A stretch of 64,000 nucleotides of DNA from Xanthocytophaga flava (GTDB lineage: Bacteria; Bacteroidota; Bacteroidia; Cytophagales; 172606-1): positions 124,001 through 188,000 of the forward strand of contig JASJOS010000011.1 of assembly GCA_030068525.1 (NCBI GenBank), given 5' to 3'. Each line of letters opens with the position of its first letter. The stretch's first letter is position 1. Both the position numbers and the translations under genes were made by a program. The notes under the pieces were generated by a model. It was not told where the DNA came from. It was given only the letters and a program-made list of their open reading frames with translations, and did no database searches. Shown piece after piece: positions 1-64,000 of the stretch.

Positions 1-504
1 AATGTGATTGTATATAACTTTGTGGATATGCTTTCGCATGCCCGTACGGATATGGCTATGGTGCGTGAATTAGCTCCTGATGAATCAGCCTATCGTTCAA
101 TTACTCGATCATGGCTTTTACACTCTCCACTTATCGAAATGTTTAGAAAACTGGCAGAGAGAAAAGTTAAGGTGATAGTAACTACTGATCATGGTACTGT
201 TCGGGTAAAACGTCCGTTCAAGATTGTGGGAGACCGGAATGTAAATACTAACTTGCGTTACAAACAGGGCAAAAATCTAGGTTTTGATGATAAAGATGTG
301 TTTGTTGTACGTAAGCCAGAGCGCTTCTTTTTGCCAAAGATTAATGTGTCTACAGCCTATGTATTTGCAATAGAAGACTATTTCTTTGCTTACCCTAACA
401 ACTACAATTACTACGTTAATTATTATAAAGATACATTCCAGCATGGAGGGGTATCGCTGGAAGAGATGATAATTCCATACATTCAGCTATCTCCTAAGCA
501 ATAA
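1..504 (+). CDS. porX: PorX-type response regulator, C-terminal PglZ domain (5' truncated by window edge)
   Basis: The reading frame is open from base 1, so the visible 167 residues are the tail of a longer protein. They match the C-terminal PglZ (alkaline-phosphatase-fold) part of PorX, the response regulator that works with the kinase PorY in control of the type IX secretion system. Visible hallmarks are VTTDHGTVRV, a metal-site DH pair, and the end region HGGVSLEEMIIPYIQL. The receiver domain would lie upstream of the window. The gene ends at a strong hairpin shared with the convergent CHAT gene. The PglZ assignment is firm; the PorX name rests on similarity of this domain to Bacteroidota PorX proteins, since the receiver domain is not visible. 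Confidence 0.8.
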   Translation, partial: NVIVYNFVDMLSHARTDMAMVRELAPDESAYRSITRSWLLHSPLIEMFRKLAERKVKVIVTTDHGTVRVKRPFKIVGDRNVNTNLRYKQGKNLGFDDKDVFVVRKPERFFLPKINVSTAYVFAIEDYFFAYPNNYNYYVNYYKDTFQHGGVSLEEMIIPYIQLSPKQ

Positions 505-520
505 TAAACTCTTTTATAAA

Positions 521-556
521 AAAATCCCTGTATGATTATTATACAGGGATTTTTTT
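521..556. terminator. bidirectional intrinsic terminator
   Basis: A 13-bp perfect stem (aaaatccctgtat with its complement) is flanked by A-run and T-run. It sits between the convergent porX-like and CHAT genes and can serve both. Confidence 0.85.
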
Positions 557-568
557 ATAAAACACTAC

Positions 569-3373
569 TTAGGATGATTGCTTTTCCAGCGTAAGATGTT
601 TCTGCTGTCTGTTTGTTATCCTTAGAAAGATGCCTGCTCCAACCAATGCAAGAAGAATTCCTCCAATAATCCAGATCCAGCGATAAGAGGTATATACAGG
701 AACTTCATCACCCACTAATACCATATTAGCCCAGTAATACGGATTACGTCTGGAAGAAGGCGCTTCCTGCAAATAATCTTGTTTGGCTTTATTGAGAGCT
801 TCATCTTTGGTATATCCTTTCTTCAGATATTCATACATGCGTGTAGTGATTTGAGCTGTCGCTTTGTCATCAGCTCGCCAGAGTGTCATGGCAATGTTTG
901 GACAACCGGCATAGGCAAATGCTCTGGCAAGGCTCATTACCCCTTCTCCACGCACAAGTTGCCCACCACCTGTTTCACAGGCACTCAATACCACAAGTTT
1001 TACATTATCCAGTTGAAGGTTATAGAGTTCAGATGTATATAACCGATAACCTGATACAGAATCTGCATCTTTAGGATAAAATGTAATATAGGAATTGAGT
1101 GGCTCTTTACTATCTGCAGTGGCATGTGTGGCAAGATGTATAATACCCGAATGAGACACCAGTTTCAAAAATACGTCTTTGGTCGCTGCCGATTCCAGAA
1201 AAATATGGCCTCCGATTGTCTCTACTTCAGCCTTTGAAGCTGGTAATGGTGAGATTTGTATACTACGAAAACTATTACCTGCACTGCCTGCAAAAGGTGC
1301 CATTGCTAAGACCTCACCTGTATTCTGAACGTTTTGTTTATGGTTGGTGAATTCCAGTAGTGTTCCAGAGTAGGCGTAACGAATGATGTAGTCATCCAGT
1401 AGATAATGTAAACTATTAGGATTTTTAACAAGGGCCTCAAAAGGAAGATAGCTTAACTCTCCATCTGGTACAATGATTAGTTTCTGATAGTTATTGATAA
1501 CAGGTAGTAGGGGCGTTACTAAATTCTGATACAATATATTAGCCCAGATAGGTTGGATAGGAGAAGGATGGTGATCAAATAAAGAGAGTGTATATTTGGT
1601 CAATGCATCTTTGAATACACTGGTGATGGGAAGTTGAAAGACTTGAAACTCTTCATTCGTAATTACAAATGCATACAGAGCTTGGCTTCCAAAGAAATAT
1701 TCGATAAACGCAGTATTGGAATTCAGTACTTTCTTTTGTATTTGGATCAGACTTACAGGTTGAGTATTGTATTTTAACTGATAATATTTCTCATTTGCAT
1801 CTAGTCTCTTTATCAGTTGAGCCAGATTGATTTCATTATCGCGAATTTGATCCTTCAGAGAAATAATCTGAATAGAGTCTTTTGTTTCAATACTGGCAAT
1901 CGTAAGTCTGGTAATTTTGCGACGTAATTCTTTCTCTTCCTGAAGTAAAGTTGTAGGTACTCCTTTTTGCTGACTTATTTGTAGCCCCCTTAATGTCTCA
2001 GCAAGTATAGCCGCCTTACTCTTTTCTGAGATAGAGAAAGCAAGTTCAGTATAGCTGATTTTTTTTGTTTGCTGATATAATGTAAACGCTACAGAGATTG
2101 CTTCTTCATAAATAGGGAAAATCTGCTGAATAAAAAATAACTTAGCTTCATCAGTATCATAACTAAGTCGCAATTGTTCGGCTAGCCGTATAGCAAGCTG
2201 ATAGGTTTTAAAGGAGAATTCCAGATCTGTAGATTTTCTGGTCTGCTGTGCATATTGCTGAAGTGCCAGTGCTTTGGCACGTAATGCTTTATAAAAGTCC
2301 AACCGGGAAATTACATTATCCGGATCATCAGGGTTCTTATAGATATCAGTATTCTTAAAAGACAGGTGTAATACCATCAATGCCTTTTGTATTGTATTAA
2401 TTGCTTCCAGGTAATGTTTTTGATCTATATACACCTGACCAATGCCAAGATAGGATGTTACCAGTTTTGTATTTTTAGTACCAAACAGTTTTTGATTTAG
2501 TTGGATGGATTGATTGTAATACTTTAGAGATTGTACATAGTCTTTTCGTTGAGCATAGAAATTACCTAAGTGATTCCAAACAACAATCCGATTGTCTGGA
2601 TTGTTTGTAGTTGCCGACTTCTGGAGGAAAAAGAGTGCACTATCTGATTTGTTTAATTTTAAATAGGTTTCTCCTATTTTGCGATATACTATTTCAGCGA
2701 CATATTTATAGCTAAGAGCTTGCCGATAAGCTTGCAATGCACGATCATACTGACCCAGATTATTAGCAGCAGAAGCTATATTCAGTTGATTCCTGCATAA
2801 TATAGAGGGATGCGTTTTTTGCTGCTGTGTGGAAGCTATAAATGCTTTCTCAAAGTGTGTTAAACTTTGTCGGTAATTTCCATCCGCATAATAAATGGCT
2901 CCCAATACATTGTAGAGACGTTCTATATTCTGCTCTCTCTGCTCTTTACTAATGTATGCTTTGGCATAGTTACAATAAATCAATGCAGAATCATATCGTT
3001 CTGTTTTGTAGAAAACTTCTCCTAATAAGATAGTTGCCGTAAAAAAAACAGGTGTTAGAGATGAATCCGGATTATTTTTTTTACTGAGAGCTAAAGCAGC
3101 TTTATAGAAATTAATAGCTGCCTTAGGTTCATTTTTGATTTCTGCAAGAGAGCCCATTTTTACCAGCAAATCTGCATAGTTGACATTCACAGCTTTTAGC
3201 GACTCATACAGTCGTTTTGCTTGCTGATATTTTGCTAATGCAGCCTCATCTGATTCTTCTTCAAATAAGATATTGGCTTCTTTATATAGTTGTTCCGCCT
3301 TCTTATAGTCTGGATTTTGCGGTTGTGCACTTACAGATAATAGAGACAGAAGAATAAAGATACTATTTCTCAT
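569..3373 (-). CDS. TPR-repeat CHAT-domain protein, exported and membrane anchored
   Basis: The protein has 934 residues. It starts with a signal peptide (MRNSIFILLSLLSVSAQPQ), followed by tetratricopeptide repeats to about residue 400, a helical stretch to about 570, and a C-terminal CHAT caspase-like domain. The CHAT dyad is visible as the His of HLATHA (about 746/750) and the Cys of VVLSACETG (about 799). A membrane helix (IWIIGGILLALVGAGIFL) near residue 900 and a short basic tail follow. CHAT domains are cysteine proteases of the separase/caspase clan; TPR-CHAT fusions are common in Bacteroidota and Cyanobacteria and mostly uncharacterised. The topology suggests TPR and CHAT parts outside the inner membrane. 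The domain calls are solid; the substrate is unknown. Confidence 0.88.
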   Translation of the reverse strand: MRNSIFILLSLLSVSAQPQNPDYKKAEQLYKEANILFEEESDEAALAKYQQAKRLYESLKAVNVNYADLLVKMGSLAEIKNEPKAAINFYKAALALSKKNNPDSSLTPVFFTATILLGEVFYKTERYDSALIYCNYAKAYISKEQREQNIERLYNVLGAIYYADGNYRQSLTHFEKAFIASTQQQKTHPSILCRNQLNIASAANNLGQYDRALQAYRQALSYKYVAEIVYRKIGETYLKLNKSDSALFFLQKSATTNNPDNRIVVWNHLGNFYAQRKDYVQSLKYYNQSIQLNQKLFGTKNTKLVTSYLGIGQVYIDQKHYLEAINTIQKALMVLHLSFKNTDIYKNPDDPDNVISRLDFYKALRAKALALQQYAQQTRKSTDLEFSFKTYQLAIRLAEQLRLSYDTDEAKLFFIQQIFPIYEEAISVAFTLYQQTKKISYTELAFSISEKSKAAILAETLRGLQISQQKGVPTTLLQEEKELRRKITRLTIASIETKDSIQIISLKDQIRDNEINLAQLIKRLDANEKYYQLKYNTQPVSLIQIQKKVLNSNTAFIEYFFGSQALYAFVITNEEFQVFQLPITSVFKDALTKYTLSLFDHHPSPIQPIWANILYQNLVTPLLPVINNYQKLIIVPDGELSYLPFEALVKNPNSLHYLLDDYIIRYAYSGTLLEFTNHKQNVQNTGEVLAMAPFAGSAGNSFRSIQISPLPASKAEVETIGGHIFLESAATKDVFLKLVSHSGIIHLATHATADSKEPLNSYITFYPKDADSVSGYRLYTSELYNLQLDNVKLVVLSACETGGGQLVRGEGVMSLARAFAYAGCPNIAMTLWRADDKATAQITTRMYEYLKKGYTKDEALNKAKQDYLQEAPSSRRNPYYWANMVLVGDEVPVYTSYRWIWIIGGILLALVGAGIFLRITNRQQKHLTLEKQSS

Positions 3374-3416
3374 CTTTCTAACAGGCTATGTAAAAGGAAG
3401 TCATACTTCAGAAAAA

Positions 3417-4187
3417 TTACTTCTCAGTAACAATAACTCCAGGCGGACGATGGTTTTTTTCTCCATTAATCCTGCCTCCCCGGGTTTCTTCCTGTTGCTC
3501 CTTGATTTCTGCTAATAATGCTTCTGGTATACTTGACTGTGCATTGTAGTATATAAAGTTGAGAGTCACCTGATTTTGGATTCCCCCACTATCATCGTTA
3601 AGCGAAAAAGGAATAGTAACCTGTACTTCTGATCCATCTCTGATGGTGCCGGATTGACTAAATAATCTGTTAAGGTTTACCCCTTTCAGATCAATACTGC
3701 CATCTGCTGCGGTAACTTCTGGCAATACAATTACTCCTTGTTGGTTTCTACCTCCCTGAAAATTACCACTAGGCAGGCGACTATCAGAATTGGCATTGTA
3801 AATAGGATTAACAACAAGACTATTGGCCGTGCTCCGATTGTAAACACCTGCTGTATAGCGTACACCACTAATAGTGATAAATGTTTCACAGATTTGATTA
3901 TTGTCCAGAGATATGTATTTAACAAGGTACTTCTGTCCGGTTGCACTATTATTGATATCTATATATCCTGTATTCTGATCAATAGATAAACCATCTGGAT
4001 CTGCTGCAAATACCCCCCTCGCATTGGGGTCAACAGAAGGAATGGCAGGGGTGTTTGCTGATGACAAATAAAGAACATCTCCCTGATCGTAAGAGAGCTT
4101 ACATTTATTTACAATTAATTTATCCTTGCAGCCTCCTGATAAGAACCAGAGCACACAAAGAGTAATACCTAATTTTACTGTCTTCAT
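3417..4187 (-). CDS. hypothetical lipoprotein
   Basis: The protein has 256 residues with a lipoprotein signal (LWFLSGGC, acylated Cys about residue 20). The mature part is beta-rich and contains a passage about YIDINNSATGQKYLVKY and ISGVRYTAG, of the kind seen in secreted Bacteroidota proteins with Ig-like folds. The C-terminus is charged and proline-rich. It lies 43 bases upstream of the CHAT gene on the same strand, so the two are probably co-transcribed and this lipoprotein may be a partner of the CHAT protein. I recognise no named family. Confidence 0.7.
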   Translation of the reverse strand: MKTVKLGITLCVLWFLSGGCKDKLIVNKCKLSYDQGDVLYLSSANTPAIPSVDPNARGVFAADPDGLSIDQNTGYIDINNSATGQKYLVKYISLDNNQICETFITISGVRYTAGVYNRSTANSLVVNPIYNANSDSRLPSGNFQGGRNQQGVIVLPEVTAADGSIDLKGVNLNRLFSQSGTIRDGSEVQVTIPFSLNDDSGGIQNQVTLNFIYYNAQSSIPEALLAEIKEQQEETRGGRINGEKNHRPPGVIVTEK

Positions 4188-4561
4188 TTTAGATTGTAAG
4201 TGGTTGTGAGGTATGAATTATAACATCTTTAGGAAGCGGTTGTATTGTTAGTTCGTAAATAATAGCTTGGTAAACATTTGCTTATGCTGAGAAAATATAG
4301 TAGGAACCGTTTCTGCTGGTCTGTAGTGCCTATACAGACCTATTGTAAAAGGATGATTTCGGAGATCTTTATACTACTACAAAAACAACAATCCGTCTGT
4401 AGTGCCGTTTGTCCTGAAATGCGTTGACTTTACCAGGAAAACTATTCACCTTGTGTCACTGGTAAATTTTCTACGAGGTATCTACAGTCTGGATTTTTAT
4501 AAATAAAGAGGCTATAGGTACTATTTTTCAAAACATTCTTGGTTATTAGTAATTTAGCCAC
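4188..4561. other. 374-bp divergent intergenic region with an inverted and a direct repeat
   Basis: No gene is seen. An 8-bp inverted repeat (ggtctgta / tacagacc) lies at 4318-4340, and the string tctgtagtgcc occurs twice (4320-4330 and 4396-4406). These could be operator sites between the divergent lipoprotein-CHAT and permease genes. No clear TAnnTTTG box was found. Confidence 0.4.
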
Positions 4562-5806
4562 ATGCGTATTTATATACAACTTATGTTTGAAAGCTTCCGT
4601 TTTGCGTGGGAAGCACTACGATCCAACTTATTACGGACTATTCTTTCTTTGCTGGGGGTTACAGTGGGGATCTTTGCGATCATTGCTGTATTTGTATTGG
4701 TTGACTCGATGGAGAAAAACGTAAAAGATAATCTTGCCTTCCTGGGTGACCGGACTATGTATGTACAGAAGTGGCCATTTGGTTTTGGTGGTCCCTATCC
4801 CTGGTGGAAATATGTAAATCGTCCTTCTGTGAATTATGCAGAGTATGAGTTTCTGTCCAAACGTGTGACTATGGCTGAGGCTGTTGCTATCTTTGATCAG
4901 CAAGGAGGTATTACCATGAAAAACGGAAGTAGCAGTATTGGTAATATAACAGTGCTGGGCGTTACTGAGAGTTATCAGACAATTGTAGAGATTCCTTTGG
5001 GCGATGGTCGTTTCTTTAATGAACTGGAATCAACAGCAGCTAGGCAGGTAGCCATCATCGGGGCAGATATTGTAGATGCATTATTTCCAGGTATAGATCC
5101 TATTGGTAAGACGTTTAAGATGGATGGACTGAACTTCGTAGTTATTGGTACTATGAAAAAACAGGGTGAGTCCTTACTAGGTGGTCCTGATTTTGATGTG
5201 GCTTGTTTTGTTCCGTATGGCACATTTGATAAACTATATCATACCAAAAACTCAGATCCGGCTATCTGTATTCGTGGGCTGGAAACAGATAAAGGAATGG
5301 AAGAACTGGAAGCTGAGGTTACAGGATTGATGCGTACACGTAGAAGCCTGAAGCCTATAGAGGAAGATTCTTTCTCAATTAATCGTACAGAACAGGTGGT
5401 AGCAGCTGTAGAAGGTATCTTTGGTGCATTGTATACTGGTGGTGCTGTTATTAGTTTCTTTTCACTTTTAGTAGGAGGTTTTGGTATTGCCAATATCATG
5501 TTTGTGTCTGTTCGGGAGAGAACCAATATCATTGGTATACAAAAATCACTTGGTGCTAAAAATGCGTTTATTTTGTATCAATTCCTGTTTGAGGCGGTTT
5601 TTCTAAGTGTTCTGGGTGGATTAGCAGGGTTGTTTCTGGTATTCTTGCTAACCTTTATTCCGTTTGGAAGTCTGGAGTTGGTAATGCGTGCCAATAATAT
5701 AATCCTGGGTATAAGCGTTTCTGCTATTATTGGAACATTGGCAGGTATTATTCCTGCTGCTATTGCTGCACGTATGGACCCGGTAATTGCGATCCGCTCT
5801 AAATAA
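4562..5806 (+). CDS. MacB/FtsX-family ABC transporter permease
   Basis: The protein has 414 residues. It has the classic MacB layout: a first membrane helix (TILSLLGVTVGIFAIIAVFVLV, about 26-47), a periplasmic MacB_PCD domain of about 220 residues, then three C-terminal FtsX helices beginning SFFSLLVGGFGIANIMFVSVRERT and ending IIPAAIAARMDPVIAIRSK. Such permeases work with a separate ATPase to export peptides, lipoproteins or drugs, or to transmit mechanical force. No ATPase or membrane-fusion gene is adjacent here, so its partner must be encoded elsewhere. It is a single gene closed by its own terminator. Confidence 0.9.
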   Translation: MRIYIQLMFESFRFAWEALRSNLLRTILSLLGVTVGIFAIIAVFVLVDSMEKNVKDNLAFLGDRTMYVQKWPFGFGGPYPWWKYVNRPSVNYAEYEFLSKRVTMAEAVAIFDQQGGITMKNGSSSIGNITVLGVTESYQTIVEIPLGDGRFFNELESTAARQVAIIGADIVDALFPGIDPIGKTFKMDGLNFVVIGTMKKQGESLLGGPDFDVACFVPYGTFDKLYHTKNSDPAICIRGLETDKGMEELEAEVTGLMRTRRSLKPIEEDSFSINRTEQVVAAVEGIFGALYTGGAVISFFSLLVGGFGIANIMFVSVRERTNIIGIQKSLGAKNAFILYQFLFEAVFLSVLGGLAGLFLVFLLTFIPFGSLELVMRANNIILGISVSAIIGTLAGIIPAAIAARMDPVIAIRSK

Positions 5807-5828
5807 TATAACTCATAAAGTAGTAGTG

Positions 5829-5856
5829 AAGCCATCTTTTAACGGATGGCTTTTTT
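5829..5856 (+). terminator. intrinsic terminator of the FtsX-type permease gene
   Basis: The stem gccatc / gatggc is followed by six T residues, 24 bases after the stop codon. Confidence 0.8.
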
Positions 5857-5972
5857 AGTATCTGTATAGGAGTTATTCAAAACAACTTATCTAGTAGTAG
5901 TTTTCGATTATTGCATATAGAGTAGCTTTTTTGTATTCTTGGAAAGTTTAACTGAAACTATTTATACTGTCT

Positions 5973-6347
5973 ATGAATGTATTCAAAGCGTTTGGAATTG
6001 GTATCGTTCTTATTGGTATCGGCTTGTTGGTATATTTCCTTTTTGGAAGTAATAGTGATGGCACACGAGCCGGTACAATTGTAAAGCTTAGTCACAAAGG
6101 AGTTGTTTTTAAGACAATGGAAGGTCAACTAAATCTGGGTGGACTTACCTATGATAGTGGTAGCCCTGCTTCTTCCTTATGGGATTTTTCGGTTGATGAA
6201 GATGATAAAGAAGTGATAGACGCTCTAAAAGAAGCTAATCTGAATGGACATCGGGTAATGCTTTATTACAAAGAGAAGTTTTATAAACTACCATGGAGAG
6301 GAGAGACTAAGTACTTTGTCTATAAGGTAGAAAAAGCTAAAAACTAA
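5973..6347 (+). CDS. small membrane-anchored hypothetical protein
   Basis: The protein has 124 residues, with one N-terminal membrane helix (FGIGIVLIGIGLLVYFLFG) and a compact soluble domain of about 95 residues ending in KLPWRGETKYFVYKVEKAK. Related short proteins in Bacteroidota are sometimes labelled 6-phosphogluconate dehydrogenase, but nothing of that enzyme, such as a Rossmann motif, is present here, so I do not use that name. The domain may sit outside the membrane. It is monocistronic, convergent with the VWA gene across a 13-bp hairpin. Function unknown. Confidence 0.75.
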   Translation: MNVFKAFGIGIVLIGIGLLVYFLFGSNSDGTRAGTIVKLSHKGVVFKTMEGQLNLGGLTYDSGSPASSLWDFSVDEDDKEVIDALKEANLNGHRVMLYYKEKFYKLPWRGETKYFVYKVEKAKN

Positions 6348-6350
6348 AAA

Positions 6351-6385
6351 TTTCCTATCCGGATGGATTGACTCCGGATAGGAAA
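6351..6385. terminator. bidirectional hairpin terminator
   Basis: A perfect 13-bp stem (tttcctatccgga and its complement) with a 9-base loop lies between two convergent genes. The T-tract is short on both sides. Confidence 0.7.
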
Positions 6386-6391
6386 AGCATT

Positions 6392-7831
6392 TTACTTTTT
6401 CTTGCGAATCTGATAATTAGAGCTGCGGGAGGCTTTCTGATTGTATTTGAGTTCTTCAGAAGACATTGTTTTGGCATTCTCGACTTGTTTCTCATATTCC
6501 ATTACTGTATTGTACTGCCGTGACAGATCCGCATTTTCAGGAAGGTTTTTCATTTGTACTTCCATCTCTGATTTGAGAGTAATGATCATCTTTTTGGCAC
6601 CTTCAAAATTACCATGATCTACTTCCAGCATGGCATTTTCCAATCGTTCATTCGTCTCAAATAAAACAATATTCTGCAATACATCTTTGTCAAATGAACG
6701 GTCAAACAATGCCTTATCTGTAGTCACCTTTAACCTGGTATTTTCTGAGGCATTGACACGCTGAAACGTAACGGCATCATCATAAGTCAATGTGGAAGTA
6801 AATATAGCATCTTCTGTGAGTGGTTCTGTTACTGTAAACTTAATCAGGATAGCCTTCTGCTCTTCTGAAAATACATCTTTCAGATCAAAAACAAGTTCAT
6901 CACCTTTTACTTGGCCTTGATAGCCAAACATCTTGTTAACAGACAGGTTCTGGCTTGGAAATTTGATTCGTAATAAGGTGTTCTGGGCTACTACCGACAA
7001 TAATCCGTGTAGTTCCTTGGCAAAAATGGAGGGTATCTTATCTGGAGAATCAATGAAATAATAATTCCCACTTCCATATTCAGCCAGATTAGTCATGAGC
7101 AGTTCATTAAAATCAGCTCCTACACCAAAGGCGGATAGTGTCATATTGTCTTCATTATTTTTTTGTCGGGCTAGTTGCTGTAGTACTTTTTCGTCTGTAA
7201 TACCCTGATTGGCGAGTCCATCAGATAGTAATAATACCCTGTTTACATAATTCCTTTGCTGGGTTTTGTGTACCTGAGCATAACCTTCCAGCATACCACC
7301 ACTTAGATTGGTAGAACCTCTGTCATGTACATTGTCTATCAGTTTTTTCAGAGTTGCTTTATCTTTAACAGGGGCAGAGGCTGTGAGTACATCGACCTGA
7401 TCATCATACACAACAATAGATAGGTTATCGCTTGGTTCCAGATTGTCAACTACAAACTTACAGGCTTCACGTGCATATTTAATCTTGTCTCCATTCATCG
7501 AGCCACTCCGGTCCAGAACCAAAGAAAGATTGAGTGGTGTTCGGTCACTTTTTTTCTGTGCTTTGGATGCTTTCAGGTCTACATACAGATAAAGCTCTTT
7601 GCGTTCTTTTACATAATATAAATTGTCTGCTACTACTTTCCATTGCAATACATTGTCTACAGCCATAGATTCTGGTTTTTTAGGTGAAGGTATTGACTTC
7701 TGATAAAAAGAACTGGCAATAAAACCAGCTCCTACAAGGCACAATAAAGCGACTGGAAGTCTGAACTTATAAAAAAGTCTAGACAGTACCTGATCAAGGT
7801 GTACCATAAGATATAAGGATTGTTTATTCAT
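6392..7831 (-). CDS. von Willebrand factor A domain membrane protein
   Basis: The protein has 479 residues. A membrane helix lies near residues 25-42, and the VWA domain starts near residue 100. The metal-ion-dependent adhesion site DxSxS is intact as D107-R-S109-G-S111, followed by the expected LLLSDGLANQG region. The C-terminal third is beta-rich and then helical, ending in a basic tail. This architecture (VWA plus an inter-alpha-trypsin-like C-terminal region) is typical of YfbK-like bacterial proteins of unknown role. The start chosen gives a cytoplasmic tail of about 24 residues; a start at M9 is also possible. It is a single gene. Confidence 0.85.
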   Translation of the reverse strand: MNKQSLYLMVHLDQVLSRLFYKFRLPVALLCLVGAGFIASSFYQKSIPSPKKPESMAVDNVLQWKVVADNLYYVKERKELYLYVDLKASKAQKKSDRTPLNLSLVLDRSGSMNGDKIKYAREACKFVVDNLEPSDNLSIVVYDDQVDVLTASAPVKDKATLKKLIDNVHDRGSTNLSGGMLEGYAQVHKTQQRNYVNRVLLLSDGLANQGITDEKVLQQLARQKNNEDNMTLSAFGVGADFNELLMTNLAEYGSGNYYFIDSPDKIPSIFAKELHGLLSVVAQNTLLRIKFPSQNLSVNKMFGYQGQVKGDELVFDLKDVFSEEQKAILIKFTVTEPLTEDAIFTSTLTYDDAVTFQRVNASENTRLKVTTDKALFDRSFDKDVLQNIVLFETNERLENAMLEVDHGNFEGAKKMIITLKSEMEVQMKNLPENADLSRQYNTVMEYEKQVENAKTMSSEELKYNQKASRSSNYQIRKKK

Positions 7832-7925
7832 TAATGGAAAAAACAGGTAATGGTAAACCGGATTTTGTAAGATTAGTTAGTAAGACATTACATTAACAAG
7901 CTTATGGGTGCTTGTTGAAAACAAA

Positions 7926-7966
7926 AAATCCCTGAATAAGTATACTAAAAACTTATTCAGGGATTT
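7926..7966 (-). terminator. intrinsic terminator of lipA
   Basis: A 15-bp perfect stem (aaatccctgaataag and its complement) with an 11-base loop is followed by a T-run when read on the minus strand, directly after the lipA stop. Confidence 0.85.
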
Positions 7967-7987
7967 GGCAATTATCTATTCTGAAAA

Positions 7988-8866
7988 TCAGATTGGTACG
8001 TTTACATGGCGTTCTGCATGATAGCTGGAACGCACCAACGGGCCTGATTCTACATACTTTAATCCACGCTTCAGACCTTCTTCTTTGTAATGAGCAAATT
8101 GTTCAGGACGAATGAATTCAATTACCTCATGGTGCATCTTGGTAGGTTGCAGATACTGACCCAGTGTCAGAATATCCAAACCATGTGTAGCCAAGTCATC
8201 CATTGCTTTATAGATTTCATCTGGAGTTTCTCCAAATCCTAACATAATACCAGACTTGGTACGTTTGCCCTGCTCTTTGGTACGTTTGATTTGTTCCAGA
8301 CTACGAATGTATTTGGCTTGAGGGCGTACATTACGGTACAGGCGCTCTACTGTCTCCATGTTATGAGACACTACTTCCTGTCCACCTTCAATCATACGAT
8401 ATAGGGCATCCCAGTTTCCTTTTACATCCGGAATCAGTGTTTCTATGGTTGTTTCAGGAGAAAGTTCTTTTACCTGGATTACTGTCTGATACCATATTTC
8501 TGCACCACGATCTTTTAGCTCATCTCTGTTTACTGAAGTGATAACGGCATGTTTTACTCCCATTAACTTAATCGCTTCCGCAACACGGGGTGGTTCGTCT
8601 ATGTCATATTCGTTAGGGCGACCTGTAGCAACAGCACAAAACGAACAGCTTCGCGTACAGACATTGCCCAGAATCATAAAGGTTGCCGTACCTGCACCCC
8701 AGCATTCGCCCATATTGGGACAGTTTCCACTCTGGCAGATCGTATGCAGTTTGTGATCATCTACCAGTTGACGTACTTTACGATAGCTTTCCCCAACAGG
8801 TAGTTTTACCCGAAGCCAATCAGGTTTACGTGTTTTCTCGGAAGAAATCACTGGTAACTCAATCAT
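7988..8866 (-). CDS. lipA: lipoyl synthase
   Basis: The protein has 292 residues, the usual length. This radical-SAM enzyme inserts two sulfur atoms into octanoyl groups on lipoyl domains (pyruvate and 2-oxoglutarate dehydrogenases, glycine cleavage). Both clusters are visible: the auxiliary [4Fe-4S] ligands C44-x4-C49-x5-C55 and the radical-SAM CxxxCxxC at C70-C74-C77. The conserved RSSY motif near the C-terminus (VRSSYHAE) provides the fifth cluster ligand. It is monocistronic, with its own terminator downstream; lipB is not in the window. Confidence 0.97.
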
Positions 8867-8999
8867 ATCAGATGTAAAATTGGATCTTGAGTAAATATTT
8901 ATTAGAAAAGGATTCCTATCACAAAATAGTTCAGCCTGGAACTATGCTGATCGAAAACTCCTATTCTGGATACTGTATCCAAATGCAAAGTAAATAGAT

Positions 9000-9728
9000 T
9001 TATCGCTTACTTTTGAAGAAAATATTAAGGTAAATAGAGGTAAAGACACTGCGGTTCTCAGCAAGAGGAACAATGATAACTTTTTTTGTATACGCTTCTA
9101 CTAATGCACCTACTTCAAAACCTGTAGCACTTGATCTGAATCCACCAATTTCAAAACTAAGTCCAGCTTTTGCGTGGATGCCCATGGCTATTTTAGTGCC
9201 AGTCAGACGGGTAAATGCTGCTGAGCCCAATATATTTTGTTGACTATGCCTAATATTGCCTGGGTCAAACTGTTCAATTGTTACATTCCCAAATCCATCA
9301 TCAAGAGCAATAAAGTATGGCTTTACAATACCGAAAGATGGACCGATAGCTCCGATAGCACTGATTCGAACTCCTTCTTCTGGGGCTTTTCGGAAAAGAA
9401 GCAATTCACGTCCATATTGTGGTCTTATGGCAAACAGATAATTGCTTTTACCATAAATATACGTATTTCCGTTGGTTGCACTTTGGGAACGAATTTCCTT
9501 TGGGTGTTTGACGTTGACAATTTCCAATCCAAAGGTTTGCTTCATCTTACTGTCAATAACAGTAGAATAACGTAAGACTAGCCCTCCAATTAAGCCACCA
9601 TTGGTATTGAAGTTGATTCCATATAAAAAATCTGTCTGATATTCATCATCTTCATCACTTTCCTGAGCCCAGCTTATTGTTGGAAGCAAACAGATTAAAA
9701 AAATGCAGTATATAATTCTTTTCACCAC
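9000..9728 (-). CDS. predicted outer-membrane beta-barrel protein
   Basis: The protein has 242 residues with a signal peptide (IIYCIFLICLLPTISWAQ) and an acidic start of the mature region. Alternating hydrophobic strands rich in Gly and aromatic residues follow, and it ends with an aromatic-rich strand (FTSIYLNIFFKSKR). This is the look of a small Bacteroidota outer-membrane barrel of the PorT / opacity-like class. No specific family can be named. It lies 133 bases upstream of lipA but is probably separate from it. Confidence 0.7.
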   Translation of the reverse strand: MVKRIIYCIFLICLLPTISWAQESDEDDEYQTDFLYGINFNTNGGLIGGLVLRYSTVIDSKMKQTFGLEIVNVKHPKEIRSQSATNGNTYIYGKSNYLFAIRPQYGRELLLFRKAPEEGVRISAIGAIGPSFGIVKPYFIALDDGFGNVTIEQFDPGNIRHSQQNILGSAAFTRLTGTKIAMGIHAKAGLSFEIGGFRSSATGFEVGALVEAYTKKVIIVPLAENRSVFTSIYLNIFFKSKR

Positions 9729-9962
9729 TTCAGAAGTTTTTTTGAATTAAAAGTAGTCAATTTTACAGGCAACACAAAAATATAGATTCAGTTTTAGATA
9801 TGAAGTTATATAACATAATTAGTAAAGAAACTCAACTGCTGGATTTTGTGCTGTATCTTTAGCAATTATCCTATACCTCTTCTACATATAGTAACGATTG
9901 ATCGAATGTAAAAAATATATTGTTGTAAAAAGAAGTTCACAATACATAAAAAGAAATAATGA

Positions 9963-9970
9963 TACCTTTG
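9963..9970 (+). promoter_or_regulatory. Bacteroidota -7 box upstream of osmC-like gene
   Basis: TACCTTTG matches the TAnnTTTG -7 consensus of the Bacteroidota primary sigma factor and lies 55 bases before the start codon. No TTG sits at the ideal -33 spacing, so this is a partial promoter match. Confidence 0.5.
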
Positions 9971-10025
9971 CAAGGTAGTAATTTACTATTTATTCAGTTT
10001 TTATATTTACAAGCTATATACAAAT

Positions 10026-10433
10026 ATGCCAACAGTTTCGACGGAATATCTGGGTCATTTGCGTACGCAGGCCAAACATGTCGCATCCGGAAATACTATT
10101 ATCACAGATGCACCCCTGGATAATCATGGAAAGGGAGAAGCTTTTTCTCCTACAGATCTGACTTCTGCTTCTTTAGGAAGTTGTATGATGACTATTATGG
10201 GTATTGTAGCAGAGCGGGAGAATCTTGATCTGACTGGTACTGCATTTGAAGTTACTAAGACAATGGCTGCCGATCCTCGTCGTATTTCCAAAATTGAGGT
10301 GAATTTTAAAATAAAAAGTAATGTAGAATTGTCTGAAGCACAAAAGCAAAAATTGCAAAATGCTGCCCGTACATGTCCTGTTGCATTAAGCTTGCATCCG
10401 GATATTGAACAACTGGTGACATTTGAGTTTTAA
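10026..10433 (+). CDS. OsmC/YhfA family peroxiredoxin-like protein
   Basis: The protein has 135 residues. It shows the two OsmC cysteines: one in SLGSCMMTIMGIVAERE on the central helix and one in ARTCPVALSLHP near the end. OsmC-fold proteins reduce organic hydroperoxides using this thiol pair; the short YhfA-like branch is less well defined. It faces the ytxJ gene across a shared terminator, so two thiol-redox proteins sit side by side, though they are transcribed convergently. Confidence 0.88.
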   Translation: MPTVSTEYLGHLRTQAKHVASGNTIITDAPLDNHGKGEAFSPTDLTSASLGSCMMTIMGIVAERENLDLTGTAFEVTKTMAADPRRISKIEVNFKIKSNVELSEAQKQKLQNAARTCPVALSLHPDIEQLVTFEF

Positions 10434-10455
10434 GCCAACCTATTAGTAAAAATAG

Positions 10456-10482
10456 AAAAGCCCCTGTTCAGCAGGGGCTTTT
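10456..10482. terminator. bidirectional intrinsic terminator
   Basis: An 11-bp GC-rich stem (aaaagcccctg and its complement) with A- and T-runs lies between the convergent osmC-like and ytxJ genes. Confidence 0.9.
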
Positions 10483-10485
10483 GTG

Positions 10486-10836
10486 TTAATTATGTGAATT
10501 CTCAAGTTGTTTTTTTACATCCGCATATGCTATATCCCAGTGAGAGGCGTTATACACGCATTCTCCCTTCTGAATTACTAATATTTGTGGGGACTGGTGT
10601 TCCACATCAAATGTATGTGCAATTCGTGTAGATAAAGTTCTGAATGAAATCAAATCCAGGTAATACGCCTTCACACTTTGCATTTCTCCTTCATTCCAAT
10701 TGCGTTCCAGACGTCCCAATGCTGTTGCGCTGATGGAACAGCGGGTACTATGTTTGAATATAACAACAGGTTGCTGATGTGATGCCTGTTCAATCTCCTG
10801 TAATTGTTTTTCTTCTGTTAGCTGAATCCAGTTCAT
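10486..10836 (-). CDS. ytxJ: YtxJ family bacillithiol-system redox protein
   Basis: The protein has 116 residues with a thioredoxin-like fold, beginning MNWIQLTEEKQLQEI. The active site is KHSTRCSISATAL, with a single Cys in the place of CxxC as expected for YtxJ monothiol proteins, and the cis-Pro loop is HQSPQILVIQKGE. I chose the internal ATG at 10836 rather than the longer frame starting at 10890, because the extra 18 residues are hydrophobic and unrelated to the family. The presence of YtxJ suggests bacillithiol as the low-molecular-weight thiol in this organism (inference). Confidence 0.88.
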   Translation of the reverse strand: MNWIQLTEEKQLQEIEQASHQQPVVIFKHSTRCSISATALGRLERNWNEGEMQSVKAYYLDLISFRTLSTRIAHTFDVEHQSPQILVIQKGECVYNASHWDIAYADVKKQLENSHN

Positions 10837-10973
10837 ATAAATAATGCCCAATAAATATATAATACAATTTTGTAATCCGGTTATAGGCAAAACCCATAAT
10901 TTGCAAAATTGATTCCATTTAAATCAACACATCATAGTGGTTATTTGTGTTATAATTAATCTATAAGTCTCTT

Positions 10974-11015
10974 TAAAATACAATAGCACAGAGCGCTCTG
11001 TGCTATTGTATTTTA
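10974..11015 (-). terminator. 42-bp perfect palindrome, probable terminator
   Basis: A perfect palindrome with 21-bp arms and no loop is centred on agc/gct at 10994/10995. It lies just downstream of the minus-strand repeat-protein gene, with A/T-rich outer arms, so termination is the simplest role. Confidence 0.7.
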
Positions 11016-11019
11016 TTAT

Positions 11020-11943
11020 CTATCTTGGTTTATCCCAAATTTCAGATTCCCGACTGTCATATCTTGGTTTTTCGTCTTTCTTCTTCATATAAGATGGCAC
11101 ATATTTCTTTTTACCCATACGCTTGAGTATCTTTTTACGATATTTCTCTTTTTTCTCAAACGAGCTGTTCTTATATCCACCACGATATTTCAGATTTGGA
11201 TAAGTGCCTTTCGGACGTTTGCGTACTACAATATCACCTTTGTAAGAAGACAATTCTTTAGATTTCTTCTTATACATTTTCTTGCGATACTCTATACGTA
11301 AGGTATGTCCACCACGATAAGATGACAGGTCTTCTGCCCTCTTCTTATACATCTTCTTGCGATAAGGCATCGCTAATGTACGATTCTCGCCTCTGAAGTT
11401 GTTGAAGTCTTCAGCACGTTTTTTGTACATTTTCTCACGGTAAGGCTTTGCCAGTGTCCGGTTTTCACCTCTGAAACCACTAAACTCGGCATTACGCTTT
11501 TCCATCATCTTTTCCCGATAGGCAGGTCCAGGCACAAGCATTCCCTTTGCTTTCGAGTTGGCTTTGAGCGAACGTTTGTACATCGCCATACCCATTGGAT
11601 TTTTACTTCTCAGAGGAATTTCTGCGGGTTGTTTATTCAGATTGAGGCTTCTTGGGTTATTGACATCTGTTGCATCTTGAGGACGACGTACAGGTACTAA
11701 CATAGCTCTCTTATCTGAATTGCGTTGCACACTCTGCCGAAACATCCGTTTTCCCATGGCATTATTGCTGGGAGCAGGTTGCGAAGAACGAGTTGCCTTT
11801 TCGCCTTTTTTTCCTGAATACTCTTTTTGTTTGCTACGAGTCTCTGCTTTGGTTGGTACTCGGACCAATTGAGCCTGTACTTCACTAGTAAAGAAAACTG
11901 TATACAAAATGATTCCGAAACCTATTTTGAGGCTTCGGTTCAT
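11020..11943 (-). CDS. exported basic repeat protein of unknown function
   Basis: From the ATG at 11943 the protein has 307 residues, with a signal peptide (KIGFGIILYTVFFTSEVQA) that decides this start over the longer frame from 12015. The mature protein is very basic. It holds at least four tandem repeats of about 30 residues with the core Y-R-K/E-K-M-Y-K-K-R-A-E-D, then L/F-S/N, then Y/F-R-G. Two more distant copies at the N-terminus carry an MG-xx-MY/F-R/K motif. The pattern suggests an extended or surface-binding protein, perhaps binding polyanions. It lies 81 bases downstream of a lipoprotein gene on the same strand, a likely operon. I recognise no family. Confidence 0.72.
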   Translation of the reverse strand: MNRSLKIGFGIILYTVFFTSEVQAQLVRVPTKAETRSKQKEYSGKKGEKATRSSQPAPSNNAMGKRMFRQSVQRNSDKRAMLVPVRRPQDATDVNNPRSLNLNKQPAEIPLRSKNPMGMAMYKRSLKANSKAKGMLVPGPAYREKMMEKRNAEFSGFRGENRTLAKPYREKMYKKRAEDFNNFRGENRTLAMPYRKKMYKKRAEDLSSYRGGHTLRIEYRKKMYKKKSKELSSYKGDIVVRKRPKGTYPNLKYRGGYKNSSFEKKEKYRKKILKRMGKKKYVPSYMKKKDEKPRYDSRESEIWDKPR

Positions 11944-12024
11944 GGTAGAATGCCAATATCTTTTTGCGAAAAAATGCTTCATGGACAGATATATCTTGAG
12001 GCCATATGCTGGCAATACGTATAC

Positions 12025-12387
12025 TTAAGAACCTTTCTTCCGGGGGTCGGTTCGTTTTACTTTATTTCGTTGCATTGGCTTTTTGGATATAATGCCATTT
12101 TTATCCCGTTTCACACGTACCATCGGGAATTCAGAAGTAGTTTCAGGATCGCCGGAACCTGCTGACATACTGGCATCATTACCACCTCCGCCATCAGCAG
12201 GTTTGGTGGCATTGGTTTCAATTTTCCAGTCTGTTTTATCTGCGCCACCAGAAACAGCCGCTCCGGAACCACCTCCATCCGAACCTTCCCAATAGACAGG
12301 ACAATAGCTTTTGCGTGAGCAGGAAGCTAGCAGGGTGGTCAGCAGAACCATACCCCATACTATCTTTTGTAGTTGTAAAACTTTCAT
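12025..12387 (-). CDS. small Gly/Ser-rich lipoprotein
   Basis: The protein has 120 residues with a lipobox LLASC (Cys about 23). The mature part is low complexity: Gly-, Ser- and Asp-rich in the middle, with a basic C-terminus (RVKRDKNGIISKKPMQRNKVKR). It is probably disordered. It is the first gene of a likely two-gene unit with the basic repeat protein downstream; both have basic tails and no recognisable fold, so they may act together at the cell surface (inference). Confidence 0.65.
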   Translation of the reverse strand: MKVLQLQKIVWGMVLLTTLLASCSRKSYCPVYWEGSDGGGSGAAVSGGADKTDWKIETNATKPADGGGGNDASMSAGSGDPETTSEFPMVRVKRDKNGIISKKPMQRNKVKRTDPRKKGS

Positions 12388-12851
12388 ATAGTATTTAATA
12401 GTTTGACAATCAAAAGGATGAAAATATGTATTTTATTTGATTGTATAACGTTGTTTTTAGTAAGATATTGGTTAAACAGCATTTTTCCGACATCTGATTA
12501 TCTCCCTGCACTACAGAATAACACACCACTATCTTTTTTTACATAGCTAGCCTATTTTTCTGTATTCCTGGGAGTAGTTCATTTTCCTACCTGTTTGCTT
12601 GACAAAAACCGAACCAGTTTTAGCGTATAAACGCTATTTTACTGATTGCAAGGTAATTGAAAATAATAGGTTTTTTTTCGTATTTTCTTTGATTCCTTCT
12701 TCGGGTAAGAAATGAGGATGAAATGTAAAGATGAGCTTATGAAAAAAAGTAAAAAAATATTGGGAGGAAAAGGCAAACCCTCTAACTTTCGCCCACCTTA
12801 TAGATCCTCTTTTATCCTGAATCTACGGTATCACTTTAACCTGTATGCCTC
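12388..12851. other. 464-bp upstream region of cydAB
   Basis: No convincing gene is seen; a short in-frame ORF from 12712 is out of frame with cydA and overlaps its start. An inverted repeat tagcg-N6-cgcta lies at 12621-12636, about 215 bases before cydA, and could be an operator. Redox-responsive control of cydAB would be expected, but no recognised FNR-type site is clear. Confidence 0.35.
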
Positions 12852-14231
12852 ATGGATGTCGAATTTCTCTCCCGTCTGCAATTTGCCTTTACTATAGCTT
12901 TTCATTATATCTATCCACCATTAAGTATTGGTCTGGGAGTATGTTTGGTCATTATGGAGGGACTGTATTTAAAAACAGGAAAGTTGATGTATGAACAGAT
13001 GACCCGTTTCTGGATTAAGATCTTTGCCTTGATTTTTGGGATTGGAGTTGCCACTGGGATAGTTATGGAATTTGAGTTTGGAACAAACTGGGCTACCTAT
13101 TCACGGTATGTGGGCGATATCTTTGGTAGTGCACTGGCAGCTGAAGGAATATTCGCTTTTGCACTGGAATCTGGTTTTTTGGGAATTCTGATCTTTGGTT
13201 GGAATCGTGTGAGTTCCCGGGTTCATTTCTTTTCTACTATTATGGTAGCGCTGGGGTCTATGTTTTCTGCTATCTGGATTGTAGTAGCCAATTCGTGGCA
13301 ACAAACTCCGGCAGGATATCATATTGTTGGAGAGGGGTTAAATGCCCGTGCTGAAATTACAGATTTCTGGGCTATGGTCTTTAATCCTTCCTCTGTAGAT
13401 AGGTTGTCACATGTGATTAATGGTTCTTTTTTAGCAGGGTCATTTCTGGTCTTAAGTGTAAGTGCCTTTTATATACTCAACAATCGGTATGTTGAACTTT
13501 CCAGAGCTTCCTTTAAGATTGGTCTGGTAGTGGCTGGAATAGCTTCTATGTTACAGTTGTTTACTGGGCATCGTTCAGCAGATGGGGTAGCACAAAACCA
13601 GCCTGCAAAGTTGGCTGCTTTCGAAGGCCATTATGATAGTCTGGAGGTTGCAGATATGTATCTGGTGGGTTGGGTAAACCAAAAGACAGAAGAGGTGTCA
13701 GGTCTTAGCATTCCCAAAGGATTGACTTTTTTAATTCATCAGGATTTTACAACGCCTGTCAAAGGACTTCGACATTTTAAAGAAGAAGATCGCCCAACGG
13801 CTGTAAACTTCGTTTTTCAGACTTACCATCTAATGGTTGCTATTGGGATGATACTTATTGGTTTGACTTTGTTGGCTGCATGGCTTCTCTGGAGAAACAA
13901 ACTTTTTACACAACGTTGGTTAATGATTGTCTTTGCGTTCTCTGTTTTACTGCCTCAGATCGGGAATCAGGTAGGTTGGTATTCGGCTGAGGTAGGGCGC
14001 CAACCCTGGGTAGTATACGGTCTGTTGCGTACATCAGACGCGTTATCTAAAGCTGTAACTGCTAACCAAGTTATATTTTCCTTAATTCTGTTTACTGTGG
14101 TATATGTGTTGCTATTTATCTTATTTATATATCTATTAAATAAAAAGATACAACATGGGCCTTATGATGAAGAGGCACAGGAGGATATTCCAGATGCAAG
14201 CAAACGCGATAACCCATTAATGGCACATTAG
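12852..14231 (+). CDS. cydA: cytochrome bd quinol oxidase subunit I
   Basis: The protein has 459 residues with nine or so membrane helices, beginning [22 protein letters not shown], which contains the conserved N-terminal His (heme ligand). The quinol oxidase signature [12 protein letters not shown] is intact near residue 380. The protein is shorter than the E. coli subunit (about 520), consistent with the short Q-loop form found in Bacteroidota and Firmicutes. It oxidises quinol and reduces oxygen at low oxygen tension. cydB follows after 37 bases; no cydX or cydCD genes are visible nearby. Confidence 0.96.
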
Positions 14232-14268
14232 TAAGACTATCTGACTTTAGATTTTTAACCGGATAAAT

Positions 14269-15303
14269 ATGGAAACGATTTTAGGACTCGATCTGCCAAC
14301 CTGGTGGTTTTTGGTTGTAGGTGGACTTTTTAGTGGCTATGCTATTCTGGATGGATTTGATTTAGGAGCAGGAGCATTACATTTATTCTTTAATAAAGAA
14401 GAGAGTCGTCGGATTGTTCTGAATGCTGTTGGACCTGTGTGGGATGGGAATGAGGTTTGGATTGTAATAGGAGGAGGAGCCCTGTTTGCTGGTTTTCCTT
14501 TGGTATATGCATCTGTATTTTCGGCCTTTTACATTCCCTTCATGTTGTTTCTGGTGATGTTGATTTTTCGGGCTATCTCTATTGAATTTCGAAGTAAAGA
14601 ACCTATGCACTGGTGGAGACAGCTTTGGGATATTAACTATTGTATATCCAGTATTATGATAGCCTTCCTATTAGGATTAGTATTAGGAAATGTAATCCAA
14701 GGCATTCCAATTGATCAAAATGGAGATTTTACAGGGAGGTGGTTATCATTTATAAATCCCTATGCCTGTATAGTAGCTATTACAACAGTTGCCTTGTTTA
14801 TGATGCATGGGGCTATTTATCTTACAATGAAGACTGAAAACCGTTTGTATGCTAAACTTACTATTCTGGTGAAGAATACAACCATCTTTTTTGTAATCTG
14901 TTATGCTGTTACTACACTGGCAACCTTGTTGTATGCGACTCATCTCTCTGAAGACTTCAAACAACATCCTCAATTGTTTAGTATCCCTCTTGTTGCCATT
15001 CTATCAGTGGCGAATATTACCCGACAGATTACAAAGCGGAAATATCGCTTCGCCTTTATTTCATCATCTGTTACAGTGAGTCTGTTGTTAATACTGATTG
15101 CTATTGGCCTATACCCCAATATTGTGATTTCTACAGTGTCGCCAGCTTATAATCTGACTGTGTATAAAGCTGCCTCCTCTGCAAAATCTCTAAAGATTAT
15201 GTTACTATTTGCAGTTATCGGTGTACCATTGGTTGCAACCTATACTACATTTGTCTTCTGGACATTCAGAGGGAAGGTAAAGTTGGATGAGCATAGCTAT
15301 TAG
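14269..15303 (+). CDS. cydB: cytochrome bd quinol oxidase subunit II
   Basis: The protein has 344 residues with about eight membrane helices. The N-terminal CydB signature is intact (FSGYAILDGFDLGAGALHLF), as is the following RRIVLNAVGPVWDGNEVWIV. It pairs with CydA to form the oxidase. The last codons overlap the stop of the convergent ATP-grasp gene by 4 bases, leaving no room for a terminator between the two. Confidence 0.96.
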   Translation: METILGLDLPTWWFLVVGGLFSGYAILDGFDLGAGALHLFFNKEESRRIVLNAVGPVWDGNEVWIVIGGGALFAGFPLVYASVFSAFYIPFMLFLVMLIFRAISIEFRSKEPMHWWRQLWDINYCISSIMIAFLLGLVLGNVIQGIPIDQNGDFTGRWLSFINPYACIVAITTVALFMMHGAIYLTMKTENRLYAKLTILVKNTTIFFVICYAVTTLATLLYATHLSEDFKQHPQLFSIPLVAILSVANITRQITKRKYRFAFISSSVTVSLLLILIAIGLYPNIVISTVSPAYNLTVYKAASSAKSLKIMLLFAVIGVPLVATYTTFVFWTFRGKVKLDEHSY

Positions 15304-16187
15304 TTAACAGTTTCTAATTGCAAAATTCTTTGCCAGAGTTTGACAGGTGAAATAGCACAGATACCCGAAAACTGTGCATCCCCTGCTTCTATCAGAATCC
15401 ATTCACCCGACTCTTTTTGCCCTATATCTACTGCAATATAGGGTACACCTATTTGTACAGATGCTTGCGTGGCCATATCAAGTATAATCGTTTCTTCTGC
15501 TTTGGAAACTGTACGTAATGGGTCGTCGTTGTTCCAATAATAGCTATAGTCTATCACCTGGTTATTTAGAAGAAATACCCGGTATTCTCTGCCTTTGGGA
15601 AAGTCAGTACCTGTTTTTTCTACATGTCTTAGTTGCATTACTTCCCGGATAATGACTTTTCCTAGTGAGCGGGATGTACTTTTATATAAGTTGGAAACTA
15701 TATTCTCCAGAGCGGATTCCTCATAAGCTACACATGATTTCCATCCCCATTTTTTAAACGATTGGATAGTACCTTTGATAAATACCGGATAACCTATTTT
15801 TTGTGCCATCATTTTTGCTTCAGATACAGATGTAGCCACCAGACTTTTACAGGTCATATGTTCTATGTAGGGATAATATCTGTCAAATTCTTCTGCTTGT
15901 TGAAATTCTTCAGGGGAGTTAACTAATCGGATATTTTTTTTGAGAAGTTCCTGATATACATTTCTGTAGTGTTCAGGGTCAGGAACATAGCCTATCCAGA
16001 ATGCTATTTCCTCTTTTACCATCTCTGGTATATGTGAGAATGCATCTTCTATAGAAATATTGTCAAAGCTTTGTGGGATGTAATAGCTTTGGATGCCAAC
16101 TAGTTCAGCTGTCTGGGTAACTTTACGTATATCATTGGCACTGGCCGAAGGAGATAATTGAGGTGACGATTCAGAAATGATAATCAT
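15300..16187 (-). CDS. ATP-grasp domain protein
   Basis: The protein has 295 residues. The middle and C-terminal parts resemble ATP-grasp proteins with KSLVATSVSEAKMMAQKIGYPVFIKG (ATP-binding Lys), IIREVMQL and a final metal-binding stretch YIAVDIGQKESGEWILIEAGDAQ. Such enzymes form amide or peptide bonds through acyl-phosphates, or act in immunity-like or resistance contexts. The substrate here is unknown. It is a single gene, convergent with cydB. The alternative, a non-catalytic member, seems unlikely because the key acidic and lysine positions appear to be present. Confidence 0.72.
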   Translation of the reverse strand: MIIISESSPQLSPSASANDIRKVTQTAELVGIQSYYIPQSFDNISIEDAFSHIPEMVKEEIAFWIGYVPDPEHYRNVYQELLKKNIRLVNSPEEFQQAEEFDRYYPYIEHMTCKSLVATSVSEAKMMAQKIGYPVFIKGTIQSFKKWGWKSCVAYEESALENIVSNLYKSTSRSLGKVIIREVMQLRHVEKTGTDFPKGREYRVFLLNNQVIDYSYYWNNDDPLRTVSKAEETIILDMATQASVQIGVPYIAVDIGQKESGEWILIEAGDAQFSGICAISPVKLWQRILQLETVN

Positions 16188-16305
16188 AAATTTGGAAAAG
16201 AAATTTTGGCATATAGATTACTGGAAGTTCTACCAGGATGATCTTATAAGGCTTTGATAGTAAGTTGTATTTTGCAAAATAGTGTATATGATCTGCATGC
16301 AATAG

Positions 16306-16328
16306 GAAAACGTAATAATTACGTTTTC
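16306..16328. repeat. palindrome in the 320-bp divergent intergenic region 16188-16507
   Basis: An 11-bp perfect inverted repeat (gaaaacgtaat and its complement) with one central base lies between the divergent ATP-grasp and fucosidase genes. It is a possible operator. Nothing else is seen in this AT-rich region. Confidence 0.45.
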
Positions 16329-16507
16329 TATATTACTTTGGTATATGTAGAAAGATGGATTGTCTTATGGAATAATTGCTTTTTAAAATCTGTAGTAAAA
16401 AAAATATATGAACAATGCCTCTCAAAATTCCACATTTTAAATTTCCTTTGAAAAGGCAACGCAATGCTACATTATATTCTTGTTTTATTATTCAATAGTT
16501 AGTTTTT

Positions 16508-17974
16508 ATGCAAAAAAACTGCATTTCTCTGCGCCTGACACAATTACTTTTATTAGTTGCACCTTTGGTAGTTCAGGCTCAGAATGCTCCTAAAGCTGTA
16601 ACACCATTGGCTGTTACACCTCAACCCAGACAACTTGCTTATCAGCAGCTTGAAACCATCGCCTTCATTCACTATACTGTTAATGCCTTTACTGATAAAG
16701 AGTGGGGAGATGGAACTGAAAGCCCTAAAATCTTTAACCCATCTGAATTAGATGTAAAGCAATGGGTAAAAGCTTGTAAAGATGGTGGTCTCAAACAAAT
16801 TATTCTAACTGCAAAGCATCACGATGGATTTTGTTTATGGCCAAGCAAGTATACCGAACACTCTATCAAGAATAGCCCATACAAAGGGGGAAAAGGGGAT
16901 ATTGTAAAAGAACTATCAGAGGCTTGTAAGGAAGCTGGAATTAAGTTTGGGATATATTTGTCTCCTTGGGATCGTCATGAACCTGCTTATGGAACGAGTA
17001 CATACAATGATTATTACAAAAATCAACTACGTGAATTGCTGACAAACTATGGTGAGATCAGTGAAGTATGGATGGACGGAGCCAAAGGAGAGAATGCAAA
17101 AAATATGGAGTATGATTTTGAAGGGTATAGAGCTATCATACGTGAACTTCAGCCTAAAGCTGTAATCTTCTCAGATGCAGGTCCTGATGTACGCTGGATG
17201 GGTAATGAGAAGGGCTTTGCCGGTGAAACGAACTGGTCATTACTGGATAAAAGCTCAATAGGGATCGGACAGGCTAACTCACCCGGATACAAATTTCTGA
17301 ATACAGGTCAGGCTGATGGCAAAGATTGGTTAGTAGGCGAGTGTGATGTGTCGATTCGTCCAGGTTGGTTTTATCATGCAGCAGAAGATAGTAAGGTAAA
17401 ATCACTGGAACATCTCTTGGATATCTATTATAAATCAGTAGGAAGAAATGCAGTGTTGCTGCTTAATTTACCTCCGGATCGTCGGGGACTGATCCATGAG
17501 AATGACGTGGAGCGGTTAAAAGAATTTCGAACAGTAGTAACTGAGACTTTTAGAACCAATCTGGCTTTAAATAAAAGTGCTAAGGCAGATCATTTCCGTA
17601 GCAAAGAGTATCTGGCACAAAATACGACAGATGGAAGTTCCAGAACGTTCTGGGCAACAGAAGATGGGGTGAGTCAGGCCATGATTACCATTCCATTCGG
17701 AAGATCGACCACTTTTGATAGGATTTCCTTAGCTGAGCCTATTGAATTTGGACAAAGAGTGAATTCATTTACCGTCGAAGCTTTTGTAGAGGGTAAATGG
17801 GAGTTTGTGGCAAAAGGGACTACAATTGGGTATAAGCGTTTGTTGCGTATAAAACCTGTAACTGCTACACAAGTTAGGATGACAATTGGAACAGCAGGTA
17901 CTCCCCTGTTAATTTCAGAGATTGGCATATACAAAGCCTCTGCAAAAGATACGGGCGTGGATGAGTTTAAATGA
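16508..17974 (+). CDS. GH29 alpha-L-fucosidase with C-terminal F5/8-type-C-like domain
   Basis: The protein has 488 residues with a signal peptide (LTQLLLLVAPLVVQAQ). The GH29 TIM-barrel spans about residues 45-345, with KQIILTAKHHDGFCLWPSKY and the nucleophile region EVWMDGAKG typical of the family. A beta-sandwich follows (from about 355, TNLALNKSAKADHFRSKEY), like coagulation-factor 5/8 C-type carbohydrate-binding modules. It hydrolyses terminal alpha-fucose, probably in the periplasm. No polysaccharide-utilisation genes (SusCD) are adjacent, so it is an isolated enzyme. The linkage is not predictable with confidence. Confidence 0.92.
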   Translation: MQKNCISLRLTQLLLLVAPLVVQAQNAPKAVTPLAVTPQPRQLAYQQLETIAFIHYTVNAFTDKEWGDGTESPKIFNPSELDVKQWVKACKDGGLKQIILTAKHHDGFCLWPSKYTEHSIKNSPYKGGKGDIVKELSEACKEAGIKFGIYLSPWDRHEPAYGTSTYNDYYKNQLRELLTNYGEISEVWMDGAKGENAKNMEYDFEGYRAIIRELQPKAVIFSDAGPDVRWMGNEKGFAGETNWSLLDKSSIGIGQANSPGYKFLNTGQADGKDWLVGECDVSIRPGWFYHAAEDSKVKSLEHLLDIYYKSVGRNAVLLLNLPPDRRGLIHENDVERLKEFRTVVTETFRTNLALNKSAKADHFRSKEYLAQNTTDGSSRTFWATEDGVSQAMITIPFGRSTTFDRISLAEPIEFGQRVNSFTVEAFVEGKWEFVAKGTTIGYKRLLRIKPVTATQVRMTIGTAGTPLLISEIGIYKASAKDTGVDEFK

Positions 17975-17995
17975 GACAGTTAGATAAGTAAATGC

Positions 17996-18030
17996 AAAAA
18001 AGCAACAGATTCAGAATCTGTTGCTTTTTT
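17996..18030. terminator. bidirectional intrinsic terminator
   Basis: A 16-bp perfect stem (aaaaaagcaacagatt and its complement) with a 3-base loop lies between the convergent fucosidase and VOC genes. Confidence 0.9.
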
Positions 18031-18055
18031 GTTGATGGTGAAGATTGCAAATAAT

Positions 18056-18430
18056 CTAGATTGTATTCTGAATTTCACATAGTTCAATCCAATGTCCATC
18101 CGGATCTACAATAAAAATCTGCCAGTTGCCGTCAGGACGTTGTTTAGGGCCTGTAAATGTTGCATTTTTTGCTTTTAGCTCAGCTTCAACGGCTTTTATA
18201 TTATCTACCTGTAAGGCAAAATGAGTTCCTCTTGAATGCGAATGTACGGCCTCTGTACGATTGCCAATTAGGTGTATTTCCTGTGTTGTTCCAATACGAA
18301 ACCAAGCACCTGGAAAATCAAAAGCTGGCCTGGGTAATTGAGGTAATCCCAGAATATCACGATAAAATGAGATGCTTGTCTTTACATCTGCGACATGTAC
18401 TGCCACATGATTGAGTAACTGTATATTCAT
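18056..18430 (-). CDS. VOC (glyoxalase/dioxygenase fold) protein
   Basis: From the ATG at 18430 the protein has 124 residues: MNIQLLNHVAVHVADVKTSISFYRDILGL is the normal start of a VOC fold, so the longer frame to 18484 is not used. Metal-binding positions expected for the fold are seen (the first-strand His, the middle strand GTHFALQVDN, and the final strand DGHWIELCEIQ). Members include glyoxalases, fosfomycin-resistance enzymes and extradiol dioxygenases; the substrate here is unknown. Confidence 0.88.
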   Translation of the reverse strand: MNIQLLNHVAVHVADVKTSISFYRDILGLPQLPRPAFDFPGAWFRIGTTQEIHLIGNRTEAVHSHSRGTHFALQVDNIKAVEAELKAKNATFTGPKQRPDGNWQIFIVDPDGHWIELCEIQNTI

Positions 18431-18603
18431 ACAAAGTCTAATCTGGTATGGTAAAAATAAGACCTCGAAAATACACGAACCCATTTACAAAGGCAAAAAA
18501 GGAGTTGAATTAAGATTAACTTTACTAGACTTCTACAAAAGAAGCACACCTTTGTCAAAAAAAAGATACTATTTTTGCCGCTTCAAGATGTACATTCCAA
18601 CTT

Positions 18604-19827
18604 ATGCAACTAATCGAAGTTACAACTCCTGCACACCGCAAAGAATTTCTGGAATTGCCTGTTCGTATCTATAGAAACGACCCTAACTGGATTCGGCCAT
18701 TGGATCAGGACATTGAAAAGGTGTTTGACCCTGCAAAGAATCCGTTTTTTAAACATGGAGAATGTATACGTTGGTTGTTGCAGGATAGTAGCGGTAAAGT
18801 AATTGGGCGTGTAGCTGCATTCATTGATCGGGAGTCAACGGTTAAGACATGGACTTTTCCTGATGGAACAGTACGAAAAGATCAGCCTACCGGGGGAATG
18901 GGGTTCTTTGAATGTATCAATGACCAGAAAGCTGCTTTTACATTATTTGATGCCTGCAAGCAGTGGCTTGAAGTACGAGGTATGGAAGCCATGGATGGTC
19001 CTATCAACTTTGGAGAAAGAGATCAGTGGTGGGGACTGCTGGTTGATGGTTTCTTACCTCCAAACTATGGTATGTTTTACCATATGCCCTATTACAAAGA
19101 ACTCTTTGAAGCGTATGGTTTTCAAGTATTTTTTAATCAATATACATATTACCGCACAGTAAAGGCTCCCTTACATCCTGCAGTATTTGCTCGTGCAGAT
19201 CGTGTTCGTAGTAACCCTGATTATACATTTGACCATATTAAAAAGAATAACCTGGAGAAATATACAGAGGATTTTCGGGTTATATTTAATAGATCATGGG
19301 GAGAAATTAAAGCAGGTGAGGGTGAGATGAGTTACGAACAAAGCAGATCAATAATGAAACAACTCAAGCCTATTATCGATGAAAAACTGATCTGGTTTGG
19401 TTATTATAAAGGAGAGCCTATTGGCTTTTTTGTGATGCTACCCGAAATGAATCAGATTTTCCGCCATATGAACGGAAAATTTGATTTGCTCGCTAAGATT
19501 AAGTTTCTGTGGCACCAGTGGCGTGGTACATCCCGGAAAATGTTTGGAGTAGTTTTTGGTGTTGTACCTGAGCATCAGGGAAAAGCTGTTGATGCAGCTA
19601 TTGTAATGGCTGCCAGAGACCTTATTCAAGATCATTATGACCGATACGACGATCTGGAGATGAACTGGATAGGAGATTTTAACCCACCTATGATGAAAGT
19701 GGTTGAATTAATGGGAGGCAAAATCATAAAGGTGCATGCTACTTACCGAAAGCTATTTGATGAATCCAAGCCTTTTGAGCGGCATCCGATTCTCAAAAAA
19801 GGACCTGCCAAGACGAATCCGTCTTGA
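18604..19827 (+). CDS. GNAT-like N-acetyltransferase family protein
   Basis: The protein has 407 residues. The N-terminal half starts with LIEVTTPAHRKEFLELPVRIYRNDPNWI and contains a GNAT-like strand (GKVIGRVAAFIDRE) and GMGFFECINDQKAAFTLFDA. The C-terminal half (KPIIDEKLIWFGYYKGEPIGFFVMLPEMN and GVVPEHQGKAVDAAIVMAA) is a second acetyl-CoA-binding-like unit. This two-domain family is widespread in Bacteroidota and not biochemically defined as far as I know. A TATTTTTG box at 18570-18577 lies just upstream. It is followed by a kinase gene on the same strand after 115 bases that has its own promoter box. Confidence 0.78.
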   Translation: MQLIEVTTPAHRKEFLELPVRIYRNDPNWIRPLDQDIEKVFDPAKNPFFKHGECIRWLLQDSSGKVIGRVAAFIDRESTVKTWTFPDGTVRKDQPTGGMGFFECINDQKAAFTLFDACKQWLEVRGMEAMDGPINFGERDQWWGLLVDGFLPPNYGMFYHMPYYKELFEAYGFQVFFNQYTYYRTVKAPLHPAVFARADRVRSNPDYTFDHIKKNNLEKYTEDFRVIFNRSWGEIKAGEGEMSYEQSRSIMKQLKPIIDEKLIWFGYYKGEPIGFFVMLPEMNQIFRHMNGKFDLLAKIKFLWHQWRGTSRKMFGVVFGVVPEHQGKAVDAAIVMAARDLIQDHYDRYDDLEMNWIGDFNPPMMKVVELMGGKIIKVHATYRKLFDESKPFERHPILKKGPAKTNPS

Positions 19828-19888
19828 AAATTACAGCCAGGTGTTTACTCCTGACCTCTTTTCAGAATTAATTCCTGGAAAAAAGTAC

Positions 19889-19896
19889 TACTTTTG
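19889..19896 (+). promoter_or_regulatory. -7 box upstream of PfkB kinase gene
   Basis: TACTTTTG matches TAnnTTTG, 46 bases before the start codon. The -33 element is not clear. Confidence 0.5.
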
Positions 19897-19942
19897 AGTC
19901 TTTATAGAATATATACCATCTAAACAATTAACTATCAACGAA

Positions 19943-20866
19943 ATGAGCTTAATCGCAGTGGGAACGGTGGCATTTGATGCCCTCGAAACACCTTTTGGAA
20001 AAACAGATAAAATCATTGGTGGCTCTGCTACATATATAACATTGGCGGCTTCTTATTTTACAAAAGATGTGAAACTGGTGGCAGTGGTTGGAGATGACTT
20101 TGCTACTTCTGATATTACTATGCTTCAGGAGCATGGTATCAGCACAGAAGGTTTGCAGATCAAAGCTGGTGAAAAATCGTTTTTCTGGTCAGGTCGTTAC
20201 CACAACGATATGAATAGCCGTGATACACTGGTAACTGAGTTGAATGTATTGGCAACATTTGATCCGGTTATTCCGGAATCTTATCAGGACTGTGAGTTTT
20301 TGATGCTGGGGAATCTGACTCCTGCTGTTCAGAAGCAGGTTATTCAGCGTTTGAAACGCCGTCCAAAGTTAATCATGATGGATACGATGAACTTCTGGAT
20401 GAATACTGCATGGGATGAACTGATGGATGTGATCAACCATGTGGATGTGTTGTCTATTAATGACGAGGAAGCTCGCCAGTTGTCAGGAGAATACTCATTG
20501 CGTAAGGCTGCTTCTAAAATCTTAACGCTTGGACCTAAGTATCTGATTATTAAAAAAGGTGAGCATGGGGCATACTTGTTTAAAAAAGATCAGGTGTTTT
20601 TTGCACCCGCACTTCCTCTGGAAGAAGTATTCGACCCAACAGGAGCTGGTGATACGTTTGCAGGTGGCTTTATTGGGTATCTGGCTAGCACAGGTGATAT
20701 CTCTTTTGACAACATGAAACGGGGTATTATCTATGCTTCGGCTTTGGCTTCTTTCTGTGTAGAGAAGTTTGGAACAGAGCGGATCGTAAATCTGGATAAG
20801 AACGAACTGGATAGCAGAGTGCAGGAGTTTGTTGATCTGGTGCAGTTTGAAATCACAATGGCGTAA
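19943..20866 (+). CDS. PfkB family sugar or nucleoside kinase
   Basis: The protein has 307 residues with the ribokinase fold. The second PfkB signature with the catalytic Asp is clear: EVFDPTGAGDTFAGGFIGYL near residue 235 (DTGAGD-type anion hole, here DPTGAGD). The N-terminal region shows GGSATYITLAASYF. Bacteroidota members of this branch are annotated only as sugar kinases, and the substrate cannot be told from the sequence. The gene has its own promoter box and its own terminator. Confidence 0.9.
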   Translation: MSLIAVGTVAFDALETPFGKTDKIIGGSATYITLAASYFTKDVKLVAVVGDDFATSDITMLQEHGISTEGLQIKAGEKSFFWSGRYHNDMNSRDTLVTELNVLATFDPVIPESYQDCEFLMLGNLTPAVQKQVIQRLKRRPKLIMMDTMNFWMNTAWDELMDVINHVDVLSINDEEARQLSGEYSLRKAASKILTLGPKYLIIKKGEHGAYLFKKDQVFFAPALPLEEVFDPTGAGDTFAGGFIGYLASTGDISFDNMKRGIIYASALASFCVEKFGTERIVNLDKNELDSRVQEFVDLVQFEITMA

Positions 20867-20883
20867 TATTTCTGATGATACGC

Positions 20884-20914
20884 AAGCCCTGTCTGCTACA
20901 GACAGGGCTTTTTA
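20884..20914 (+). terminator. intrinsic terminator of kinase gene
   Basis: A 12-bp stem (aagccctgtctg and its complement) with a 3-base loop is followed by a T-run. Confidence 0.9.
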
Positions 20915-20961
20915 TTTATATTGGCAGTCATACCTGTTACAAATGAATACACCAGTAGTCA

Positions 20962-21480
20962 ATGAATCTGAAAGAACAATTACTAAAGGAACATAGCAAA
21001 GAAAACACACTAGCAATAGCAAAATACATTTCCTATGACTCACAACGATTTTCTGAGCTGATAGAGCTGTTTTTAAGTGGAGAATATCGCCTGAGTCAGA
21101 GAGCTGCATGGCCTGTTTCGTATTGTGTAGAGGAGTACCCGAATTTGATACAACCCTATTTATCCCAGATTATTACAATTGCACAACAAAAAGATATACA
21201 CCCTGCCGTAACCCGGAATGTATTGCGGTTGTTGCAGAATATAACTATCCCTGAAGAACTGGAAGGTGAAATTATTGATTTCTGCTTTGTTATTCTCAAA
21301 GATCGGTCTCAACCCAGTGCAATCCGGGCTTTTGCTATTACTGTAGCTGCTAATATCTGCCAACAATACGAAGAACTGCAACAGGAGCTTTGTCTACTGA
21401 TAGAAGATCACTTGCCGTATGAGAAACCAGCGTTTAAAAGCAGAGCCACCAAATTACTGCGAATGGTGAAAGGACAATAA
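20962..21480 (+). CDS. HEAT-like repeat protein of unknown function
   Basis: The protein has 172 residues, all alpha-helical, with repeated helix pairs such as YRLSQRAAWPVSYCVEEYP, PAVTRNVLRLLQNITIPEEL and PSAIRAFAITVAANICQQY. This is the pattern of armadillo/HEAT repeats, which usually bind proteins. No catalytic motif is seen. It lies just upstream of ychF, 73 bases away, and could share its transcript. Confidence 0.72.
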   Translation: MNLKEQLLKEHSKENTLAIAKYISYDSQRFSELIELFLSGEYRLSQRAAWPVSYCVEEYPNLIQPYLSQIITIAQQKDIHPAVTRNVLRLLQNITIPEELEGEIIDFCFVILKDRSQPSAIRAFAITVAANICQQYEELQQELCLLIEDHLPYEKPAFKSRATKLLRMVKGQ

Positions 21481-21553
21481 TTCTGATTTATTTTATTAAC
21501 TTCGCCCCCGCATTTTTAACATTTACTATTCACTTATTAATTTATATTTCTCC

Positions 21554-22651
21554 ATGGGTCTTCAATGTGGGATCGTAGGTCTACCTAATGTTGGAAAATC
21601 TACTCTTTTTTCAGCTTTGACCAATATTCAGAATGTGGCAGCCAATTACGAGTTTGCTACCATTGATCCCAATATCGGTATCGTAGATGTACCTGACCAA
21701 CGGTTACAGATATTAGAAGGTATTGTGAATCCTCAGCGTGTGGTACCTGCTACTATTGAGTTTGTAGATATTGCAGGTCTGGTAAAAGGGGCTAGTAAAG
21801 GTGGTGGCCGTGGGAATGCCTTTCTTACCAACATTCGGGAAGTAGATGCAACCGTACATGTAATTCGTTGCTTTGATGATCCGAATATTGTACGTTCTTC
21901 AGGTCCTGTCAACCCTGCTTCAGATAAAGAAGTGATTGAATTCGAATTGCAGTTAAAGGATCTGGATTCGGTAGAGAAGAAGCTATCAAAAGTAGAACGT
22001 GCTGCCAAAGCTGGAGATGCCAAATCAAAGTCAGAACTGGCAGCCTTACAACGATACAAAGCTCACTTGGAACAAGGCAAAAATGCTCGTACCATGGACG
22101 CAACAGAAGAAGAGAGAGAAGCCGTTGCCGATTTGTTTCTGTTGACATTAAAACCAATGTTATACATTGCCAATGTAGATGAAAACAATCTCCATGAAGA
22201 CAATGATTATGTAAAGGCCTTGCGTGAAGCTGTAAAGCCAGAAGGTGCTGAGGTATTACGTATTTGTGCAGCTCTGGAAGCACAAATTGCTGAGATTACA
22301 GATCAGGAAGAGAAGGAAATGTTTCTGAGCGAGTATGGATTGAAGGAGTCAGGGTTGGATCAGATGATACGTGCAGGGTATGCATTGTTGGATCTGATTA
22401 CCTATTTCACAGCTGGTGTGAAAGAAGTACGTGCCTGGACTATCCGTAAAGGCTGGAAAGCACCCCAGGCAGCCGGTGTGATTCACTCGGATTTTGAGAG
22501 AGGGTTTATCCGTGCAGAGGTGATTAAGATCGCTGATTATGAAAAATACAAGTCTGAAGCGGCTTGTCGTGAAGCTGGAAAAATATCTGTGGAAGGTAAA
22601 GAATATGTGGTAGCAGACGGCGATATCATGCACTTCCGCTTTAACGTCTAA
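21554..22651 (+). CDS. ychF: YchF/OLA1 family redox-regulated ATPase
   Basis: The protein has 365 residues. The Obg-related P-loop protein has G1 GLPNVGKSTLFSAL at residues 8-21, G3 DIAGLVKGASKGGGRG, a coiled-coil insert (about 130-200), and the C-terminal TGS domain ending GDIMHFRFNV. YchF prefers ATP over GTP because of its altered G4 motif, binds ribosomes and responds to oxidative stress. It is universally conserved and here precedes the tRNA-Leu gene. Confidence 0.96.
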   Translation: MGLQCGIVGLPNVGKSTLFSALTNIQNVAANYEFATIDPNIGIVDVPDQRLQILEGIVNPQRVVPATIEFVDIAGLVKGASKGGGRGNAFLTNIREVDATVHVIRCFDDPNIVRSSGPVNPASDKEVIEFELQLKDLDSVEKKLSKVERAAKAGDAKSKSELAALQRYKAHLEQGKNARTMDATEEEREAVADLFLLTLKPMLYIANVDENNLHEDNDYVKALREAVKPEGAEVLRICAALEAQIAEITDQEEKEMFLSEYGLKESGLDQMIRAGYALLDLITYFTAGVKEVRAWTIRKGWKAPQAAGVIHSDFERGFIRAEVIKIADYEKYKSEAACREAGKISVEGKEYVVADGDIMHFRFNV

Positions 22652-22722
22652 GTGTAATATGGATTGCAAAGGCTGATTATCAGAGTGATATATTTATGGT
22701 GAATATTTTTTAATGCAAATGC

Positions 22723-22752
22723 TTGCTCCGAAAATAGAATTCTCTACCTTTG
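22723..22752 (+). promoter_or_regulatory. complete Bacteroidota promoter of the tRNA-Leu gene
   Basis: TTG (22723-22725) is followed after 19 bases by TACCTTTG (22745-22752), a full match to the Bacteroidota consensus, placed 22 bases before the tRNA. Confidence 0.8.
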
Positions 22753-22774
22753 CAGTCCGTTTCCAAATTTACAA

Positions 22775-22857
22775 GCCCGAGTGGCGGAACTGGTAGACGC
22801 GCACGACTCAAAATCGTGTTCCTTCACGGAGTGCCGGTTCGATTCCGGCCTCGGGTA
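22775..22857 (+). tRNA. tRNA-Leu (anticodon CAA)
   Basis: The 83-nt gene has a type-II long variable arm. The acceptor stem gcccgag pairs with ctcgggt (one G-U pair) and the discriminator base is A. The anticodon arm cacga-ctcaaaa-tcgtg reads CAA for UUG. The T-arm ccggttcgattccgg is perfect. CCA is not encoded. The last 13 bases are part of the attL repeat, so the mobile element has replaced the 3' end with an identical copy and the gene stays functional. Confidence 0.97.
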
Positions 22858-22860
22858 CTA
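22845..22860 (+). repeat. attL (16-bp direct repeat within tRNA-Leu 3' end)
   Basis: The core ccggcctcgggtacta spans the last 13 bases of the tRNA gene and 3 bases beyond. It is exactly repeated at 47480-47495. Confidence 0.9.
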
Positions 22861-22917
22861 GATCCTAAAAGTAACTACTTGATAGTCAAAAGTTTATAAC
22901 TAAATTCAAAACTACAA

Positions 22918-22933
22918 GGGACGTTTTAAGGAC
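22918..22933 (+). repeat. integrase arm-type repeat, left copy
   Basis: gggacgttttaaggac differs at one base from gggacgttttagggac at 47348-47363. Both have the same orientation and lie just inside the element ends, as expected for integrase arm-binding sites. Confidence 0.65.
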
Positions 22934-22942
22934 AGATTTGCA

Positions 22943-22973
22943 AGGCTATCCCTCACCGGATGGCCTTTTTTCA
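22943..22973 (+). terminator. hairpin with T-run near attL
   Basis: ggctatcc pairs with ggatggcc (including G-U) and is followed by a run of T residues. It could end tRNA-Leu transcription now that the original terminator is displaced. Confidence 0.55.
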
Positions 22974-23005
22974 TTATTGAGTAAACTTGTTTACTCAATA
23001 ATGAA
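22970..23005. repeat. 17-bp perfect inverted repeat near the left end of the element
   Basis: Left arm 22970-22986 and right arm 22989-23005 are perfect complements with a 2-base spacer (arm ttcattattgagtaaac). It is AT-rich and lacks a flanking T-run, so a protein-binding site is more likely than a terminator. Confidence 0.6.
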
Positions 23006-23129
23006 TAAGTGTTTTTGCAGATATTTATTAATATCTATTAATGTTCGTACTCTCGTTCAGATTTTATAACCTTATTCAGTTTTGTTGAGTGGCCTTATTG
23101 ACATGCTTGCTTATGTAAAGCAGTTAACA

Positions 23130-23915
23130 CTATTTTATTAGTCCTCTTTCTTTTTTGGTTTTCTCAATTAATGCAGGAATTTCAATCATGTTTTCAATTG
23201 GAGTCCCTAAATAGTCTAGTACTTTTAACCCTAATTTAGTGGGTTTACATAATCTCTCTCCACCTACAAGTCCTCCTCGCATACTAAGTAACTCAACAAC
23301 CCCTATTGAAATCATATAATCTAGACTTGCTTCAATAGTATCACTGCTTTTAATGGGATCAATATTATGATCTTGAAAAGCAACGACTACCACTAGTTCT
23401 CTTTCAAAGCCAAAGAACTGATCTCCAGGTGATTTTGGATTATAATTACTTCCTAATTTCACCGAGTCTTTACCCATTGACATTATGATAGATTTGGTTA
23501 TGAAATGCAAAATAGAGGATTGTAAGGGACTAATTCTGTTGATCGTATCAAGTACCATATCTTTTTCAGTATCATCTGACAACTGTACAGTACTTGCATT
23601 TGCTAAAAACTCAGAAAGCATTTTCCTCTTTTCTTGTCTATCTTCCTCTTTTCCTAAAATTGCAGTTCTCTCAATTAACCTTTTAGCCTCTTCCGATTGT
23701 AAATACTGCTGATCAACCTTATCTTTTAACTCATCTAGCCTTTTTGCATAATCTAGCAAAATGCTTTTTATGTTCTTTGTCTGTTTATAGCTCTTGTACT
23801 CAGTCCAGCCAGTTGCTAGACTAGAAACTATTGGAAAAGCAGATGCGGCGGTTATTAGTGTGGATTCAACTAATAATGCGATTTTGTTGTCGTTAGTAAG
23901 AAAGTCATTAGCCAT
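23130..23915 (-). CDS. Abi-alpha/DUF4393-like protein, candidate defence gene
   Basis: The protein has 261 residues. A hydrophobic segment lies near residues 12-35 (LLVESTLITAASAFPIVSSL), followed by a basic/coiled region. Then RKMLSEFLANAST and INRISPLQSSILHFI resemble the core pattern of Abi-alpha proteins (an aspartate/asparagine-rich ANLLASA motif followed by a LSPxxAxIL motif). The last third (EASLDYMISIGVVEL to LGLKVLDYL) reads like a winged helix. Abi-alpha members are linked to phage abortive infection. It is the first gene inside attL and lies 76 bases downstream of the Mrr-like nuclease gene on the same strand, a likely operon. The family call rests on motif resemblance only. Confidence 0.6.
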   Translation of the reverse strand: MANDFLTNDNKIALLVESTLITAASAFPIVSSLATGWTEYKSYKQTKNIKSILLDYAKRLDELKDKVDQQYLQSEEAKRLIERTAILGKEEDRQEKRKMLSEFLANASTVQLSDDTEKDMVLDTINRISPLQSSILHFITKSIIMSMGKDSVKLGSNYNPKSPGDQFFGFERELVVVVAFQDHNIDPIKSSDTIEASLDYMISIGVVELLSMRGGLVGGERLCKPTKLGLKVLDYLGTPIENMIEIPALIEKTKKERGLIK

Positions 23916-23991
23916 GTTTAATAAAGAATATTAATAAGCTTTTATGAACTGTTTTATGATAAGTAACCTTTATATCCTATATATAGGCTGT

Positions 23992-25083
23992 TTATTCCTC
24001 TATAATCCATTCGGAAAAAGTAATGTCTTTTTTTTCGTCATCTGATGAATAAACCTGTTCGACAAGTAGTTCTACTTCATAATCTGGTTCTACGATTATA
24101 TTAATTTCATTCTCTCTATCAAAATTGCGCGCTAATAAATGACATTTCACTGTTACCTCCTCAGCATCAAAATCCGGAATACAATAACAGGTAAAAGAAC
24201 GAGTATCTTTTTGAATTAAAGGACTATTATTTAAAGGTTTACATATCACTAATCTATCTTCCTGGTATGCCCAAGTGGTACAAAGTGCATAATTCGGAGA
24301 CAGATTAAATATGTTAGGACGAGGGCTGTCATCTTCTAGCTTCTTAACATTATTAGAGAATGTCAACCTTAGTTTCCAATCTTCTAGAACTATACTACCC
24401 GTATTTTTGATAGTTATGACTAATTTGCACCAACTTTTATTTGTTTTACCAAATGGCATTTTCGGTTTTTCAAACATCCAAGCAATAGAAGCATGTTTAT
24501 TAAAATCGTGCTTTTGGGGTGGATTCTGGGTGTATGTAGTAATGGTTTTGAGAAACTTAGGTCGGATTGCGCCATTATCATGTCCTGTATCTATAGTAAT
24601 AGAAACATCGAACTGATCTTTAAACTGGATATTGTTAACATACCAATTAAAAGTATCTCGATTCTCTTCTATGAGATCGACAAGGTCTTGCCAACAATAA
24701 AGCACTATTTCGAATCTTCCATTCTTACTACTCTCTTGGTCTTTAATACGAATGTATTTTTCTATTTGAGCATCTTTAGAGGCCGTTGTTGCGAATATCA
24801 GTACTTTCAAATGAGGTTCAAACGTTGAGGCCTTTATAATTTCCTGATCAATTTCTGATTCAGTTAATTTTTTGTCTTCATAATTATCTTTCCCTTTGCA
24901 TTGAATACCCCAGTACTCTGTTTCTCCCTTTGGCTTACCATAGACATCAATACCAGCCTGAGACTGACCAAGCCTGCCGTTCTTCTTAATAGTATGAGGA
25001 CAACCCCAGATCTCTCCAAAAAGCTTTTTACAGAGAGTTTCAAAGTCTTGCCAATTCTCAGGAGGTCTAATAGATTTTTTCAC
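23992..25083 (-). CDS. Mrr-like PD-(D/E)XK nuclease with beta-rich C-terminal domain
   Basis: The protein has 363 residues. The N-terminal 150 are a restriction-endonuclease fold of the Mrr type: E15 in NWQDFETLCKKLF, D46 in GQSQAGIDVYGK, and the Q61-C-K63 of YWGIQCKGKD, giving the D-Q/ExK catalytic arrangement. The same N-terminal module is found in several anti-phage proteins. The remaining 200 residues are beta-rich with an Ig-like feel (KLVITIKNTGSIVLEDWKLRLTF), which could be a sensor or oligomerisation domain. It is divergent from the GHKL-ATPase/nuclease gene with 204 bases between them, and upstream of the Abi-alpha-like gene. It is predicted to cut DNA; the trigger is unknown. Confidence 0.78.
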   Translation of the reverse strand: MKKSIRPPENWQDFETLCKKLFGEIWGCPHTIKKNGRLGQSQAGIDVYGKPKGETEYWGIQCKGKDNYEDKKLTESEIDQEIIKASTFEPHLKVLIFATTASKDAQIEKYIRIKDQESSKNGRFEIVLYCWQDLVDLIEENRDTFNWYVNNIQFKDQFDVSITIDTGHDNGAIRPKFLKTITTYTQNPPQKHDFNKHASIAWMFEKPKMPFGKTNKSWCKLVITIKNTGSIVLEDWKLRLTFSNNVKKLEDDSPRPNIFNLSPNYALCTTWAYQEDRLVICKPLNNSPLIQKDTRSFTCYCIPDFDAEEVTVKCHLLARNFDRENEINIIVEPDYEVELLVEQVYSSDDEKKDITFSEWIIEE

Positions 25084-25287
25084 AACTAATAAGGCATATA
25101 GTTCTACTCGTTAAGTTTATAAATTCAAGCAATAAGAATCAATCCCGGAAAGTAGGTATTTAATATACCCAAAAGTAGGTAACTATCTAGGGTAAAATCA
25201 CCTTGTTAAAACAGGTGAAAATACCTTTTCAAATGCATTGTGATTAACAATACTATTGTATATCATTGGGTTAAAACTATATTTTAG

Positions 25288-27330
25288 ATGGAAAAAGCTA
25301 CATTCTTAACAAATATTGCAGGTAAAGTTAGAAATACCAGACTACCTAAGGCCAAAGCTTTATGGCCATTATATGAGGTAATAAGCAATTCAATACACGC
25401 GATAGAGGAAAAAGGAATATTAAAAGATGGATATGTTAAGATCTATATAGTAAGACAAGGTGATCCAAATGTATTAAGAACTTTAGGTCAAGTCGAGGTT
25501 TACCCGATTAAGTCATTCAAAATAGTAGACAATGGAATAGGTTTTAATGACAGTAATTTTACTTCTTTTTTAACCGCAGAATCAGATTACAAAGTAGAAA
25601 AAGGAGCTAAAGGAGTTGGTAGGTTTGTTTGTTTGAAAGCTTTTAATTCGGTGCATATTAAAAGCATGTATACTGGAAAGGGCTCGAAACATTTTACAAG
25701 AGAATTCACCTTAAAGCCACAAGGTAACGGGATATTTGATTATACTATTAGTGAGCATGAAAACGAATTTTCAGATGAATTATCCACTACTGTTACACTC
25801 AATCAATATATTGATGATTACAATGCTCACTGTCCCAGGCTATTAAATGATTTAGCAGAAAAAATAATAGAACATTTTTTAATTTACTTTATTTTAGACA
25901 AATGTCCCAAGATAGACTTGATAGACAGTAATGAGAAAACCTATAATATAAACGAGTTATATGATAGAACGGTAAAACCTTTTGTTCAATCTGATGAGCT
26001 CCAAATTAAAGGTAATCTATTCAAAATCTCTTTAGTATACCTTTATGAAGTAAAGAATGTTCATAGAATACACTATTGTGCTAATGAGAGGGATGTTAGA
26101 TATGAGAAACTTTCAAAATTTATTCCTGATCTAGGTGATTATCAGAGTGATACAAATGGAGACTTTACTTATCAAGTATATGTTACGGGTGATTATTTAG
26201 ATGCTAATACTGATAACGAAAGAACTGGTTTTCTTTTTCCTGTAGACGACGAGCCACAAACGGAAGAAGAAGAAATGATTATCTCCTTAAAAGATATTAG
26301 AATCCATATCCTTTCATACTTAGAAGAAAAATTCAATATTTATTTGAGCGCATTAAGAGAAGCGAAATTAATTCAGTATAAAGAACATGTATATTATGAA
26401 TCTCCTCAATTTCGTCCTTTAATAAAGTATATGGAGGATGATATTAAAAAACTTCCTCCAAATCTATCAGGCAATAAACTAAATCTGGAATTATACAAAC
26501 TCGAAATGGAGCTAGAAATGAAAGTTAAAGAGCTAGGAGATACTGTATTAGGTAGTATTGCAGATCCAGATGAATACATGGCTTTGTATGAGGAATATAT
26601 CGAAAAGTTTAATGATATAGGAAAGGCTAACTTAGCTAAATATGTAGTACATAGAAAATCAATAATTGAATTACTAGATAAATTTTTAGGGCAAGATGAT
26701 AATGAAGAATTGCAGACTGAGGAAACCATACATAAAATATTTTTTCCTTTAAGGAAGATCTCCGATGAGGTGAACTATGAAAGGCAAAATTTATGGTTAA
26801 TTGATGAAAGGCTTACTTATCATAACTATTTAGCATCCGATAAGCAGATGCGAGCTATAGATGTATTAGAAGATAACGATAGTAATGATCGTCCAGACAT
26901 CTTAGTTTTTAATAATAGTTTCGCATTTGTTGATGATGATGCACCTCATAATTCATTTGTTATAATTGAGTTTAAACGCCCTGAGAGAAATACTTATTCA
27001 TCAGATGACGAAAAAAAGAATCCGGTTGATCAAATAATTAGTTATATAAGAACTATTAGAGAAAATAAAGCAAAAGATAGAAAAGGGAAAATTATACAGG
27101 TTGATAAAGACAGAACTCCATTTTATGCATATATAGTTTGTGACTTTAATGCAAATTTTAATCGAATTTTAGAGGATAGAAGTTTTAAAAAAACACCCGA
27201 TGGTAAAGGATATTTTTTCTATCACACTGAATATTACGCCTATATCGAAGTAATATCTTATCAGAAATTGCTTAAAGATGCTAAAATGAGGAACAGAGTT
27301 CTATTTGATAAATTAGGTTTACCTCATTAA
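25288..27330 (+). CDS. GHKL (Hsp90-like) ATPase fused to a PD-(D/E)XK-like nuclease domain
   Basis: The protein has 680 residues. The N-terminal GHKL ATPase is complete: N-box N34 in LYEVISNSIHAIEE, G1 D81-N-G-I-G in KIVDNGIGF, and the ATP lid G106 to G111 in EKGAKGVGRF. The middle is alpha-helical with a long coiled stretch (about 390-480). The C-terminal 146 residues hold a nuclease-like core with D537 in RPDILVF, then E561-F-K563 in VIIEFKRP, and QIISYIRTIREN, like PD-(D/E)XK enzymes. MutL- and MORC-type GHKL ATPases occur in prokaryotic restriction-modification and defence loci, which fits its place in the island. A 23-bp hairpin closes the gene. Function in defence is inference. Confidence 0.78.
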   Translation: MEKATFLTNIAGKVRNTRLPKAKALWPLYEVISNSIHAIEEKGILKDGYVKIYIVRQGDPNVLRTLGQVEVYPIKSFKIVDNGIGFNDSNFTSFLTAESDYKVEKGAKGVGRFVCLKAFNSVHIKSMYTGKGSKHFTREFTLKPQGNGIFDYTISEHENEFSDELSTTVTLNQYIDDYNAHCPRLLNDLAEKIIEHFLIYFILDKCPKIDLIDSNEKTYNINELYDRTVKPFVQSDELQIKGNLFKISLVYLYEVKNVHRIHYCANERDVRYEKLSKFIPDLGDYQSDTNGDFTYQVYVTGDYLDANTDNERTGFLFPVDDEPQTEEEEMIISLKDIRIHILSYLEEKFNIYLSALREAKLIQYKEHVYYESPQFRPLIKYMEDDIKKLPPNLSGNKLNLELYKLEMELEMKVKELGDTVLGSIADPDEYMALYEEYIEKFNDIGKANLAKYVVHRKSIIELLDKFLGQDDNEELQTEETIHKIFFPLRKISDEVNYERQNLWLIDERLTYHNYLASDKQMRAIDVLEDNDSNDRPDILVFNNSFAFVDDDAPHNSFVIIEFKRPERNTYSSDDEKKNPVDQIISYIRTIRENKAKDRKGKIIQVDKDRTPFYAYIVCDFNANFNRILEDRSFKKTPDGKGYFFYHTEYYAYIEVISYQKLLKDAKMRNRVLFDKLGLPH

Positions 27331-27376
27331 ATGAAAGGCCCCAGTTTCTACGAGGCCTTTCATTTAATGAGGTAAA
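27318..27376 (+). terminator. terminator with 23-bp arms overlapping the gene end
   Basis: The arms 27318-27340 and 27354-27376 are perfect complements with a 13-base loop. The left arm includes the last codons of the GHKL gene. The inner stem ends in ggcctttcattt, giving a T-rich tail. Confidence 0.75.
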
Positions 27377-27653
27377 GTTTCTCTGGTTAGAATTAGTGTG
27401 AAAGAATGAATTAGTGGAAAAATAGTAAATCAATTTCCGATACTTTAACACTGCCCCGTGTATTAGCAGTACTCTCCAGTTTAAGACCTACTTTTTATAG
27501 TTAAAAGAATAGTCAGCAATATAACTATGATTTGCTGTGTGTAGAAGCCTGACAACCAATTTAAGCGTGTTTAGGTTTACGAGGAGAAAAGATAGTTGCT
27601 AATATTGGCAAAATATTCATACAACTCAATGTATAAACACTTCAGTATTATAA
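27377..27653. other. non-coding stretch, nothing recognised
   Basis: AT-rich DNA between the GHKL gene terminator and the end of a convergent small-protein gene. No ORF, repeat or hairpin of note was seen. Confidence 0.5.
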
Positions 27654-28187
27654 CTATTTCGCTTTACATGAATTAAGGTTATTCAACGCCTCCCGTAAAT
27701 TGACTTGTCCTGACCGTATTTTTTCAATTCCATCTTCTATAGCTGATAAAGACCTTTTATAATTTTGAATAAATTCGTCAGAGTCTGATGCATTCTCTGC
27801 TCTCCTTAAATATGTGTAAGCATCATCAAATTTTGTTTTGGCAGCCGAAAACTCTTCTTCAGCATCATCTGCTTCACTCTCAGTATCATCACAGCGTATA
27901 TCGCTAGCTTCAGACTCTGCGTCTGAAGCGTCAGAAACCGCATTACTACACTCTCTTATAGCATAATCTATTTCATTTTTCGCACGCTTGGCATATAGTT
28001 TCGCATCCTCTAATGAAGAAGTGTGCTTACATTTATTCATATAGGAAATAGATTCTTCTACATAGGTTAATACTTTCTTCGAATAATCAAAAGAACTTCT
28101 GATCTCATCCTCCACTTGATCCTTTTGAGCTTTTGTGACACAAGTCCCACAAACAAAAAATATAATCAATAGACAGTAAAATTTCAT
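27654..28187 (-). CDS. exported helical protein of unknown function
   Basis: From the ATG at 28187 the protein has 177 residues. The signal peptide MKFYCLLIIFFVCGTCVTKAQ decides this start; the longer frame to 28355 runs into the upstream gene. The mature protein is helical and acidic with an Ala/Asp/Ser/Glu-rich middle (SDASDAESEASDI) and helices LRRAENASDSDEF and SLSAIEDGIEKI, suggesting a helical bundle or coiled coil. Four Cys residues could form disulfides. It is 16 bases downstream of the SH3 gene, so the two form an operon. Confidence 0.68.
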   Translation of the reverse strand: MKFYCLLIIFFVCGTCVTKAQKDQVEDEIRSSFDYSKKVLTYVEESISYMNKCKHTSSLEDAKLYAKRAKNEIDYAIRECSNAVSDASDAESEASDIRCDDTESEADDAEEEFSAAKTKFDDAYTYLRRAENASDSDEFIQNYKRSLSAIEDGIEKIRSGQVNLREALNNLNSCKAK

Positions 28188-28203
28188 AATAATGATTATT
28201 GGG

Positions 28204-28749
28204 CTAATAACAGATTTTACAGGCTGAACGATAAGAAGAAGCTTCTTTTCTGGTTGCCTTGTATACTCCAGCTTTGCAACGACCCAGCCCCCGACAAGAT
28301 AGACTTCTGTGGTAGGCATATGCATTTTGGCTGTCACAGATGTATACCACATCACTACTTACACTACTTTGCCTGGTAGTCGTTTTTGGCTGAGCTGGCT
28401 TGTAAGGCTTGGGAGAGGGTATTACATCTGAGAAAAGTGGGTCAACCATGGCCGTATCTACCGCCATCTCATCCAGTGTAGAAATACTTTCCAGAGCCTG
28501 TTTATCATAAACCAGATAAAGGCTGGATACATAACCTCTTACTCCCTGTACTTCTACTTCTGCCCAGTCAGAATTTACTTCACTGATAAGTTCTACTTGA
28601 TCTGCGAAATGCAAAGCCAGTAGTATTTTCCCTTTAGAGGATGGTTCACTACGTACATTTAATTTATCTGCATTTACATACCGATATTCTTGGCAATAGG
28701 CACCTATTGATATCAGAAAGAAACATAGTAAGGTAAAATAAAAACGCAT
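28204..28749 (-). CDS. exported SH3b-domain protein with C-terminal Cys-rich motif
   Basis: The protein has 181 residues with a signal peptide (FTLLCFFLISIGAYCQ). A bacterial SH3 domain spans about residues 24-80 (LNVRSEPSSKGKILLAL ... WAEVEVQGVRGYVSSLYL). A linker of about 60 residues follows. The C-terminus has YICDSQNAYAYHRSLSCRG and later YRSACKICY, a small Cys/His motif (YHxxxxC ... CxxC) common at the ends of exported Bacteroidota nuclease-like and SH3 proteins and probably metal- or disulfide-stabilised. Cell-wall binding is likely. It forms an operon with the helical exported protein downstream. Confidence 0.8.
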   Translation of the reverse strand: MRFYFTLLCFFLISIGAYCQEYRYVNADKLNVRSEPSSKGKILLALHFADQVELISEVNSDWAEVEVQGVRGYVSSLYLVYDKQALESISTLDEMAVDTAMVDPLFSDVIPSPKPYKPAQPKTTTRQSSVSSDVVYICDSQNAYAYHRSLSCRGLGRCKAGVYKATRKEASSYRSACKICY

Positions 28750-28893
28750 ATCAAATCAGGATTGAAATTGACAATCAAGATAAATCAACAGATTGACAGT
28801 AAGTACTTTATATGTCTGATTGTCCAACTTATGTAAGCTTATAGAAATGATAGTATCCAAACTTTATTTTGTCTGGATACTGTTTAAGAGAGA

Positions 28894-29070
28894 TTATTTG
28901 CCAAGATATTGTTTCACATCCTTCACAAAAACACCTACGGCTTTTACAGCTGCGACAAGTTGTGCTTTTGTACATCCTAATTCAGCACACCACCAATTCA
29001 CCTCGTATGGCTCATGAATGTTAATCTTGCTGGCATCTTGCGGTCTTTTCTTGGTTAAATCGTCTGACAT
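28894..29070 (-). CDS. DUF3606 small protein
   Basis: The protein has 58 residues and is preceded by a strong Shine-Dalgarno sequence (AAGGAGG, 6 bases before the ATG), unusual for Bacteroidota. The sequence SKINIHEPYEVNWWCAELG then CTKAQLVAAVKAVG is the DUF3606 pattern: a short N-terminal strand region and a helical hairpin with a conserved W-C pair. The role is unknown. The start is 61 bases from one arm of the palindromic motif pair at 29132-29197. A second DUF3606 gene at 61402 is outside the element and has the same motif upstream. Confidence 0.85.
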   Translation of the reverse strand: MSDDLTKKRPQDASKINIHEPYEVNWWCAELGCTKAQLVAAVKAVGVFVKDVKQYLGK

Positions 29071-29131
29071 AGTATACCTCCTTATCTGGGTTAGTTAAAG
29101 AAGGCAAAAGAAGAGTTCATAGAAATGGGAG

Positions 29132-29197
29132 TCAATACCTCTTTTGGGGTATTTTTTATAGCACTGTAGGATGAAAATACCCCAAAAGAGGTATTGA
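29132..29197. promoter_or_regulatory. pair of 24-bp palindromic motifs in a divergent promoter region
   Basis: Copy 1 (29132-29155) and copy 2 (29174-29197) are exact reverse complements of each other. Each is itself a near-palindrome: AAAATACC, YC, four bases, GRGG, then TATTGA. They point outward to the divergent DUF3606 (minus) and small-lipoprotein (plus) genes, 61 and 55 bases away. Identical in layout to copies at 31844 and 61312. Confidence 0.75.
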
Positions 29198-29252
29198 TAG
29201 AACACTTGCACCTTGATAGATTAAGGGGATATATAATAATCCGGTTCCCTCA

Positions 29253-29548
29253 ATGAAATATCTATTACTCTCCTTTATAGTATGTTCCTGCGTCTCACAA
29301 ACTTATCTTACTAAAGAAGACGAAAATCAGATTCTACGATATGCAGATATAATAGAATTCACAGTACTATTTCTCCAGACGAACTTTATAAAAAAGCATA
29401 TGAGGCGTTATTGGAACAAGGAATGCATATTCAAACCGCAGATAAAGAAATGTATACCATCACTACAGAAGAATTTGATATAGGACAATCTACACTAGCA
29501 CGCTATAACTTATTTATCAAGAAAAAAGATGAGGTGGCTCAATATTGA
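29253..29548 (+). pseudogene. frameshifted small lipoprotein gene
   Basis: The first frame begins MKYLLLSFIVCSCVSQTYLTKEDENQ, with a lipoprotein-type signal. Near 29355-29375 the coding signal moves to another frame, which continues PDELYKKAYEALLEQGMHIQ to a stop at 29548 (KKKDEVAQY). Joining the two needs a one-base change, giving a protein of about 98 residues. Either it is a real pseudogene or there is an assembly error. It is preceded by a copy of the palindromic motif. Confidence 0.55.
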
Positions 29549-29550
29549 TC

Positions 29551-29778
29551 ATGCGTTGTGAGTGGTTGCCTAGAACGGAAGCAAAAATAATGGCAACAGC
29601 AATGTCAGGTATTAATGTAAATACAGAGTGGTCCAGAGCTACCTATAGCCAAACAAGGCGTCCCCGCTTAGCTTTTAGACATGGAGTAGACATTGCCAAG
29701 AAGATATCTAAAAATATTACTTATAGGGAAGGCCAAAACAGAACTACAAATAAAGACTTTGATGATTTATATAATTAA
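29551..29778 (+). CDS. hypothetical small protein
   Basis: The protein has 75 residues from the ATG at 29551, just after the stop of the frameshifted lipoprotein gene. It has a Trp/Arg-rich start (MRCEWLPRTEAKIMATAM) and a basic middle (QTRRPRLAFRHGVDIAKKI). No signal or domain is recognised. Translational coupling with the gene before it is possible. It may be non-coding; support is the uninterrupted frame only. Confidence 0.35.
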   Translation: MRCEWLPRTEAKIMATAMSGINVNTEWSRATYSQTRRPRLAFRHGVDIAKKISKNITYREGQNRTTNKDFDDLYN

Positions 29779-29837
29779 CTTTTAATCTGTCTTTGTGAGA
29801 TAAAAAGAAAGGTCTATTCACTCAATTTTTACTGTTT

Positions 29838-30296
29838 ATGAAAAAAGTCTTTAAATTCCTTTGCCTTGTTTTATTAATTGCTTGCTCCAATAATGATCCT
29901 CAGCCAGACCCAATAGCAAAGTTTACTGCAGTTGTTCAAGGATCTCAAATTCCGGCAACGGTTGTCTTTACAAATGTCTCAGAGAATGCAGATTCCTATG
30001 AATGGGACTTCGGAGATGGAGAGGGTTCTGTTGAAAAAGATCCTACTCATGTTTATAATAAATCAGGCCAATATATTGTTAGTCTAATAGCTATTAGAGG
30101 AAATAAAAAATCTAATCCTTATACAAGTAGCTCATTTAAATTTACTGGAACCACTACCCCTCCTACTACTAATCCTTCTTCTGGATGTGGTACCCATAAT
30201 GGAAAACCTTTATATAAAGGTCCACAGGGCGGTTGTTATTACATCAATAGCAATGGAAACAAAACCTATGTAGATAGAAGTGAATGTAAATGCTAA
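29838..30296 (+). CDS. PKD-domain lipoprotein with PBCV-type basic adaptor-like tail
   Basis: The protein has 152 residues with a lipobox (LIACS, Cys about 16). A PKD domain spans about 27-100, with the hallmark SYEWDFGDGEG and PTHVYNKSGQYIVSL. A Thr/Pro linker follows (TTTPPTTNPS). The tail has GKPLYKGPQGGCYYIN and GNKTYV, the pattern of the short PBCV-specific basic adaptor repeat, with two extra Cys residues. PKD domains mediate surface protein or polysaccharide contacts. The gene stands alone, with a strong terminator. Confidence 0.8.
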   Translation: MKKVFKFLCLVLLIACSNNDPQPDPIAKFTAVVQGSQIPATVVFTNVSENADSYEWDFGDGEGSVEKDPTHVYNKSGQYIVSLIAIRGNKKSNPYTSSSFKFTGTTTPPTTNPSSGCGTHNGKPLYKGPQGGCYYINSNGNKTYVDRSECKC

Positions 30297-30342
30297 TCAA
30301 TCAGTATACACTTTATAGCTGTTGCTTTTAAAATGAGCACAA

Positions 30343-30381
30343 AAGTAAAAAACCTCAGTGTCATACTGAGGTTTTTTACTT
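30343..30381 (+). terminator. intrinsic terminator
   Basis: A 16-bp perfect stem (aagtaaaaaacctcag and its complement) with a 7-base loop follows the PKD lipoprotein gene. Confidence 0.9.
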
Positions 30382-30426
30382 ATAAGTTTAATCAAATCTG
30401 TCTGATAGTTTAATTTTAGTTGCTTT

Positions 30427-30540
30427 AGAGGCAAATTCTCCAGGAAGGTAATAGAAGACTGGATACAGATACAGCATATTCCCTCTGCTATTGAATTAAT
30501 GCAGGATAGGCTGAAACCAAAGGGTAAAAGAAAGTATTAA
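30427..30540 (+). pseudogene. possible C-terminal gene remnant
   Basis: An open frame without a start codon reads KFSRKVIEDWIQIQHIPS and then AIELMQDRLKPKGKRKY before a stop at 30538. Composition and the basic tail look like a real protein end. The source gene is not recognised. Confidence 0.3.
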
Positions 30541-30572
30541 AAGCAGATGTTCGATGTTTTTGCATTTAGAGA

Positions 30573-31514
30573 TTACTTACTCTCTACAAACTCTTTTGTT
30601 GACAATATCAAAAGTTGCCTTATTTCATGTTTCTCATATAAAGTCCTACCAAATCTTTGTAAATTATATAGAAAATTTTGGCTGTTATCACCAGCATCGC
30701 TATTAGATACTAAATCTTGCTCCAAAAGGAGTCTCCAATAACTTTCTATTGGAGTCCAACTGTTTGTGTTTAATATACGCACAAGTTGATCTGAAAGTCT
30801 AGAAGCATCACGTGAAATAACATTTGGAGAGTGCCAAGCAATATCAGTACCACTCGGAGAAAATGAAAAGTAATGTTCATGGGTATCTACTCTCTCGTGT
30901 GGAGGAATTGAAATATGTCCTCTGAGAAAAGGTACCATACCTAAAGCTGAAATCCATTTTTTCTGTATAATAAAAATTTCTTTATGAAAAAAGGGATCTT
31001 GTAAAAATCTATTATTCTCTTCATAAAGCATATTTCGGTATGAATTCATGTCTAATGTTAACGGTGCAACATAAAAAGCATGAGACATTCCTGTATTTGC
31101 AAATTTTAAAAGTATATTATGTTGAAAATCTTCTGCTGTAGCTGCCCTCTCTCTTAATTGAAAGTATAAAGTTGGATTATCATAAAGTTCATTTTTTCGT
31201 CTAAACGCTCTAATTTTATTCAATCCAATAATTTTATCTAATCCGAAAATTTTATTCAAACTACTAATCTTACTCAACCCGATTTCTATGGGTATACGAA
31301 AAGACAATGGTTTTAATCCATGCGAAACCTTAAATTGGAGATAAATTGGTATAACATAATCATATAACTTGTCTGCGCCAGTAATACTCTCATTAATGTC
31401 AAGTAATCGAAAAGGATACCTTTGGTTAATAGGAGAGATCCAACCAAAATATGTTGTCACATCAGCTTCAATTTGTTTCTCTGAAAGAGCGCTTTTAATT
31501 TTGAATGCCTTCAT
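30573..31514 (-). CDS. predicted PD-(D/E)XK-like protein of unknown role
   Basis: The protein has 313 residues. The N-terminal 70 residues show E-K-Q-I-E-A-D, then TGADKLYDYVIPIYLQFKVS, a D-x(n)-QxK arrangement like PD-(D/E)XK nucleases that start with an E-rich helix. A curious repetitive stretch follows (ISSLNKIFGLDKIIGLNKI). The rest is mixed alpha/beta with RGHISIPPHERVDTHEHYFSF. No family can be named and the nuclease reading is tentative. It stands alone on the minus strand within the island, and codon use is AT-rich like its neighbours. It could be a further defence gene. Confidence 0.6.
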   Translation of the reverse strand: MKAFKIKSALSEKQIEADVTTYFGWISPINQRYPFRLLDINESITGADKLYDYVIPIYLQFKVSHGLKPLSFRIPIEIGLSKISSLNKIFGLDKIIGLNKIRAFRRKNELYDNPTLYFQLRERAATAEDFQHNILLKFANTGMSHAFYVAPLTLDMNSYRNMLYEENNRFLQDPFFHKEIFIIQKKWISALGMVPFLRGHISIPPHERVDTHEHYFSFSPSGTDIAWHSPNVISRDASRLSDQLVRILNTNSWTPIESYWRLLLEQDLVSNSDAGDNSQNFLYNLQRFGRTLYEKHEIRQLLILSTKEFVESK

Positions 31515-31573
31515 GCTGTTAATTATATGAATTATTAATAGTTATATATTAAAATTTTAAGGTATATTTTAAT

Positions 31574-31765
31574 CTACTTACACACGCCACATCTCCCTCC
31601 ATTCTTTGCGCAATGCTTACAGTACTTCCAGTTCTTACAGGCATTGCGGCTTTTGGAGCCAATGCTTATAGCATGGTGATTTACTTCACTGATATAGGAA
31701 AATAAAGCCAGAGATCCTGCAACCATCATTAGGCTCCTTATAGAAAGGAGTAGTTTCTTTTTCAT
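31574..31765 (-). CDS. small exported Cys-rich peptide
   Basis: The protein has 63 residues. A basic start and hydrophobic helix (LMMVAGSLALFSYI) are followed by a C-terminus with five Cys residues in RNACKNWKYCKHCAKNGG and RCGVCK. The CxxC pairs could bind metal or form disulfides. It lies divergent from the FAD oxidase operon. Unknown function. Confidence 0.5.
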   Translation of the reverse strand: MKKKLLLSIRSLMMVAGSLALFSYISEVNHHAISIGSKSRNACKNWKYCKHCAKNGGRCGVCK

Positions 31766-31843
31766 ACAACCAAACTACTTACCTATTATATATTTCGCCA
31801 GTCAGTTTCTGCTAGTTTATTACTAATGAGTGGTTTATCACGA

Positions 31844-31867
31844 AAAATACCTCATTTGAGGTATTGA
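31844..31867 (+). promoter_or_regulatory. 24-bp palindromic motif upstream of FAD oxidase operon
   Basis: AAAATACC-TC-attt-GAGG-TATTGA, a perfect inner palindrome, ends 62 bases before the start codon at 31930. Same layout as the copies at 29132/29174 and 61312. Confidence 0.7.
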
Positions 31868-31929
31868 GTTGCCCATAAGTAATTACAAACTTGTAGCCAT
31901 CAAGCATACCAATTCGTAATTCTTAACAC

Positions 31930-33666
31930 ATGGAAAATATAAATCCGAATCTAAGAGACATTAGATTAAACCCGTCATCTCAGGATGGTCTAGAACTTGA
32001 CGTTGCTATAGTAGGTGCGGGAGTTTCAGGGCTTTACTCAGCGTACCGGTTGAAAACAGGAGAATTTTCGTCCTCAAATGATAATCCCAAGCTTGTTCAT
32101 GTGTTTGAAATGAGTGACAGGATTGCAGGTAGACTTGAATCAGTTTTTCTGCCTGGAATGGTTATCTCGGGTGAACTTGGCGGAATGAGATACCTGAGTT
32201 CACAGCAAATTGTGACACAACTTATCGAAAACGTGTTTTCAAAAGTTCTTAAGCCTATTGAGTTTCCAATGGGAGATCCAGCTGATTTACTTTTTTACTT
32301 ACGCAAACAACGATTTCGTGCAAACTCGTGGAGCAATGCACAGCAAAACGGGACAAAATTTGAAACCAGATATTATCTTAATAATAATGATATAGGTTTT
32401 AGTGCAGATCAATTGTTCAATAAAATTATTTATGATGTGCTAACAGCAGATCCCTGGTTTGTTGCTAATTATGGAATCAAAGTAAAACAAACAAGTCCCT
32501 ATGATTATACTTTTACTTTAACAAGTAGAGATTGGGATGCAATCAAACCACAGCTTGTTTATCATTTTAATGGTCCTTATAATGGGCTAAAAGTTAATGA
32601 TATGGGATTTTGGAATTTGGTAAAAGATCAGGTCTCTGAAGAAGGTTATGCATTCTTGGATGAAGCAGGAGGGTATTATTCCAATACGATTAACTGGAAT
32701 GCAGCAGAAGCGTTCCCATATATGATTGGTGATTTTTCAGGAGTAGATGTCACTTATCGGACGATAGAGGGGGGCTACGATCTGATTGCTTATGCACTTG
32801 CTTATTACTATTTACAAACAGACCAATCCGAAATATGGATAAACAATAGATTAGTTACTATTACTCCTCCTCAAGAGCCAGATGGATATTTTGACCTGTT
32901 ATTTGAGAATACAAATTCGGGAGAGAATTGGCATGTACTTGCAAAAAAAGTAGTATTGGCTATGCCACGTCGCTCACTTGAGTTATTAGACCAAGATGGT
33001 TTTCTTTTTCAAGATCCCAGATTCAGAAAAAATCTGGAATCTGTCATTATGGAACCTTCCTTCAAGTTGTTGATGGGGTTTGAGTATCCATGGTGGAAAG
33101 ATTTGATTGGGGCTACCTCAGGGCATTCTATTACCGACTTACCCATGCGTCAATGTTATTATTTTGGTAGCGATCCGGATGATACTGACTCTCTTTTCCT
33201 GGCTAGTTACAATGATATGAGAACGGTAACATTTTGGAAGGCACTTGATGATCAACATCCTCAACGCTTTGCGCCAAAAAAAACTAAATTATTTAATCCA
33301 GCATCCTTTACCAATATTAAGTACAAGGCATCTCAGGTAATGATTGATGAAGCTATGAACCAGGTTAGAGAATTACATGGGAGTCAGAATATCCCTGAAC
33401 CATTTATTGGGTTATTTAAAGATTGGTCTGATGACCCTTTTGGAGGTGGTTACCATGCGTGGAAAGCAGCTTATGACATTGCTCAGGTAATGCAGTATAT
33501 GCGTCATCCATATGCAGATAAGCCCCTATTCATCTGTGGAGAGGCCTACTCTGATCAGCAAGGATGGGTGGAAGGAGCATTTTGTGAGGCAGAAAAAATC
33601 CTACAACAGAAGTTCTTTATGTTACAACCAGCTTGGCTTCCTAAAACTTATTATCTAGGCTGGTAA
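31930..33666 (+). CDS. FAD-dependent amine/L-amino-acid oxidase family protein
   Basis: The protein has 578 residues. The N-terminal dinucleotide motif is VAIVGAGVSGLYSAYRL (GxGxxG at G29-G31-G34), followed by a dimension typical of amine oxidases (FEMSDRIAGRLESV). The C-terminal FAD signature is intact (PLFICGEAYSDQQGWVEGAF). The fold is that of monoamine and L-amino-acid oxidases, which make an imine or keto acid plus hydrogen peroxide. It has no signal peptide. It is first in a two-gene operon with a second FAD oxidase, 38 bases apart, under the palindromic motif. The substrate is unknown. Confidence 0.85.
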   Translation: MENINPNLRDIRLNPSSQDGLELDVAIVGAGVSGLYSAYRLKTGEFSSSNDNPKLVHVFEMSDRIAGRLESVFLPGMVISGELGGMRYLSSQQIVTQLIENVFSKVLKPIEFPMGDPADLLFYLRKQRFRANSWSNAQQNGTKFETRYYLNNNDIGFSADQLFNKIIYDVLTADPWFVANYGIKVKQTSPYDYTFTLTSRDWDAIKPQLVYHFNGPYNGLKVNDMGFWNLVKDQVSEEGYAFLDEAGGYYSNTINWNAAEAFPYMIGDFSGVDVTYRTIEGGYDLIAYALAYYYLQTDQSEIWINNRLVTITPPQEPDGYFDLLFENTNSGENWHVLAKKVVLAMPRRSLELLDQDGFLFQDPRFRKNLESVIMEPSFKLLMGFEYPWWKDLIGATSGHSITDLPMRQCYYFGSDPDDTDSLFLASYNDMRTVTFWKALDDQHPQRFAPKKTKLFNPASFTNIKYKASQVMIDEAMNQVRELHGSQNIPEPFIGLFKDWSDDPFGGGYHAWKAAYDIAQVMQYMRHPYADKPLFICGEAYSDQQGWVEGAFCEAEKILQQKFFMLQPAWLPKTYYLGW

Positions 33667-33704
33667 GGTCTATTTCCCTAATAACTATAATACTAAATAA
33701 CAAA

Positions 33705-34973
33705 ATGGGATTTCCAAAAAAATATGACATAATAGTGGTTGGTGGTGGCCCCATAGGCTTGGCGGCTGCTTACAATAGTGCCAAGCGTGGAAAAAGTGTT
33801 CTACTCCTGGAGCGATTTAACTTTTTCAATCAATCAGGCAGTTCTAATGATTTAGTGCGAATGTTTCGGACCATGTATACACAATATTTCATGGCTGTTT
33901 TAGCAAAAGAATCTATCCAGGTCTGGAAAGATTTTGAGAGTGATGCAGCAGAGCAGATGATTTTAATGACGGGACTATTAAACTTTGGCAACCCCAGCTA
34001 TGATATGGGGCCAGAGGGAAATCTATTAGACCCGATCAAAAACTTAAAGAAACTGGATATGCCATATAGGGAACTAACTGCAAAAGAAATTATGCAGGAG
34101 TATCCATTTAAAGATTTACCTTCTTCTTACCTTGGCGTTTTTGCTCCGGATAACGGGTGTATTAATGTTCCTCTGACACTTAGAAATCTTTATCGACTTT
34201 CCCAATCGTATGGAGCTGTACTCATTCCACATGTAGAAGTATTAGACCTAAAAATCAGTGAGGCTGAAGTAGTAATAAAAGCCAAAGCACAGACAGAGGA
34301 ATCTGAATTTATAGCAGAAAAAGTTATCATTGCGAGTGGTGCATATACAAATGATATTCTCCAATCAATCAATCTTGAACTTGATCTTCAAATATGGGAG
34401 ATGGTATATGAGTATTATGCTGCTGATCCCGGGCCAAAGGGGGCCTATTTTCCAAGTATGTGGTTTCAATTTGAGAATAACACGAATAATGATCCGGCAA
34501 AATCTAATCTTTTTTACGGATTCCCATCTGTACCTTGGGGACCACCAAACTTGATGAGAATAGCTGTTGACAATGCCGTGAATATCATTACAAATCCCAA
34601 AGAGAGACAAATCATTCCTTCTGCCAATGATTTACAGATAACAGCAGATTATGTGGAAAAACATATAATTGGTGTAGATAATCGCCCCAACTTTTGCGGG
34701 ACTTGTTTGCAAACCAATGTGGTTGACAATATGTATGTATTAGACTTTTTACCCGATAATATACCGGGACACAACCGTGTAGCTGTTTTTACAGCAGGTT
34801 GGGCATTTAAATTAGTCCCATTGATTGGAAAGATCCTCAGTCAGCTAATCATTGATGGCAGTACAACTTATGACATCTCTGAATTCAAAATAACCAGGCC
34901 AGGAATTATAAAGGGTAGTAAAAAAACAATAAATCATGATTTCAACAGATTATTCTATATTAGTCATATGTAG
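33705..34973 (+). CDS. FAD-dependent oxidoreductase, sarcosine/N-methyltryptophan oxidase-like
   Basis: The protein has 422 residues of the DAO family. The dinucleotide motif is YDIIVVGGGPIGLAAAYNSAKRG (G13-G15-G18). The C-terminal part has GTCLQTNVVDNMYVLDFLP, which lines up with the covalent-FAD cysteine region of monomeric sarcosine and N-methyltryptophan oxidases, and ends with HNRVAVFTAGWAFKLVPLIGK as in that family. Covalent FAD attachment is therefore plausible. It forms an operon with the amine oxidase, suggesting two consecutive oxidations on one substrate, or two sources of hydrogen peroxide. Confidence 0.82.
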   Translation: MGFPKKYDIIVVGGGPIGLAAAYNSAKRGKSVLLLERFNFFNQSGSSNDLVRMFRTMYTQYFMAVLAKESIQVWKDFESDAAEQMILMTGLLNFGNPSYDMGPEGNLLDPIKNLKKLDMPYRELTAKEIMQEYPFKDLPSSYLGVFAPDNGCINVPLTLRNLYRLSQSYGAVLIPHVEVLDLKISEAEVVIKAKAQTEESEFIAEKVIIASGAYTNDILQSINLELDLQIWEMVYEYYAADPGPKGAYFPSMWFQFENNTNNDPAKSNLFYGFPSVPWGPPNLMRIAVDNAVNIITNPKERQIIPSANDLQITADYVEKHIIGVDNRPNFCGTCLQTNVVDNMYVLDFLPDNIPGHNRVAVFTAGWAFKLVPLIGKILSQLIIDGSTTYDISEFKITRPGIIKGSKKTINHDFNRLFYISHM

Positions 34974-35281
34974 TAATTCATGATGCTAGACCAATACTGA
35001 TTTATGTCTAAAACGAATAGGGTATAAATCTTAATAGTAGGTAGACTATGTATCTAAACAGATAGCTTGAAATAAGCCAAACACCTACCCATAATATAGC
35101 TAAATGAAATATGATATATTTTAGAATAATCGACAACTTGTAATAGTCAAAAGGAGTTAATAATCTCCAATTCTTACAACAAAGGCAACTCTGTTTTTAG
35201 CATTTTCCCTTTGAGATATGATAATAAGTTACCTATGGTTTACCTATTACATATTTGTGTTATAAACAGGGAAAAACAGGT
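34974..35281. other. 308-bp non-coding stretch, nothing recognised
   Basis: AT-rich; no gene, hairpin or promoter box could be supported. The FAD operon has no obvious terminator here. Confidence 0.45.
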
Positions 35282-35917
35282 ATGTACAGACTTTTTACAC
35301 TTATTTCACTCGGATTATCACTCAGTTCTTTTGGGCAGAAATCCGTGGTCAGCGATTCAAGCATAAAGGTCATTCTGGATAGTATTGTAAAAGCAGACAG
35401 CACCGTGCGTATGAGAGAGCGAATAAAGGACGGATGGCCAATTTTTTCGCTTAATACAGCTGACTCGGCTAATTACATGTATATGCGAGAAAAAGAAATG
35501 ATACTGGAGATCAATATGTGTAGATCAAATCCCAAAAAATATGCGCAGTATGTCAAGAAATACAAAGGGAATAAACTATATGTACATAGTCTGATAGCAG
35601 AATTAAACACCACACCCCCGTTACCGCTATTAAAACCGGATAAAGACATATACCTCTCTGCCAGGCGAAACGGAGAGGCCATCAAGGAAATGGATGGACT
35701 TTATCATCTGGGGGGATTGTATGCCGAAAACCTATACAGGGGGTATGGAGAGAAAGAAGAAAGAGAGGTACTACTGGCTTTACTGGTTGATGATATAAAT
35801 AATAACCCCAAAGATCCGATTGGACATAGATGCAATCTGCTTGATCCTGATTATCGATGGATTGGTGTGTATGGGTCTATATTTGATAGTACCTTCTGGG
35901 TGCAACAATTCAAATGA
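35282..35917 (+). CDS. exported CAP/SCP-like domain protein, diverged copy
   Basis: From the ATG at 35282 the protein has 211 residues; the upstream GTG at 35255 is not used, because the signal peptide (YRLFTLISLGLSLSSFGQ) begins at this ATG. The region EMILEINMCRSNPKKYAQYV and later IGHRCNLLDPDYRWIGVYG belong to the CAP superfamily (SCP domain). It is clearly paralogous to the gene at 39211, sharing RIxDGWxIxxLNT and LExNMCRSNPxKYxxY. The classic CAP His of HYG is changed here to HLGG, so activity may differ. Confidence 0.78.
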   Translation: MYRLFTLISLGLSLSSFGQKSVVSDSSIKVILDSIVKADSTVRMRERIKDGWPIFSLNTADSANYMYMREKEMILEINMCRSNPKKYAQYVKKYKGNKLYVHSLIAELNTTPPLPLLKPDKDIYLSARRNGEAIKEMDGLYHLGGLYAENLYRGYGEKEEREVLLALLVDDINNNPKDPIGHRCNLLDPDYRWIGVYGSIFDSTFWVQQFK

Positions 35918-35945
35918 CTAGGAGGATTTTGAAATAGTTGAATAA

Positions 35946-36076
35946 TTACTTTGCGCGTGTGTACGTATTTATCTATAAAACAGGAATTCACACATCTACG
36001 TAAATATTTCCGGAATCCAGCTCAAGCCGAAAGACTGATTATAACTAATATCTCCAGATTTACTTTGCGCGTGTGT
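35946..36076 (+). repeat. 17-bp direct repeat in a 598-bp non-coding region (35918-36515)
   Basis: ttactttgcgcgtgtgt occurs exactly at 35946-35962 and 36060-36076, each followed by a similar T/A-rich tail. The part tactttg resembles a -7 box. No gene is seen in the region. Confidence 0.5.
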
Positions 36077-36463
36077 GTATATATTTATTGCTAATGGTAC
36101 CTTCATATAGCTTTTCAAAAGACTTCTTTCTGCCGGAATGAAGCACGTCATAATACCAGATCAAACCATTGTCTTAAATTAGCAGGTGATCTCTTGATAA
36201 AATAGCTATAAATCCTCATTATCTTATAGACGCATAAAATACTCTTTACACTTCGTTTTTGAGCACATACCTTTCAGTACAGGATTATCATACTAACCTT
36301 AAAACTCACATAAAATAATTTCTTTGCTTGTTCTTAAATGATTCATTGCCATAAGTTGAGACGTGTATTTCCCATTATAAAGAATCGCTTTTTTATGTTA
36401 TATACCTAATTAACAGAGACTTAGACAGCATTATTATGAGTTTGAAAATCGACAAATAAAAAA

Positions 36464-36484
36464 GGTCAGGCATTATGCCTGACC
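36464..36484 (-). terminator. intrinsic terminator of the 113-aa protein gene
   Basis: ggtcaggca pairs perfectly with tgcctgacc; read on the minus strand it is followed by TTTTTT. Confidence 0.85.
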
Positions 36485-36515
36485 CATAATAACTAGTAAT
36501 TGATGCTATATCTTA

Positions 36516-36857
36516 CTACGCATATGCTTTCTCCTGTTCATCTAACAAAATTTGTCCGGTTTCACAATCGGGACTATTAAGATAGAAATCTCCAAAATCA
36601 CATGAGAAATTAGGTTTAAAATCGTGAGTTCTCCACACTATTTTATTGTTTTCAAAAGAACATAGATTATAGTGTTTATCTGTGTAATAGTCTTCTGTTT
36701 CTATTAAAATATCAATTATGAACTTTCTAAATTTAGATAGATACAAAATGTCATTTGGAGTGAAATAACGTTCGCTTACCTCAAAAGAAGTAAGCACTTC
36801 AAAAAATCCATTTCGATAATCAGAAATGATTTTGTATACAATTTTTCTTGCTTTCAT
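36516..36857 (-). CDS. hypothetical protein, 113 aa
   Basis: A soluble protein rich in Tyr, Phe and Asp, with no signal or membrane helix. A helical start (MKARKIVYKIISDYRNGFFEVL) is followed by an aromatic acidic C-terminus (SCDFGDFYLNSPDCETG). It has its own strong terminator, which supports it as a real gene. Not recognised. Confidence 0.6.
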   Translation of the reverse strand: MKARKIVYKIISDYRNGFFEVLTSFEVSERYFTPNDILYLSKFRKFIIDILIETEDYYTDKHYNLCSFENNKIVWRTHDFKPNFSCDFGDFYLNSPDCETGQILLDEQEKAYA

Positions 36858-36907
36858 CTGAGATTAATTAAATAGGTATACTGAACACTAGTAGAGCGCG
36901 AAAGAAA

Positions 36908-36944
36908 GCCGCTAACTGCTTAGGTTAATAAGCAATGTAGCGGC
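36908..36944 (-). terminator. hairpin downstream of the 79-aa protein gene
   Basis: gccgcta pairs with tagcggc, extended inward by partly matched ctgctta/taagcaa. On the minus strand it is followed by tttcttt. Confidence 0.65.
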
Positions 36945-36965
36945 ATCATAAAACACTGACTAATG

Positions 36966-37205
36966 TTAAGCAGCCAAATTAACAGAACTATTTTCTCTGC
37001 CTTGTTCTTCATGTTCTAATGCCAAAGCTTCTATTGCATCAATAGCGCAAATTATATCCAAATAATGCTTGTCTAAAACGGTTTCGCCTGTTCTTATTGA
37101 TTTACTCAATTCTTTAGCCCATCTTTGCTTTCCCATTTCTCGCATATTTTCCACAACTGATTTGCGAATAACTTCTAAAGTGTTAATTGCTGTTGTCTTT
37201 TCCAT
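36966..37205 (-). CDS. hypothetical helical protein, 79 aa
   Basis: From the ATG at 37205 it has 79 residues. The longer frame to 37355 adds a hydrophobic stretch with poor coding character and is not used. The protein is helical and charged, with TGETVLDKHYLDIICAIDAIE in the middle. No family is recognised. Its neighbours on both sides are small unknown genes of the island. Confidence 0.55.
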   Translation of the reverse strand: MEKTTAINTLEVIRKSVVENMREMGKQRWAKELSKSIRTGETVLDKHYLDIICAIDAIEALALEHEEQGRENSSVNLAA

Positions 37206-37905
37206 TGTAGTAATATTTAAAGGTGAATATTTTTGAATTATTTCCTGATTGGTATTACAAAATTGCACACAGCAAACGACAAATAAAAATAGGTAAAAAC
37301 AGCTTAAATATAGAAATATAGAACTTTTATGATATATTATCAATCCAACAAACAAATCAAGTTAAGTATAGTAGTAAATTGAAATATTCAAATATTGGAA
37401 ATATCTGATGTATATTCTTCAAAGAGTCACTAACATTCTTTATTTATTACAAATTACAATTAGATATATGAAAAGTTAACTTTTACTAAAAAACTAGTTT
37501 AGTATATAGACCTTTGCCTATTCACAGATAGGAAGTGCCAACTATTTATTTTATTGCTTTCTAATAGATAACAAGAGATAGTTTGGATCAGATAGCACTC
37601 TACTGAATGTGTGTAAAGCATATATGTTACAAAAGTCAAATTGTATTATACTAACCTACCCGTCTGTAACTTTTGCGTTTTTCCCTGAAAACCGACCAGG
37701 GGGAGTTACTTGGTGTAACCCCATTACGACATACACATTTCAATTCCTGTTTTCCCAATTTACACCCCACCCGTTTCAAACTTTTGGACCCAAATAAAAT
37801 CACATAAAGGGGGTAGGTAAAAACGAGGTATCGCATTAAAATAAGAAACCCTGCAACGATTGTCACAGGGTTTGCCAGTGTGTTTTTTATAGATAAAACT
37901 GAAAA
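37206..37905. other. 700-bp non-coding region with hairpins
   Basis: No gene is supported; the ORFs here have improbable composition. A GC-rich patch has a hairpin ggg-a-gttac / gtaac-ccc (37701-37722). Another stem, aaaccctg / cagggttt (37846-37873), is probably the terminator of the minus-strand gene at 37906. Confidence 0.45.
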
Positions 37906-38283
37906 CTATGGCGCTTTCAGTACTTTATTGATATTCTCCTGATAATGCATCAACGCATTTTTACCTAGCCGTGATAAGCGATACAAGATATGCTTCTTGT
38001 GCTCAACTTTCTGTTCCACCATATTCTTCTCAACCAATGATTCCATAAGACCGGCAAACAGGATTCTATTTCGTGGGATTTTATCCATACCGGCAAACTC
38101 GCGAATCTTTGACATGTATATCCACTGGTCATTCTGAGACAGGTAGTGAATTGTACAAAGTAGGTTTGTTTCCCTGAAACGCAGTCCATATACCTTTGCA
38201 ATAGATATGTGTGCATTGACAGAAACACCTATACCTAGCGTATACAATATGGAGTTATCAGATTGGTGAGCAGTAGTAACCAC
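37906..38283 (-). CDS. winged-helix (MarR/PadR-like) transcriptional regulator
   Basis: The protein has 125 residues. The central region is a winged helix: ETNLLCTIHYLSQNDQWIYMSKIREFAG, the recognition segment RNRILFAGLMESLVEKNMVEQK, the wing VEHKKHILYRLSRLG and a final helix NALMHYQENI. The closest general pattern is MarR/PadR. It is divergent from the 203-aa basic protein gene, 269 bases away, so it may regulate that gene or the island. Confidence 0.62.
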   Translation of the reverse strand: MVTTAHQSDNSILYTLGIGVSVNAHISIAKVYGLRFRETNLLCTIHYLSQNDQWIYMSKIREFAGMDKIPRNRILFAGLMESLVEKNMVEQKVEHKKHILYRLSRLGKNALMHYQENINKVLKAP

Positions 38284-38552
38284 AATGTTATGTGTGTGTC
38301 TTGTTGATCATTAAAAATACGAAAAATTACTGACTTTTTTTTGTATCTTAGTGCTTGAAACGTTTCACCACTTTTTGATGTAAAGCGTCTGATATAACGT
38401 ACTCAGATCCTTTCGAGAACATACAATTAATATCCCTTTCTGCCTTAATGAGTGTCAGAAAATAAAGAGTAGTACCCCCAAGGTCTTAATGAGACACAGC
38501 GCGGAAAACAATTCCTTTTAGACTTACTGTATAACCAGCAAACAATAACACT

Positions 38553-39164
38553 ATGGCTATTTCATTTGGACGTAAATCATCTGGCCCAGGTCCAGGAGAT
38601 AAAACAGTTTCAAGATCATTTAAGAGAAACGCAGATGGTTCTGTGGACGTTGAAGTGTCAGAAAGGACCAGTCAACGCCCTAAGGCATCTTATAATTCAG
38701 CTGGGGGTAAATCTAAGGCTCCAGTTAAAAAATCTATCGGATTCGGTTCTGGTAGCCAAAAGAGTAAAAATACAGGCTCTGCATCAAAGAAGGTTCAACC
38801 AGGTAAAACGACTGAAGTAAAAAGAGTTTTTAAGTTTGAGAAACTTCCATCTGAGCCAGTACAAGGCGAAAGGATTTCTACAGGAAAGAAAATGCCCCTA
38901 CAAGACAAATCTGAGTTAGTAAATTCCGGAAAGAATAAAGTGGGTAAAATGTCGGCCTCTGAGGTTGCCCGCAGACAGGTGGCCGGAGAAGGATCTACGT
39001 ATGATATTATGAAGAAAGGCCAGAGCCAGGGACGTGGCTCAGCGTATTCTGTGTCGGGTAAAAATATAGACCAGGATTCAAGTATAGAACCGGCAGAAAG
39101 CAACATCAATAAAGGCAGAACGACACAGGGACGTGTGAGAGATAAATACGGAAAGAAAAGGTAG
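38553..39164 (+). CDS. basic, disordered low-complexity protein
   Basis: The protein has 203 residues, rich in Lys, Ser, Gly and Arg, with no hydrophobic core. It looks intrinsically disordered and nucleic-acid- or polyanion-binding (VSRSFKRNADGSVDVEVSER and ending GRVRDKYGKKR). A terminator follows, shared with a convergent CAP gene. The type resembles DNA-binding or core-type proteins of mobile elements. Unknown function. Confidence 0.55.
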   Translation: MAISFGRKSSGPGPGDKTVSRSFKRNADGSVDVEVSERTSQRPKASYNSAGGKSKAPVKKSIGFGSGSQKSKNTGSASKKVQPGKTTEVKRVFKFEKLPSEPVQGERISTGKKMPLQDKSELVNSGKNKVGKMSASEVARRQVAGEGSTYDIMKKGQSQGRGSAYSVSGKNIDQDSSIEPAESNINKGRTTQGRVRDKYGKKR

Positions 39165-39185
39165 GTATATATTAGATTTGATTGT

Positions 39186-39212
39186 AAGGGTTTCAGGATG
39201 AAACCCTTTTTT
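39186..39212. terminator. terminator between convergent genes
   Basis: aagggttt pairs with aaaccctt, with a T-run on the plus strand. It overlaps the last bases of the CAP gene. Confidence 0.75.
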
Positions 39213-39915
39213 ATTTGCTTTTAAGTACCACTCCCAAAAAACCTTCTTTTTGAGAATATCCAATTCCAGCAAAATGTTCCGTTTCTGTTAAGATATGCTC
39301 TCTATGACCATATGGAGTTCTCTGATGAAATAGATTTCCATCATCAACAAGCCACCCTGTAACATACTCACGAGCTATAATAGAATTATCAATATCTATT
39401 GACCCACCATATGCACTTTCTGGATAAGGAGGTCCATAATGCCCAACCATACCAGAATCGGCAATCTTAAACGCATTCTCTTTAGCAAGCACAGAAAGTA
39501 AACTATCTGGTTGTAAAATTGATAGTGATTTACACCCTGATAGTCTATCTATACAGGATTTTACAAATACAGGATCACCATCTCGCTGTTGTATGTACTT
39601 TACATATTTAGAGGGATTAGAACGGCACATGTTAACCTCCAGCAATACTTCTTTCTCAAAACTGTTCATGAAACCGACCTTATTGCCTGTATTTAATAAT
39701 TTGATATTCCACCCATCAGCAATCCTTTGTTTCATTCGTTTGATAGAATCTATTTTTTCAAGAGCGATAATCTCAGCTTCTGTTTTAGAGATTGCTTTCT
39801 CTTCTATGACAACAACTTCATAGTTTGTACCACCTTCAGAATAAGAAGTCCTTTTGATTGTAGATTGAGCACAAATTACAGAAGGGAAAAGTATAAGCCA
39901 GAATATTAGTTTCAT
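39211..39915 (-). CDS. exported CAP/SCP-like domain protein
   Basis: The protein has 234 residues with a signal peptide (MKLIFWLILFPSVICAQ). The CAP domain has the typical helix EVLLEVNMCRSNPSKYVKYI, the His motif MVGHYGPPYP with the SAYGG loop, and HRTPYGHREHILTETEHFAGIGY near the end, close to the canonical HNxxxCGHYTQ-like signatures. A paralogue of the gene at 35282, which has changed motifs. CAP proteins of Bacteroidota are exported and variously proposed as proteases or lipid binders. Last gene of the long minus-strand run. Confidence 0.82.
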   Translation of the reverse strand: MKLIFWLILFPSVICAQSTIKRTSYSEGGTNYEVVVIEEKAISKTEAEIIALEKIDSIKRMKQRIADGWNIKLLNTGNKVGFMNSFEKEVLLEVNMCRSNPSKYVKYIQQRDGDPVFVKSCIDRLSGCKSLSILQPDSLLSVLAKENAFKIADSGMVGHYGPPYPESAYGGSIDIDNSIIAREYVTGWLVDDGNLFHQRTPYGHREHILTETEHFAGIGYSQKEGFLGVVLKSK

Positions 39916-39974
39916 GTTTATTGCCTTTCAGATTTATACTTATTTCTCCAGCAAAGTGACTCTGGCTTTTATAC

Positions 39975-41801
39975 CTAGAATTCTGTTGGTTGTAAAATGA
40001 TACCTTCTTTTTCCTGGTTAAGTATATAGGCTCTTTCCAACTTTTTCGGATCTAGATCCTTGTACTGATCCAGTTTTTTATACTCACTAATAATCGCATT
40101 CAGATCCTGCTTACTGATGGGTTCAAACTTCATATCACGCCCATATATTTGTTTTGCCTTCTGACGCATGGCATTCTCTAACTGAGAGGCTTCTGCGGGT
40201 TTTTCTGAATAAAATTTCTGCTGAAAGTCTACATTTCCCTGTGTTGCTGTTTTCATCGCATCAAACGTACGTTCATCGGGAATGAAGGTGATAGTTCGAT
40301 TGGCTTGTGTGATTTTGGTTCCCTTATCACCCCGCGAACGCCTTGACTGAGTTGCCTGGCTGGCTGTCCCGATTTCCTGATCCGGCGCATCGTTTTCCAC
40401 GACTGCTTTGTCAACAATGGTACCCGTTACAATAGGCGAGAAGATAAACTTGCGCAGATCTTCCTTGTTTTTGATATTGCCAATGTCAGACAACTTCTTG
40501 GTCAACGTCCCAAGTACAGGATTACCAGATGGTGTAACGATACCATAGCCCAGATGACGAGCATCCACATCCACACTGGAGGTATTGCCAATGGCAGCTT
40601 TCAACCCTTTATCAGAGAAGAATATATTTTTCGGATTTACCTTCAGCATCTGACCATCCACTACATTATTACCCCTGATGGATTTAAGATTAAATCCGGC
40701 AGTCTCATTGTTAATCACCTTGCCTCTCTGCGTATCGGTTGAACCTCTGGAGACAGACTGGGTAGGTTGCACTAATTGCTGCAAACGGCCTCTGGTTTTG
40801 TCTGCTGCATCCGGTTCATCATACAACTTGGAGAAGTCGTAATTGTAATCTGCCTTGGCATGTAGCAATAAATCAGACTCTGCCATATCTGAAATACGAT
40901 CCGCCACCTTTTTCTTATTGTAGGGATTGAGCTCAGGATTGTTTTTAAAATCATTATAAATTTGCTCTACATCTACATTTCTACCTGCCAGACGTTGCTG
41001 AGCCGCATGTTGTTCGGCCTCTCTGCGAAGTTGGCTATCAGCCTCATTCATGTACTTATTGTACAAGATAGCCCCTCCATTGTTTCCTCCAAAAGATAAA
41101 TATTCAGCAATCACCTTATCCCGATCCTTTGGATTCATGTAAAAAGAACCATCTGAACGTCTTTTAATCGGGAAGGTAGAACTTATGGTCGTACCCTCTG
41201 AAGTAGTAATATCTCCTCTTTCCCGTTGCTCCTTCTCACTCAGTTTCTTTTCCTTCAGTGTGTCCAGGTATTTTTGTGTAAAAACAGGGTTATTAAATAA
41301 GTTCGTATTTTTCTTCGGATCAATGTCTTCCAGTGTGGAATCCATATTCCGGTTTTCCAGGTTGACATCCTTTCCCATGTATTTCTGCATGAGAATGTCC
41401 GATTGGTCGGCTTTGTTGATCCATTCAGGCATCTTGGCAATTTCATCCTTGGCGTTCTGCATCTTAGCCGCATCCGTCTTGGATTTAGCCAGAAGATTGT
41501 CAATACGACCTCGTTCCTTTATATCTTCAAAGTCAACTTGTTGACCAGAATGTTTTTTAAGCTTAATACGATCTACAAATGGGCTAACATAATTTCGCTT
41601 TACAAATTCTTCATCTACTTTTTCTGCATCTCCCACAGTGAGTTCATCAAACGCCTTTTTTCGGTCTATTTCATCCTGAACTTCTTTTTTGGCGCGTGCT
41701 TCCTGCTGTGCTAGTACTTTTTGCTGGAGAATTGTATAATCTAATGGTTGAACCTGGCGTTCTTCAGGAAATGCTGCTTGTCTAAATTCTCTGTATGCCA
41801 T
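39975..41801 (-). CDS. large phage-like or mobile-element structural protein
   Basis: The protein has 608 residues, hydrophilic and mostly helical, with no signal or membrane helix. The start (FPEERQVQPLDYTILQQKVL) and a long charged coiled region (LLAKSKTDAAKMQNAKDEIA) recall internal virion or minor structural proteins of Bacteroidota phages and phage-like elements. The C-terminal half has repeated Gln/Asn-rich strands and a DNA-like basic linker (SQATQSRRSRGDKGTKITQ). It follows the ATPase, primase-like and small genes in the same orientation with spacings of 10 bases or less. The assignment is by gestalt only. Confidence 0.5.
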   Translation of the reverse strand: MAYREFRQAAFPEERQVQPLDYTILQQKVLAQQEARAKKEVQDEIDRKKAFDELTVGDAEKVDEEFVKRNYVSPFVDRIKLKKHSGQQVDFEDIKERGRIDNLLAKSKTDAAKMQNAKDEIAKMPEWINKADQSDILMQKYMGKDVNLENRNMDSTLEDIDPKKNTNLFNNPVFTQKYLDTLKEKKLSEKEQRERGDITTSEGTTISSTFPIKRRSDGSFYMNPKDRDKVIAEYLSFGGNNGGAILYNKYMNEADSQLRREAEQHAAQQRLAGRNVDVEQIYNDFKNNPELNPYNKKKVADRISDMAESDLLLHAKADYNYDFSKLYDEPDAADKTRGRLQQLVQPTQSVSRGSTDTQRGKVINNETAGFNLKSIRGNNVVDGQMLKVNPKNIFFSDKGLKAAIGNTSSVDVDARHLGYGIVTPSGNPVLGTLTKKLSDIGNIKNKEDLRKFIFSPIVTGTIVDKAVVENDAPDQEIGTASQATQSRRSRGDKGTKITQANRTITFIPDERTFDAMKTATQGNVDFQQKFYSEKPAEASQLENAMRQKAKQIYGRDMKFEPISKQDLNAIISEYKKLDQYKDLDPKKLERAYILNQEKEGIILQPTEF

Positions 41802-41811
41802 AGCTATAATG

Positions 41812-42216
41812 TTAATTAAATGAAATTAGAGGATTAATAATGGAAGTCCGCTGTTGTTTGAGTGCAAGGATTGATCTATACAGACTTGCAAACAATGTAT
41901 ATTCACCTTTATTCGAAGCATCCATATTTGTTCGCTCAAATAAGCCTATTGGCGGGCTATCCGGATTTAAAATAACCTTCGTACAAACTTGTATCATTCT
42001 GGAGTAAAAGTCCTGACATGCCTGTTCTTCATTAAGAAGAATCCAGTCAGAAATAAAAACCATAGCATCTTCTACGCTATAAATTTCACCTTTATAGCAC
42101 CACGCAAACGAATCAAACATGCTGGCATTGCAATGAATAAGCTCTTGCAAAAAAATCTCTCCTGATTCGGAAGTTATACCTCTTTCTGAAGGATTATAAA
42201 ATAGCCTTACTTTCAT
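41812..42216 (-). CDS. hypothetical protein, 134 aa
   Basis: A soluble protein with a mixed alpha/beta pattern (MKVRLFYNPSERGITSESGE, then helices with FISDWILLNEEQACQDFYSRM). Its start overlaps the 3' end of the 123-aa gene by 23 bases and its stop is 10 bases before the 608-aa gene, so all three are co-translated. No family is recognised. Confidence 0.62.
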   Translation of the reverse strand: MKVRLFYNPSERGITSESGEIFLQELIHCNASMFDSFAWCYKGEIYSVEDAMVFISDWILLNEEQACQDFYSRMIQVCTKVILNPDSPPIGLFERTNMDASNKGEYTLFASLYRSILALKQQRTSIINPLISFN

Positions 42217-42565
42217 CTGTCTGTTTTAGATATAATTCTATTATTTCGAATAGAGAATCCCATAGCTCTTTATTTTTACCCTTATTCCATGATGGATTAC
42301 ACCGATCTAAAAATTTGCGATGCTTGGTTATAAGGATTTTAAGGCTTCGTGGTTTAGTTTGACTAAGTCGAAGCTCAGTTGTATCAACGTCAGCAAAAAA
42401 GGAAAGAAAACGTCTGGTATTCTCAAGCTCAGAATGCGCAATAGCCCAATGGCTTGAATAAGCGTCAAAGACACGTTCCTCTATCCTGACAAGCAGCTTG
42501 GAAAAAGCATTTTTGCCTCCAAACTTCGTGATAGCATCATTAAGCTCACCTTGTATTTTACTCAT
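42194..42565 (-). CDS. hypothetical protein, 123 aa
   Basis: A charged helical protein (VRIEERVFDAYSSHWAIAH, LSQTKPRSLKILITKHRKFL). It overlaps the next gene by 23 bases, typical of tight operons in mobile elements. No domain is recognised. Confidence 0.62.
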   Translation of the reverse strand: MSKIQGELNDAITKFGGKNAFSKLLVRIEERVFDAYSSHWAIAHSELENTRRFLSFFADVDTTELRLSQTKPRSLKILITKHRKFLDRCNPSWNKGKNKELWDSLFEIIELYLKQTDESKAIL

Positions 42566-42638
42566 AGTACAATATTATATTTACTTAAAAATACGAAAAA
42601 AATATGGCTTTTTATGGATCTAACAGCCGTTCATAGAT

Positions 42639-43610
42639 TCAACAAATGGAGTCATCCCACTCCTTCGGATAAGTCCAGAATTCGAGATAATTGAATCGCA
42701 AGAGATAATCTGCCAAGTCTAGGCCATTTTGTCTTTCTTCATCAGTAGCAACTGTTTCAAGTAGGTCTGATACTACAACACCTGGTATTTCTTTCGCCTT
42801 TTCCATCCATTTATCGTAACCATTCAGGTCTGGAAACAAGATTATTTTTCTGCCTTGAAGATGTTTGAACCGATCAGAAGAAATATTGGAGATCCCACCA
42901 GATGCAAGCCAAATCAGATCTGGCTTATAGATAAAAGCAATGACTGCCGTTTTTTCACTTTCTACGATGGCAATCGGTTTATCAGGCGGCTCTATGTCCA
43001 GCAGGTGCTCACCAAAGAAGCATTGTTTCAGATTAAAGTCATCTAGCTTTAAAATACGATGTACCCAATGAATATGATTGAATGGTTGTTTTACTCGTTT
43101 GCCAGTTGCTCTATCATATAACATGATTTTACCCGCTCTTGGCATCCAGTCTGTATCTAACTGCCAGAATACAGTCGCCCCAGACCAATATTTAGAACTA
43201 CCAATACAGTACTTCCTTACAGCTTCTTCAGCTAGTGTAATTCCAAATTTATCAGCCAAGAAAAGAACAAACTGATTGTGATAATAGGACTTCTCATGAA
43301 AGCTTTGTTTCACTATGTCTATATCAATAAAAGAAGGTTGCTTAACAGGCTCTGGAAACTTTTGCGTATTTGGAGTAGCGAGTTCTATACTCTTCACCTG
43401 GGGATTCTCCTGAAAATACTGTTTTGGTGTATAATGATACCCACAATTAGATTCTCGATTACATCGACCTACATGATCTGCCAAATACTCCCCTGTTGAA
43501 TGATTGATATATCTGGTAAATGTCTTTGATTGCTCACAGGCAGGGCATGTATATCGGTTAGCAAGCGTTTTATATGGCTCAAGAATGAAAGTATGCTCAA
43601 TTGTTTTCAT
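42639..43610 (-). CDS. DUF6371/toprim primase-like protein
   Basis: The protein has 323 residues. An N-terminal zinc finger is formed by CPACEQ (C-x2-C) and CNRESNC (C-x5-C), as in phage and plasmid primases. The toprim part has VESEKTAVIAFIYKP and a D-x-D-like segment FPDLNGYDKW. It most probably acts in replication or mobilisation of the element, with the RecA/RepA-like ATPase encoded 129 bases upstream. The gap holds a large hairpin and iteron-like repeats. Confidence 0.82.
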   Translation of the reverse strand: MKTIEHTFILEPYKTLANRYTCPACEQSKTFTRYINHSTGEYLADHVGRCNRESNCGYHYTPKQYFQENPQVKSIELATPNTQKFPEPVKQPSFIDIDIVKQSFHEKSYYHNQFVLFLADKFGITLAEEAVRKYCIGSSKYWSGATVFWQLDTDWMPRAGKIMLYDRATGKRVKQPFNHIHWVHRILKLDDFNLKQCFFGEHLLDIEPPDKPIAIVESEKTAVIAFIYKPDLIWLASGGISNISSDRFKHLQGRKIILFPDLNGYDKWMEKAKEIPGVVVSDLLETVATDEERQNGLDLADYLLRFNYLEFWTYPKEWDDSIC

Positions 43611-43626
43611 AAACTATTAGTAGGCT

Positions 43627-43735
43627 TCATTGGTAGGCTATTGGTATGTATTGGTAGGTTATTAGTTGGTAGGTATTAGTTGGTTGGTAGGTGGTGGTAT
43701 ATATAACCACCTACCAACCAACTAATACCTACCAA
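43627..43735. repeat. iteron-like direct repeats and 30-bp perfect inverted repeat, candidate origin
   Basis: From 43627 several copies of ATTGGTAGG-type strings occur (with variants such as ttggtatg), leading into the left arm at 43666-43695. The right arm at 43706-43735 is its perfect 30-bp complement with a 10-base AT loop. The structure sits exactly between the toprim and ATPase genes. It is a candidate replication origin of the excised element; a terminator is less likely as there is no T-run. Confidence 0.7.
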
Positions 43736-43739
43736 CCAA

Positions 43740-44876
43740 TTAACTACTATCACTATCTTCCAGAGTAAGTACATAAACTGAATTTCGTGTTGAACCACTA
43801 ATAGTCAAATATCCAAACTCAACAGCTGTCTTTAATGCATTCTTGGCTTGCCACTCTGTCTTCCCATGTTCATTGATTAAAATCTTCTTTAGTTCTGTTG
43901 CTGCAATCTGAGTGGTTTGTCTTTTGACAAATATTTTATTGATAAGATCTCGAATTAAAGTGGAAGAAGGTTTTTGAGAAGGGAGATGACTAAAAGAGGT
44001 AGTAACAGCATTAAACATTGATAAGGATTCATCCCATCCAAATGCTTGTATGGCAGCTTGATCTGCATGACTTAATTTACCATTATCAAAATCACTGGTA
44101 ATTAGTCTAACTCCATCTGTAGTTTTCTGAATTAGCAAAACAGCGCGAGACCATCTACACAAAAACGTACCTAAATGTCCAACTGGTTTTGTTGTCCCCG
44201 GGTTAGGGTGTAGTGTTGTTATGAGGCATAAATTATATTTAGCAGCAATAGCACGGAGCCATCTGACACATTCTATACTTTGTTCCAGATTGTTTGCATC
44301 TATAACAAAATCAATGGCGCCATCAATAACTAGAAAAGTGTATTGCTTAGCTTCCAAAAGCCTTTCTAATTCTTTTCGCCTATCTTCAACCTTAGCAATT
44401 TCAATAAAACATCTGAAATCTGCGCCTTTCAACTTTCCATCTTGTATTACATTCGAATCCTGGCCAAGTCTTTTGAAAATCCGTTTAAGCGAACTATGAG
44501 CATCATCTTTAGTACGTTCAGTATCTATTATTAAACATCGGCTTAGCTCATTTGCTGACGGTATACTGAAGTTGAGCGTCCCCATTGCCTCTGTACTAGT
44601 AACTGCACTTATAGTGAGGGTTGGAAAAACCTCCATTACATTTGTTTTCCCTGTTCCAGGGGCTGCGGTTAATAGAAGTATTTCACCTGGCCTGATTAAT
44701 TCAATTCCATTTAGAGAAATACCGGATTGCTGATTAACTGGGGTATAATTTAATGTTAGTTCATAACTAGTTTCTAGTTCCGATTGCAGCAAGTTTGATC
44801 CCTGATGAGAAGTGGGATGATCTAACAATCCATCCATATGGGAACGGATTCGATCTGCCAATACATCATTGTTCAT
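43740..44876 (-). CDS. RecA/RepA-like AAA ATPase of the element
   Basis: The protein has 378 residues. Walker A is LLLTAAPGTGKTN (about residue 70-83) and Walker B YTFLVIDGAIDF. The fold reads as AAA_25/RepA type hexameric helicase or DNA-repair ATPase, with a C-terminal winged-helix stretch (ATELKKILINEHGKTEWQAK). It is paired with the toprim protein and a putative origin, so it is probably the replicative helicase/initiator. Its stop overlaps nothing, but the start overlaps the upstream 66-aa gene by 11 bases. Confidence 0.85.
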   Translation of the reverse strand: MNNDVLADRIRSHMDGLLDHPTSHQGSNLLQSELETSYELTLNYTPVNQQSGISLNGIELIRPGEILLLTAAPGTGKTNVMEVFPTLTISAVTSTEAMGTLNFSIPSANELSRCLIIDTERTKDDAHSSLKRIFKRLGQDSNVIQDGKLKGADFRCFIEIAKVEDRRKELERLLEAKQYTFLVIDGAIDFVIDANNLEQSIECVRWLRAIAAKYNLCLITTLHPNPGTTKPVGHLGTFLCRWSRAVLLIQKTTDGVRLITSDFDNGKLSHADQAAIQAFGWDESLSMFNAVTTSFSHLPSQKPSSTLIRDLINKIFVKRQTTQIAATELKKILINEHGKTEWQAKNALKTAVEFGYLTISGSTRNSVYVLTLEDSDSS

Positions 44877-45066
44877 TAACTCCCTCCTTTTCGACCTCTC
44901 TAATAATATTATTCAACTCAACTTTATCCAAGGCATATCTTTTAGAAAGGAGATTTAGCCCATTATCTGAGAACTTAAGGCCTAAAGGACTTGTGGCTAT
45001 TGTCTTTCGACAAAATTCCCTGAAAAGTCTTTGGTTCTTAAACAGTTCATTCTGAGAATTTATCAT
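44866..45066 (-). CDS. hypothetical small protein, 66 aa
   Basis: A charged helical peptide (FKNQRLFREFCRKTIATS, IIREVEKEGVNEQ), translationally coupled to the ATPase gene by an 11-base overlap. Its place upstream of the ATPase in the replication operon supports it as real. Role unknown. Confidence 0.55.
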   Translation of the reverse strand: MINSQNELFKNQRLFREFCRKTIATSPLGLKFSDNGLNLLSKRYALDKVELNNIIREVEKEGVNEQ

Positions 45067-45210
45067 TTCTGTGGCTGGTTGTAGGTTAGTAAAAGATTAC
45101 CAGCTAGGCATGAACGATAGTGGAAGAATATTTGCTAATTGCGGTAAGAAAGAGTATTTTCGAAGTATAAATAAAAATCGTTCGCAGGCTGGCGAATAGA
45201 AAGAAATACT

Positions 45211-45240
45211 GCAAAACCTGGTTCTATAACCGGGTTTTGT
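45211..45240 (-). terminator. hairpin downstream of excisionase-like gene
   Basis: gcaaaacctggtt pairs with aaccgggttttgt apart from the outermost pair and one G-U. T-rich on the minus strand. Confidence 0.65.
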
Positions 45241-45242
45241 GC

Positions 45243-45488
45243 TTATCTGAGAGCTACAAATGTTGCAGCTTCCGAATCTATTTCTTCCTGTGTTTTTTGC
45301 GGATTACTTAATAACCAAAGAATAGCCTTTTCAGAATCGATAAAAACCGTTTTCCCATTAGGCTTTGATACGCCTGGTATCAAATTCTGCATGAGCAGTT
45401 TATAAACATAGGACTCTTTCCATCCTGTATAAGATGAAAAATCTTTAACTCTCCAAACTCGTTTCTGTTCTAATGAATTTTTTTCCAT
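45243..45488 (-). CDS. excisionase-like helix-turn-helix protein
   Basis: The protein has 81 residues with a MerR/Xis-type winged HTH (RVWRVKDFSSYTGWKESYVYKLL, LIPGVSKPNGKTVFIDSEKAILWLL). Such proteins are typical excisionases of Bacteroidota integrative elements. It is third in the int-unknown-xis order next to attR and probably steers excision. Confidence 0.8.
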   Translation of the reverse strand: MEKNSLEQKRVWRVKDFSSYTGWKESYVYKLLMQNLIPGVSKPNGKTVFIDSEKAILWLLSNPQKTQEEIDSEAATFVALR

Positions 45489-45536
45489 GATCTTTTATTC
45501 TTTTGTATTACTACAAAGATCTGGAATAGGGATTTT

Positions 45537-46241
45537 TTAATTTTCCCCATTTTTGGGGAAATAGGGGAAAAAATGGATTAACAATCGTTTAATTTCTTGA
45601 TAAAAGTCTAGGCAATTGTTTTTTATTCCTTCTCCTCTTTTTTCCTGAACCCACTTTTTCCAGGATGTGTTATGGGAAAATTTCAGAAAGGAGGAATAAA
45701 ACTCTAACTTTGCTTCAGGTCCAGGATTTCCCCTAAAGGCGTTAACCTCGCATAATATGTAGTTCAGAGATGTTATACCTATTTCATCTTTTATTCCATC
45801 TCTAAATCTGTATTTACGCCCATCCTTTATAAGTATCCCATTCTTAGATAAGACCTCAGTAATATCAAACTTTAACCAAGAATGCTTTAAAATAGATACT
45901 TTGGGGTCTTTTAGTGCTTCTCTCCAACCTATGAGATACCCAGTTATAGAACTAATTGCTAACTTTCTATCTAATATATCATTAAAGTCGTTTTGAACTT
46001 CTGAAGTAGAATAAATGAGCCCTTTACTATCAACCTTTTTCTTACAAACAAGAAGATTTTGATCTTCAAATATGTCTATTCCAGAATAATAGCTAATTAA
46101 TTGCTTCAAAAGATCTAGCTGTAACTCTACATCATCCAAAAACTCAAGTTTATTAGATATTGTGTTTAATATCTCTTCAGATGTTAAATCATTGATAAGG
46201 ATTTTATTACTATTGATTTCAAATGCCATATTAAAGTTCAA
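45537..46241 (-). CDS. hypothetical protein of the integrase operon, 234 aa
   Basis: A soluble helical protein with no recognised domain. Its start overlaps the end of the integrase gene by 11 bases, and it lies 48 bases upstream of the excisionase-like gene, so it belongs to the recombination module. The C-terminus is aromatic and basic (IKRLLIHFFPYFPKNGEN). It could be a directionality or mobilisation factor. Confidence 0.62.
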   Translation of the reverse strand: MNFNMAFEINSNKILINDLTSEEILNTISNKLEFLDDVELQLDLLKQLISYYSGIDIFEDQNLLVCKKKVDSKGLIYSTSEVQNDFNDILDRKLAISSITGYLIGWREALKDPKVSILKHSWLKFDITEVLSKNGILIKDGRKYRFRDGIKDEIGITSLNYILCEVNAFRGNPGPEAKLEFYSSFLKFSHNTSWKKWVQEKRGEGIKNNCLDFYQEIKRLLIHFFPYFPKNGEN

Positions 46242-47298
46242 CTTCAGGTAAACGACTAATCGCTTGTTGTTTCATACTATCAGCTACACGTACATATTTT
46301 TGAGTGTGCTGTGTGCTGGTATGGCCTAGAAGGCTGGCTACTGTCATCAAATCTGTTTGATAAAAGAGAAGATTGGTGGCAAAGCTGTGTCTGGCTACAT
46401 GAAAAGTAACATGCTTTTGCACACCTGCATCTTTTGCCCATTTCTTTAATGATTTCAGTACAGAAGTATGAGAGGGAAGATCAAAGACAGATTCATGGAA
46501 TTGTTTCGATTCTCCCAGTAATTGCATGGATATACTATTTAGATTCAGATGCACTTTGTGCGGGCTCTTCTTCTCTGTCTTGGTCTGTACAAAGGTCAAT
46601 ATGTTACCATTGATATTGCTCCATTCCAGATTACGAATGTCCACAAGCCGTAAACCTGAATAGCAGGCCAACAGGAATGATCGCTTTACTTGATCATTGT
46701 TACATGGTGCCTTTGCCAGAGCCTGTATTTCTTCAATGGTAAGAACATCTTTTCTCAGACTCTCCTGACGTGTATTTTTAATATCTTCAACAGGATTACG
46801 AGCAAAGTGTCCCTCTTTGAATGCCTGTTTAACGACTCCTTTAAAACGAGCAAAATAAGTAGAGGGAGATTCTCCTGCCAAGTTGAGATCAAGATACTCC
46901 TTGAATTTTTCACATAAACGAGGAGTAACTTCTGTAGCGCGAATCGAGGGTTTACCTATATAAACTTTGAAGGTTTTCAAACAGGCTTTGACTACACGAA
47001 GGTTTTTCTTGTTGTATTCCGCAGTATACTTCTCAAAGTACTTGATAAAATCAATGTTCTTTTTGAAGCTTACCTGTACACCATGGCCTGCCGCATTCAA
47101 CTCTAATTCCCTTTTGGCTCTGATGCTTTCAGCCAGGCGCATTGTCTCCTGGTTATGCTGGGTTTCCAGAGGGTTTTTGGGACGCTTGAATACATACAAT
47201 TTTAGATATTCTTTCTTGCGTTGGTTTTCATGTATTGTATCCAGATACAATGACATTCGACCTCCTGTAGCTGTCTTCTTCCTTAGTTTAACCGCCAT
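46231..47298 (-). CDS. int: tyrosine site-specific recombinase (integrase)
   Basis: The protein has 355 residues. An N-terminal arm-binding region, SAM-like core domain (about 100-190), and C-terminal catalytic domain: R in YSGLRLVDIRNLEW, HxxR in HVARHSFATNLL, the second H in LLGHTSTQHTQKY and the nucleophile Tyr in KYVRV. It is 182 bases from attR and read away from it. With the 16-bp tRNA repeat this accounts for integration of the element in tRNA-Leu. Confidence 0.95.
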   Translation of the reverse strand: MAVKLRKKTATGGRMSLYLDTIHENQRKKEYLKLYVFKRPKNPLETQHNQETMRLAESIRAKRELELNAAGHGVQVSFKKNIDFIKYFEKYTAEYNKKNLRVVKACLKTFKVYIGKPSIRATEVTPRLCEKFKEYLDLNLAGESPSTYFARFKGVVKQAFKEGHFARNPVEDIKNTRQESLRKDVLTIEEIQALAKAPCNNDQVKRSFLLACYSGLRLVDIRNLEWSNINGNILTFVQTKTEKKSPHKVHLNLNSISMQLLGESKQFHESVFDLPSHTSVLKSLKKWAKDAGVQKHVTFHVARHSFATNLLFYQTDLMTVASLLGHTSTQHTQKYVRVADSMKQQAISRLPEVEL

Positions 47299-47347
47299 AT
47301 TCGTAATCGTAGTTATTTCTATAAAGATACGAAATTAAAAAACACGA

Positions 47348-47363
47348 GGGACGTTTTAGGGAC
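47348..47363 (+). repeat. integrase arm-type repeat, right copy
   Basis: gggacgttttagggac, one base different from the copy at 22918-22933, same orientation. Confidence 0.65.
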
Positions 47364-47479
47364 GGAAAAAGATATATAATGGTAGGAGAAACGAATAATG
47401 CTCTTTATGAAATCGGCCAATACGATAAAATATAAAGGTTTTTTCTTCGCTTCTTTTCGCTTCTTTTACTGGTTATGTA

Positions 47480-47495
47480 CCGGCCTCGGGTACTA
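47480..47495 (+). repeat. attR (16-bp direct repeat)
   Basis: Exact copy of the tRNA-Leu 3' end at 22845-22860. Just before it, the 10-base string cgcttctttt is tandemly repeated twice (47448-47467). Confidence 0.9.
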
Positions 47496-47533
47496 AACAA
47501 AAAGGCGATCTTTTAAAGATCGCCTTTTTGTTT
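47496..47533 (+). terminator. probable original tRNA-Leu terminator, displaced by the element
   Basis: aaaaaggcgatc pairs with gatcgccttttt, directly after attR. In the uninterrupted chromosome it would follow the tRNA by a few bases. Confidence 0.8.
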
Positions 47534-47535
47534 AT

Positions 47536-47685
47536 CTACTTCCATGCCATAAATCCTTCAAACATAAAATACAACATTGTAATGTAGATAGTGTACTTGG
47601 TTAGTTTCTTGACAAGTTTATAGGTTTTAAATACGACTGGATTATAAGCCGACTTGTCAAAAGTTACATGTGTTGTCCGTTCCAT
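47536..47685 (-). CDS. small membrane protein, 49 aa
   Basis: MERTTHVTFDKSAYNPV then KTYKLVKKLTKYTIYITMLYF and an end MFEGFMAWK: one membrane helix with a basic flank. No clear Shine-Dalgarno, but Bacteroidota often lack one. It would share the hairpin at 47496 as terminator. Not in any family I know. Confidence 0.45.
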   Translation of the reverse strand: MERTTHVTFDKSAYNPVVFKTYKLVKKLTKYTIYITMLYFMFEGFMAWK

Positions 47686-47778
47686 TTTGATGTGTGTTTT
47701 GAGTGAATATTAAAGTATGCATCAAAAGTAGTAGCCAGACTTATCCTAAAATTGTAAGAAAACGAAATCAGAGGGTAT

Positions 47779-48327
47779 TTATGCATCTGTAAACTTCTTA
47801 AGAACTTCAGAAAAACTACGAATCCGCTTCATCCATTGCAAATAAGAAGCATAAAGCAGAATTAGCATCGTGCAAATAATACCCGCCAGCATAAAGTATT
47901 TGATAGTAGTAAAGTGAATAGTAGAAGTAAGAAAACTCAAAAGGAAAGCACTGTAAATAGCAGAAGCAAGCAATGAAAAGACAGAGAGTCGCCTTAATGT
48001 AACAATATGTTTTTCTATAGATGTTTTTATAGTACCTGACACAACAGGATTCTTTATTGCCAGATAGCTCAACACATCATTGAGAATAAACAGAAAAATA
48101 CTGATTCCCAAAAGTATATTAATATAGAGCGGTTTTTGGGCTCCGTCAAACCAGTCTCTGTAGATAAATAATATAAATACCAGAAGTCCTGCTTCCAATA
48201 TCAGTCTCACTCGTATCTTTTTTAAAGCCGGATGTTGATTGATATGGGTCATTTGTTTTAGTTCTGATTCCTGTTTGGGGCTGCCTTGGGATTTTTCCCA
48301 ATTTGACTTTAGTGATTCGAAATCCAT
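47779..48327 (-). CDS. membrane protein downstream of sigma factor
   Basis: The protein has 182 residues: a soluble N-terminal region (MDFESLKSNWEKSQG) and four membrane helices (LLVFILFIY, YINILLGISIFLFIL, SVFSLLASAIYSAFLL, FMLAGIICTMLILL). It begins 4 bases after the end of the frameshifted sigma-factor gene, so it is the next gene of that operon and may be its anti-sigma-like regulator (inference from position). Confidence 0.75.
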   Translation of the reverse strand: MDFESLKSNWEKSQGSPKQESELKQMTHINQHPALKKIRVRLILEAGLLVFILFIYRDWFDGAQKPLYINILLGISIFLFILNDVLSYLAIKNPVVSGTIKTSIEKHIVTLRRLSVFSLLASAIYSAFLLSFLTSTIHFTTIKYFMLAGIICTMLILLYASYLQWMKRIRSFSEVLKKFTDA

Positions 48328-48331
48328 AGAG

Positions 48332-48792
48332 TTATCTGTTTGAGAGTGATTTAAGTTTTTCTTTGATACGATTGATTTTTACACCTACATAGTTTTCGGT
48401 AATCCCGGTAATGTCTGCGATTTCTTTGTAGGAATATTCTTCCATATACAAAGTAAGTATGGCCCGTTCAGAAACATCCAGACGCCTAAGCAATTGATAC
48501 ATTTGTTCTTCCTGATCCAGTTTGGTACAGATACTTTGTCTGGCAGTTGGTCTGAATACGAAATATGAGGTTTTGATTTCCGGAATTCCAGTATAGCAGT
48601 GTTTAATGCTATGCGATACATCCAGGTCGTAATTTTAGATTCACTCCGAAAATGAGGAAAGGCCTTCCAGAGTTGAAATACGATTTCCTGAAATAAATCT
48701 TTTTGGTCTTCCTTAGTGTCACGATACATGTGGCATATTTTATAAATAAGGTTCTGGTGTTCATGAATGGTTTTTAAGAATACCTTTTCCAT
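48332..48792 (-). pseudogene. ECF sigma factor gene with a frameshift between regions 2 and 4
   Basis: The first frame (from 48792) encodes sigma-70 region 2 (DLFQEIVFQLWKAFPHFR, ITTWMYRIALNTAI). It then runs out into a nonsense tail. The second frame carries an intact region 4: MYQLLRRLDVSERAILTLY, EEYSYKEIADITGIT, ENYVGVKINRIKEKLKSL, ending at 48332. The shift is near 48520-48560 and needs one missing base. Either an assembly error or a true inactivation. With an intact gene it would be a 153-residue ECF factor paired with the membrane protein downstream. Confidence 0.8.
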
Positions 48793-48918
48793 TGATTATT
48801 GGGTTTCAACTATCATCCTGTTGTATTTTACAGAATAAGTTGTTTTTAAAATCCAAAACTTACACATTGGCAAAAAATAATTGAAATAAAGCTACCTGAG
48901 ATCAATCTACACCATTCT

Positions 48919-49851
48919 ATGATTATCCCTTCAGATCATACAATCACGTATCAATCTACTTATCGGAAAAAGTTACTTAGTAGTCAGCTTTGGACAGGGC
49001 TGTTTGCTTTTATTACCGCAGGCTTATTATATATCATCACTCCTACAGGAAAGCTTGAGATTGCTACAATTATTTGTTTGTTGCTTTGGTTATGTATTGG
49101 TATAGTGCACTGGCAATACAATAAAAAGTATTATAGAAGGCTGAAGCTGATTAATAGTCCCTTTCCAGAAGCATGGAAGCGCTATCTGGAAGAACATTCT
49201 ACCTATTATCAGAACCTCACAGAACCGGAAAAAGAAATATTTAATACACGGGTTCAGTTTTTTCTGGCAGAAAAGAAGATTGAAGGAATAGATACTGAGA
49301 TTGACGATACAATTAAACTATTGGTAGCTGCCAGTGCCATAATTCCTACATTTGCGTTTCCTTTCTATGATTATCGGTCTATTCACGAAATATTAATCTA
49401 TCCTAATTCTTTCGACGAATCCTTTCAGACAACACGTTACGAGGGGCATGAACAGCGTATTACGGGTATGGTCGGCAATCGGTTTATGGAGCATAGTATG
49501 ATTTTGTCTAAGCCTGATCTGATAGCAGGATTTGATGGTACTGTCAATAAAAATAATGTTGGCATTCATGAGTTTGTACATTTGCTTGATAAAGAAGATG
49601 GAGCAGTGGATGGTTTACCTGAAATATTCCTGAATCATTCTTATACAAGTGGATGGCTGCAAGCCGTCAAACAGGAGATTGATAGTATTCAGAAAGGGCA
49701 TTCGGATATCAATCCATATGGACTGACAAACAATGCTGAATTTCTGGCTGTAGTAAGTGAGTATTTTTTCGATAATCCGGAGAAGTTTCACAAGAAGCAT
49801 CCAGAATTGTATGCATTCTTATCATCCATATTTCACCAGCAACCTGATTAA
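48919..49851 (+). CDS. MtfA-family zinc-dependent peptidase
   Basis: The protein has 310 residues with two N-terminal membrane helices (LWTGLFAFITAGLLYII and IATIICLLLWLCIGIVHW), unlike the soluble E. coli MtfA. The zinc motif is HEFVH with the family signature DKEDGAVDGLPE (M90 peptidases). The C-terminal region NNAEFLAVVSEYFFDNPEKF is conserved too. In E. coli MtfA modulates glucose uptake through the repressor Mlc; in Bacteroidota the role is not known. Divergent from the sigma operon. Confidence 0.9.
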   Translation: MIIPSDHTITYQSTYRKKLLSSQLWTGLFAFITAGLLYIITPTGKLEIATIICLLLWLCIGIVHWQYNKKYYRRLKLINSPFPEAWKRYLEEHSTYYQNLTEPEKEIFNTRVQFFLAEKKIEGIDTEIDDTIKLLVAASAIIPTFAFPFYDYRSIHEILIYPNSFDESFQTTRYEGHEQRITGMVGNRFMEHSMILSKPDLIAGFDGTVNKNNVGIHEFVHLLDKEDGAVDGLPEIFLNHSYTSGWLQAVKQEIDSIQKGHSDINPYGLTNNAEFLAVVSEYFFDNPEKFHKKHPELYAFLSSIFHQQPD

Positions 49852-49886
49852 CGATTACTGAACTCTGTATAGTTATTCTACAAATA

Positions 49887-49918
49887 AAAAGGCTCTCTTA
49901 TAAGTAAGAGAGCCTTTT
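49887..49918 (+). terminator. intrinsic terminator
   Basis: A 14-bp stem (aaaaggctctctta and its complement) with a short loop and T-run, after the mtfA-like gene. Confidence 0.9.
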
Positions 49919-49946
49919 GGCATTTTAAACCTAGTCGTAAAACCAA

Positions 49947-50039
49947 TTAATGTGAGCTATGCTTTTTCTCTTTAAGGTTTGTAGCAAGCCCCATTCCTAA
50001 AAAAATTATAGCAATAAATAAAAGAGTAAATTGTTCCAT
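49947..50039 (-). CDS. possible 30-aa single-pass membrane peptide
   Basis: MEQFTLLFIAIIFLGMGLAT and a basic end KEKKHSSH. A membrane helix with positive-inside tail; too short for families to be recognised. Convergent with mtfA across the terminator. The rest of the region 49852-50350 is empty. Confidence 0.35.
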   Translation of the reverse strand: MEQFTLLFIAIIFLGMGLATNLKEKKHSSH

Positions 50040-50350
50040 AACTGTAGCATGTTGAAAGATATTGGTAGCGCTAATGACTTCATCCACAATGTGTTCTGAC
50101 GTTCATATACTATTAGTGAAGGTTATTTGAAAAGGTAAACTATTTCAAACAGGTATTTTGCAATAAATATTTCATAGCACACCAACTTGAAAGAGTCTAA
50201 GGCTGGTATGCTATTTGTGTTAGAATGATATCTGTAAAAAAGATATCGCATACAGATTGATGCCTGTAGAATTTGCGTTTATCTAAGGAAACACAGGGTT
50301 AATCTAATTGTTAGTAAATAATGGTAGGAATATAGTATTAATGAGTAACT

Positions 50351-50785
50351 ATGAAAACCTCTAAAGCTACCAGTTACGGAAATATGAAATTAAAGTTTGA
50401 TACTGATAATATTGTCGTCTATTACGATAAGGTCAATCAATGGTTATTTGTAAGTTGTGCAAATCAATTAACCTTTATTGAAGCCCGCAAAGGATTTGGA
50501 GAGTGCCTGGAATTTATTGAGCAGAACCACTGTTCGCGTTTGATTATTGACAGCTATGCTATTAAATATAGCCCGTTATTACCTGAAATTAATCGTTGGC
50601 TGGTGAATGAATGGTTGCCGACTGCTAATGAACAAGGTTTACGATATATAGCTCAATTGACTCCTCCAGAGCAGGAATGGCGTTTATTTAATGCCAATAA
50701 CTCTCTTGTTATACCTCCTACTGTACAAATCGAATTATTTACCTCTCTGGTAAATGCAGTCAAGTGGCTGTATATCCAGGAGTAA
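50351..50785 (+). CDS. hypothetical protein, STAS-like fold
   Basis: The protein has 144 residues: alternating strands and helices (IVVYYDKVNQWLFVSCA, EARKGFGECLEFIEQ, SRLIIDSYAIKYSPLL, EINRWLVNEWLPTA). The pattern resembles SpoIIAA/STAS-like proteins of Bacteroidota, but no phosphorylatable serine motif is obvious. It has a GC-rich terminator. Confidence 0.62.
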   Translation: MKTSKATSYGNMKLKFDTDNIVVYYDKVNQWLFVSCANQLTFIEARKGFGECLEFIEQNHCSRLIIDSYAIKYSPLLPEINRWLVNEWLPTANEQGLRYIAQLTPPEQEWRLFNANNSLVIPPTVQIELFTSLVNAVKWLYIQE

Positions 50786-50843
50786 ATGATACCTATTGAT
50801 AGATACGTAAAGTGGCGGCCCCACTCCAATATGCCGCTACGCG

Positions 50844-50879
50844 CCCGCAGGATTACCACCATCCTTGCGGGTTTTTTAT
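50844..50879 (+). terminator. intrinsic terminator
   Basis: cccgcaggat pairs with atccttgcggg (one bulge), followed by a T-run. Confidence 0.85.
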
Positions 50880-50923
50880 TATAATTCTATACATTTGGTA
50901 TTGTATTTGATCATTTCATTAGC

Positions 50924-51571
50924 ATGATCCGCATTATTTCTCGTCTATTTATTCTGATACTGATTATTGCAGGAAGTATCGCTATTTATATCAAATTCTT
51001 TTATCATCCGGAACTACCCCCTGCCGAAACACAGATCTCACATACTACTGTCTTGCAGGAAATCAATCGGATTGGTAAACTGGAACTGGTACGTTACAAC
51101 TTCAAGGATATTCTCGAATACGAGAAGAAACGTGAGTTAATAGAAAACAAGGCTATCAAAGAATGGATACCGTTGACCATACCTCTCGAAAATGCCAAGG
51201 TTGTCTTAATCGTGAAAGGTGAAGCTGTTGGCTGTATTGATCTGACAAAGATTAAGGGCTCCGATCTGGTGACAGAAGGAGATACATTAATTGCTTTTCT
51301 GCCAGAGCCTGAGTTATGTTACTATCGTATCAATCATGACCAGTCTAAGGTATATGATGTAAAGAATGTAGATGAACAAGCGGTTATGATCAATGAAGCA
51401 TATAAAAAAGCAGAAGTTCAGATCAAACAATCTGCCCTGGATATGGGAATATTGGAGCAAACTCGCACCAATGCATCCCGGATACTTCAACCTCTTCTGG
51501 AAAAATCATCTGGTAAAAAGGTATTTATCCGCTATCGGTTAAAAGGTAGATTTGATGAGTTGGGACGTTAG
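50924..51571 (+). CDS. DUF4230 family membrane-anchored protein
   Basis: The protein has 215 residues with an N-terminal membrane helix (LFILILIIAGSIAIYIKFF). The rest is the DUF4230 domain, with VLQEINRIGKLELVRYNF, VVLIVKGEAVGCIDLTKI and a C-terminal helical stretch AYKKAEVQIKQSALDMGI. The family is conserved in Bacteroidota with no known function. Convergent with recX; the 265-bp stretch between them (51572-51836) holds nothing I recognise. Confidence 0.85.
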   Translation: MIRIISRLFILILIIAGSIAIYIKFFYHPELPPAETQISHTTVLQEINRIGKLELVRYNFKDILEYEKKRELIENKAIKEWIPLTIPLENAKVVLIVKGEAVGCIDLTKIKGSDLVTEGDTLIAFLPEPELCYYRINHDQSKVYDVKNVDEQAVMINEAYKKAEVQIKQSALDMGILEQTRTNASRILQPLLEKSSGKKVFIRYRLKGRFDELGR

Positions 51572-51836
51572 AATAATGTAGTCAAGATAAGGTGTTTGAT
51601 AAACCTAACCTCTAAAAGAAACCATTCCTCGCTATCTTCTCGAAAGAATCACTATACCTATTTGTCCTCCTAGAAGGATCTCGTGGCAAGACCGGCGGCC
51701 TTTGTATCTGGAAAAAATCTTTTCAGAAACCAAACGTGGCTCTATTTGTCAAGAGATTCTTTCAGAAGGACAGAGGAGAGTGTGAATTTTCCAAAAGGGC
51801 GTATGTCTTTCATAGGACAAAAAATAAAGAGGGTAA

Positions 51837-52322
51837 TCACTCTTCCTCATTTACAGAATTCACAGCTTCCCATACCAGATCTTGCTCGTATCCCTTACCC
51901 AAAAGAAATCGGGCTACTTTCTGTTTGCGAACAAGAGGATTGGGCTCTTTTTCTGATGCATTTTTCTTATCCGCAAGTTCCAGTAGGGTATCCCAATAAA
52001 TTTCAGGATCTATCTCATCCAGACCTTTCTGTATACAATAAGCTGATAAGCCGCGTGCTTTAAGTTCCAGACGTATTTTAATGCGTCCCCATTTCTTCAG
52101 ACGAAATTTACCGCCTGCGAAGGTCTTGGCAAACCGTTCCTCATTTACAAAGTTTTCCTGAATGAGTCTGACAATGATTTCCTCTACTTCGTCTTCTTCC
52201 AATCCATAGGTATATAGTTTCTCTCTTACCTCCTGCTGTGTACGTTCCTGGTAGGCACAAAAGGCTGTAGCTTTTACATAGGCATCGGCAGGAGAATAAA
52301 ACTTGGGTTGTTTAGCTGGCAT
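51837..52322 (-). CDS. recX: regulatory protein RecX
   Basis: The protein has 161 residues with three tandem three-helix repeats: AYVKATAFCAYQERTQQEVREKL, LIQENFVNEERFAKTFAGGKFR and KKWGRIKIRLELKARGLS. RecX binds RecA filaments and inhibits their activity. recA is not in the window. Divergent from the hisG operon. Confidence 0.92.
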   Translation of the reverse strand: MPAKQPKFYSPADAYVKATAFCAYQERTQQEVREKLYTYGLEEDEVEEIIVRLIQENFVNEERFAKTFAGGKFRLKKWGRIKIRLELKARGLSAYCIQKGLDEIDPEIYWDTLLELADKKNASEKEPNPLVRKQKVARFLLGKGYEQDLVWEAVNSVNEEE

Positions 52323-52437
52323 GATACTATAATTCAGTTTTATCGTCTATGGGTAATTACTTTAAACGTTTGCTGAGGAATGACGACCTAACAAAGATAT
52401 TATTTTATCAGAATTTACACACAACCATTTCTTTGTT

Positions 52438-52535
52438 TACCTTTGCGGGCTCAAAACAGTAGGTACTGGCCAGTAAGCAGGCTTGGGAAGAAATCTCTCG
52501 CAACAACTTAACACCTACTGACAAACTGCTTACTG
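52438..52535 (+). promoter_or_regulatory. promoter and structured leader of hisG
   Basis: A -7 box TACCTTTG (52438-52445) precedes a leader with two interleaved inverted repeats: cagtaggt (52457) with acctactg (52513) and cagtaagcag (52471) with ctgcttactg (52526). The order a-b-a'-b' would form a pseudoknot. No T-run terminator or His-rich leader peptide was found. Confidence 0.5.
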
Positions 52536-52553
52536 TTAACTCTTTATCTGAAT

Positions 52554-53414
52554 ATGTCTGAAATGATCCGTATTGCCATCCAGAAGTCAGGACGGCTTAG
52601 TGAAGACTCTCTCAATCTGATTCGGGAGTGTGGCATTCAATTTAACAACGGAACTGGCAAGCTAAAATCAGAAGCTGCTAACTTTCCTGCCGAGTTTCTT
52701 TCCCTTCGAGATGATGATATCCCTGGTTATGTAGCGGATGGTGTGGCGGATATTGGTATTGTGGGAGAAAATGTTCTGATTGAAACTCATCAAAAGGTAG
52801 ACCTTGTCCATCGTCTGGGGTTCAGCAAATGCCGTTTGTCTTTAGCTGTACCACGTGGGGACGATTATCGGCAGCTTACTGATCTACATCAAAAACGAAT
52901 TGCTACATCCTATCCTCGAATCCTGTCGAACTTTTTGCAGGAACATAAAATTGAAGCAGATATCCATGAAATCAGTGGTTCGGTAGAGATTGCTCCCAGT
53001 ATTGGACTGACTGATGCCATCTGTGATATTGTAAGTTCAGGTAGCACCCTGATGAGCAATGGTTTAAAAGAAGTGGAAGTAATCTTCCGCTCGGAAGCTG
53101 TACTCATTGCACATCCTAATTTGAGTCCTGCCCGGCAACAAATTCTGGACAAGCTAATATTCCGTATTAAATCAGTACAGGCTGCCAAAAATAACAAATA
53201 CATTTTGCTCAATGCACCTAAGGATGCAGTTGCTAAGATTACATCTATCTTACCAGGAATGAAAAGTCCTACGATTGTGCCCTTGGCAGAAGAAGGCTGG
53301 GTTTCTATTCATTCTGTAATCAATGAAAATGCTTTTTGGGACATCATTGATAATCTGAGAGCGGCAGGTGCACAGGGTATTCTGGTAGTTCCGATTGAAA
53401 AAATGATTATGTAA
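52554..53414 (+). CDS. hisG: ATP phosphoribosyltransferase, long form
   Basis: The protein has 286 residues, the long HisG with a C-terminal regulatory domain that binds histidine. It catalyses the first step of histidine synthesis. Typical parts are IRIAIQKSGRLSEDSLNLI at the start, GVADIGIVGENVL, the PRPP-binding loop ICDIVSSGSTLMSNGL, and the C-terminal ACT-like domain (SPTIVPLAEEGWVSIHSV). First gene of a his operon in the window, with an unusual leader. Confidence 0.96.
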   Translation: MSEMIRIAIQKSGRLSEDSLNLIRECGIQFNNGTGKLKSEAANFPAEFLSLRDDDIPGYVADGVADIGIVGENVLIETHQKVDLVHRLGFSKCRLSLAVPRGDDYRQLTDLHQKRIATSYPRILSNFLQEHKIEADIHEISGSVEIAPSIGLTDAICDIVSSGSTLMSNGLKEVEVIFRSEAVLIAHPNLSPARQQILDKLIFRIKSVQAAKNNKYILLNAPKDAVAKITSILPGMKSPTIVPLAEEGWVSIHSVINENAFWDIIDNLRAAGAQGILVVPIEKMIM

Positions 53415-53477
53415 CGGGTACACTATTTCCCAATGGCATACATTTAGTATATTTTGTTTCATTACCATTTACAAACT

Positions 53478-54038
53478 ATGCCAAAGATTGCTAAACATGT
53501 AGAGAAGGCAATTCTGGAAATGCCTCAAAAAGAGAAAGACAAGTTGCTGATCCGGCTTATTTCCAAAGATACCTTACTTACTGAAAAACTGGAACATCAG
53601 TTGCTGGGGGATGACAATGATACCTTGGATAGGCGGAATGAATTGCTTCAGCAAATCATAGAAATGGCTTCGTATGAACACTATGACACACCGGGTTGGC
53701 TGATGATGGCTATGCGTGAAAAAAGTGGTCAGATCACCCGACATGAAAAGGTGACAAAAGATAAGTTTGGTGAAGTTGTTCTGTTACTGGCATTAATCAA
53801 TGAGCCGTTTACCCGACAAAAAGATATGCTGGAAAAGAAGTCAAAACGTGCTGATAACTTTGCTGAATATGTGGTAAAAAGAGCCAGGATAATTGTAAAT
53901 AAAGCAGAGAAGCTTCATTCCGACTATTATGTAGAAATAGAAGAACGTGTCAATGACATGCTTACCTTTATTCACAAGTATCAGCCCTGCCGATATTATT
54001 TAGAGGCTACTCCTCTTCCCAAGTCCTGGAATCCGTAA
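53478..54038 (+). CDS. hypothetical protein embedded in the his operon
   Basis: From the ATG at 53478 the protein has 186 residues. The first 8 residues of the longer frame (from 53454) are unlikely. The protein is helical with a cluster of acidic residues (LGDDNDTLDRRNELLQQII), and a C-terminal region VVKRARIIVNKAEKLHSDYYVEIEERV. Spacing to hisG and hisD is 63 and 46 bases, so it is co-transcribed with them. I know no function; its placement is likely conserved in close relatives. Confidence 0.65.
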   Translation: MPKIAKHVEKAILEMPQKEKDKLLIRLISKDTLLTEKLEHQLLGDDNDTLDRRNELLQQIIEMASYEHYDTPGWLMMAMREKSGQITRHEKVTKDKFGEVVLLLALINEPFTRQKDMLEKKSKRADNFAEYVVKRARIIVNKAEKLHSDYYVEIEERVNDMLTFIHKYQPCRYYLEATPLPKSWNP

Positions 54039-54084
54039 GTGTTTTCAAAGAGGGACATTCAATACATTTATACCGATTTACGTT

Positions 54085-55368
54085 ATGCAGTTTATATCTT
54101 ATCCTTCTGTCTCTGTCTGGCCTGAACTGATTATTCGTCCAGTTGCCAGTGCAGCAGATATCCGGCAGAGGGTTGTTCCTATTCTTGATCAGGTTCGTCA
54201 GGAAGGAGATGTTGCGCTAGTTCGTTTTACAGAACAGTTTGACAAGGTAAGCCTTTCACAATTACAGGTTTCTGAGGCGGAGATACAGGAAGCAGAACAA
54301 TTACTATCAGAGGAACTAAAATCCGCTATCCAGGCTGCCCGAAACAATATTACTACTTTCCATCAGGCACAACTGCAACAACCCGAGCCTATCGAAACTA
54401 TGCCAGGAGTAACTTGCTGGCGTAAAAGTGTGGCAATTGATAAAGTAGGCCTATATATACCTGGAGGTACAGCACCTTTGTTTTCAACTGTATTGATGTT
54501 GGGTGTTCCTGCTCAGATAGCTGGATGCAAAGAGGTAGTACTTTGCACCCCTGCTAATAAAGAAGGAAAAGTGCATCCTGCCATTTTGTATACTGCCCAT
54601 CTGGTTGGTATCCATAAAATTTTTAAGGTAGGAGGGGCACAGGCTATTGGTGCTATGGCCTACGGTACACAGTCAGTACCAAAAGTATACAAGATATTCG
54701 GTCCGGGAAATCAGTATGTTACTGCTGCCAAACAGATCGTTTCTCAGGAAGGTATCTCTATTGATATGCCTGCGGGACCATCTGAGGTGGCTGTATATGC
54801 AGATGATACGGCTAATCCTGCCTTTGTGGCTGCTGATTTACTCTCTCAGGCCGAACATGGGGTAGACAGCCACGTATTTCTGGTGTCTGTGAGTGAAAAA
54901 TTAATTCAGGAGGCTCAGAAGCAGATAGAAGAGCAAGTAAAACAACTTCCCCGAATGGCAATGGCAGCACAAACACTGCAACACAGCAAAGCTATTCTGG
55001 TAAAGGATGAAGCTGAAGCGATTGAGTTACTCAATCAGTATGCCGCTGAACACCTGATTCTGGCAACAGACCGGGCTGAAATCCTTGCTCCACTGGTAAC
55101 CAATGCCGGTTCTGTATTTATGGGACACTATACACCCGAAGCAGCAGGAGATTATGCGTCTGGTACCAACCATACACTACCTACCAATGGATATGCCCGT
55201 GCATACAGTGGCGTGTCGGTAGACAGCTTTGTGAAAAAGATTACTTTTCAGCAGATTACAGCCAGTGGTATTCAGCAGGTAGGACCAATCGTAGAACAGA
55301 TGGCAGAAGCAGAAGAACTAATGGCTCATAAAAATGCAGTAAGCATTCGTCTGGCATCCTTGTCCTGA
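54085..55368 (+). CDS. hisD: histidinol dehydrogenase
   Basis: The protein has 427 residues. It oxidises L-histidinol to histidine in two NAD-linked steps. Present are GLYIPGGTAPLFSTVLMLGVPA, the motif GPGNQYVTAAKQIVSQEG, the zinc-site region LLSQAEHGVDSHV, and HTLPTNGYARAYSGVSVDSF. Last gene of the his set in this window; hisC and hisB are not next to it. A strong hairpin follows. Confidence 0.97.
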   Translation: MQFISYPSVSVWPELIIRPVASAADIRQRVVPILDQVRQEGDVALVRFTEQFDKVSLSQLQVSEAEIQEAEQLLSEELKSAIQAARNNITTFHQAQLQQPEPIETMPGVTCWRKSVAIDKVGLYIPGGTAPLFSTVLMLGVPAQIAGCKEVVLCTPANKEGKVHPAILYTAHLVGIHKIFKVGGAQAIGAMAYGTQSVPKVYKIFGPGNQYVTAAKQIVSQEGISIDMPAGPSEVAVYADDTANPAFVAADLLSQAEHGVDSHVFLVSVSEKLIQEAQKQIEEQVKQLPRMAMAAQTLQHSKAILVKDEAEAIELLNQYAAEHLILATDRAEILAPLVTNAGSVFMGHYTPEAAGDYASGTNHTLPTNGYARAYSGVSVDSFVKKITFQQITASGIQQVGPIVEQMAEAEELMAHKNAVSIRLASLS

Positions 55369-55400
55369 TAAAATAGTTAGCATATTCATACTTAGTTTGT

Positions 55401-55436
55401 ATCCATGCTGTTCTGAACAGCATGGATATTTTTTTA
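55401..55436 (+). terminator. terminator of the his gene cluster
   Basis: A 13-bp perfect stem (atccatgctgttc and its complement) with a one-base loop and T-run. Confidence 0.9.
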
Positions 55437-55456
55437 TTCGGAGGACTTTACAAAAT

Positions 55457-55681
55457 GATCGGAATTCTGTTCAGAGGGAGCTACTTAGCAATAGGATATA
55501 GGTTGTTAATAAAAAGTGTTTTTGACCATTATGCAAATCATTTTTGCGTTTGACTGGAATACCGATCATTTTCATGCAACTATTCGAATAATGGTCACTT
55601 TTGAGTTTGACCGGAATTTAGTTCAAAGTTTTGTTTCACTGGAGTTTCGGTTGTTTTTTCAAACTATCGGAATTCTGATCA
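55457..55681 (+). repeat. degenerate repeat region of about 57-bp period
   Basis: Four near-palindromic sites of the form TGATC-GGAATTC-TGATCA (allowing mismatches) start at 55457, 55552, 55609 and 55665, the last three 56-57 bases apart. The 80-codon ORF here is not protein-like. It may be an array of operator sites or a decayed tandem repeat. Confidence 0.5.
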
Positions 55682-55737
55682 TCTTTTTAGCATATCAGAT
55701 TGCTGATTATTGTCAGCTGTTTTGCATCAATAGAAAG

Positions 55738-55766
55738 TTGTGCTGTCAAAAGAATTGATACTTTTG
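55738..55766 (+). promoter_or_regulatory. Bacteroidota-type promoter
   Basis: TTG (55738-55740) and, after 18 bases, TACTTTTG (55759-55766), 68 bases before the gene at 55834. Confidence 0.65.
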
Positions 55767-55833
55767 CCATCCCCATATTTAATTTAAAAGAACCACTCTT
55801 CTTTGGACTTGAAGGAAAGTAAATAAAATTAGT

Positions 55834-56631
55834 ATGACACATCAGCAAATCCTAGACAAACTAGCAGCTAAATATCTGGTACAATCTATTGACGATGACA
55901 TTTCAAGGCTAACCTGGTATGCCATGGCTTATGATAAACAGGGAAACCAACAAAGTCATCTTGCCTATATTCTCCCAAAGCTTTTATTGCGCTGGAATTG
56001 TATACTGCATGCTGATAGCAAAGAAGTATCAGAACATTATAAGCAGAAGGCTGTTCTTGCTTTAGCCGTTATACTCCATAAGTATGGTTTTGCGGATACA
56101 CTACTGACCCAGCATGCTATCCGGGCGATTGATCAACTCAATCAGGAGGTTGTATTGAGTGATGATTTTTTCAGAAAGTCAGAAGAGATTAAGAAACTGA
56201 TAAGCGGTTCACCTGTAGCTTTGAAGCGAAAACCTGCAATGCCTGATAGTATCACCTTCTACAGACCCAAAGATGTCGTGTCTATACAACTTGAGAGGAA
56301 GTTTTATGCGGCATATATACACAATCTAACAGGACCCAACGAAGCGCCAATTATTGAATTCTATGAAGGAGAGTTTGATAGCATTCCTACAGTTCAGGAC
56401 TTATATAATCGAAAAGCAAAAGGGCAAAGATACAATGATGGCAAAGAAAGAATTGCCCGTTTTGCTATCTATGGAATGAAGTATATGCCAGATCTGGCTA
56501 ATCAGATTCAGTTGATTGGTGCATGTATTGAAAGCGCACCTGAAAACGAACATTTAACAGCTTCTGTTGGATTATATACTATGAGTGATTTGTTTGACAT
56601 ACAGTCTGACATTCAGCAAATGTTTAGATAG
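55834..56631 (+). CDS. hypothetical protein, 265 aa
   Basis: A soluble helical protein in two parts: an N-terminal helical domain (residues 1-125, ILPKLLLRWNCILH ... LALAVILHKYGFADTLL) and a C-terminal mixed domain (ERKFYAAYIHNLTGPNEAPI, ERIARFAIYGMKYMPDLAN). Not recognised. It has its own promoter. Confidence 0.6.
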   Translation: MTHQQILDKLAAKYLVQSIDDDISRLTWYAMAYDKQGNQQSHLAYILPKLLLRWNCILHADSKEVSEHYKQKAVLALAVILHKYGFADTLLTQHAIRAIDQLNQEVVLSDDFFRKSEEIKKLISGSPVALKRKPAMPDSITFYRPKDVVSIQLERKFYAAYIHNLTGPNEAPIIEFYEGEFDSIPTVQDLYNRKAKGQRYNDGKERIARFAIYGMKYMPDLANQIQLIGACIESAPENEHLTASVGLYTMSDLFDIQSDIQQMFR

Positions 56632-56784
56632 ACTGAATGGTGTTAAATGAAATGTAAGTTGTTCATTTTCTGTGTGAAAGTGCCTTTCTTCTTTCTTTCG
56701 AAAGACTAGTCATCCTTTCATCATTAAGCTTGGTTTTAGCCTATTTTTTCTTGTAAATTTGACTAATTACTTATCCCCGGTCAA

Positions 56785-59049
56785 ATGAAAAATAATCAAG
56801 CAGGTGCACCTGATTTGTTCGCACATTTCAGGGACGACTTCCGTTCAGGATTAGTCGTATTTTTAGTTGCATTACCATTGTGTTTAGGGATCGCGCTTGC
56901 TTCTGGAGCCCCCTTGTTCTCAGGGATTCTCTCCGGAATTATTGGCGGTCTTGTGGTTGGTTCACTGAGTGGATCTTCCCTGAGCATTAGCGGACCTGCT
57001 GCTGGACTTACTGTTATTGTATTAAGCGGTATACACAGAGTCGATAATCATTTTGAAACATTTCTACTGGCAGTGGTTATTGCAGGCATTTTACAAATTA
57101 TACTGGGTTTTCTTCGTGCAGGAGTCATTAGTTTATTCTTTCCCAGTGCTGTTATCAGGGGGATGCTTGCTGCAATTGGGATTATCCTGATCCTGAAACA
57201 AATTCCACATGCATTAGGTGATGACAAGGATGCAGAAGGTGAATTTGAATTTTTTCAGCTGGATGGTGAGAATACGCTTACTGAAATTGCGAATGCCATT
57301 GGCGACCCCCAGTTTGGTGCGGTGCTGATTAGTATTGTTTCCATTGTAGCCTTGCTTTCCTGGGACATACTGGGAAAACGCATACGTAGTCTGCAGTTTA
57401 TTCCTGCCTCTTTGGTAGTGGTTCTTGTTGGGACAATGCTTAATATTATTTTTTCAGTATATATTCCTGCTTTAGCTCTTCAACCCCTTCACATGGTAAG
57501 TTTACCTGTGATCAAAGGTTTGCAGGATGTGCCAAATCTGCTAGTATTTCCGGACTTCTCACAAATAGCTAATCCCAAAGTATATATTACTGCTATTACA
57601 ATTGCTATTGTTGCCAGCCTGGAAACTCTTCTAAATATAGAAGCAACAGATAAGCTAGATCCTCTCAAACGACGTACCCCTGCCAATCGAGAGTTAAAGG
57701 CGCAAGGAGTAGGAAATTTAGTGGCTGGACTCATTGGTGGGATTCCGGTTACATCAGTTATTGTTCGTAGCTCCACCAATATCTTATCAGGAGCCAAATC
57801 CAAGTTATCAGCTATTATTCACGGAGTACTTCTTTTGCTGAGTGTTTTGTTCTTTGCCCGGTTCATGAACTACATTCCATTAGCTTCATTGGCTGTCATT
57901 CTCATTTTTGTAGGATATAAGCTGGCTAAATGGGAAATCTTTCAGGAAATGTATAAACTGGGATTATCCCAATTCCTGCCTTTTGTTGTGACAGTGGTAG
58001 CCGTTATTTTTACTGATCTGCTAATAGGAATTGGTATTGGTATGATTGTAGGTATCTTTTTTATTCTGAGAGAGAATCTGAAAACTTCGTATTTTCTGAC
58101 AACAAAGATCAATCAGAAAAACAGACATATACATATTGATTTGAGCGAGCATGTTTCATTTTTGAATAAAGCCAGTATTGCCGAGATTCTGGAAAATCTG
58201 CCCGATAACAGTACTGTTGAGATTGATGGGACAAAGTCTACTTTTATTGATCATGATGTATTGGAGGTAATCAAAGATTTTCAGGAAACTGCCAAAGCTA
58301 AAAATATCACACTAGGCTTTGTGAACCAGATTAATCGGACATATAATATAAAGCTTCCTGAAAATCACAATCATGAGCATATCCATGTTCAGAATACATA
58401 TCAGCAGTTATTGGTGAATAATAAAAAATGGGTTGCCGAAAAGTTGAATATGGACCCTGACTTTTTTGAAGATATGGCTAAAGGCCAGCAGCCTAGGTTC
58501 TTCTTTATCAGCTGTTCCGATAGTCGGGTGCATCCCAATGAAATAACGGGCACACAACCTGGCGAAATGTTTATTCACAGAAATGTAGCTAATCTGGTAG
58601 TAAACACAGACTTAAATTTTATGTCTGTGTTGCAGTATGCAGTGGAAGTACTGAAAGTAGAACATATTATTGTCTGTGGACATTATGGCTGTGGTGGCGT
58701 AAAAGCTGCACTGGAAAATACCTATCATGGCTTGATAGACAAGTGGCTGCTAAATATCAAAGATGTATACCGACTGCATAGGGCAGAACTTGATGCTATT
58801 ACTGAGCCGGATGAGAAGTTTAAACGGATGGTAGAATTAAATATTCGCGAGCAGGTCTATAATATCCATAAAACCTCTGTTGTACAAAAAGCCTGGAGTT
58901 CCAATGCCCGGTTACGGGTGCATGGCTGGGTGTATGACATCCGGGAAGGTATTGTGAAAGACCTGCAAATACGTCCAGAAGATATCTTTTATGAATACGG
59001 CCATATCTACAAGCTGGATTTTAAGGAAGAGGAAAATAGTGGGCAATAA
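56785..59049 (+). CDS. SulP anion transporter fused to beta-carbonic anhydrase
   Basis: The protein has 754 residues. The N-terminal 420 are a SulP transporter (LFAHFRDDFRSGLVVFLVALPLCLGIALASG, GSLSGSSLSISGPAAGLTVI) with about 12 helices. A STAS-like domain (about 440-530) contains VEIDGTKSTFIDHDVLEVI. The C-terminal 200 residues are a beta-carbonic anhydrase with zinc ligands C577, D579, H633 and C636 in FFISCSDSRVHP and CGHYGCGG, all intact. Such fusions are known in bacteria and probably couple bicarbonate uptake to its interconversion with carbon dioxide. Confidence 0.95.
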   Translation: MKNNQAGAPDLFAHFRDDFRSGLVVFLVALPLCLGIALASGAPLFSGILSGIIGGLVVGSLSGSSLSISGPAAGLTVIVLSGIHRVDNHFETFLLAVVIAGILQIILGFLRAGVISLFFPSAVIRGMLAAIGIILILKQIPHALGDDKDAEGEFEFFQLDGENTLTEIANAIGDPQFGAVLISIVSIVALLSWDILGKRIRSLQFIPASLVVVLVGTMLNIIFSVYIPALALQPLHMVSLPVIKGLQDVPNLLVFPDFSQIANPKVYITAITIAIVASLETLLNIEATDKLDPLKRRTPANRELKAQGVGNLVAGLIGGIPVTSVIVRSSTNILSGAKSKLSAIIHGVLLLLSVLFFARFMNYIPLASLAVILIFVGYKLAKWEIFQEMYKLGLSQFLPFVVTVVAVIFTDLLIGIGIGMIVGIFFILRENLKTSYFLTTKINQKNRHIHIDLSEHVSFLNKASIAEILENLPDNSTVEIDGTKSTFIDHDVLEVIKDFQETAKAKNITLGFVNQINRTYNIKLPENHNHEHIHVQNTYQQLLVNNKKWVAEKLNMDPDFFEDMAKGQQPRFFFISCSDSRVHPNEITGTQPGEMFIHRNVANLVVNTDLNFMSVLQYAVEVLKVEHIIVCGHYGCGGVKAALENTYHGLIDKWLLNIKDVYRLHRAELDAITEPDEKFKRMVELNIREQVYNIHKTSVVQKAWSSNARLRVHGWVYDIREGIVKDLQIRPEDIFYEYGHIYKLDFKEEENSGQ

Positions 59050-59067
59050 TTACTGCCCACCTATATT

Positions 59068-59361
59068 TCAGGTTATTGTAATCGGGTGTAACGAAAATGC
59101 AAGAGGTTTGTCTGAAAATAGTGCTTTTGTCTTGCTCCAGGTTTCTCTAAAAAAATCAGATTGCCTGTAAGCTTCCAGTGCTGCCGCATTTTCCCAGTGA
59201 CTCAATGTGCTATAACTAAGCGGGTTGGCTGTATCCTGCAATAACTCCACATGTAAGCAGCCCGGAAAACTGCGAATGACAGGTTGCGACTGCCGGAAAA
59301 TAGTATGGAAGTCTGCAACCTTATCTGTCTGGAATGTCATACGTACAATACGAACCAGCAT
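59068..59361 (-). CDS. antibiotic biosynthesis monooxygenase (ABM) domain protein
   Basis: From the ATG at 59361 the protein has 97 residues; the longer frame to 59430 is not used. It has a ferredoxin-like ABM fold: MLVRIVRMTFQTDKVADFHTIF, SFPGCLHVELLQDT, LSYSTLSHWENAAALEAYRQSDFF. Such small proteins include heme-degrading and quinone monooxygenases; the role here is open. It follows the dehydratase gene by 43 bases and may share its operon. Confidence 0.85.
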   Translation of the reverse strand: MLVRIVRMTFQTDKVADFHTIFRQSQPVIRSFPGCLHVELLQDTANPLSYSTLSHWENAAALEAYRQSDFFRETWSKTKALFSDKPLAFSLHPITIT

Positions 59362-59404
59362 AAGAGAGATTAATCTAAAGTGGTTGACTATTTGATGATA
59401 CAGA

Positions 59405-61120
59405 TTAATGAGAATCGCGTGTAACCACACTACCCGATTTGCCTTTCAGAAAATCCATATCTGCTCCCAAATGGGCCTGTTCTACATGCTGGATATACAG
59501 ATTTACGTAGCCGCGAGGTGGTTGAGCACGCAATTGCGATTCCCATTCCCGACGGCGTTCTGCCAGTTCCTCATCAGATACTTCCAGATGGAGGCTACGG
59601 TTTGGTACATCCAGTGAGATCCAATCTCCATTTTGCACCAGTGCTAGGGTACCACCTGCCGAAGCTTCCGGCGACACATGTAATACAACGGTACCATATC
59701 CTGTACCACTCATGCGACCATCCGAAATGCGTACCATATCTGTGACGCCTTGTTCGAGTAGCTTCTTGGGTAGAGTCATATTGCCTACTTCTGCCATACC
59801 CGGATAACCTTTGGGACCTACGTTTTTTAACACCATAATCGAGTTTGCATCAATGTCCAGATTAGGATCGTCTACACGAGCATGATAGTCCTCTATATTT
59901 TCGAACACTACGGCTTTGCCCCGATGCGTCATCAGGGCAGGAGTGGCAGCCGATGGTTTAATTACAGCTCCATTGATTGCCAGGTTCCCTTTTACTACAG
60001 CCATTCCTGACTGAGGTTTAAAAGGATTTTCCAATGTGCCAACTACATCCCGATCGTAGCAAGGGGCTGCGTTACAATTTTCCCACATTGTTTTTCCATT
60101 CACTGTCAGTGCATCTTTTCGAATCAGTGATTCCAGCTCTTTAATCACCGCAGGGAGTCCCCCTGAATAATACAGGTCCTCCATAAAATGTTCTCCTGAA
60201 GGTTGGATATTTGCAATCAATGGGATATCATGTGATAATGCATCAAAGTCATCCAGTTTTAAGTCTACTCCAATACGTCCGGCAATTGCCAGTAGGTGTA
60301 TCACAAAGTTGGTTGAACCGCCGATAGCTGCATTGACAATAATGGCATTTTCAAATGCTTCGCGGGTAAGTATCTTAGACAGATACATCTCTTCACGAAC
60401 CATATCTACAATACGTCTTCCGGAAAGATGTGCCAATACCTTTCTGCGGGAGTCTGCTGCTGGAATGGATGCATTATTTGGCAGAGATAAACCCAGCGCC
60501 TCAACCATGGATGCCATTGTAGAGGCTGTACCCATTACAGCACAGTGCCCTGGTGTACGAGCCATACAAGCTTCTGCTTCAACAAACTCTTCCTGCGACA
60601 GATCTCCGGTTTTGTACTGTTCGGCCATATGCCATACATCCGAAGTTCCAATATATTTACCTCTCCAGCGACCTTTCATCATAGGCCCTCCTGATATTAC
60701 CAATGTGGGGATATCTACACTACAAGCACCCATAATCAGGGAAGGAGTAGTCTTATCACAACCACACATAAGTACCACACCATCTATTGGATTGGCACGA
60801 ATGGATTCTTCTACATCCATACTAGCTAGGTTCCGGTAAAGCATAGCCGTTGGTTTAATCAGCGTTTCTCCCAATGAGGTTACTGGAAATTCTAGAGGAA
60901 AACCGCCTGCTTCCCATACTCCTTTTTTAATAGATTCTGCCAACTCCCGAAAATGTCCATTACATGGGGTTAACTCAGACCAGGTATTACAGATGCCAAT
61001 TACAGGTTTGCCTTCAAATTCATCATGTGGGATACCCTGATTTTTCATCCAGGCCCGGTATATAAAACCATCTTTGCCTTTTTTTCCAAACCACTGCTGA
61101 GAACGAAGTTTCTTTTCCAT
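59405..61120 (-). CDS. IlvD/Edd-family sugar-acid dehydratase
   Basis: The protein has 571 residues. It resembles L-arabinonate and related aldonic-acid dehydratases more than dihydroxy-acid dehydratase (RSQQWFGKKGKDGFIYRAWM, GICNTWSELTPCN). Fe-S ligands are visible as C53, C121 and C in TPGHCAVMGTASTM; the substrate-binding segments NAAIGGSTNFVIHLLAIAG and RISDGRMSGTGYGTVVLHVSPEA are intact. It dehydrates a sugar acid to a 2-keto-3-deoxy compound. The rest of such a pathway is not near. Start at the only in-frame ATG with the conserved N-terminus. Confidence 0.9.
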   Translation of the reverse strand: MEKKLRSQQWFGKKGKDGFIYRAWMKNQGIPHDEFEGKPVIGICNTWSELTPCNGHFRELAESIKKGVWEAGGFPLEFPVTSLGETLIKPTAMLYRNLASMDVEESIRANPIDGVVLMCGCDKTTPSLIMGACSVDIPTLVISGGPMMKGRWRGKYIGTSDVWHMAEQYKTGDLSQEEFVEAEACMARTPGHCAVMGTASTMASMVEALGLSLPNNASIPAADSRRKVLAHLSGRRIVDMVREEMYLSKILTREAFENAIIVNAAIGGSTNFVIHLLAIAGRIGVDLKLDDFDALSHDIPLIANIQPSGEHFMEDLYYSGGLPAVIKELESLIRKDALTVNGKTMWENCNAAPCYDRDVVGTLENPFKPQSGMAVVKGNLAINGAVIKPSAATPALMTHRGKAVVFENIEDYHARVDDPNLDIDANSIMVLKNVGPKGYPGMAEVGNMTLPKKLLEQGVTDMVRISDGRMSGTGYGTVVLHVSPEASAGGTLALVQNGDWISLDVPNRSLHLEVSDEELAERRREWESQLRAQPPRGYVNLYIQHVEQAHLGADMDFLKGKSGSVVTRDSH

Positions 61121-61311
61121 AATTCAGGTAATGCAATAAAGATTGAAAAGTGAATAGTAACGGATTACATCTATTTCGATAGATACAAGTATAGATAGAA
61201 TTATTGGAAATATTCTATGAGAGGATTACAAAGTACAATGTTTTTTAGGGTTATCGACTGAGAGTAATAACTAGATGTTGGATAATACCGCTTTAATAAG
61301 GTAGAAATAAG

Positions 61312-61335
61312 AAAATACCCCTTTAGGGGTATTGA
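61312..61335 (+). promoter_or_regulatory. 24-bp palindromic motif upstream of DUF3606 gene
   Basis: AAAATACC-CC-ttta-GGGG-TATTGA, ending 66 bases before the DUF3606 start. It is followed by TTGACA-like bases. Chromosomal copy of the motif seen three times inside the element. Confidence 0.72.
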
Positions 61336-61401
61336 CAAGGCATTGAAAATGTGCTTGTTTGATGCTCATTTTTAATCTAGAAAAACGAGGTGTTATCAAT
61401 C

Positions 61402-61587
61402 ATGAAAAAAGCTATGAACAAAATTCGCCCATTCATTTCAAGTGATATTGATCTATCCAACACCTGGCAAGTCATCAAGTGGTGTGTAGAATTGAGGTGT
61501 AACTCCGAGAAGTTGCAAATGGCTGTTAACAAGGTAGGCACTTCTCCTGATGCGGTAAGAGATTATCTCAAGAGAGGGATAATATAA
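61402..61587 (+). CDS. DUF3606 small protein (chromosomal copy)
   Basis: From the ATG at 61402 (with gaggt about 12 bases upstream) it has 61 residues. The DUF3606 part is IDLSNTWQVIKWCVELRCN, then EKLQMAVNKVGTSPDAVRDYL, with the same W-C pair as the copy at 28894. The earlier GTG start at 61390 is less likely. Both copies share the upstream palindromic motif, which suggests one regulon. Confidence 0.85.
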   Translation: MKKAMNKIRPFISSDIDLSNTWQVIKWCVELRCNSEKLQMAVNKVGTSPDAVRDYLKRGII

Positions 61588-61604
61588 TCCTGTTAGACAA
61601 AAAG

Positions 61605-61634
61605 CCTAATCCTGGGCAGAGGATTAGGACTTTG
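61605..61634. terminator. hairpin terminator between convergent genes
   Basis: cctaatcct pairs with aggattagg, flanked by A-run and T-rich ends. It overlaps the last bases of the heparinase gene. Confidence 0.75.
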
Positions 61635-63597
61635 CACAAAAAATAGTTGTCTTGAAATAACCTTCTTTGTTTTCGTAATACCATTCAGTTATGGGTTCTT
61701 TGACTCCGTAAAAAGAAGAATACCAGCCATCTTTGGTTTGGAGAACGATAGAATTTCCATTCTTATCTTCACTCGCAATCTTCCAACCCTGAGCTTCAAA
61801 ATCCGGATGTGGATGCCAACGCTGATATACGGGTCGATTCTTCTGTTGGATCTCTTCTGGCAACAGTAAGGTATCTTCTATCTCCCAACGAAGTTCATTC
61901 TTATACTGGACGATTTTACGATGGTGAAAAATCTTTGAATGAACTTGTTGATATACATGTACTTTCCCTTCAAATACAATACGATCTCCTTGGTCTGTTA
62001 ACGTTGCTCCTGCAGACTGACTCCAGTAATACCATATAAAGCGTCCTCCTTTTAACATCTGATCTTGATCGCCTAACTGAATGGTATTGTGAGAGGCTGT
62101 TCCCATAAAATATTTTAGCAAGCCTGGTTCTGTATTGTACTTATAAGATCCTGCATCTCGCATCAGATTAATACCCTTATACCAAATATCTACATGTAGA
62201 TTATCCGCTTGTGATGGACGGTCAGGGTGATTACCACACCGAACAGATACAAACTTGTCAGGATCACGTAGTACAAAGAAGCCTGTTTGTCTGCCAGAAT
62301 TTTTGTCCAGAACCAATGGCGATGCAAAACTTTGGTCTTTGGGAAATGCAGGAAAAGAAAATGTTTGTTTTCTCTGTACTTGGAGTCCATACCAGAATAC
62401 ATCTTCATTCCAGATACCATTCGTATACAAAGGCTTTTGATGGAAGAAGTAGTACAGGGCATTTAACTGAGGACGATAATCTCGATAGGTACATGAATTG
62501 AGTCTGAAGAATAATGCGCCATCATTGGCTCCGTAGTTGGGTAAATGCCCGGTAACATTATCCTGATGTTGGTATAAAAGATTCAGCGATTTATATACTC
62601 TATCATACAGTTTATCCTCAAAACGATCTCCATTGCGTTCTGCCATAATAAATGCCCAGGTAAACAGTTGCATTGTTACCCGATGATAGTTCATGGAGAA
62701 CTGCAAGTACGATCCATCTTCATAGATCTGATATAAACCTTCTTCTGTAAGCCACTGTTTTCCATTTTTTTTCCACTCTGCACTTTCTGGAAAAAAGGGG
62801 TACAACAAGCCTACCAGATATAATCCCAGACATTCTGTGATGGCGTGATTATTCCGTACTGCAATCCTAGAAAAATTAATGTTCGCTGCTACATGCTGAG
62901 CTTGCCAGTAAATGGAATGGATAATCGTTTGAAACCGATCTTCGGTAAGTTCAGGAGAGTTTTTATAATAATGAAGAGCAAACGTCCAGTTTAGAATCCG
63001 TAGAGAAGTTTCCTGACTACATACATAGTTAGGACCACAGTTCAGAGGATTTTTTTCAATCCAGTCTTCTATTTCATGGAAAACAAAGGCTGCCCGATCT
63101 GTCTGTGTATGAAAATCATATCGGATCACAGGATACAAGTAGGCAAAGCGTGATTTTTCCCATACAAACTTGATATCGCCAATCTTAGGGTCAAGTTCCC
63201 GTATGGTAGACCAGTGTTGTATAGGTGAGTATTGGTATTTTGTCTCTGGATGAGTCAACCAGTTATAGTCCTTCCCCAGATATTGGAAACTTGCATTAAA
63301 AAAAGGAATATGACCTGTATTGATTAATTCATTCTCTACCGAAAGCGATTCCAGTGTATTCTCATCTAAAACGGAATCGTTTTTTATTTGTGTTAATGCT
63401 TCTCTGGAAGGAAAGAAAAAATGTACAGGTTGGCCTTGCCAGCCTTCCAGTGTAGTGAATGCAGTAAAGGGAACATTTGTTGGAAAAGTTCTTTGCAGCC
63501 ATCCACTGCGTTTCTTTACTTCATAGGAAACACGAAATAGAAAAGCTCTCCAGCCCATCTGATGAATAAGCTTGGAAAGAAGAATAAGTTTTTTCAA
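61624..63597 (-). CDS. heparinase II/III family polysaccharide lyase-like protein
   Basis: The protein has 657 residues. An alpha/alpha barrel (about 110-400; NGSYLQFSMNYHRVTMQLF-like region and TGHLPNYGANDGALFF) is followed by the beta-sandwich Heparinase II/III domain (GFFVLRDPDKFVSVRCG, NLHVDIWYKGINLMRDAGSY). No signal peptide is evident. Such proteins, including those in exopolysaccharide clusters, cleave uronate-containing glycans. Polysaccharide synthesis genes may lie beyond the window. Substrate unknown. Confidence 0.88.
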   Translation of the reverse strand: MKKLILLSKLIHQMGWRAFLFRVSYEVKKRSGWLQRTFPTNVPFTAFTTLEGWQGQPVHFFFPSREALTQIKNDSVLDENTLESLSVENELINTGHIPFFNASFQYLGKDYNWLTHPETKYQYSPIQHWSTIRELDPKIGDIKFVWEKSRFAYLYPVIRYDFHTQTDRAAFVFHEIEDWIEKNPLNCGPNYVCSQETSLRILNWTFALHYYKNSPELTEDRFQTIIHSIYWQAQHVAANINFSRIAVRNNHAITECLGLYLVGLLYPFFPESAEWKKNGKQWLTEEGLYQIYEDGSYLQFSMNYHRVTMQLFTWAFIMAERNGDRFEDKLYDRVYKSLNLLYQHQDNVTGHLPNYGANDGALFFRLNSCTYRDYRPQLNALYYFFHQKPLYTNGIWNEDVFWYGLQVQRKQTFSFPAFPKDQSFASPLVLDKNSGRQTGFFVLRDPDKFVSVRCGNHPDRPSQADNLHVDIWYKGINLMRDAGSYKYNTEPGLLKYFMGTASHNTIQLGDQDQMLKGGRFIWYYWSQSAGATLTDQGDRIVFEGKVHVYQQVHSKIFHHRKIVQYKNELRWEIEDTLLLPEEIQQKNRPVYQRWHPHPDFEAQGWKIASEDKNGNSIVLQTKDGWYSSFYGVKEPITEWYYENKEGYFKTTIFCAKS

Positions 63598-64000
63598 TGA
63601 CTAAAAAGATATAGATAATTTATCAAATGCTTATCTGATAGTTTATTCTTTCAAAAGTCGAAAACAGAGTCTTCTATCTCTGATTTACTTCTAAAAGACT
63701 CAACAAAGTTTATGAATTAATCGCATATATCGGAGCGAAAGTTACATACCTAGTTAAATTATCAGATTGAACATTTTTTATAATTAATTTTGTGTTTACT
63801 TGTTTGGCTGATATGTTATTCTACTTTTTCGTGCATTTTTAGAATTATGATTTGTGTATGTTTAAAAAATGCTAATTAAATTTTGTCTATTTATTGTTTT
63901 TTATTACTTTCGTTTCAGTCATTTAGTATCATTTTTATTTCAGGTCTGACTTTTTCCGGTAGCCGCAAATGGAAAAAGATTCAGATAGGTTGTACTCTAA
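63598..64000. other. 403-bp AT-rich right edge, no gene recognised
   Basis: A long AT-rich stretch upstream of the heparinase gene; probably a promoter region shared with a divergent gene beyond the window. The -7-like string tattactttcg was not counted as a promoter because it departs from the consensus. Confidence 0.45.

Follow-up and report, generated by a model that had tools for sequence, protein, structure and literature searches.

Three adjacent genes just inside attL of an element integrated at tRNA-Leu in Xanthocytophaga flava are very probably separate single-gene anti-phage candidates, not one system

Introduction

Do genes that lie side by side near the edge of a mobile element form a single anti-phage system, or are they separate defence genes carried as cargo? 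This question is raised by a locus of Xanthocytophaga flava (GCA_030068525.1, contig JASJOS010000011.1, positions 124,001-188,000), a stretch of 64,000 nt that we call the window and by whose own numbering all positions are given. A sequence-only reading of the window had proposed that three adjacent genes, encoding an Hsp90-like ATPase fused to a nuclease, an Mrr-like nuclease and an Abi-alpha-like protein, could be one new defence system. Our analysis indicates, with high confidence, a defence-cargo cluster of three independently mobile single-gene anti-phage candidates instead.

Results

The integrated element and its left-end genes

The window contains an integrated element of approximately 24.6 kb, with a tRNA-Leu gene, a 16-bp att repeat and a tyrosine integrase. 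The features considered here are as follows.

22775-22858, + strand: tRNA-Leu (CAA), attachment site of the element (ARAGORN; Rfam tRNA, 56.4 bits)
22845-22860, no strand: attL, 16-bp repeat CCGGCCTCGGGTACTA, overlapping the 3' end of the tRNA (exact repeat)
23130-23915, - strand: Abi-alpha-like protein, 261 aa (sub-threshold Abi_alpha match)
23992-25083, - strand: Mrr_cat_2 nuclease with C-terminal Ig-like beta-sandwich, 363 aa, GTG start (Pfam, motifs, model)
25288-27330, + strand: GHKL ATPase with C-terminal PD-(D/E)XK (Shedu-like) nuclease, 680 aa (motifs, profiles, model)
46231-47298, - strand: tyrosine integrase of the element (phrog_1 integrase, E 2.8e-42)
47480-47495, no strand: attR, second copy of the 16-bp repeat (exact repeat)

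The three open reading frames (261, 363 and 680 aa) exist as the sequence-only reading had described them, and the tRNA-Leu gene and the exact repeat at 22845 and 47480 place all of them just inside attL, as it had also noted. Approximately 180 bp separate the attR copy and the integrase gene. The Mrr and Abi-alpha-like genes share a strand, from which the GHKL gene diverges, and the G+C content of the three genes is 30-35%, compared with 39% outside the element. Promoter and terminator scans of the region performed no better than on shuffled sequence.

The 680-aa protein combines GHKL and nuclease motifs

In an alignment of the 680-aa protein with nine relatives (10 rows), E30, N34, D81, G83, G85, G106, G109, G111 and T167 were invariant, as were D537, E561 and K563 of the C-terminal nuclease; N82 was present in at least 90% of the rows, and I84 and F562 varied. 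A second alignment, of 12 rows, again showed the same nine N-terminal residues as invariant, together with D537 and K563, and E561 was present in at least 90%. In this analysis, E30/N34, D81/G83/G85, G106/G109/G111 and T167 were assigned, from the alignment, to GHKL motifs I-IV, respectively. The residues singled out by the sequence-only reading are therefore real and mostly conserved, with the exception of I84 and F562.

HATPase_c_3 matched the protein at 20.3 bits, under the Pfam cut-off of 25; at E <= 0.1, HATPase_c was found in 6 of the 10 GHKL rows and HATPase_c_3 in 5. The AlphaFold2 model adopted a GHKL/Hsp90-like fold, and Hsp90 proteins and topoisomerase VI-B were among its best PDB matches in Foldseek. 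Motifs and predicted fold together point to an N-terminal GHKL ATPase with motifs I-IV. The conserved D and ExK motif similarly argues for a C-terminal PD-(D/E)XK nuclease, an assignment that follows the motif and not the structure, because the model was poor in the nuclease core at residues 517-549. The fusion of an Hsp90-like ATPase to a PD-(D/E)XK-like domain, as originally read, is thus borne out. The GHKL profile gave a single weak match in a PDB sequence search (BBF-14_binder4, E 0.6), no PADLOC model matched the protein at E <= 1, and NCBIfam returned nothing near a cut-off.

The GHKL-nuclease protein resembles VcSduA and paraMORC3

We compared the C-terminal region of the GHKL protein with Shedu nucleases. 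Pfam SduA_C (DUF4263) matched the window protein at 16 bits, under the cut-off of 27, and none of the nine GHKL relatives scanned at E <= 0.1. In a profile-profile comparison of this region (12 rows) with 15 Shedu SduA_C domains, taken from 20 SduA_C matches, the probability was 86.8% (E 4.3e-6), and the alignment paired EFKRP with EIKKP-like sequences and, at the end, IEVISYQKLL with IEIITYDELL-like ones. With the Mrr profile as control, the probability was 0.3% (E 0.24) for the same 15 domains and 0.2% (E 0.26) for the C-terminal set of GHKL proteins. No Shedu structure appeared among the best 50 PDB fold matches listed for the 680-aa model (Foldseek).

VcSduA, a GHKL-Shedu protein (Shedu type I-D) of the Vibrio cholerae WASA lineage, was described in 2025 as a single-gene anti-phage system and is inactivated by the mutations E27A and K557A (PMC12137116). 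A relative from Vibrio fluvialis, 34% identical to the window protein, carries E27 and K556 where the window protein has E30 and K563. Judged through this relative, whose numbering is near-identical, E30 and K563 would fall on the VcSduA residues whose mutation abolished defence. VcSduA and the window protein both join an N-terminal GHKL ATPase to a C-terminal PD-(D/E)XK nuclease, carry the catalytic glutamate and lysine at matching places (via the V. fluvialis relative) and are encoded on mobile elements, VcSduA acting as a single gene. In contrast to VcSduA, the window protein is from Bacteroidota, its SduA_C match is below the Pfam cut-off and its activity is predicted by analogy.

The GHKL-nuclease architecture had been described in 2008 as the paraMORC3 family, with a C-terminal E-D-ExK nuclease and a prevalence in proteobacteria and bacteroidetes. 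It is mainly in these two groups that part of the family lacks conserved neighbours and stands alone (PMC2292703). paraMORC3 was defined there from sequence and neighbourhood alone; among the proteins aligned here, we saw no architectural difference from it. The gene at 25288-27330 thus fits a GHKL-Shedu protein of the paraMORC3/VcSduA type. The sequence-only reading had considered the exact gene set to be unlike any named system and hence possibly new; the GHKL-nuclease fusion is already known (PMC2292703, PMC12137116). Tiamat and WonAB of V. cholerae were also considered; the latter was dropped, its paper describing an ABC ATPase and a separate nuclease.

GHKL relatives have variable neighbours

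GHKL relatives were detected in nine of the 394 genomes that represent the phylum besides the window's own (10 of 395 with it counted), in 59 of 72,556 plasmid records and in one of 50,697 phage records (PJN03), where the gene adjoins an integrase. A scan of viral contigs with the GHKL protein returned no relatives, and a family-level genome search found the gene in the window's own genome only (1/8). Among 13 annotated loci inspected (12 plasmid and one phage, of 60 records with a match), the neighbours varied, including CBASS-like genes, type I restriction-modification (R-M), AbiE, XamI R-M with SIR2 and IS elements. At least six of the 13 had R-M, AbiE or CBASS-like genes in their flanks, with function taken from annotation. 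Two small recurrences were observed: a type I R-M operon directly upstream of the GHKL relative in two Vibrionaceae plasmids, in one case separated from it by a Shedu-annotated gene, and a DUF3800 gene in two other loci, where it lies at the relative or close to it. These recurrences notwithstanding, the sequence comparisons suggest a stand-alone gene without a fixed partner.

An Mrr-type nuclease with an Ig-like tail

Mrr_cat_2 (PF13156) matched the 363-aa protein at 33 bits, over the cut-off of 22, and matched all 38 family rows at E <= 0.1. D46, Q61 and K63, named in the sequence-only reading, are real and present in 38/38 rows (37 relatives and the window protein; two loci with one stop each in the matched stretch, L064 and L091, and one with frame and stop problems, L095, were omitted, and others of the 80 by choice). 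The profile and these residues point to an Mrr catalytic domain with a D and a QxK motif. In the model (pLDDT 85.6), an alpha/beta N-domain precedes a beta-rich C-domain, in agreement with the Mrr-like nuclease with a beta-rich tail read earlier. Judged by title, the Foldseek rows for this model were mostly Ig-like or beta-sandwich-bearing proteins, and no restriction nuclease was among the best 50 listed, so that the nuclease fold is assigned from Pfam, motifs and the order of secondary structure.

E. coli Mrr includes an N-terminal winged-helix domain (Mrr_N). The window protein shares with Mrr-type nucleases the above-cut-off Mrr_cat_2 match and the invariant D46 and Q61-x-K63, but in it the catalytic domain occupies the N-terminal part and precedes an Ig-like beta-sandwich, and Mrr_N had no Pfam match at E <= 1. 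It is therefore a member of the Mrr_cat_2 family and not an orthologue of E. coli Mrr. Other matches were phrog_8991, of unknown function (residues 6-136, 78.3 bits), a weak type IIG match in PADLOC (19.3 bits, E 4e-5) and, in a PDB sequence search with the Mrr profile, one weak match, of residues 222-264 to a chitinase (E 0.0073).

In one scan, species genomes yielded 112 Mrr relatives, of which 80 were kept; the scan leans to Bacteroidota, because the search patterns came from four Bacteroidota sequences. In two loci (L108 and L109) no Mrr ORF could be read; among the other 78, the ORF was at least 330 aa in 75, and no neighbour cluster recurred in more than six loci (four ORFs either side). 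The family-level search found the Mrr gene in one of eight genomes, the window's own. By sequence, the protein is part of a family that stands alone, occurs mainly in Bacteroidota and carries an Ig-like beta-sandwich tail. This family matched no named system, and no paper on it was recognized among titles and abstract openings. Tentatively, it may be a single-gene defence family without a name, found mainly in Bacteroidota, whose C-terminal Ig-like beta-sandwich steers the N-terminal Mrr_cat_2 nuclease by sensing a phage component.

The Abi-alpha-like protein is nearly an orphan

The 261-aa protein matched Abi_alpha (PF14337) at 22.8 bits (E 1.1e-4), under the cut-off of 29, and we therefore call it Abi-alpha-like only; the proposed identity retains a weak match below threshold. 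When genomes were searched for the Abi_alpha family, that of the window was without a match at E <= 0.001, no clear relative was found in our searches, viral contigs included, and PADLOC gave a weak HerA match (11 bits). Judged by these searches, the protein is nearly an orphan. The earlier description of it as membrane-hinting is fair but weak, because hydrophobicity is confined to a single stretch close to the N terminus (mean hydropathy 1.85 over 19 residues, at residue 12). It shares a weak Pfam match, location on an integrated element and similar size (261 versus 272 aa) with Abi-alpha of Enterococcus faecalis prophage 6, as described in PMC6356687; in contrast to that protein, it falls below the Pfam cut-off and has no close relative, and premature lysis, the activity of Abi-alpha, would be a putative one here.

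Relatives of the three genes are not together in the loci examined

Neither Mrr nor Abi-alpha-like partner genes were detected in 24 distinct GHKL loci (tblastn E <= 0.1; part at E <= 0.01), of which 11 were from genomes and 13 from plasmids and phage. Eighteen of these came from one 31-sequence set and six from another; the first set also held overlapping copies and the Mrr-seeded loci L036 and L037, the source of its only Mrr matches. Similarly, none of the 80 Mrr-seeded loci contained a GHKL or Abi-alpha-like partner (E <= 0.05). Flanks searched for GHKL and Mrr loci were mostly 2-6 kb, some being cut at contig or record ends, and one locus (L013) was almost without its downstream side. In 28 Abi_alpha-family loci with flanks of at most 1.5 kb, no Mrr gene was found (E <= 0.1), and the single GHKL-like match covered 47 residues (E = 0.056). 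Inheritance of the three genes together is thus not apparent, by sequence comparison, in the loci examined.

Discussion

The sequence-only reading had proposed profile searches and structure prediction, and had itself named homologues that never travel together as evidence against its proposal. The former supported the GHKL fold and Mrr_cat_2 and left SduA_C, HATPase_c_3 and Abi_alpha below their cut-offs; in the latter comparison, relatives of the three genes were not together in the loci examined.

The possibility that some of the genes serve the element itself, through stability or exclusion of competing elements, and not general phage defence, is in keeping with their position between attL and the rest of the element, with the integrase-adjoining relative in phage PJN03 and with the 59 plasmid records. 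We consider it unlikely, given the anti-phage activity published for a GHKL-Shedu protein (PMC12137116) and the R-M, AbiE or CBASS-like genes, by annotation, in the flanks of at least six of the 13 plasmid and phage loci inspected.

A second alternative is a genuine two-gene unit, made up of the Mrr nuclease and the Abi-alpha-like protein as a membrane-linked effector, to which the GHKL-Shedu gene would merely be adjacent. It is kept because of the spacing of the two genes, despite no support from relatives. The Abi-alpha-like gene lies 76 bp downstream of the Mrr gene (stop to start) on the same strand and is possibly co-transcribed with it; such spacing leaves room for an operon peculiar to this lineage. 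A scan for terminator-like sites gave none between the two, although across the region it yielded only as many as shuffled sequence would (2 found, 2.3 expected). Against such a unit are the empty counts in the 80 Mrr loci and in the 28 Abi_alpha loci (flanks of at most 1.5 kb in the latter) and the lack of a recurrent Mrr neighbour, with the qualification that the Abi-alpha-like protein is so diverged that its remote relatives could be missed. On balance, this unit is improbable.

One new anti-phage system of all three genes, suggested by adjacency and similarly low G+C content, is rejected as highly improbable on the neighbourhood counts (0/24 GHKL and 0/80 Mrr loci), with a GHKL gene that is divergent from the other two and of a type reported to protect as a single gene (PMC12137116).

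For three separate candidates, the following activities may be envisaged. By analogy with VcSduA, ATP binding and hydrolysis by dimerized GHKL domains would open or close a clamp that the middle domain forms around DNA or a phage component. This step would license direct cleavage of invading DNA by the C-terminal ExK nuclease, and the host would not be killed. In the Mrr-type nuclease, the Ig-like beta-sandwich tail is probably the target sensor. The diverged Abi-alpha-like protein, from its sub-threshold match, may be an abortive-infection effector.

Adjacency within a mobile element is not evidence for a single system. With the present locus, the known carriers of this experimentally validated type, GHKL-Shedu, come to include an element from Bacteroidota, and the Mrr and Ig-like family offers a compact candidate for target recognition by a nuclease without a linked ATPase or methylase.

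Location of the three genes in the mobile element

The three open reading frames called in the sequence-only reading were all found at the coordinates below, and their placement just within attL was confirmed, as the tRNA-Leu gene, the 16-bp direct repeat and the tyrosine integrase gene agree on it.

22775-22858: tRNA-Leu, attachment site of the element
22845 and 47480: copies of a 16-bp exact direct repeat, the att repeats of the element
23130-23915, minus strand: Abi-alpha-like gene (Pfam Abi_alpha, 22.8 bits, below the cut-off of 29)
23992-25083, minus strand: Mrr gene (Mrr_cat_2, 33 bits, cut-off 22)
25288-27330, plus strand: GHKL-nuclease gene (GHKL motifs and a C-terminal D...ExK motif)
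46231-47298: tyrosine integrase gene of the element

The element delimited by these features spans approximately 24.6 kb, with a G+C content of 35.7 % compared with approximately 39 % in either flank; that of the three genes is 30-35 %. There is room for co-transcription of the Mrr and Abi-alpha-like genes because the spacing between them is 76 bp.

Several other features of the element were recorded. Just inside attL, a hairpin with a 16-bp stem and a 4-nt loop (22970-23005) adjoins a second terminator-like hairpin (22942-22967). A 313-aa gene (30573-31514) gave a very weak match to a SUa-2TM effector (14.1 bits, cut-off 25) and holds an 18-nt-spaced repeat at 31212-31282. Two flavoprotein-oxidase-like genes, unusual cargo for a defence-bearing element, lie at 31930-34973; the amine-oxidase family PF01593 matches the first strongly (77.3 bits), and the second was assigned by eye. 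The element may have its replication module at 42639-44876, where a protein matching DUF6371 (199.6 bits) and a Zn-ribbon (97.6 bits) is encoded next to an AAA_25 ATPase whose PHROG match to a primase/helicase is weak. The 3' end of the AAA_25 gene (43740-44876, minus strand) carries a 94-nt palindrome (43654-43747) of GGTTGGTAGGT-like units, with 47-nt arms that are 89 % complementary and have no spacer.

Neighbourhoods of the three genes

The proposal that the three genes form one system was not borne out by the neighbourhood check: in the loci searched the genes did not occur together, the outcome named with the proposal as the one that would refute it. By tblastn, in flanks of mostly 2-6 kb, some clipped by contig or record ends, neither an Mrr nor an Abi-alpha-like partner was detected in 24 distinct GHKL loci (0/24), and neither a GHKL nor an Abi-alpha-like partner in the Mrr loci (0/80). 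The 28 Abi_alpha-family loci, searched over flanks of up to 1.5 kb, some likewise clipped, yielded no Mrr match and a single GHKL match of 47 residues (E 0.056), which is compatible with chance.

The GHKL-nuclease gene

Counting the window's own genome, 10 of the 395 phylum genomes searched carry the GHKL gene, as do 59 plasmid records and one phage record; a search of 7 other genomes of the window's family found it in none. The neighbours at 13 annotated plasmid or phage loci varied, including CBASS-like genes, type I R-M, AbiE, XamI R-M with SIR2, a Shedu-annotated gene and IS elements. Two neighbours recurred on a small scale among these 13: two Vibrionaceae plasmids have a type I R-M operon upstream of the GHKL gene, and in two others a DUF3800 gene lies at it or close by. 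On a Vibrio fluvialis plasmid (L016:4622-8016), at the end of a type I R-M operon, a Shedu-annotated nuclease gene and the beginning of the GHKL-nuclease gene overlap; on a Salinivibrio plasmid (L155:1-8016) the GHKL gene directly follows a similarly annotated R-M operon. In phage vB_RanS_PJN03 (L019:2485-4509), a GHKL-nuclease relative labelled N-acetylmuramoyl-L-alanine amidase adjoins the phage integrase; this 'amidase' is probably a misannotated phage-borne defence gene.

The GHKL and D...ExK residues were identical in all 10 aligned rows (window and nine relatives), and a second alignment, with 12 rows, showed no variation at the GHKL residues, D537 or K563, and had E561 in at least 90 %. 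For the AlphaFold2 model (mean pLDDT 79.7), the 50 PDB matches listed were to Hsp90 and to type II topoisomerases, topoisomerase VI-B being one, and none was a Shedu structure; the nuclease core of the model (517-549) was poorly predicted. Pfam SduA_C scored 16 bits in the window protein, a weak match given its cut-off of 27, and matched none of nine relatives scanned at E ≤ 0.1. Profile-profile comparison of 12 GHKL C-terminal regions with 15 SduA_C domains, out of 20 matches in genomes of the phylum, gave a probability of 86.8 % (E 4.3e-6) with the ExK motifs aligned. As controls, the Mrr profile was compared with the Shedu set (0.3 %, E 0.24) and with the GHKL C-terminal set (0.2 %, E 0.26). 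Of the folds claimed from sequence, that of GHKL holds, while for the nucleases the assignment is based mostly on motif and profile evidence.

The suggested novelty does not extend to the GHKL-nuclease architecture, which is already in print (PMC2292703, PMC12137116). It was named paraMORC3 in 2008, including a C-terminal E-D-ExK nuclease, with a stand-alone subset without conserved neighbours, mainly in proteobacteria and bacteroidetes (PMC2292703). In 2025, VcSduA of Vibrio cholerae was reported to confer phage protection that E27A and K557A abolish; it is placed in Shedu type I-D, with homologues in approximately 1.2 % of the genomes examined there (PMC12137116). E30 and K563 of the window protein fall on the columns of E27 and K556 in the V. 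fluvialis relative, the bridge to VcSduA E27 and K557, the likeness being judged via this relative.

The Mrr and Abi-alpha-like genes

A search of 389 other phylum genomes for the Mrr gene gave matches in 7, of which two extend along almost all of its length and five are confined to the nuclease part. One scan of genome contigs gave 112 relatives, of which 80 were kept; going by record titles, most belong to Bacteroidota, but Fibrobacter, Treponema, Cloacimonadota and Desulfovibrio, among others, also occur. Plasmid relatives mostly covered the nuclease part only (at least 80 % query coverage in 1 of 47 records), and this part is also matched by phrog_8991, a viral family of unknown function (78.3 bits). 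D46, Q61 and K63 were conserved in 38 of 38 aligned rows. The model (pLDDT 85.6) comprised an alpha/beta domain at the N terminus and a beta-rich one at the C terminus; the 50 Foldseek matches listed were mostly titled as Ig-like or beta-sandwich-bearing proteins, and none as a restriction nuclease. Of the 78 loci whose ORF could be read, at most 6 shared any one neighbour cluster within four ORFs, and the largest cluster (6 loci) looked recombinase-like from its example sequence. No named system for this Mrr and Ig-like family was found in the profile libraries and literature searched.

Searches of 389 other phylum genomes, plasmids and viral contigs found no relative of the Abi-alpha-like gene; a search of 290 further genomes of the order gave two marginal partial matches, one crossed by stop codons. 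Searching 282 genomes of the order for the Abi_alpha family gave matches in 26, above the cut-off in 19, and no match in the window's genome. Abi-alpha of E. faecalis is described as a single-gene abortive-infection protein on a prophage (PMC6356687).

Proposed functions

On the best reading, ATP-driven closure of a GHKL dimer clamp would license DNA cutting by the C-terminal nuclease; GHKL control of the nuclease has been proposed for VcSduA (PMC12137116), and the remaining steps are our own inference. The Ig-like tail of the Mrr protein may sense the target, and the weak Abi_alpha match hints at an abortive-infection role for the third protein. The three genes very probably represent a cluster of defence cargo in a mobile element. 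Its GHKL gene adds one more member, from Bacteroidota, to a type validated recently, and the Mrr and Ig-like family is the most novel part of the cluster.
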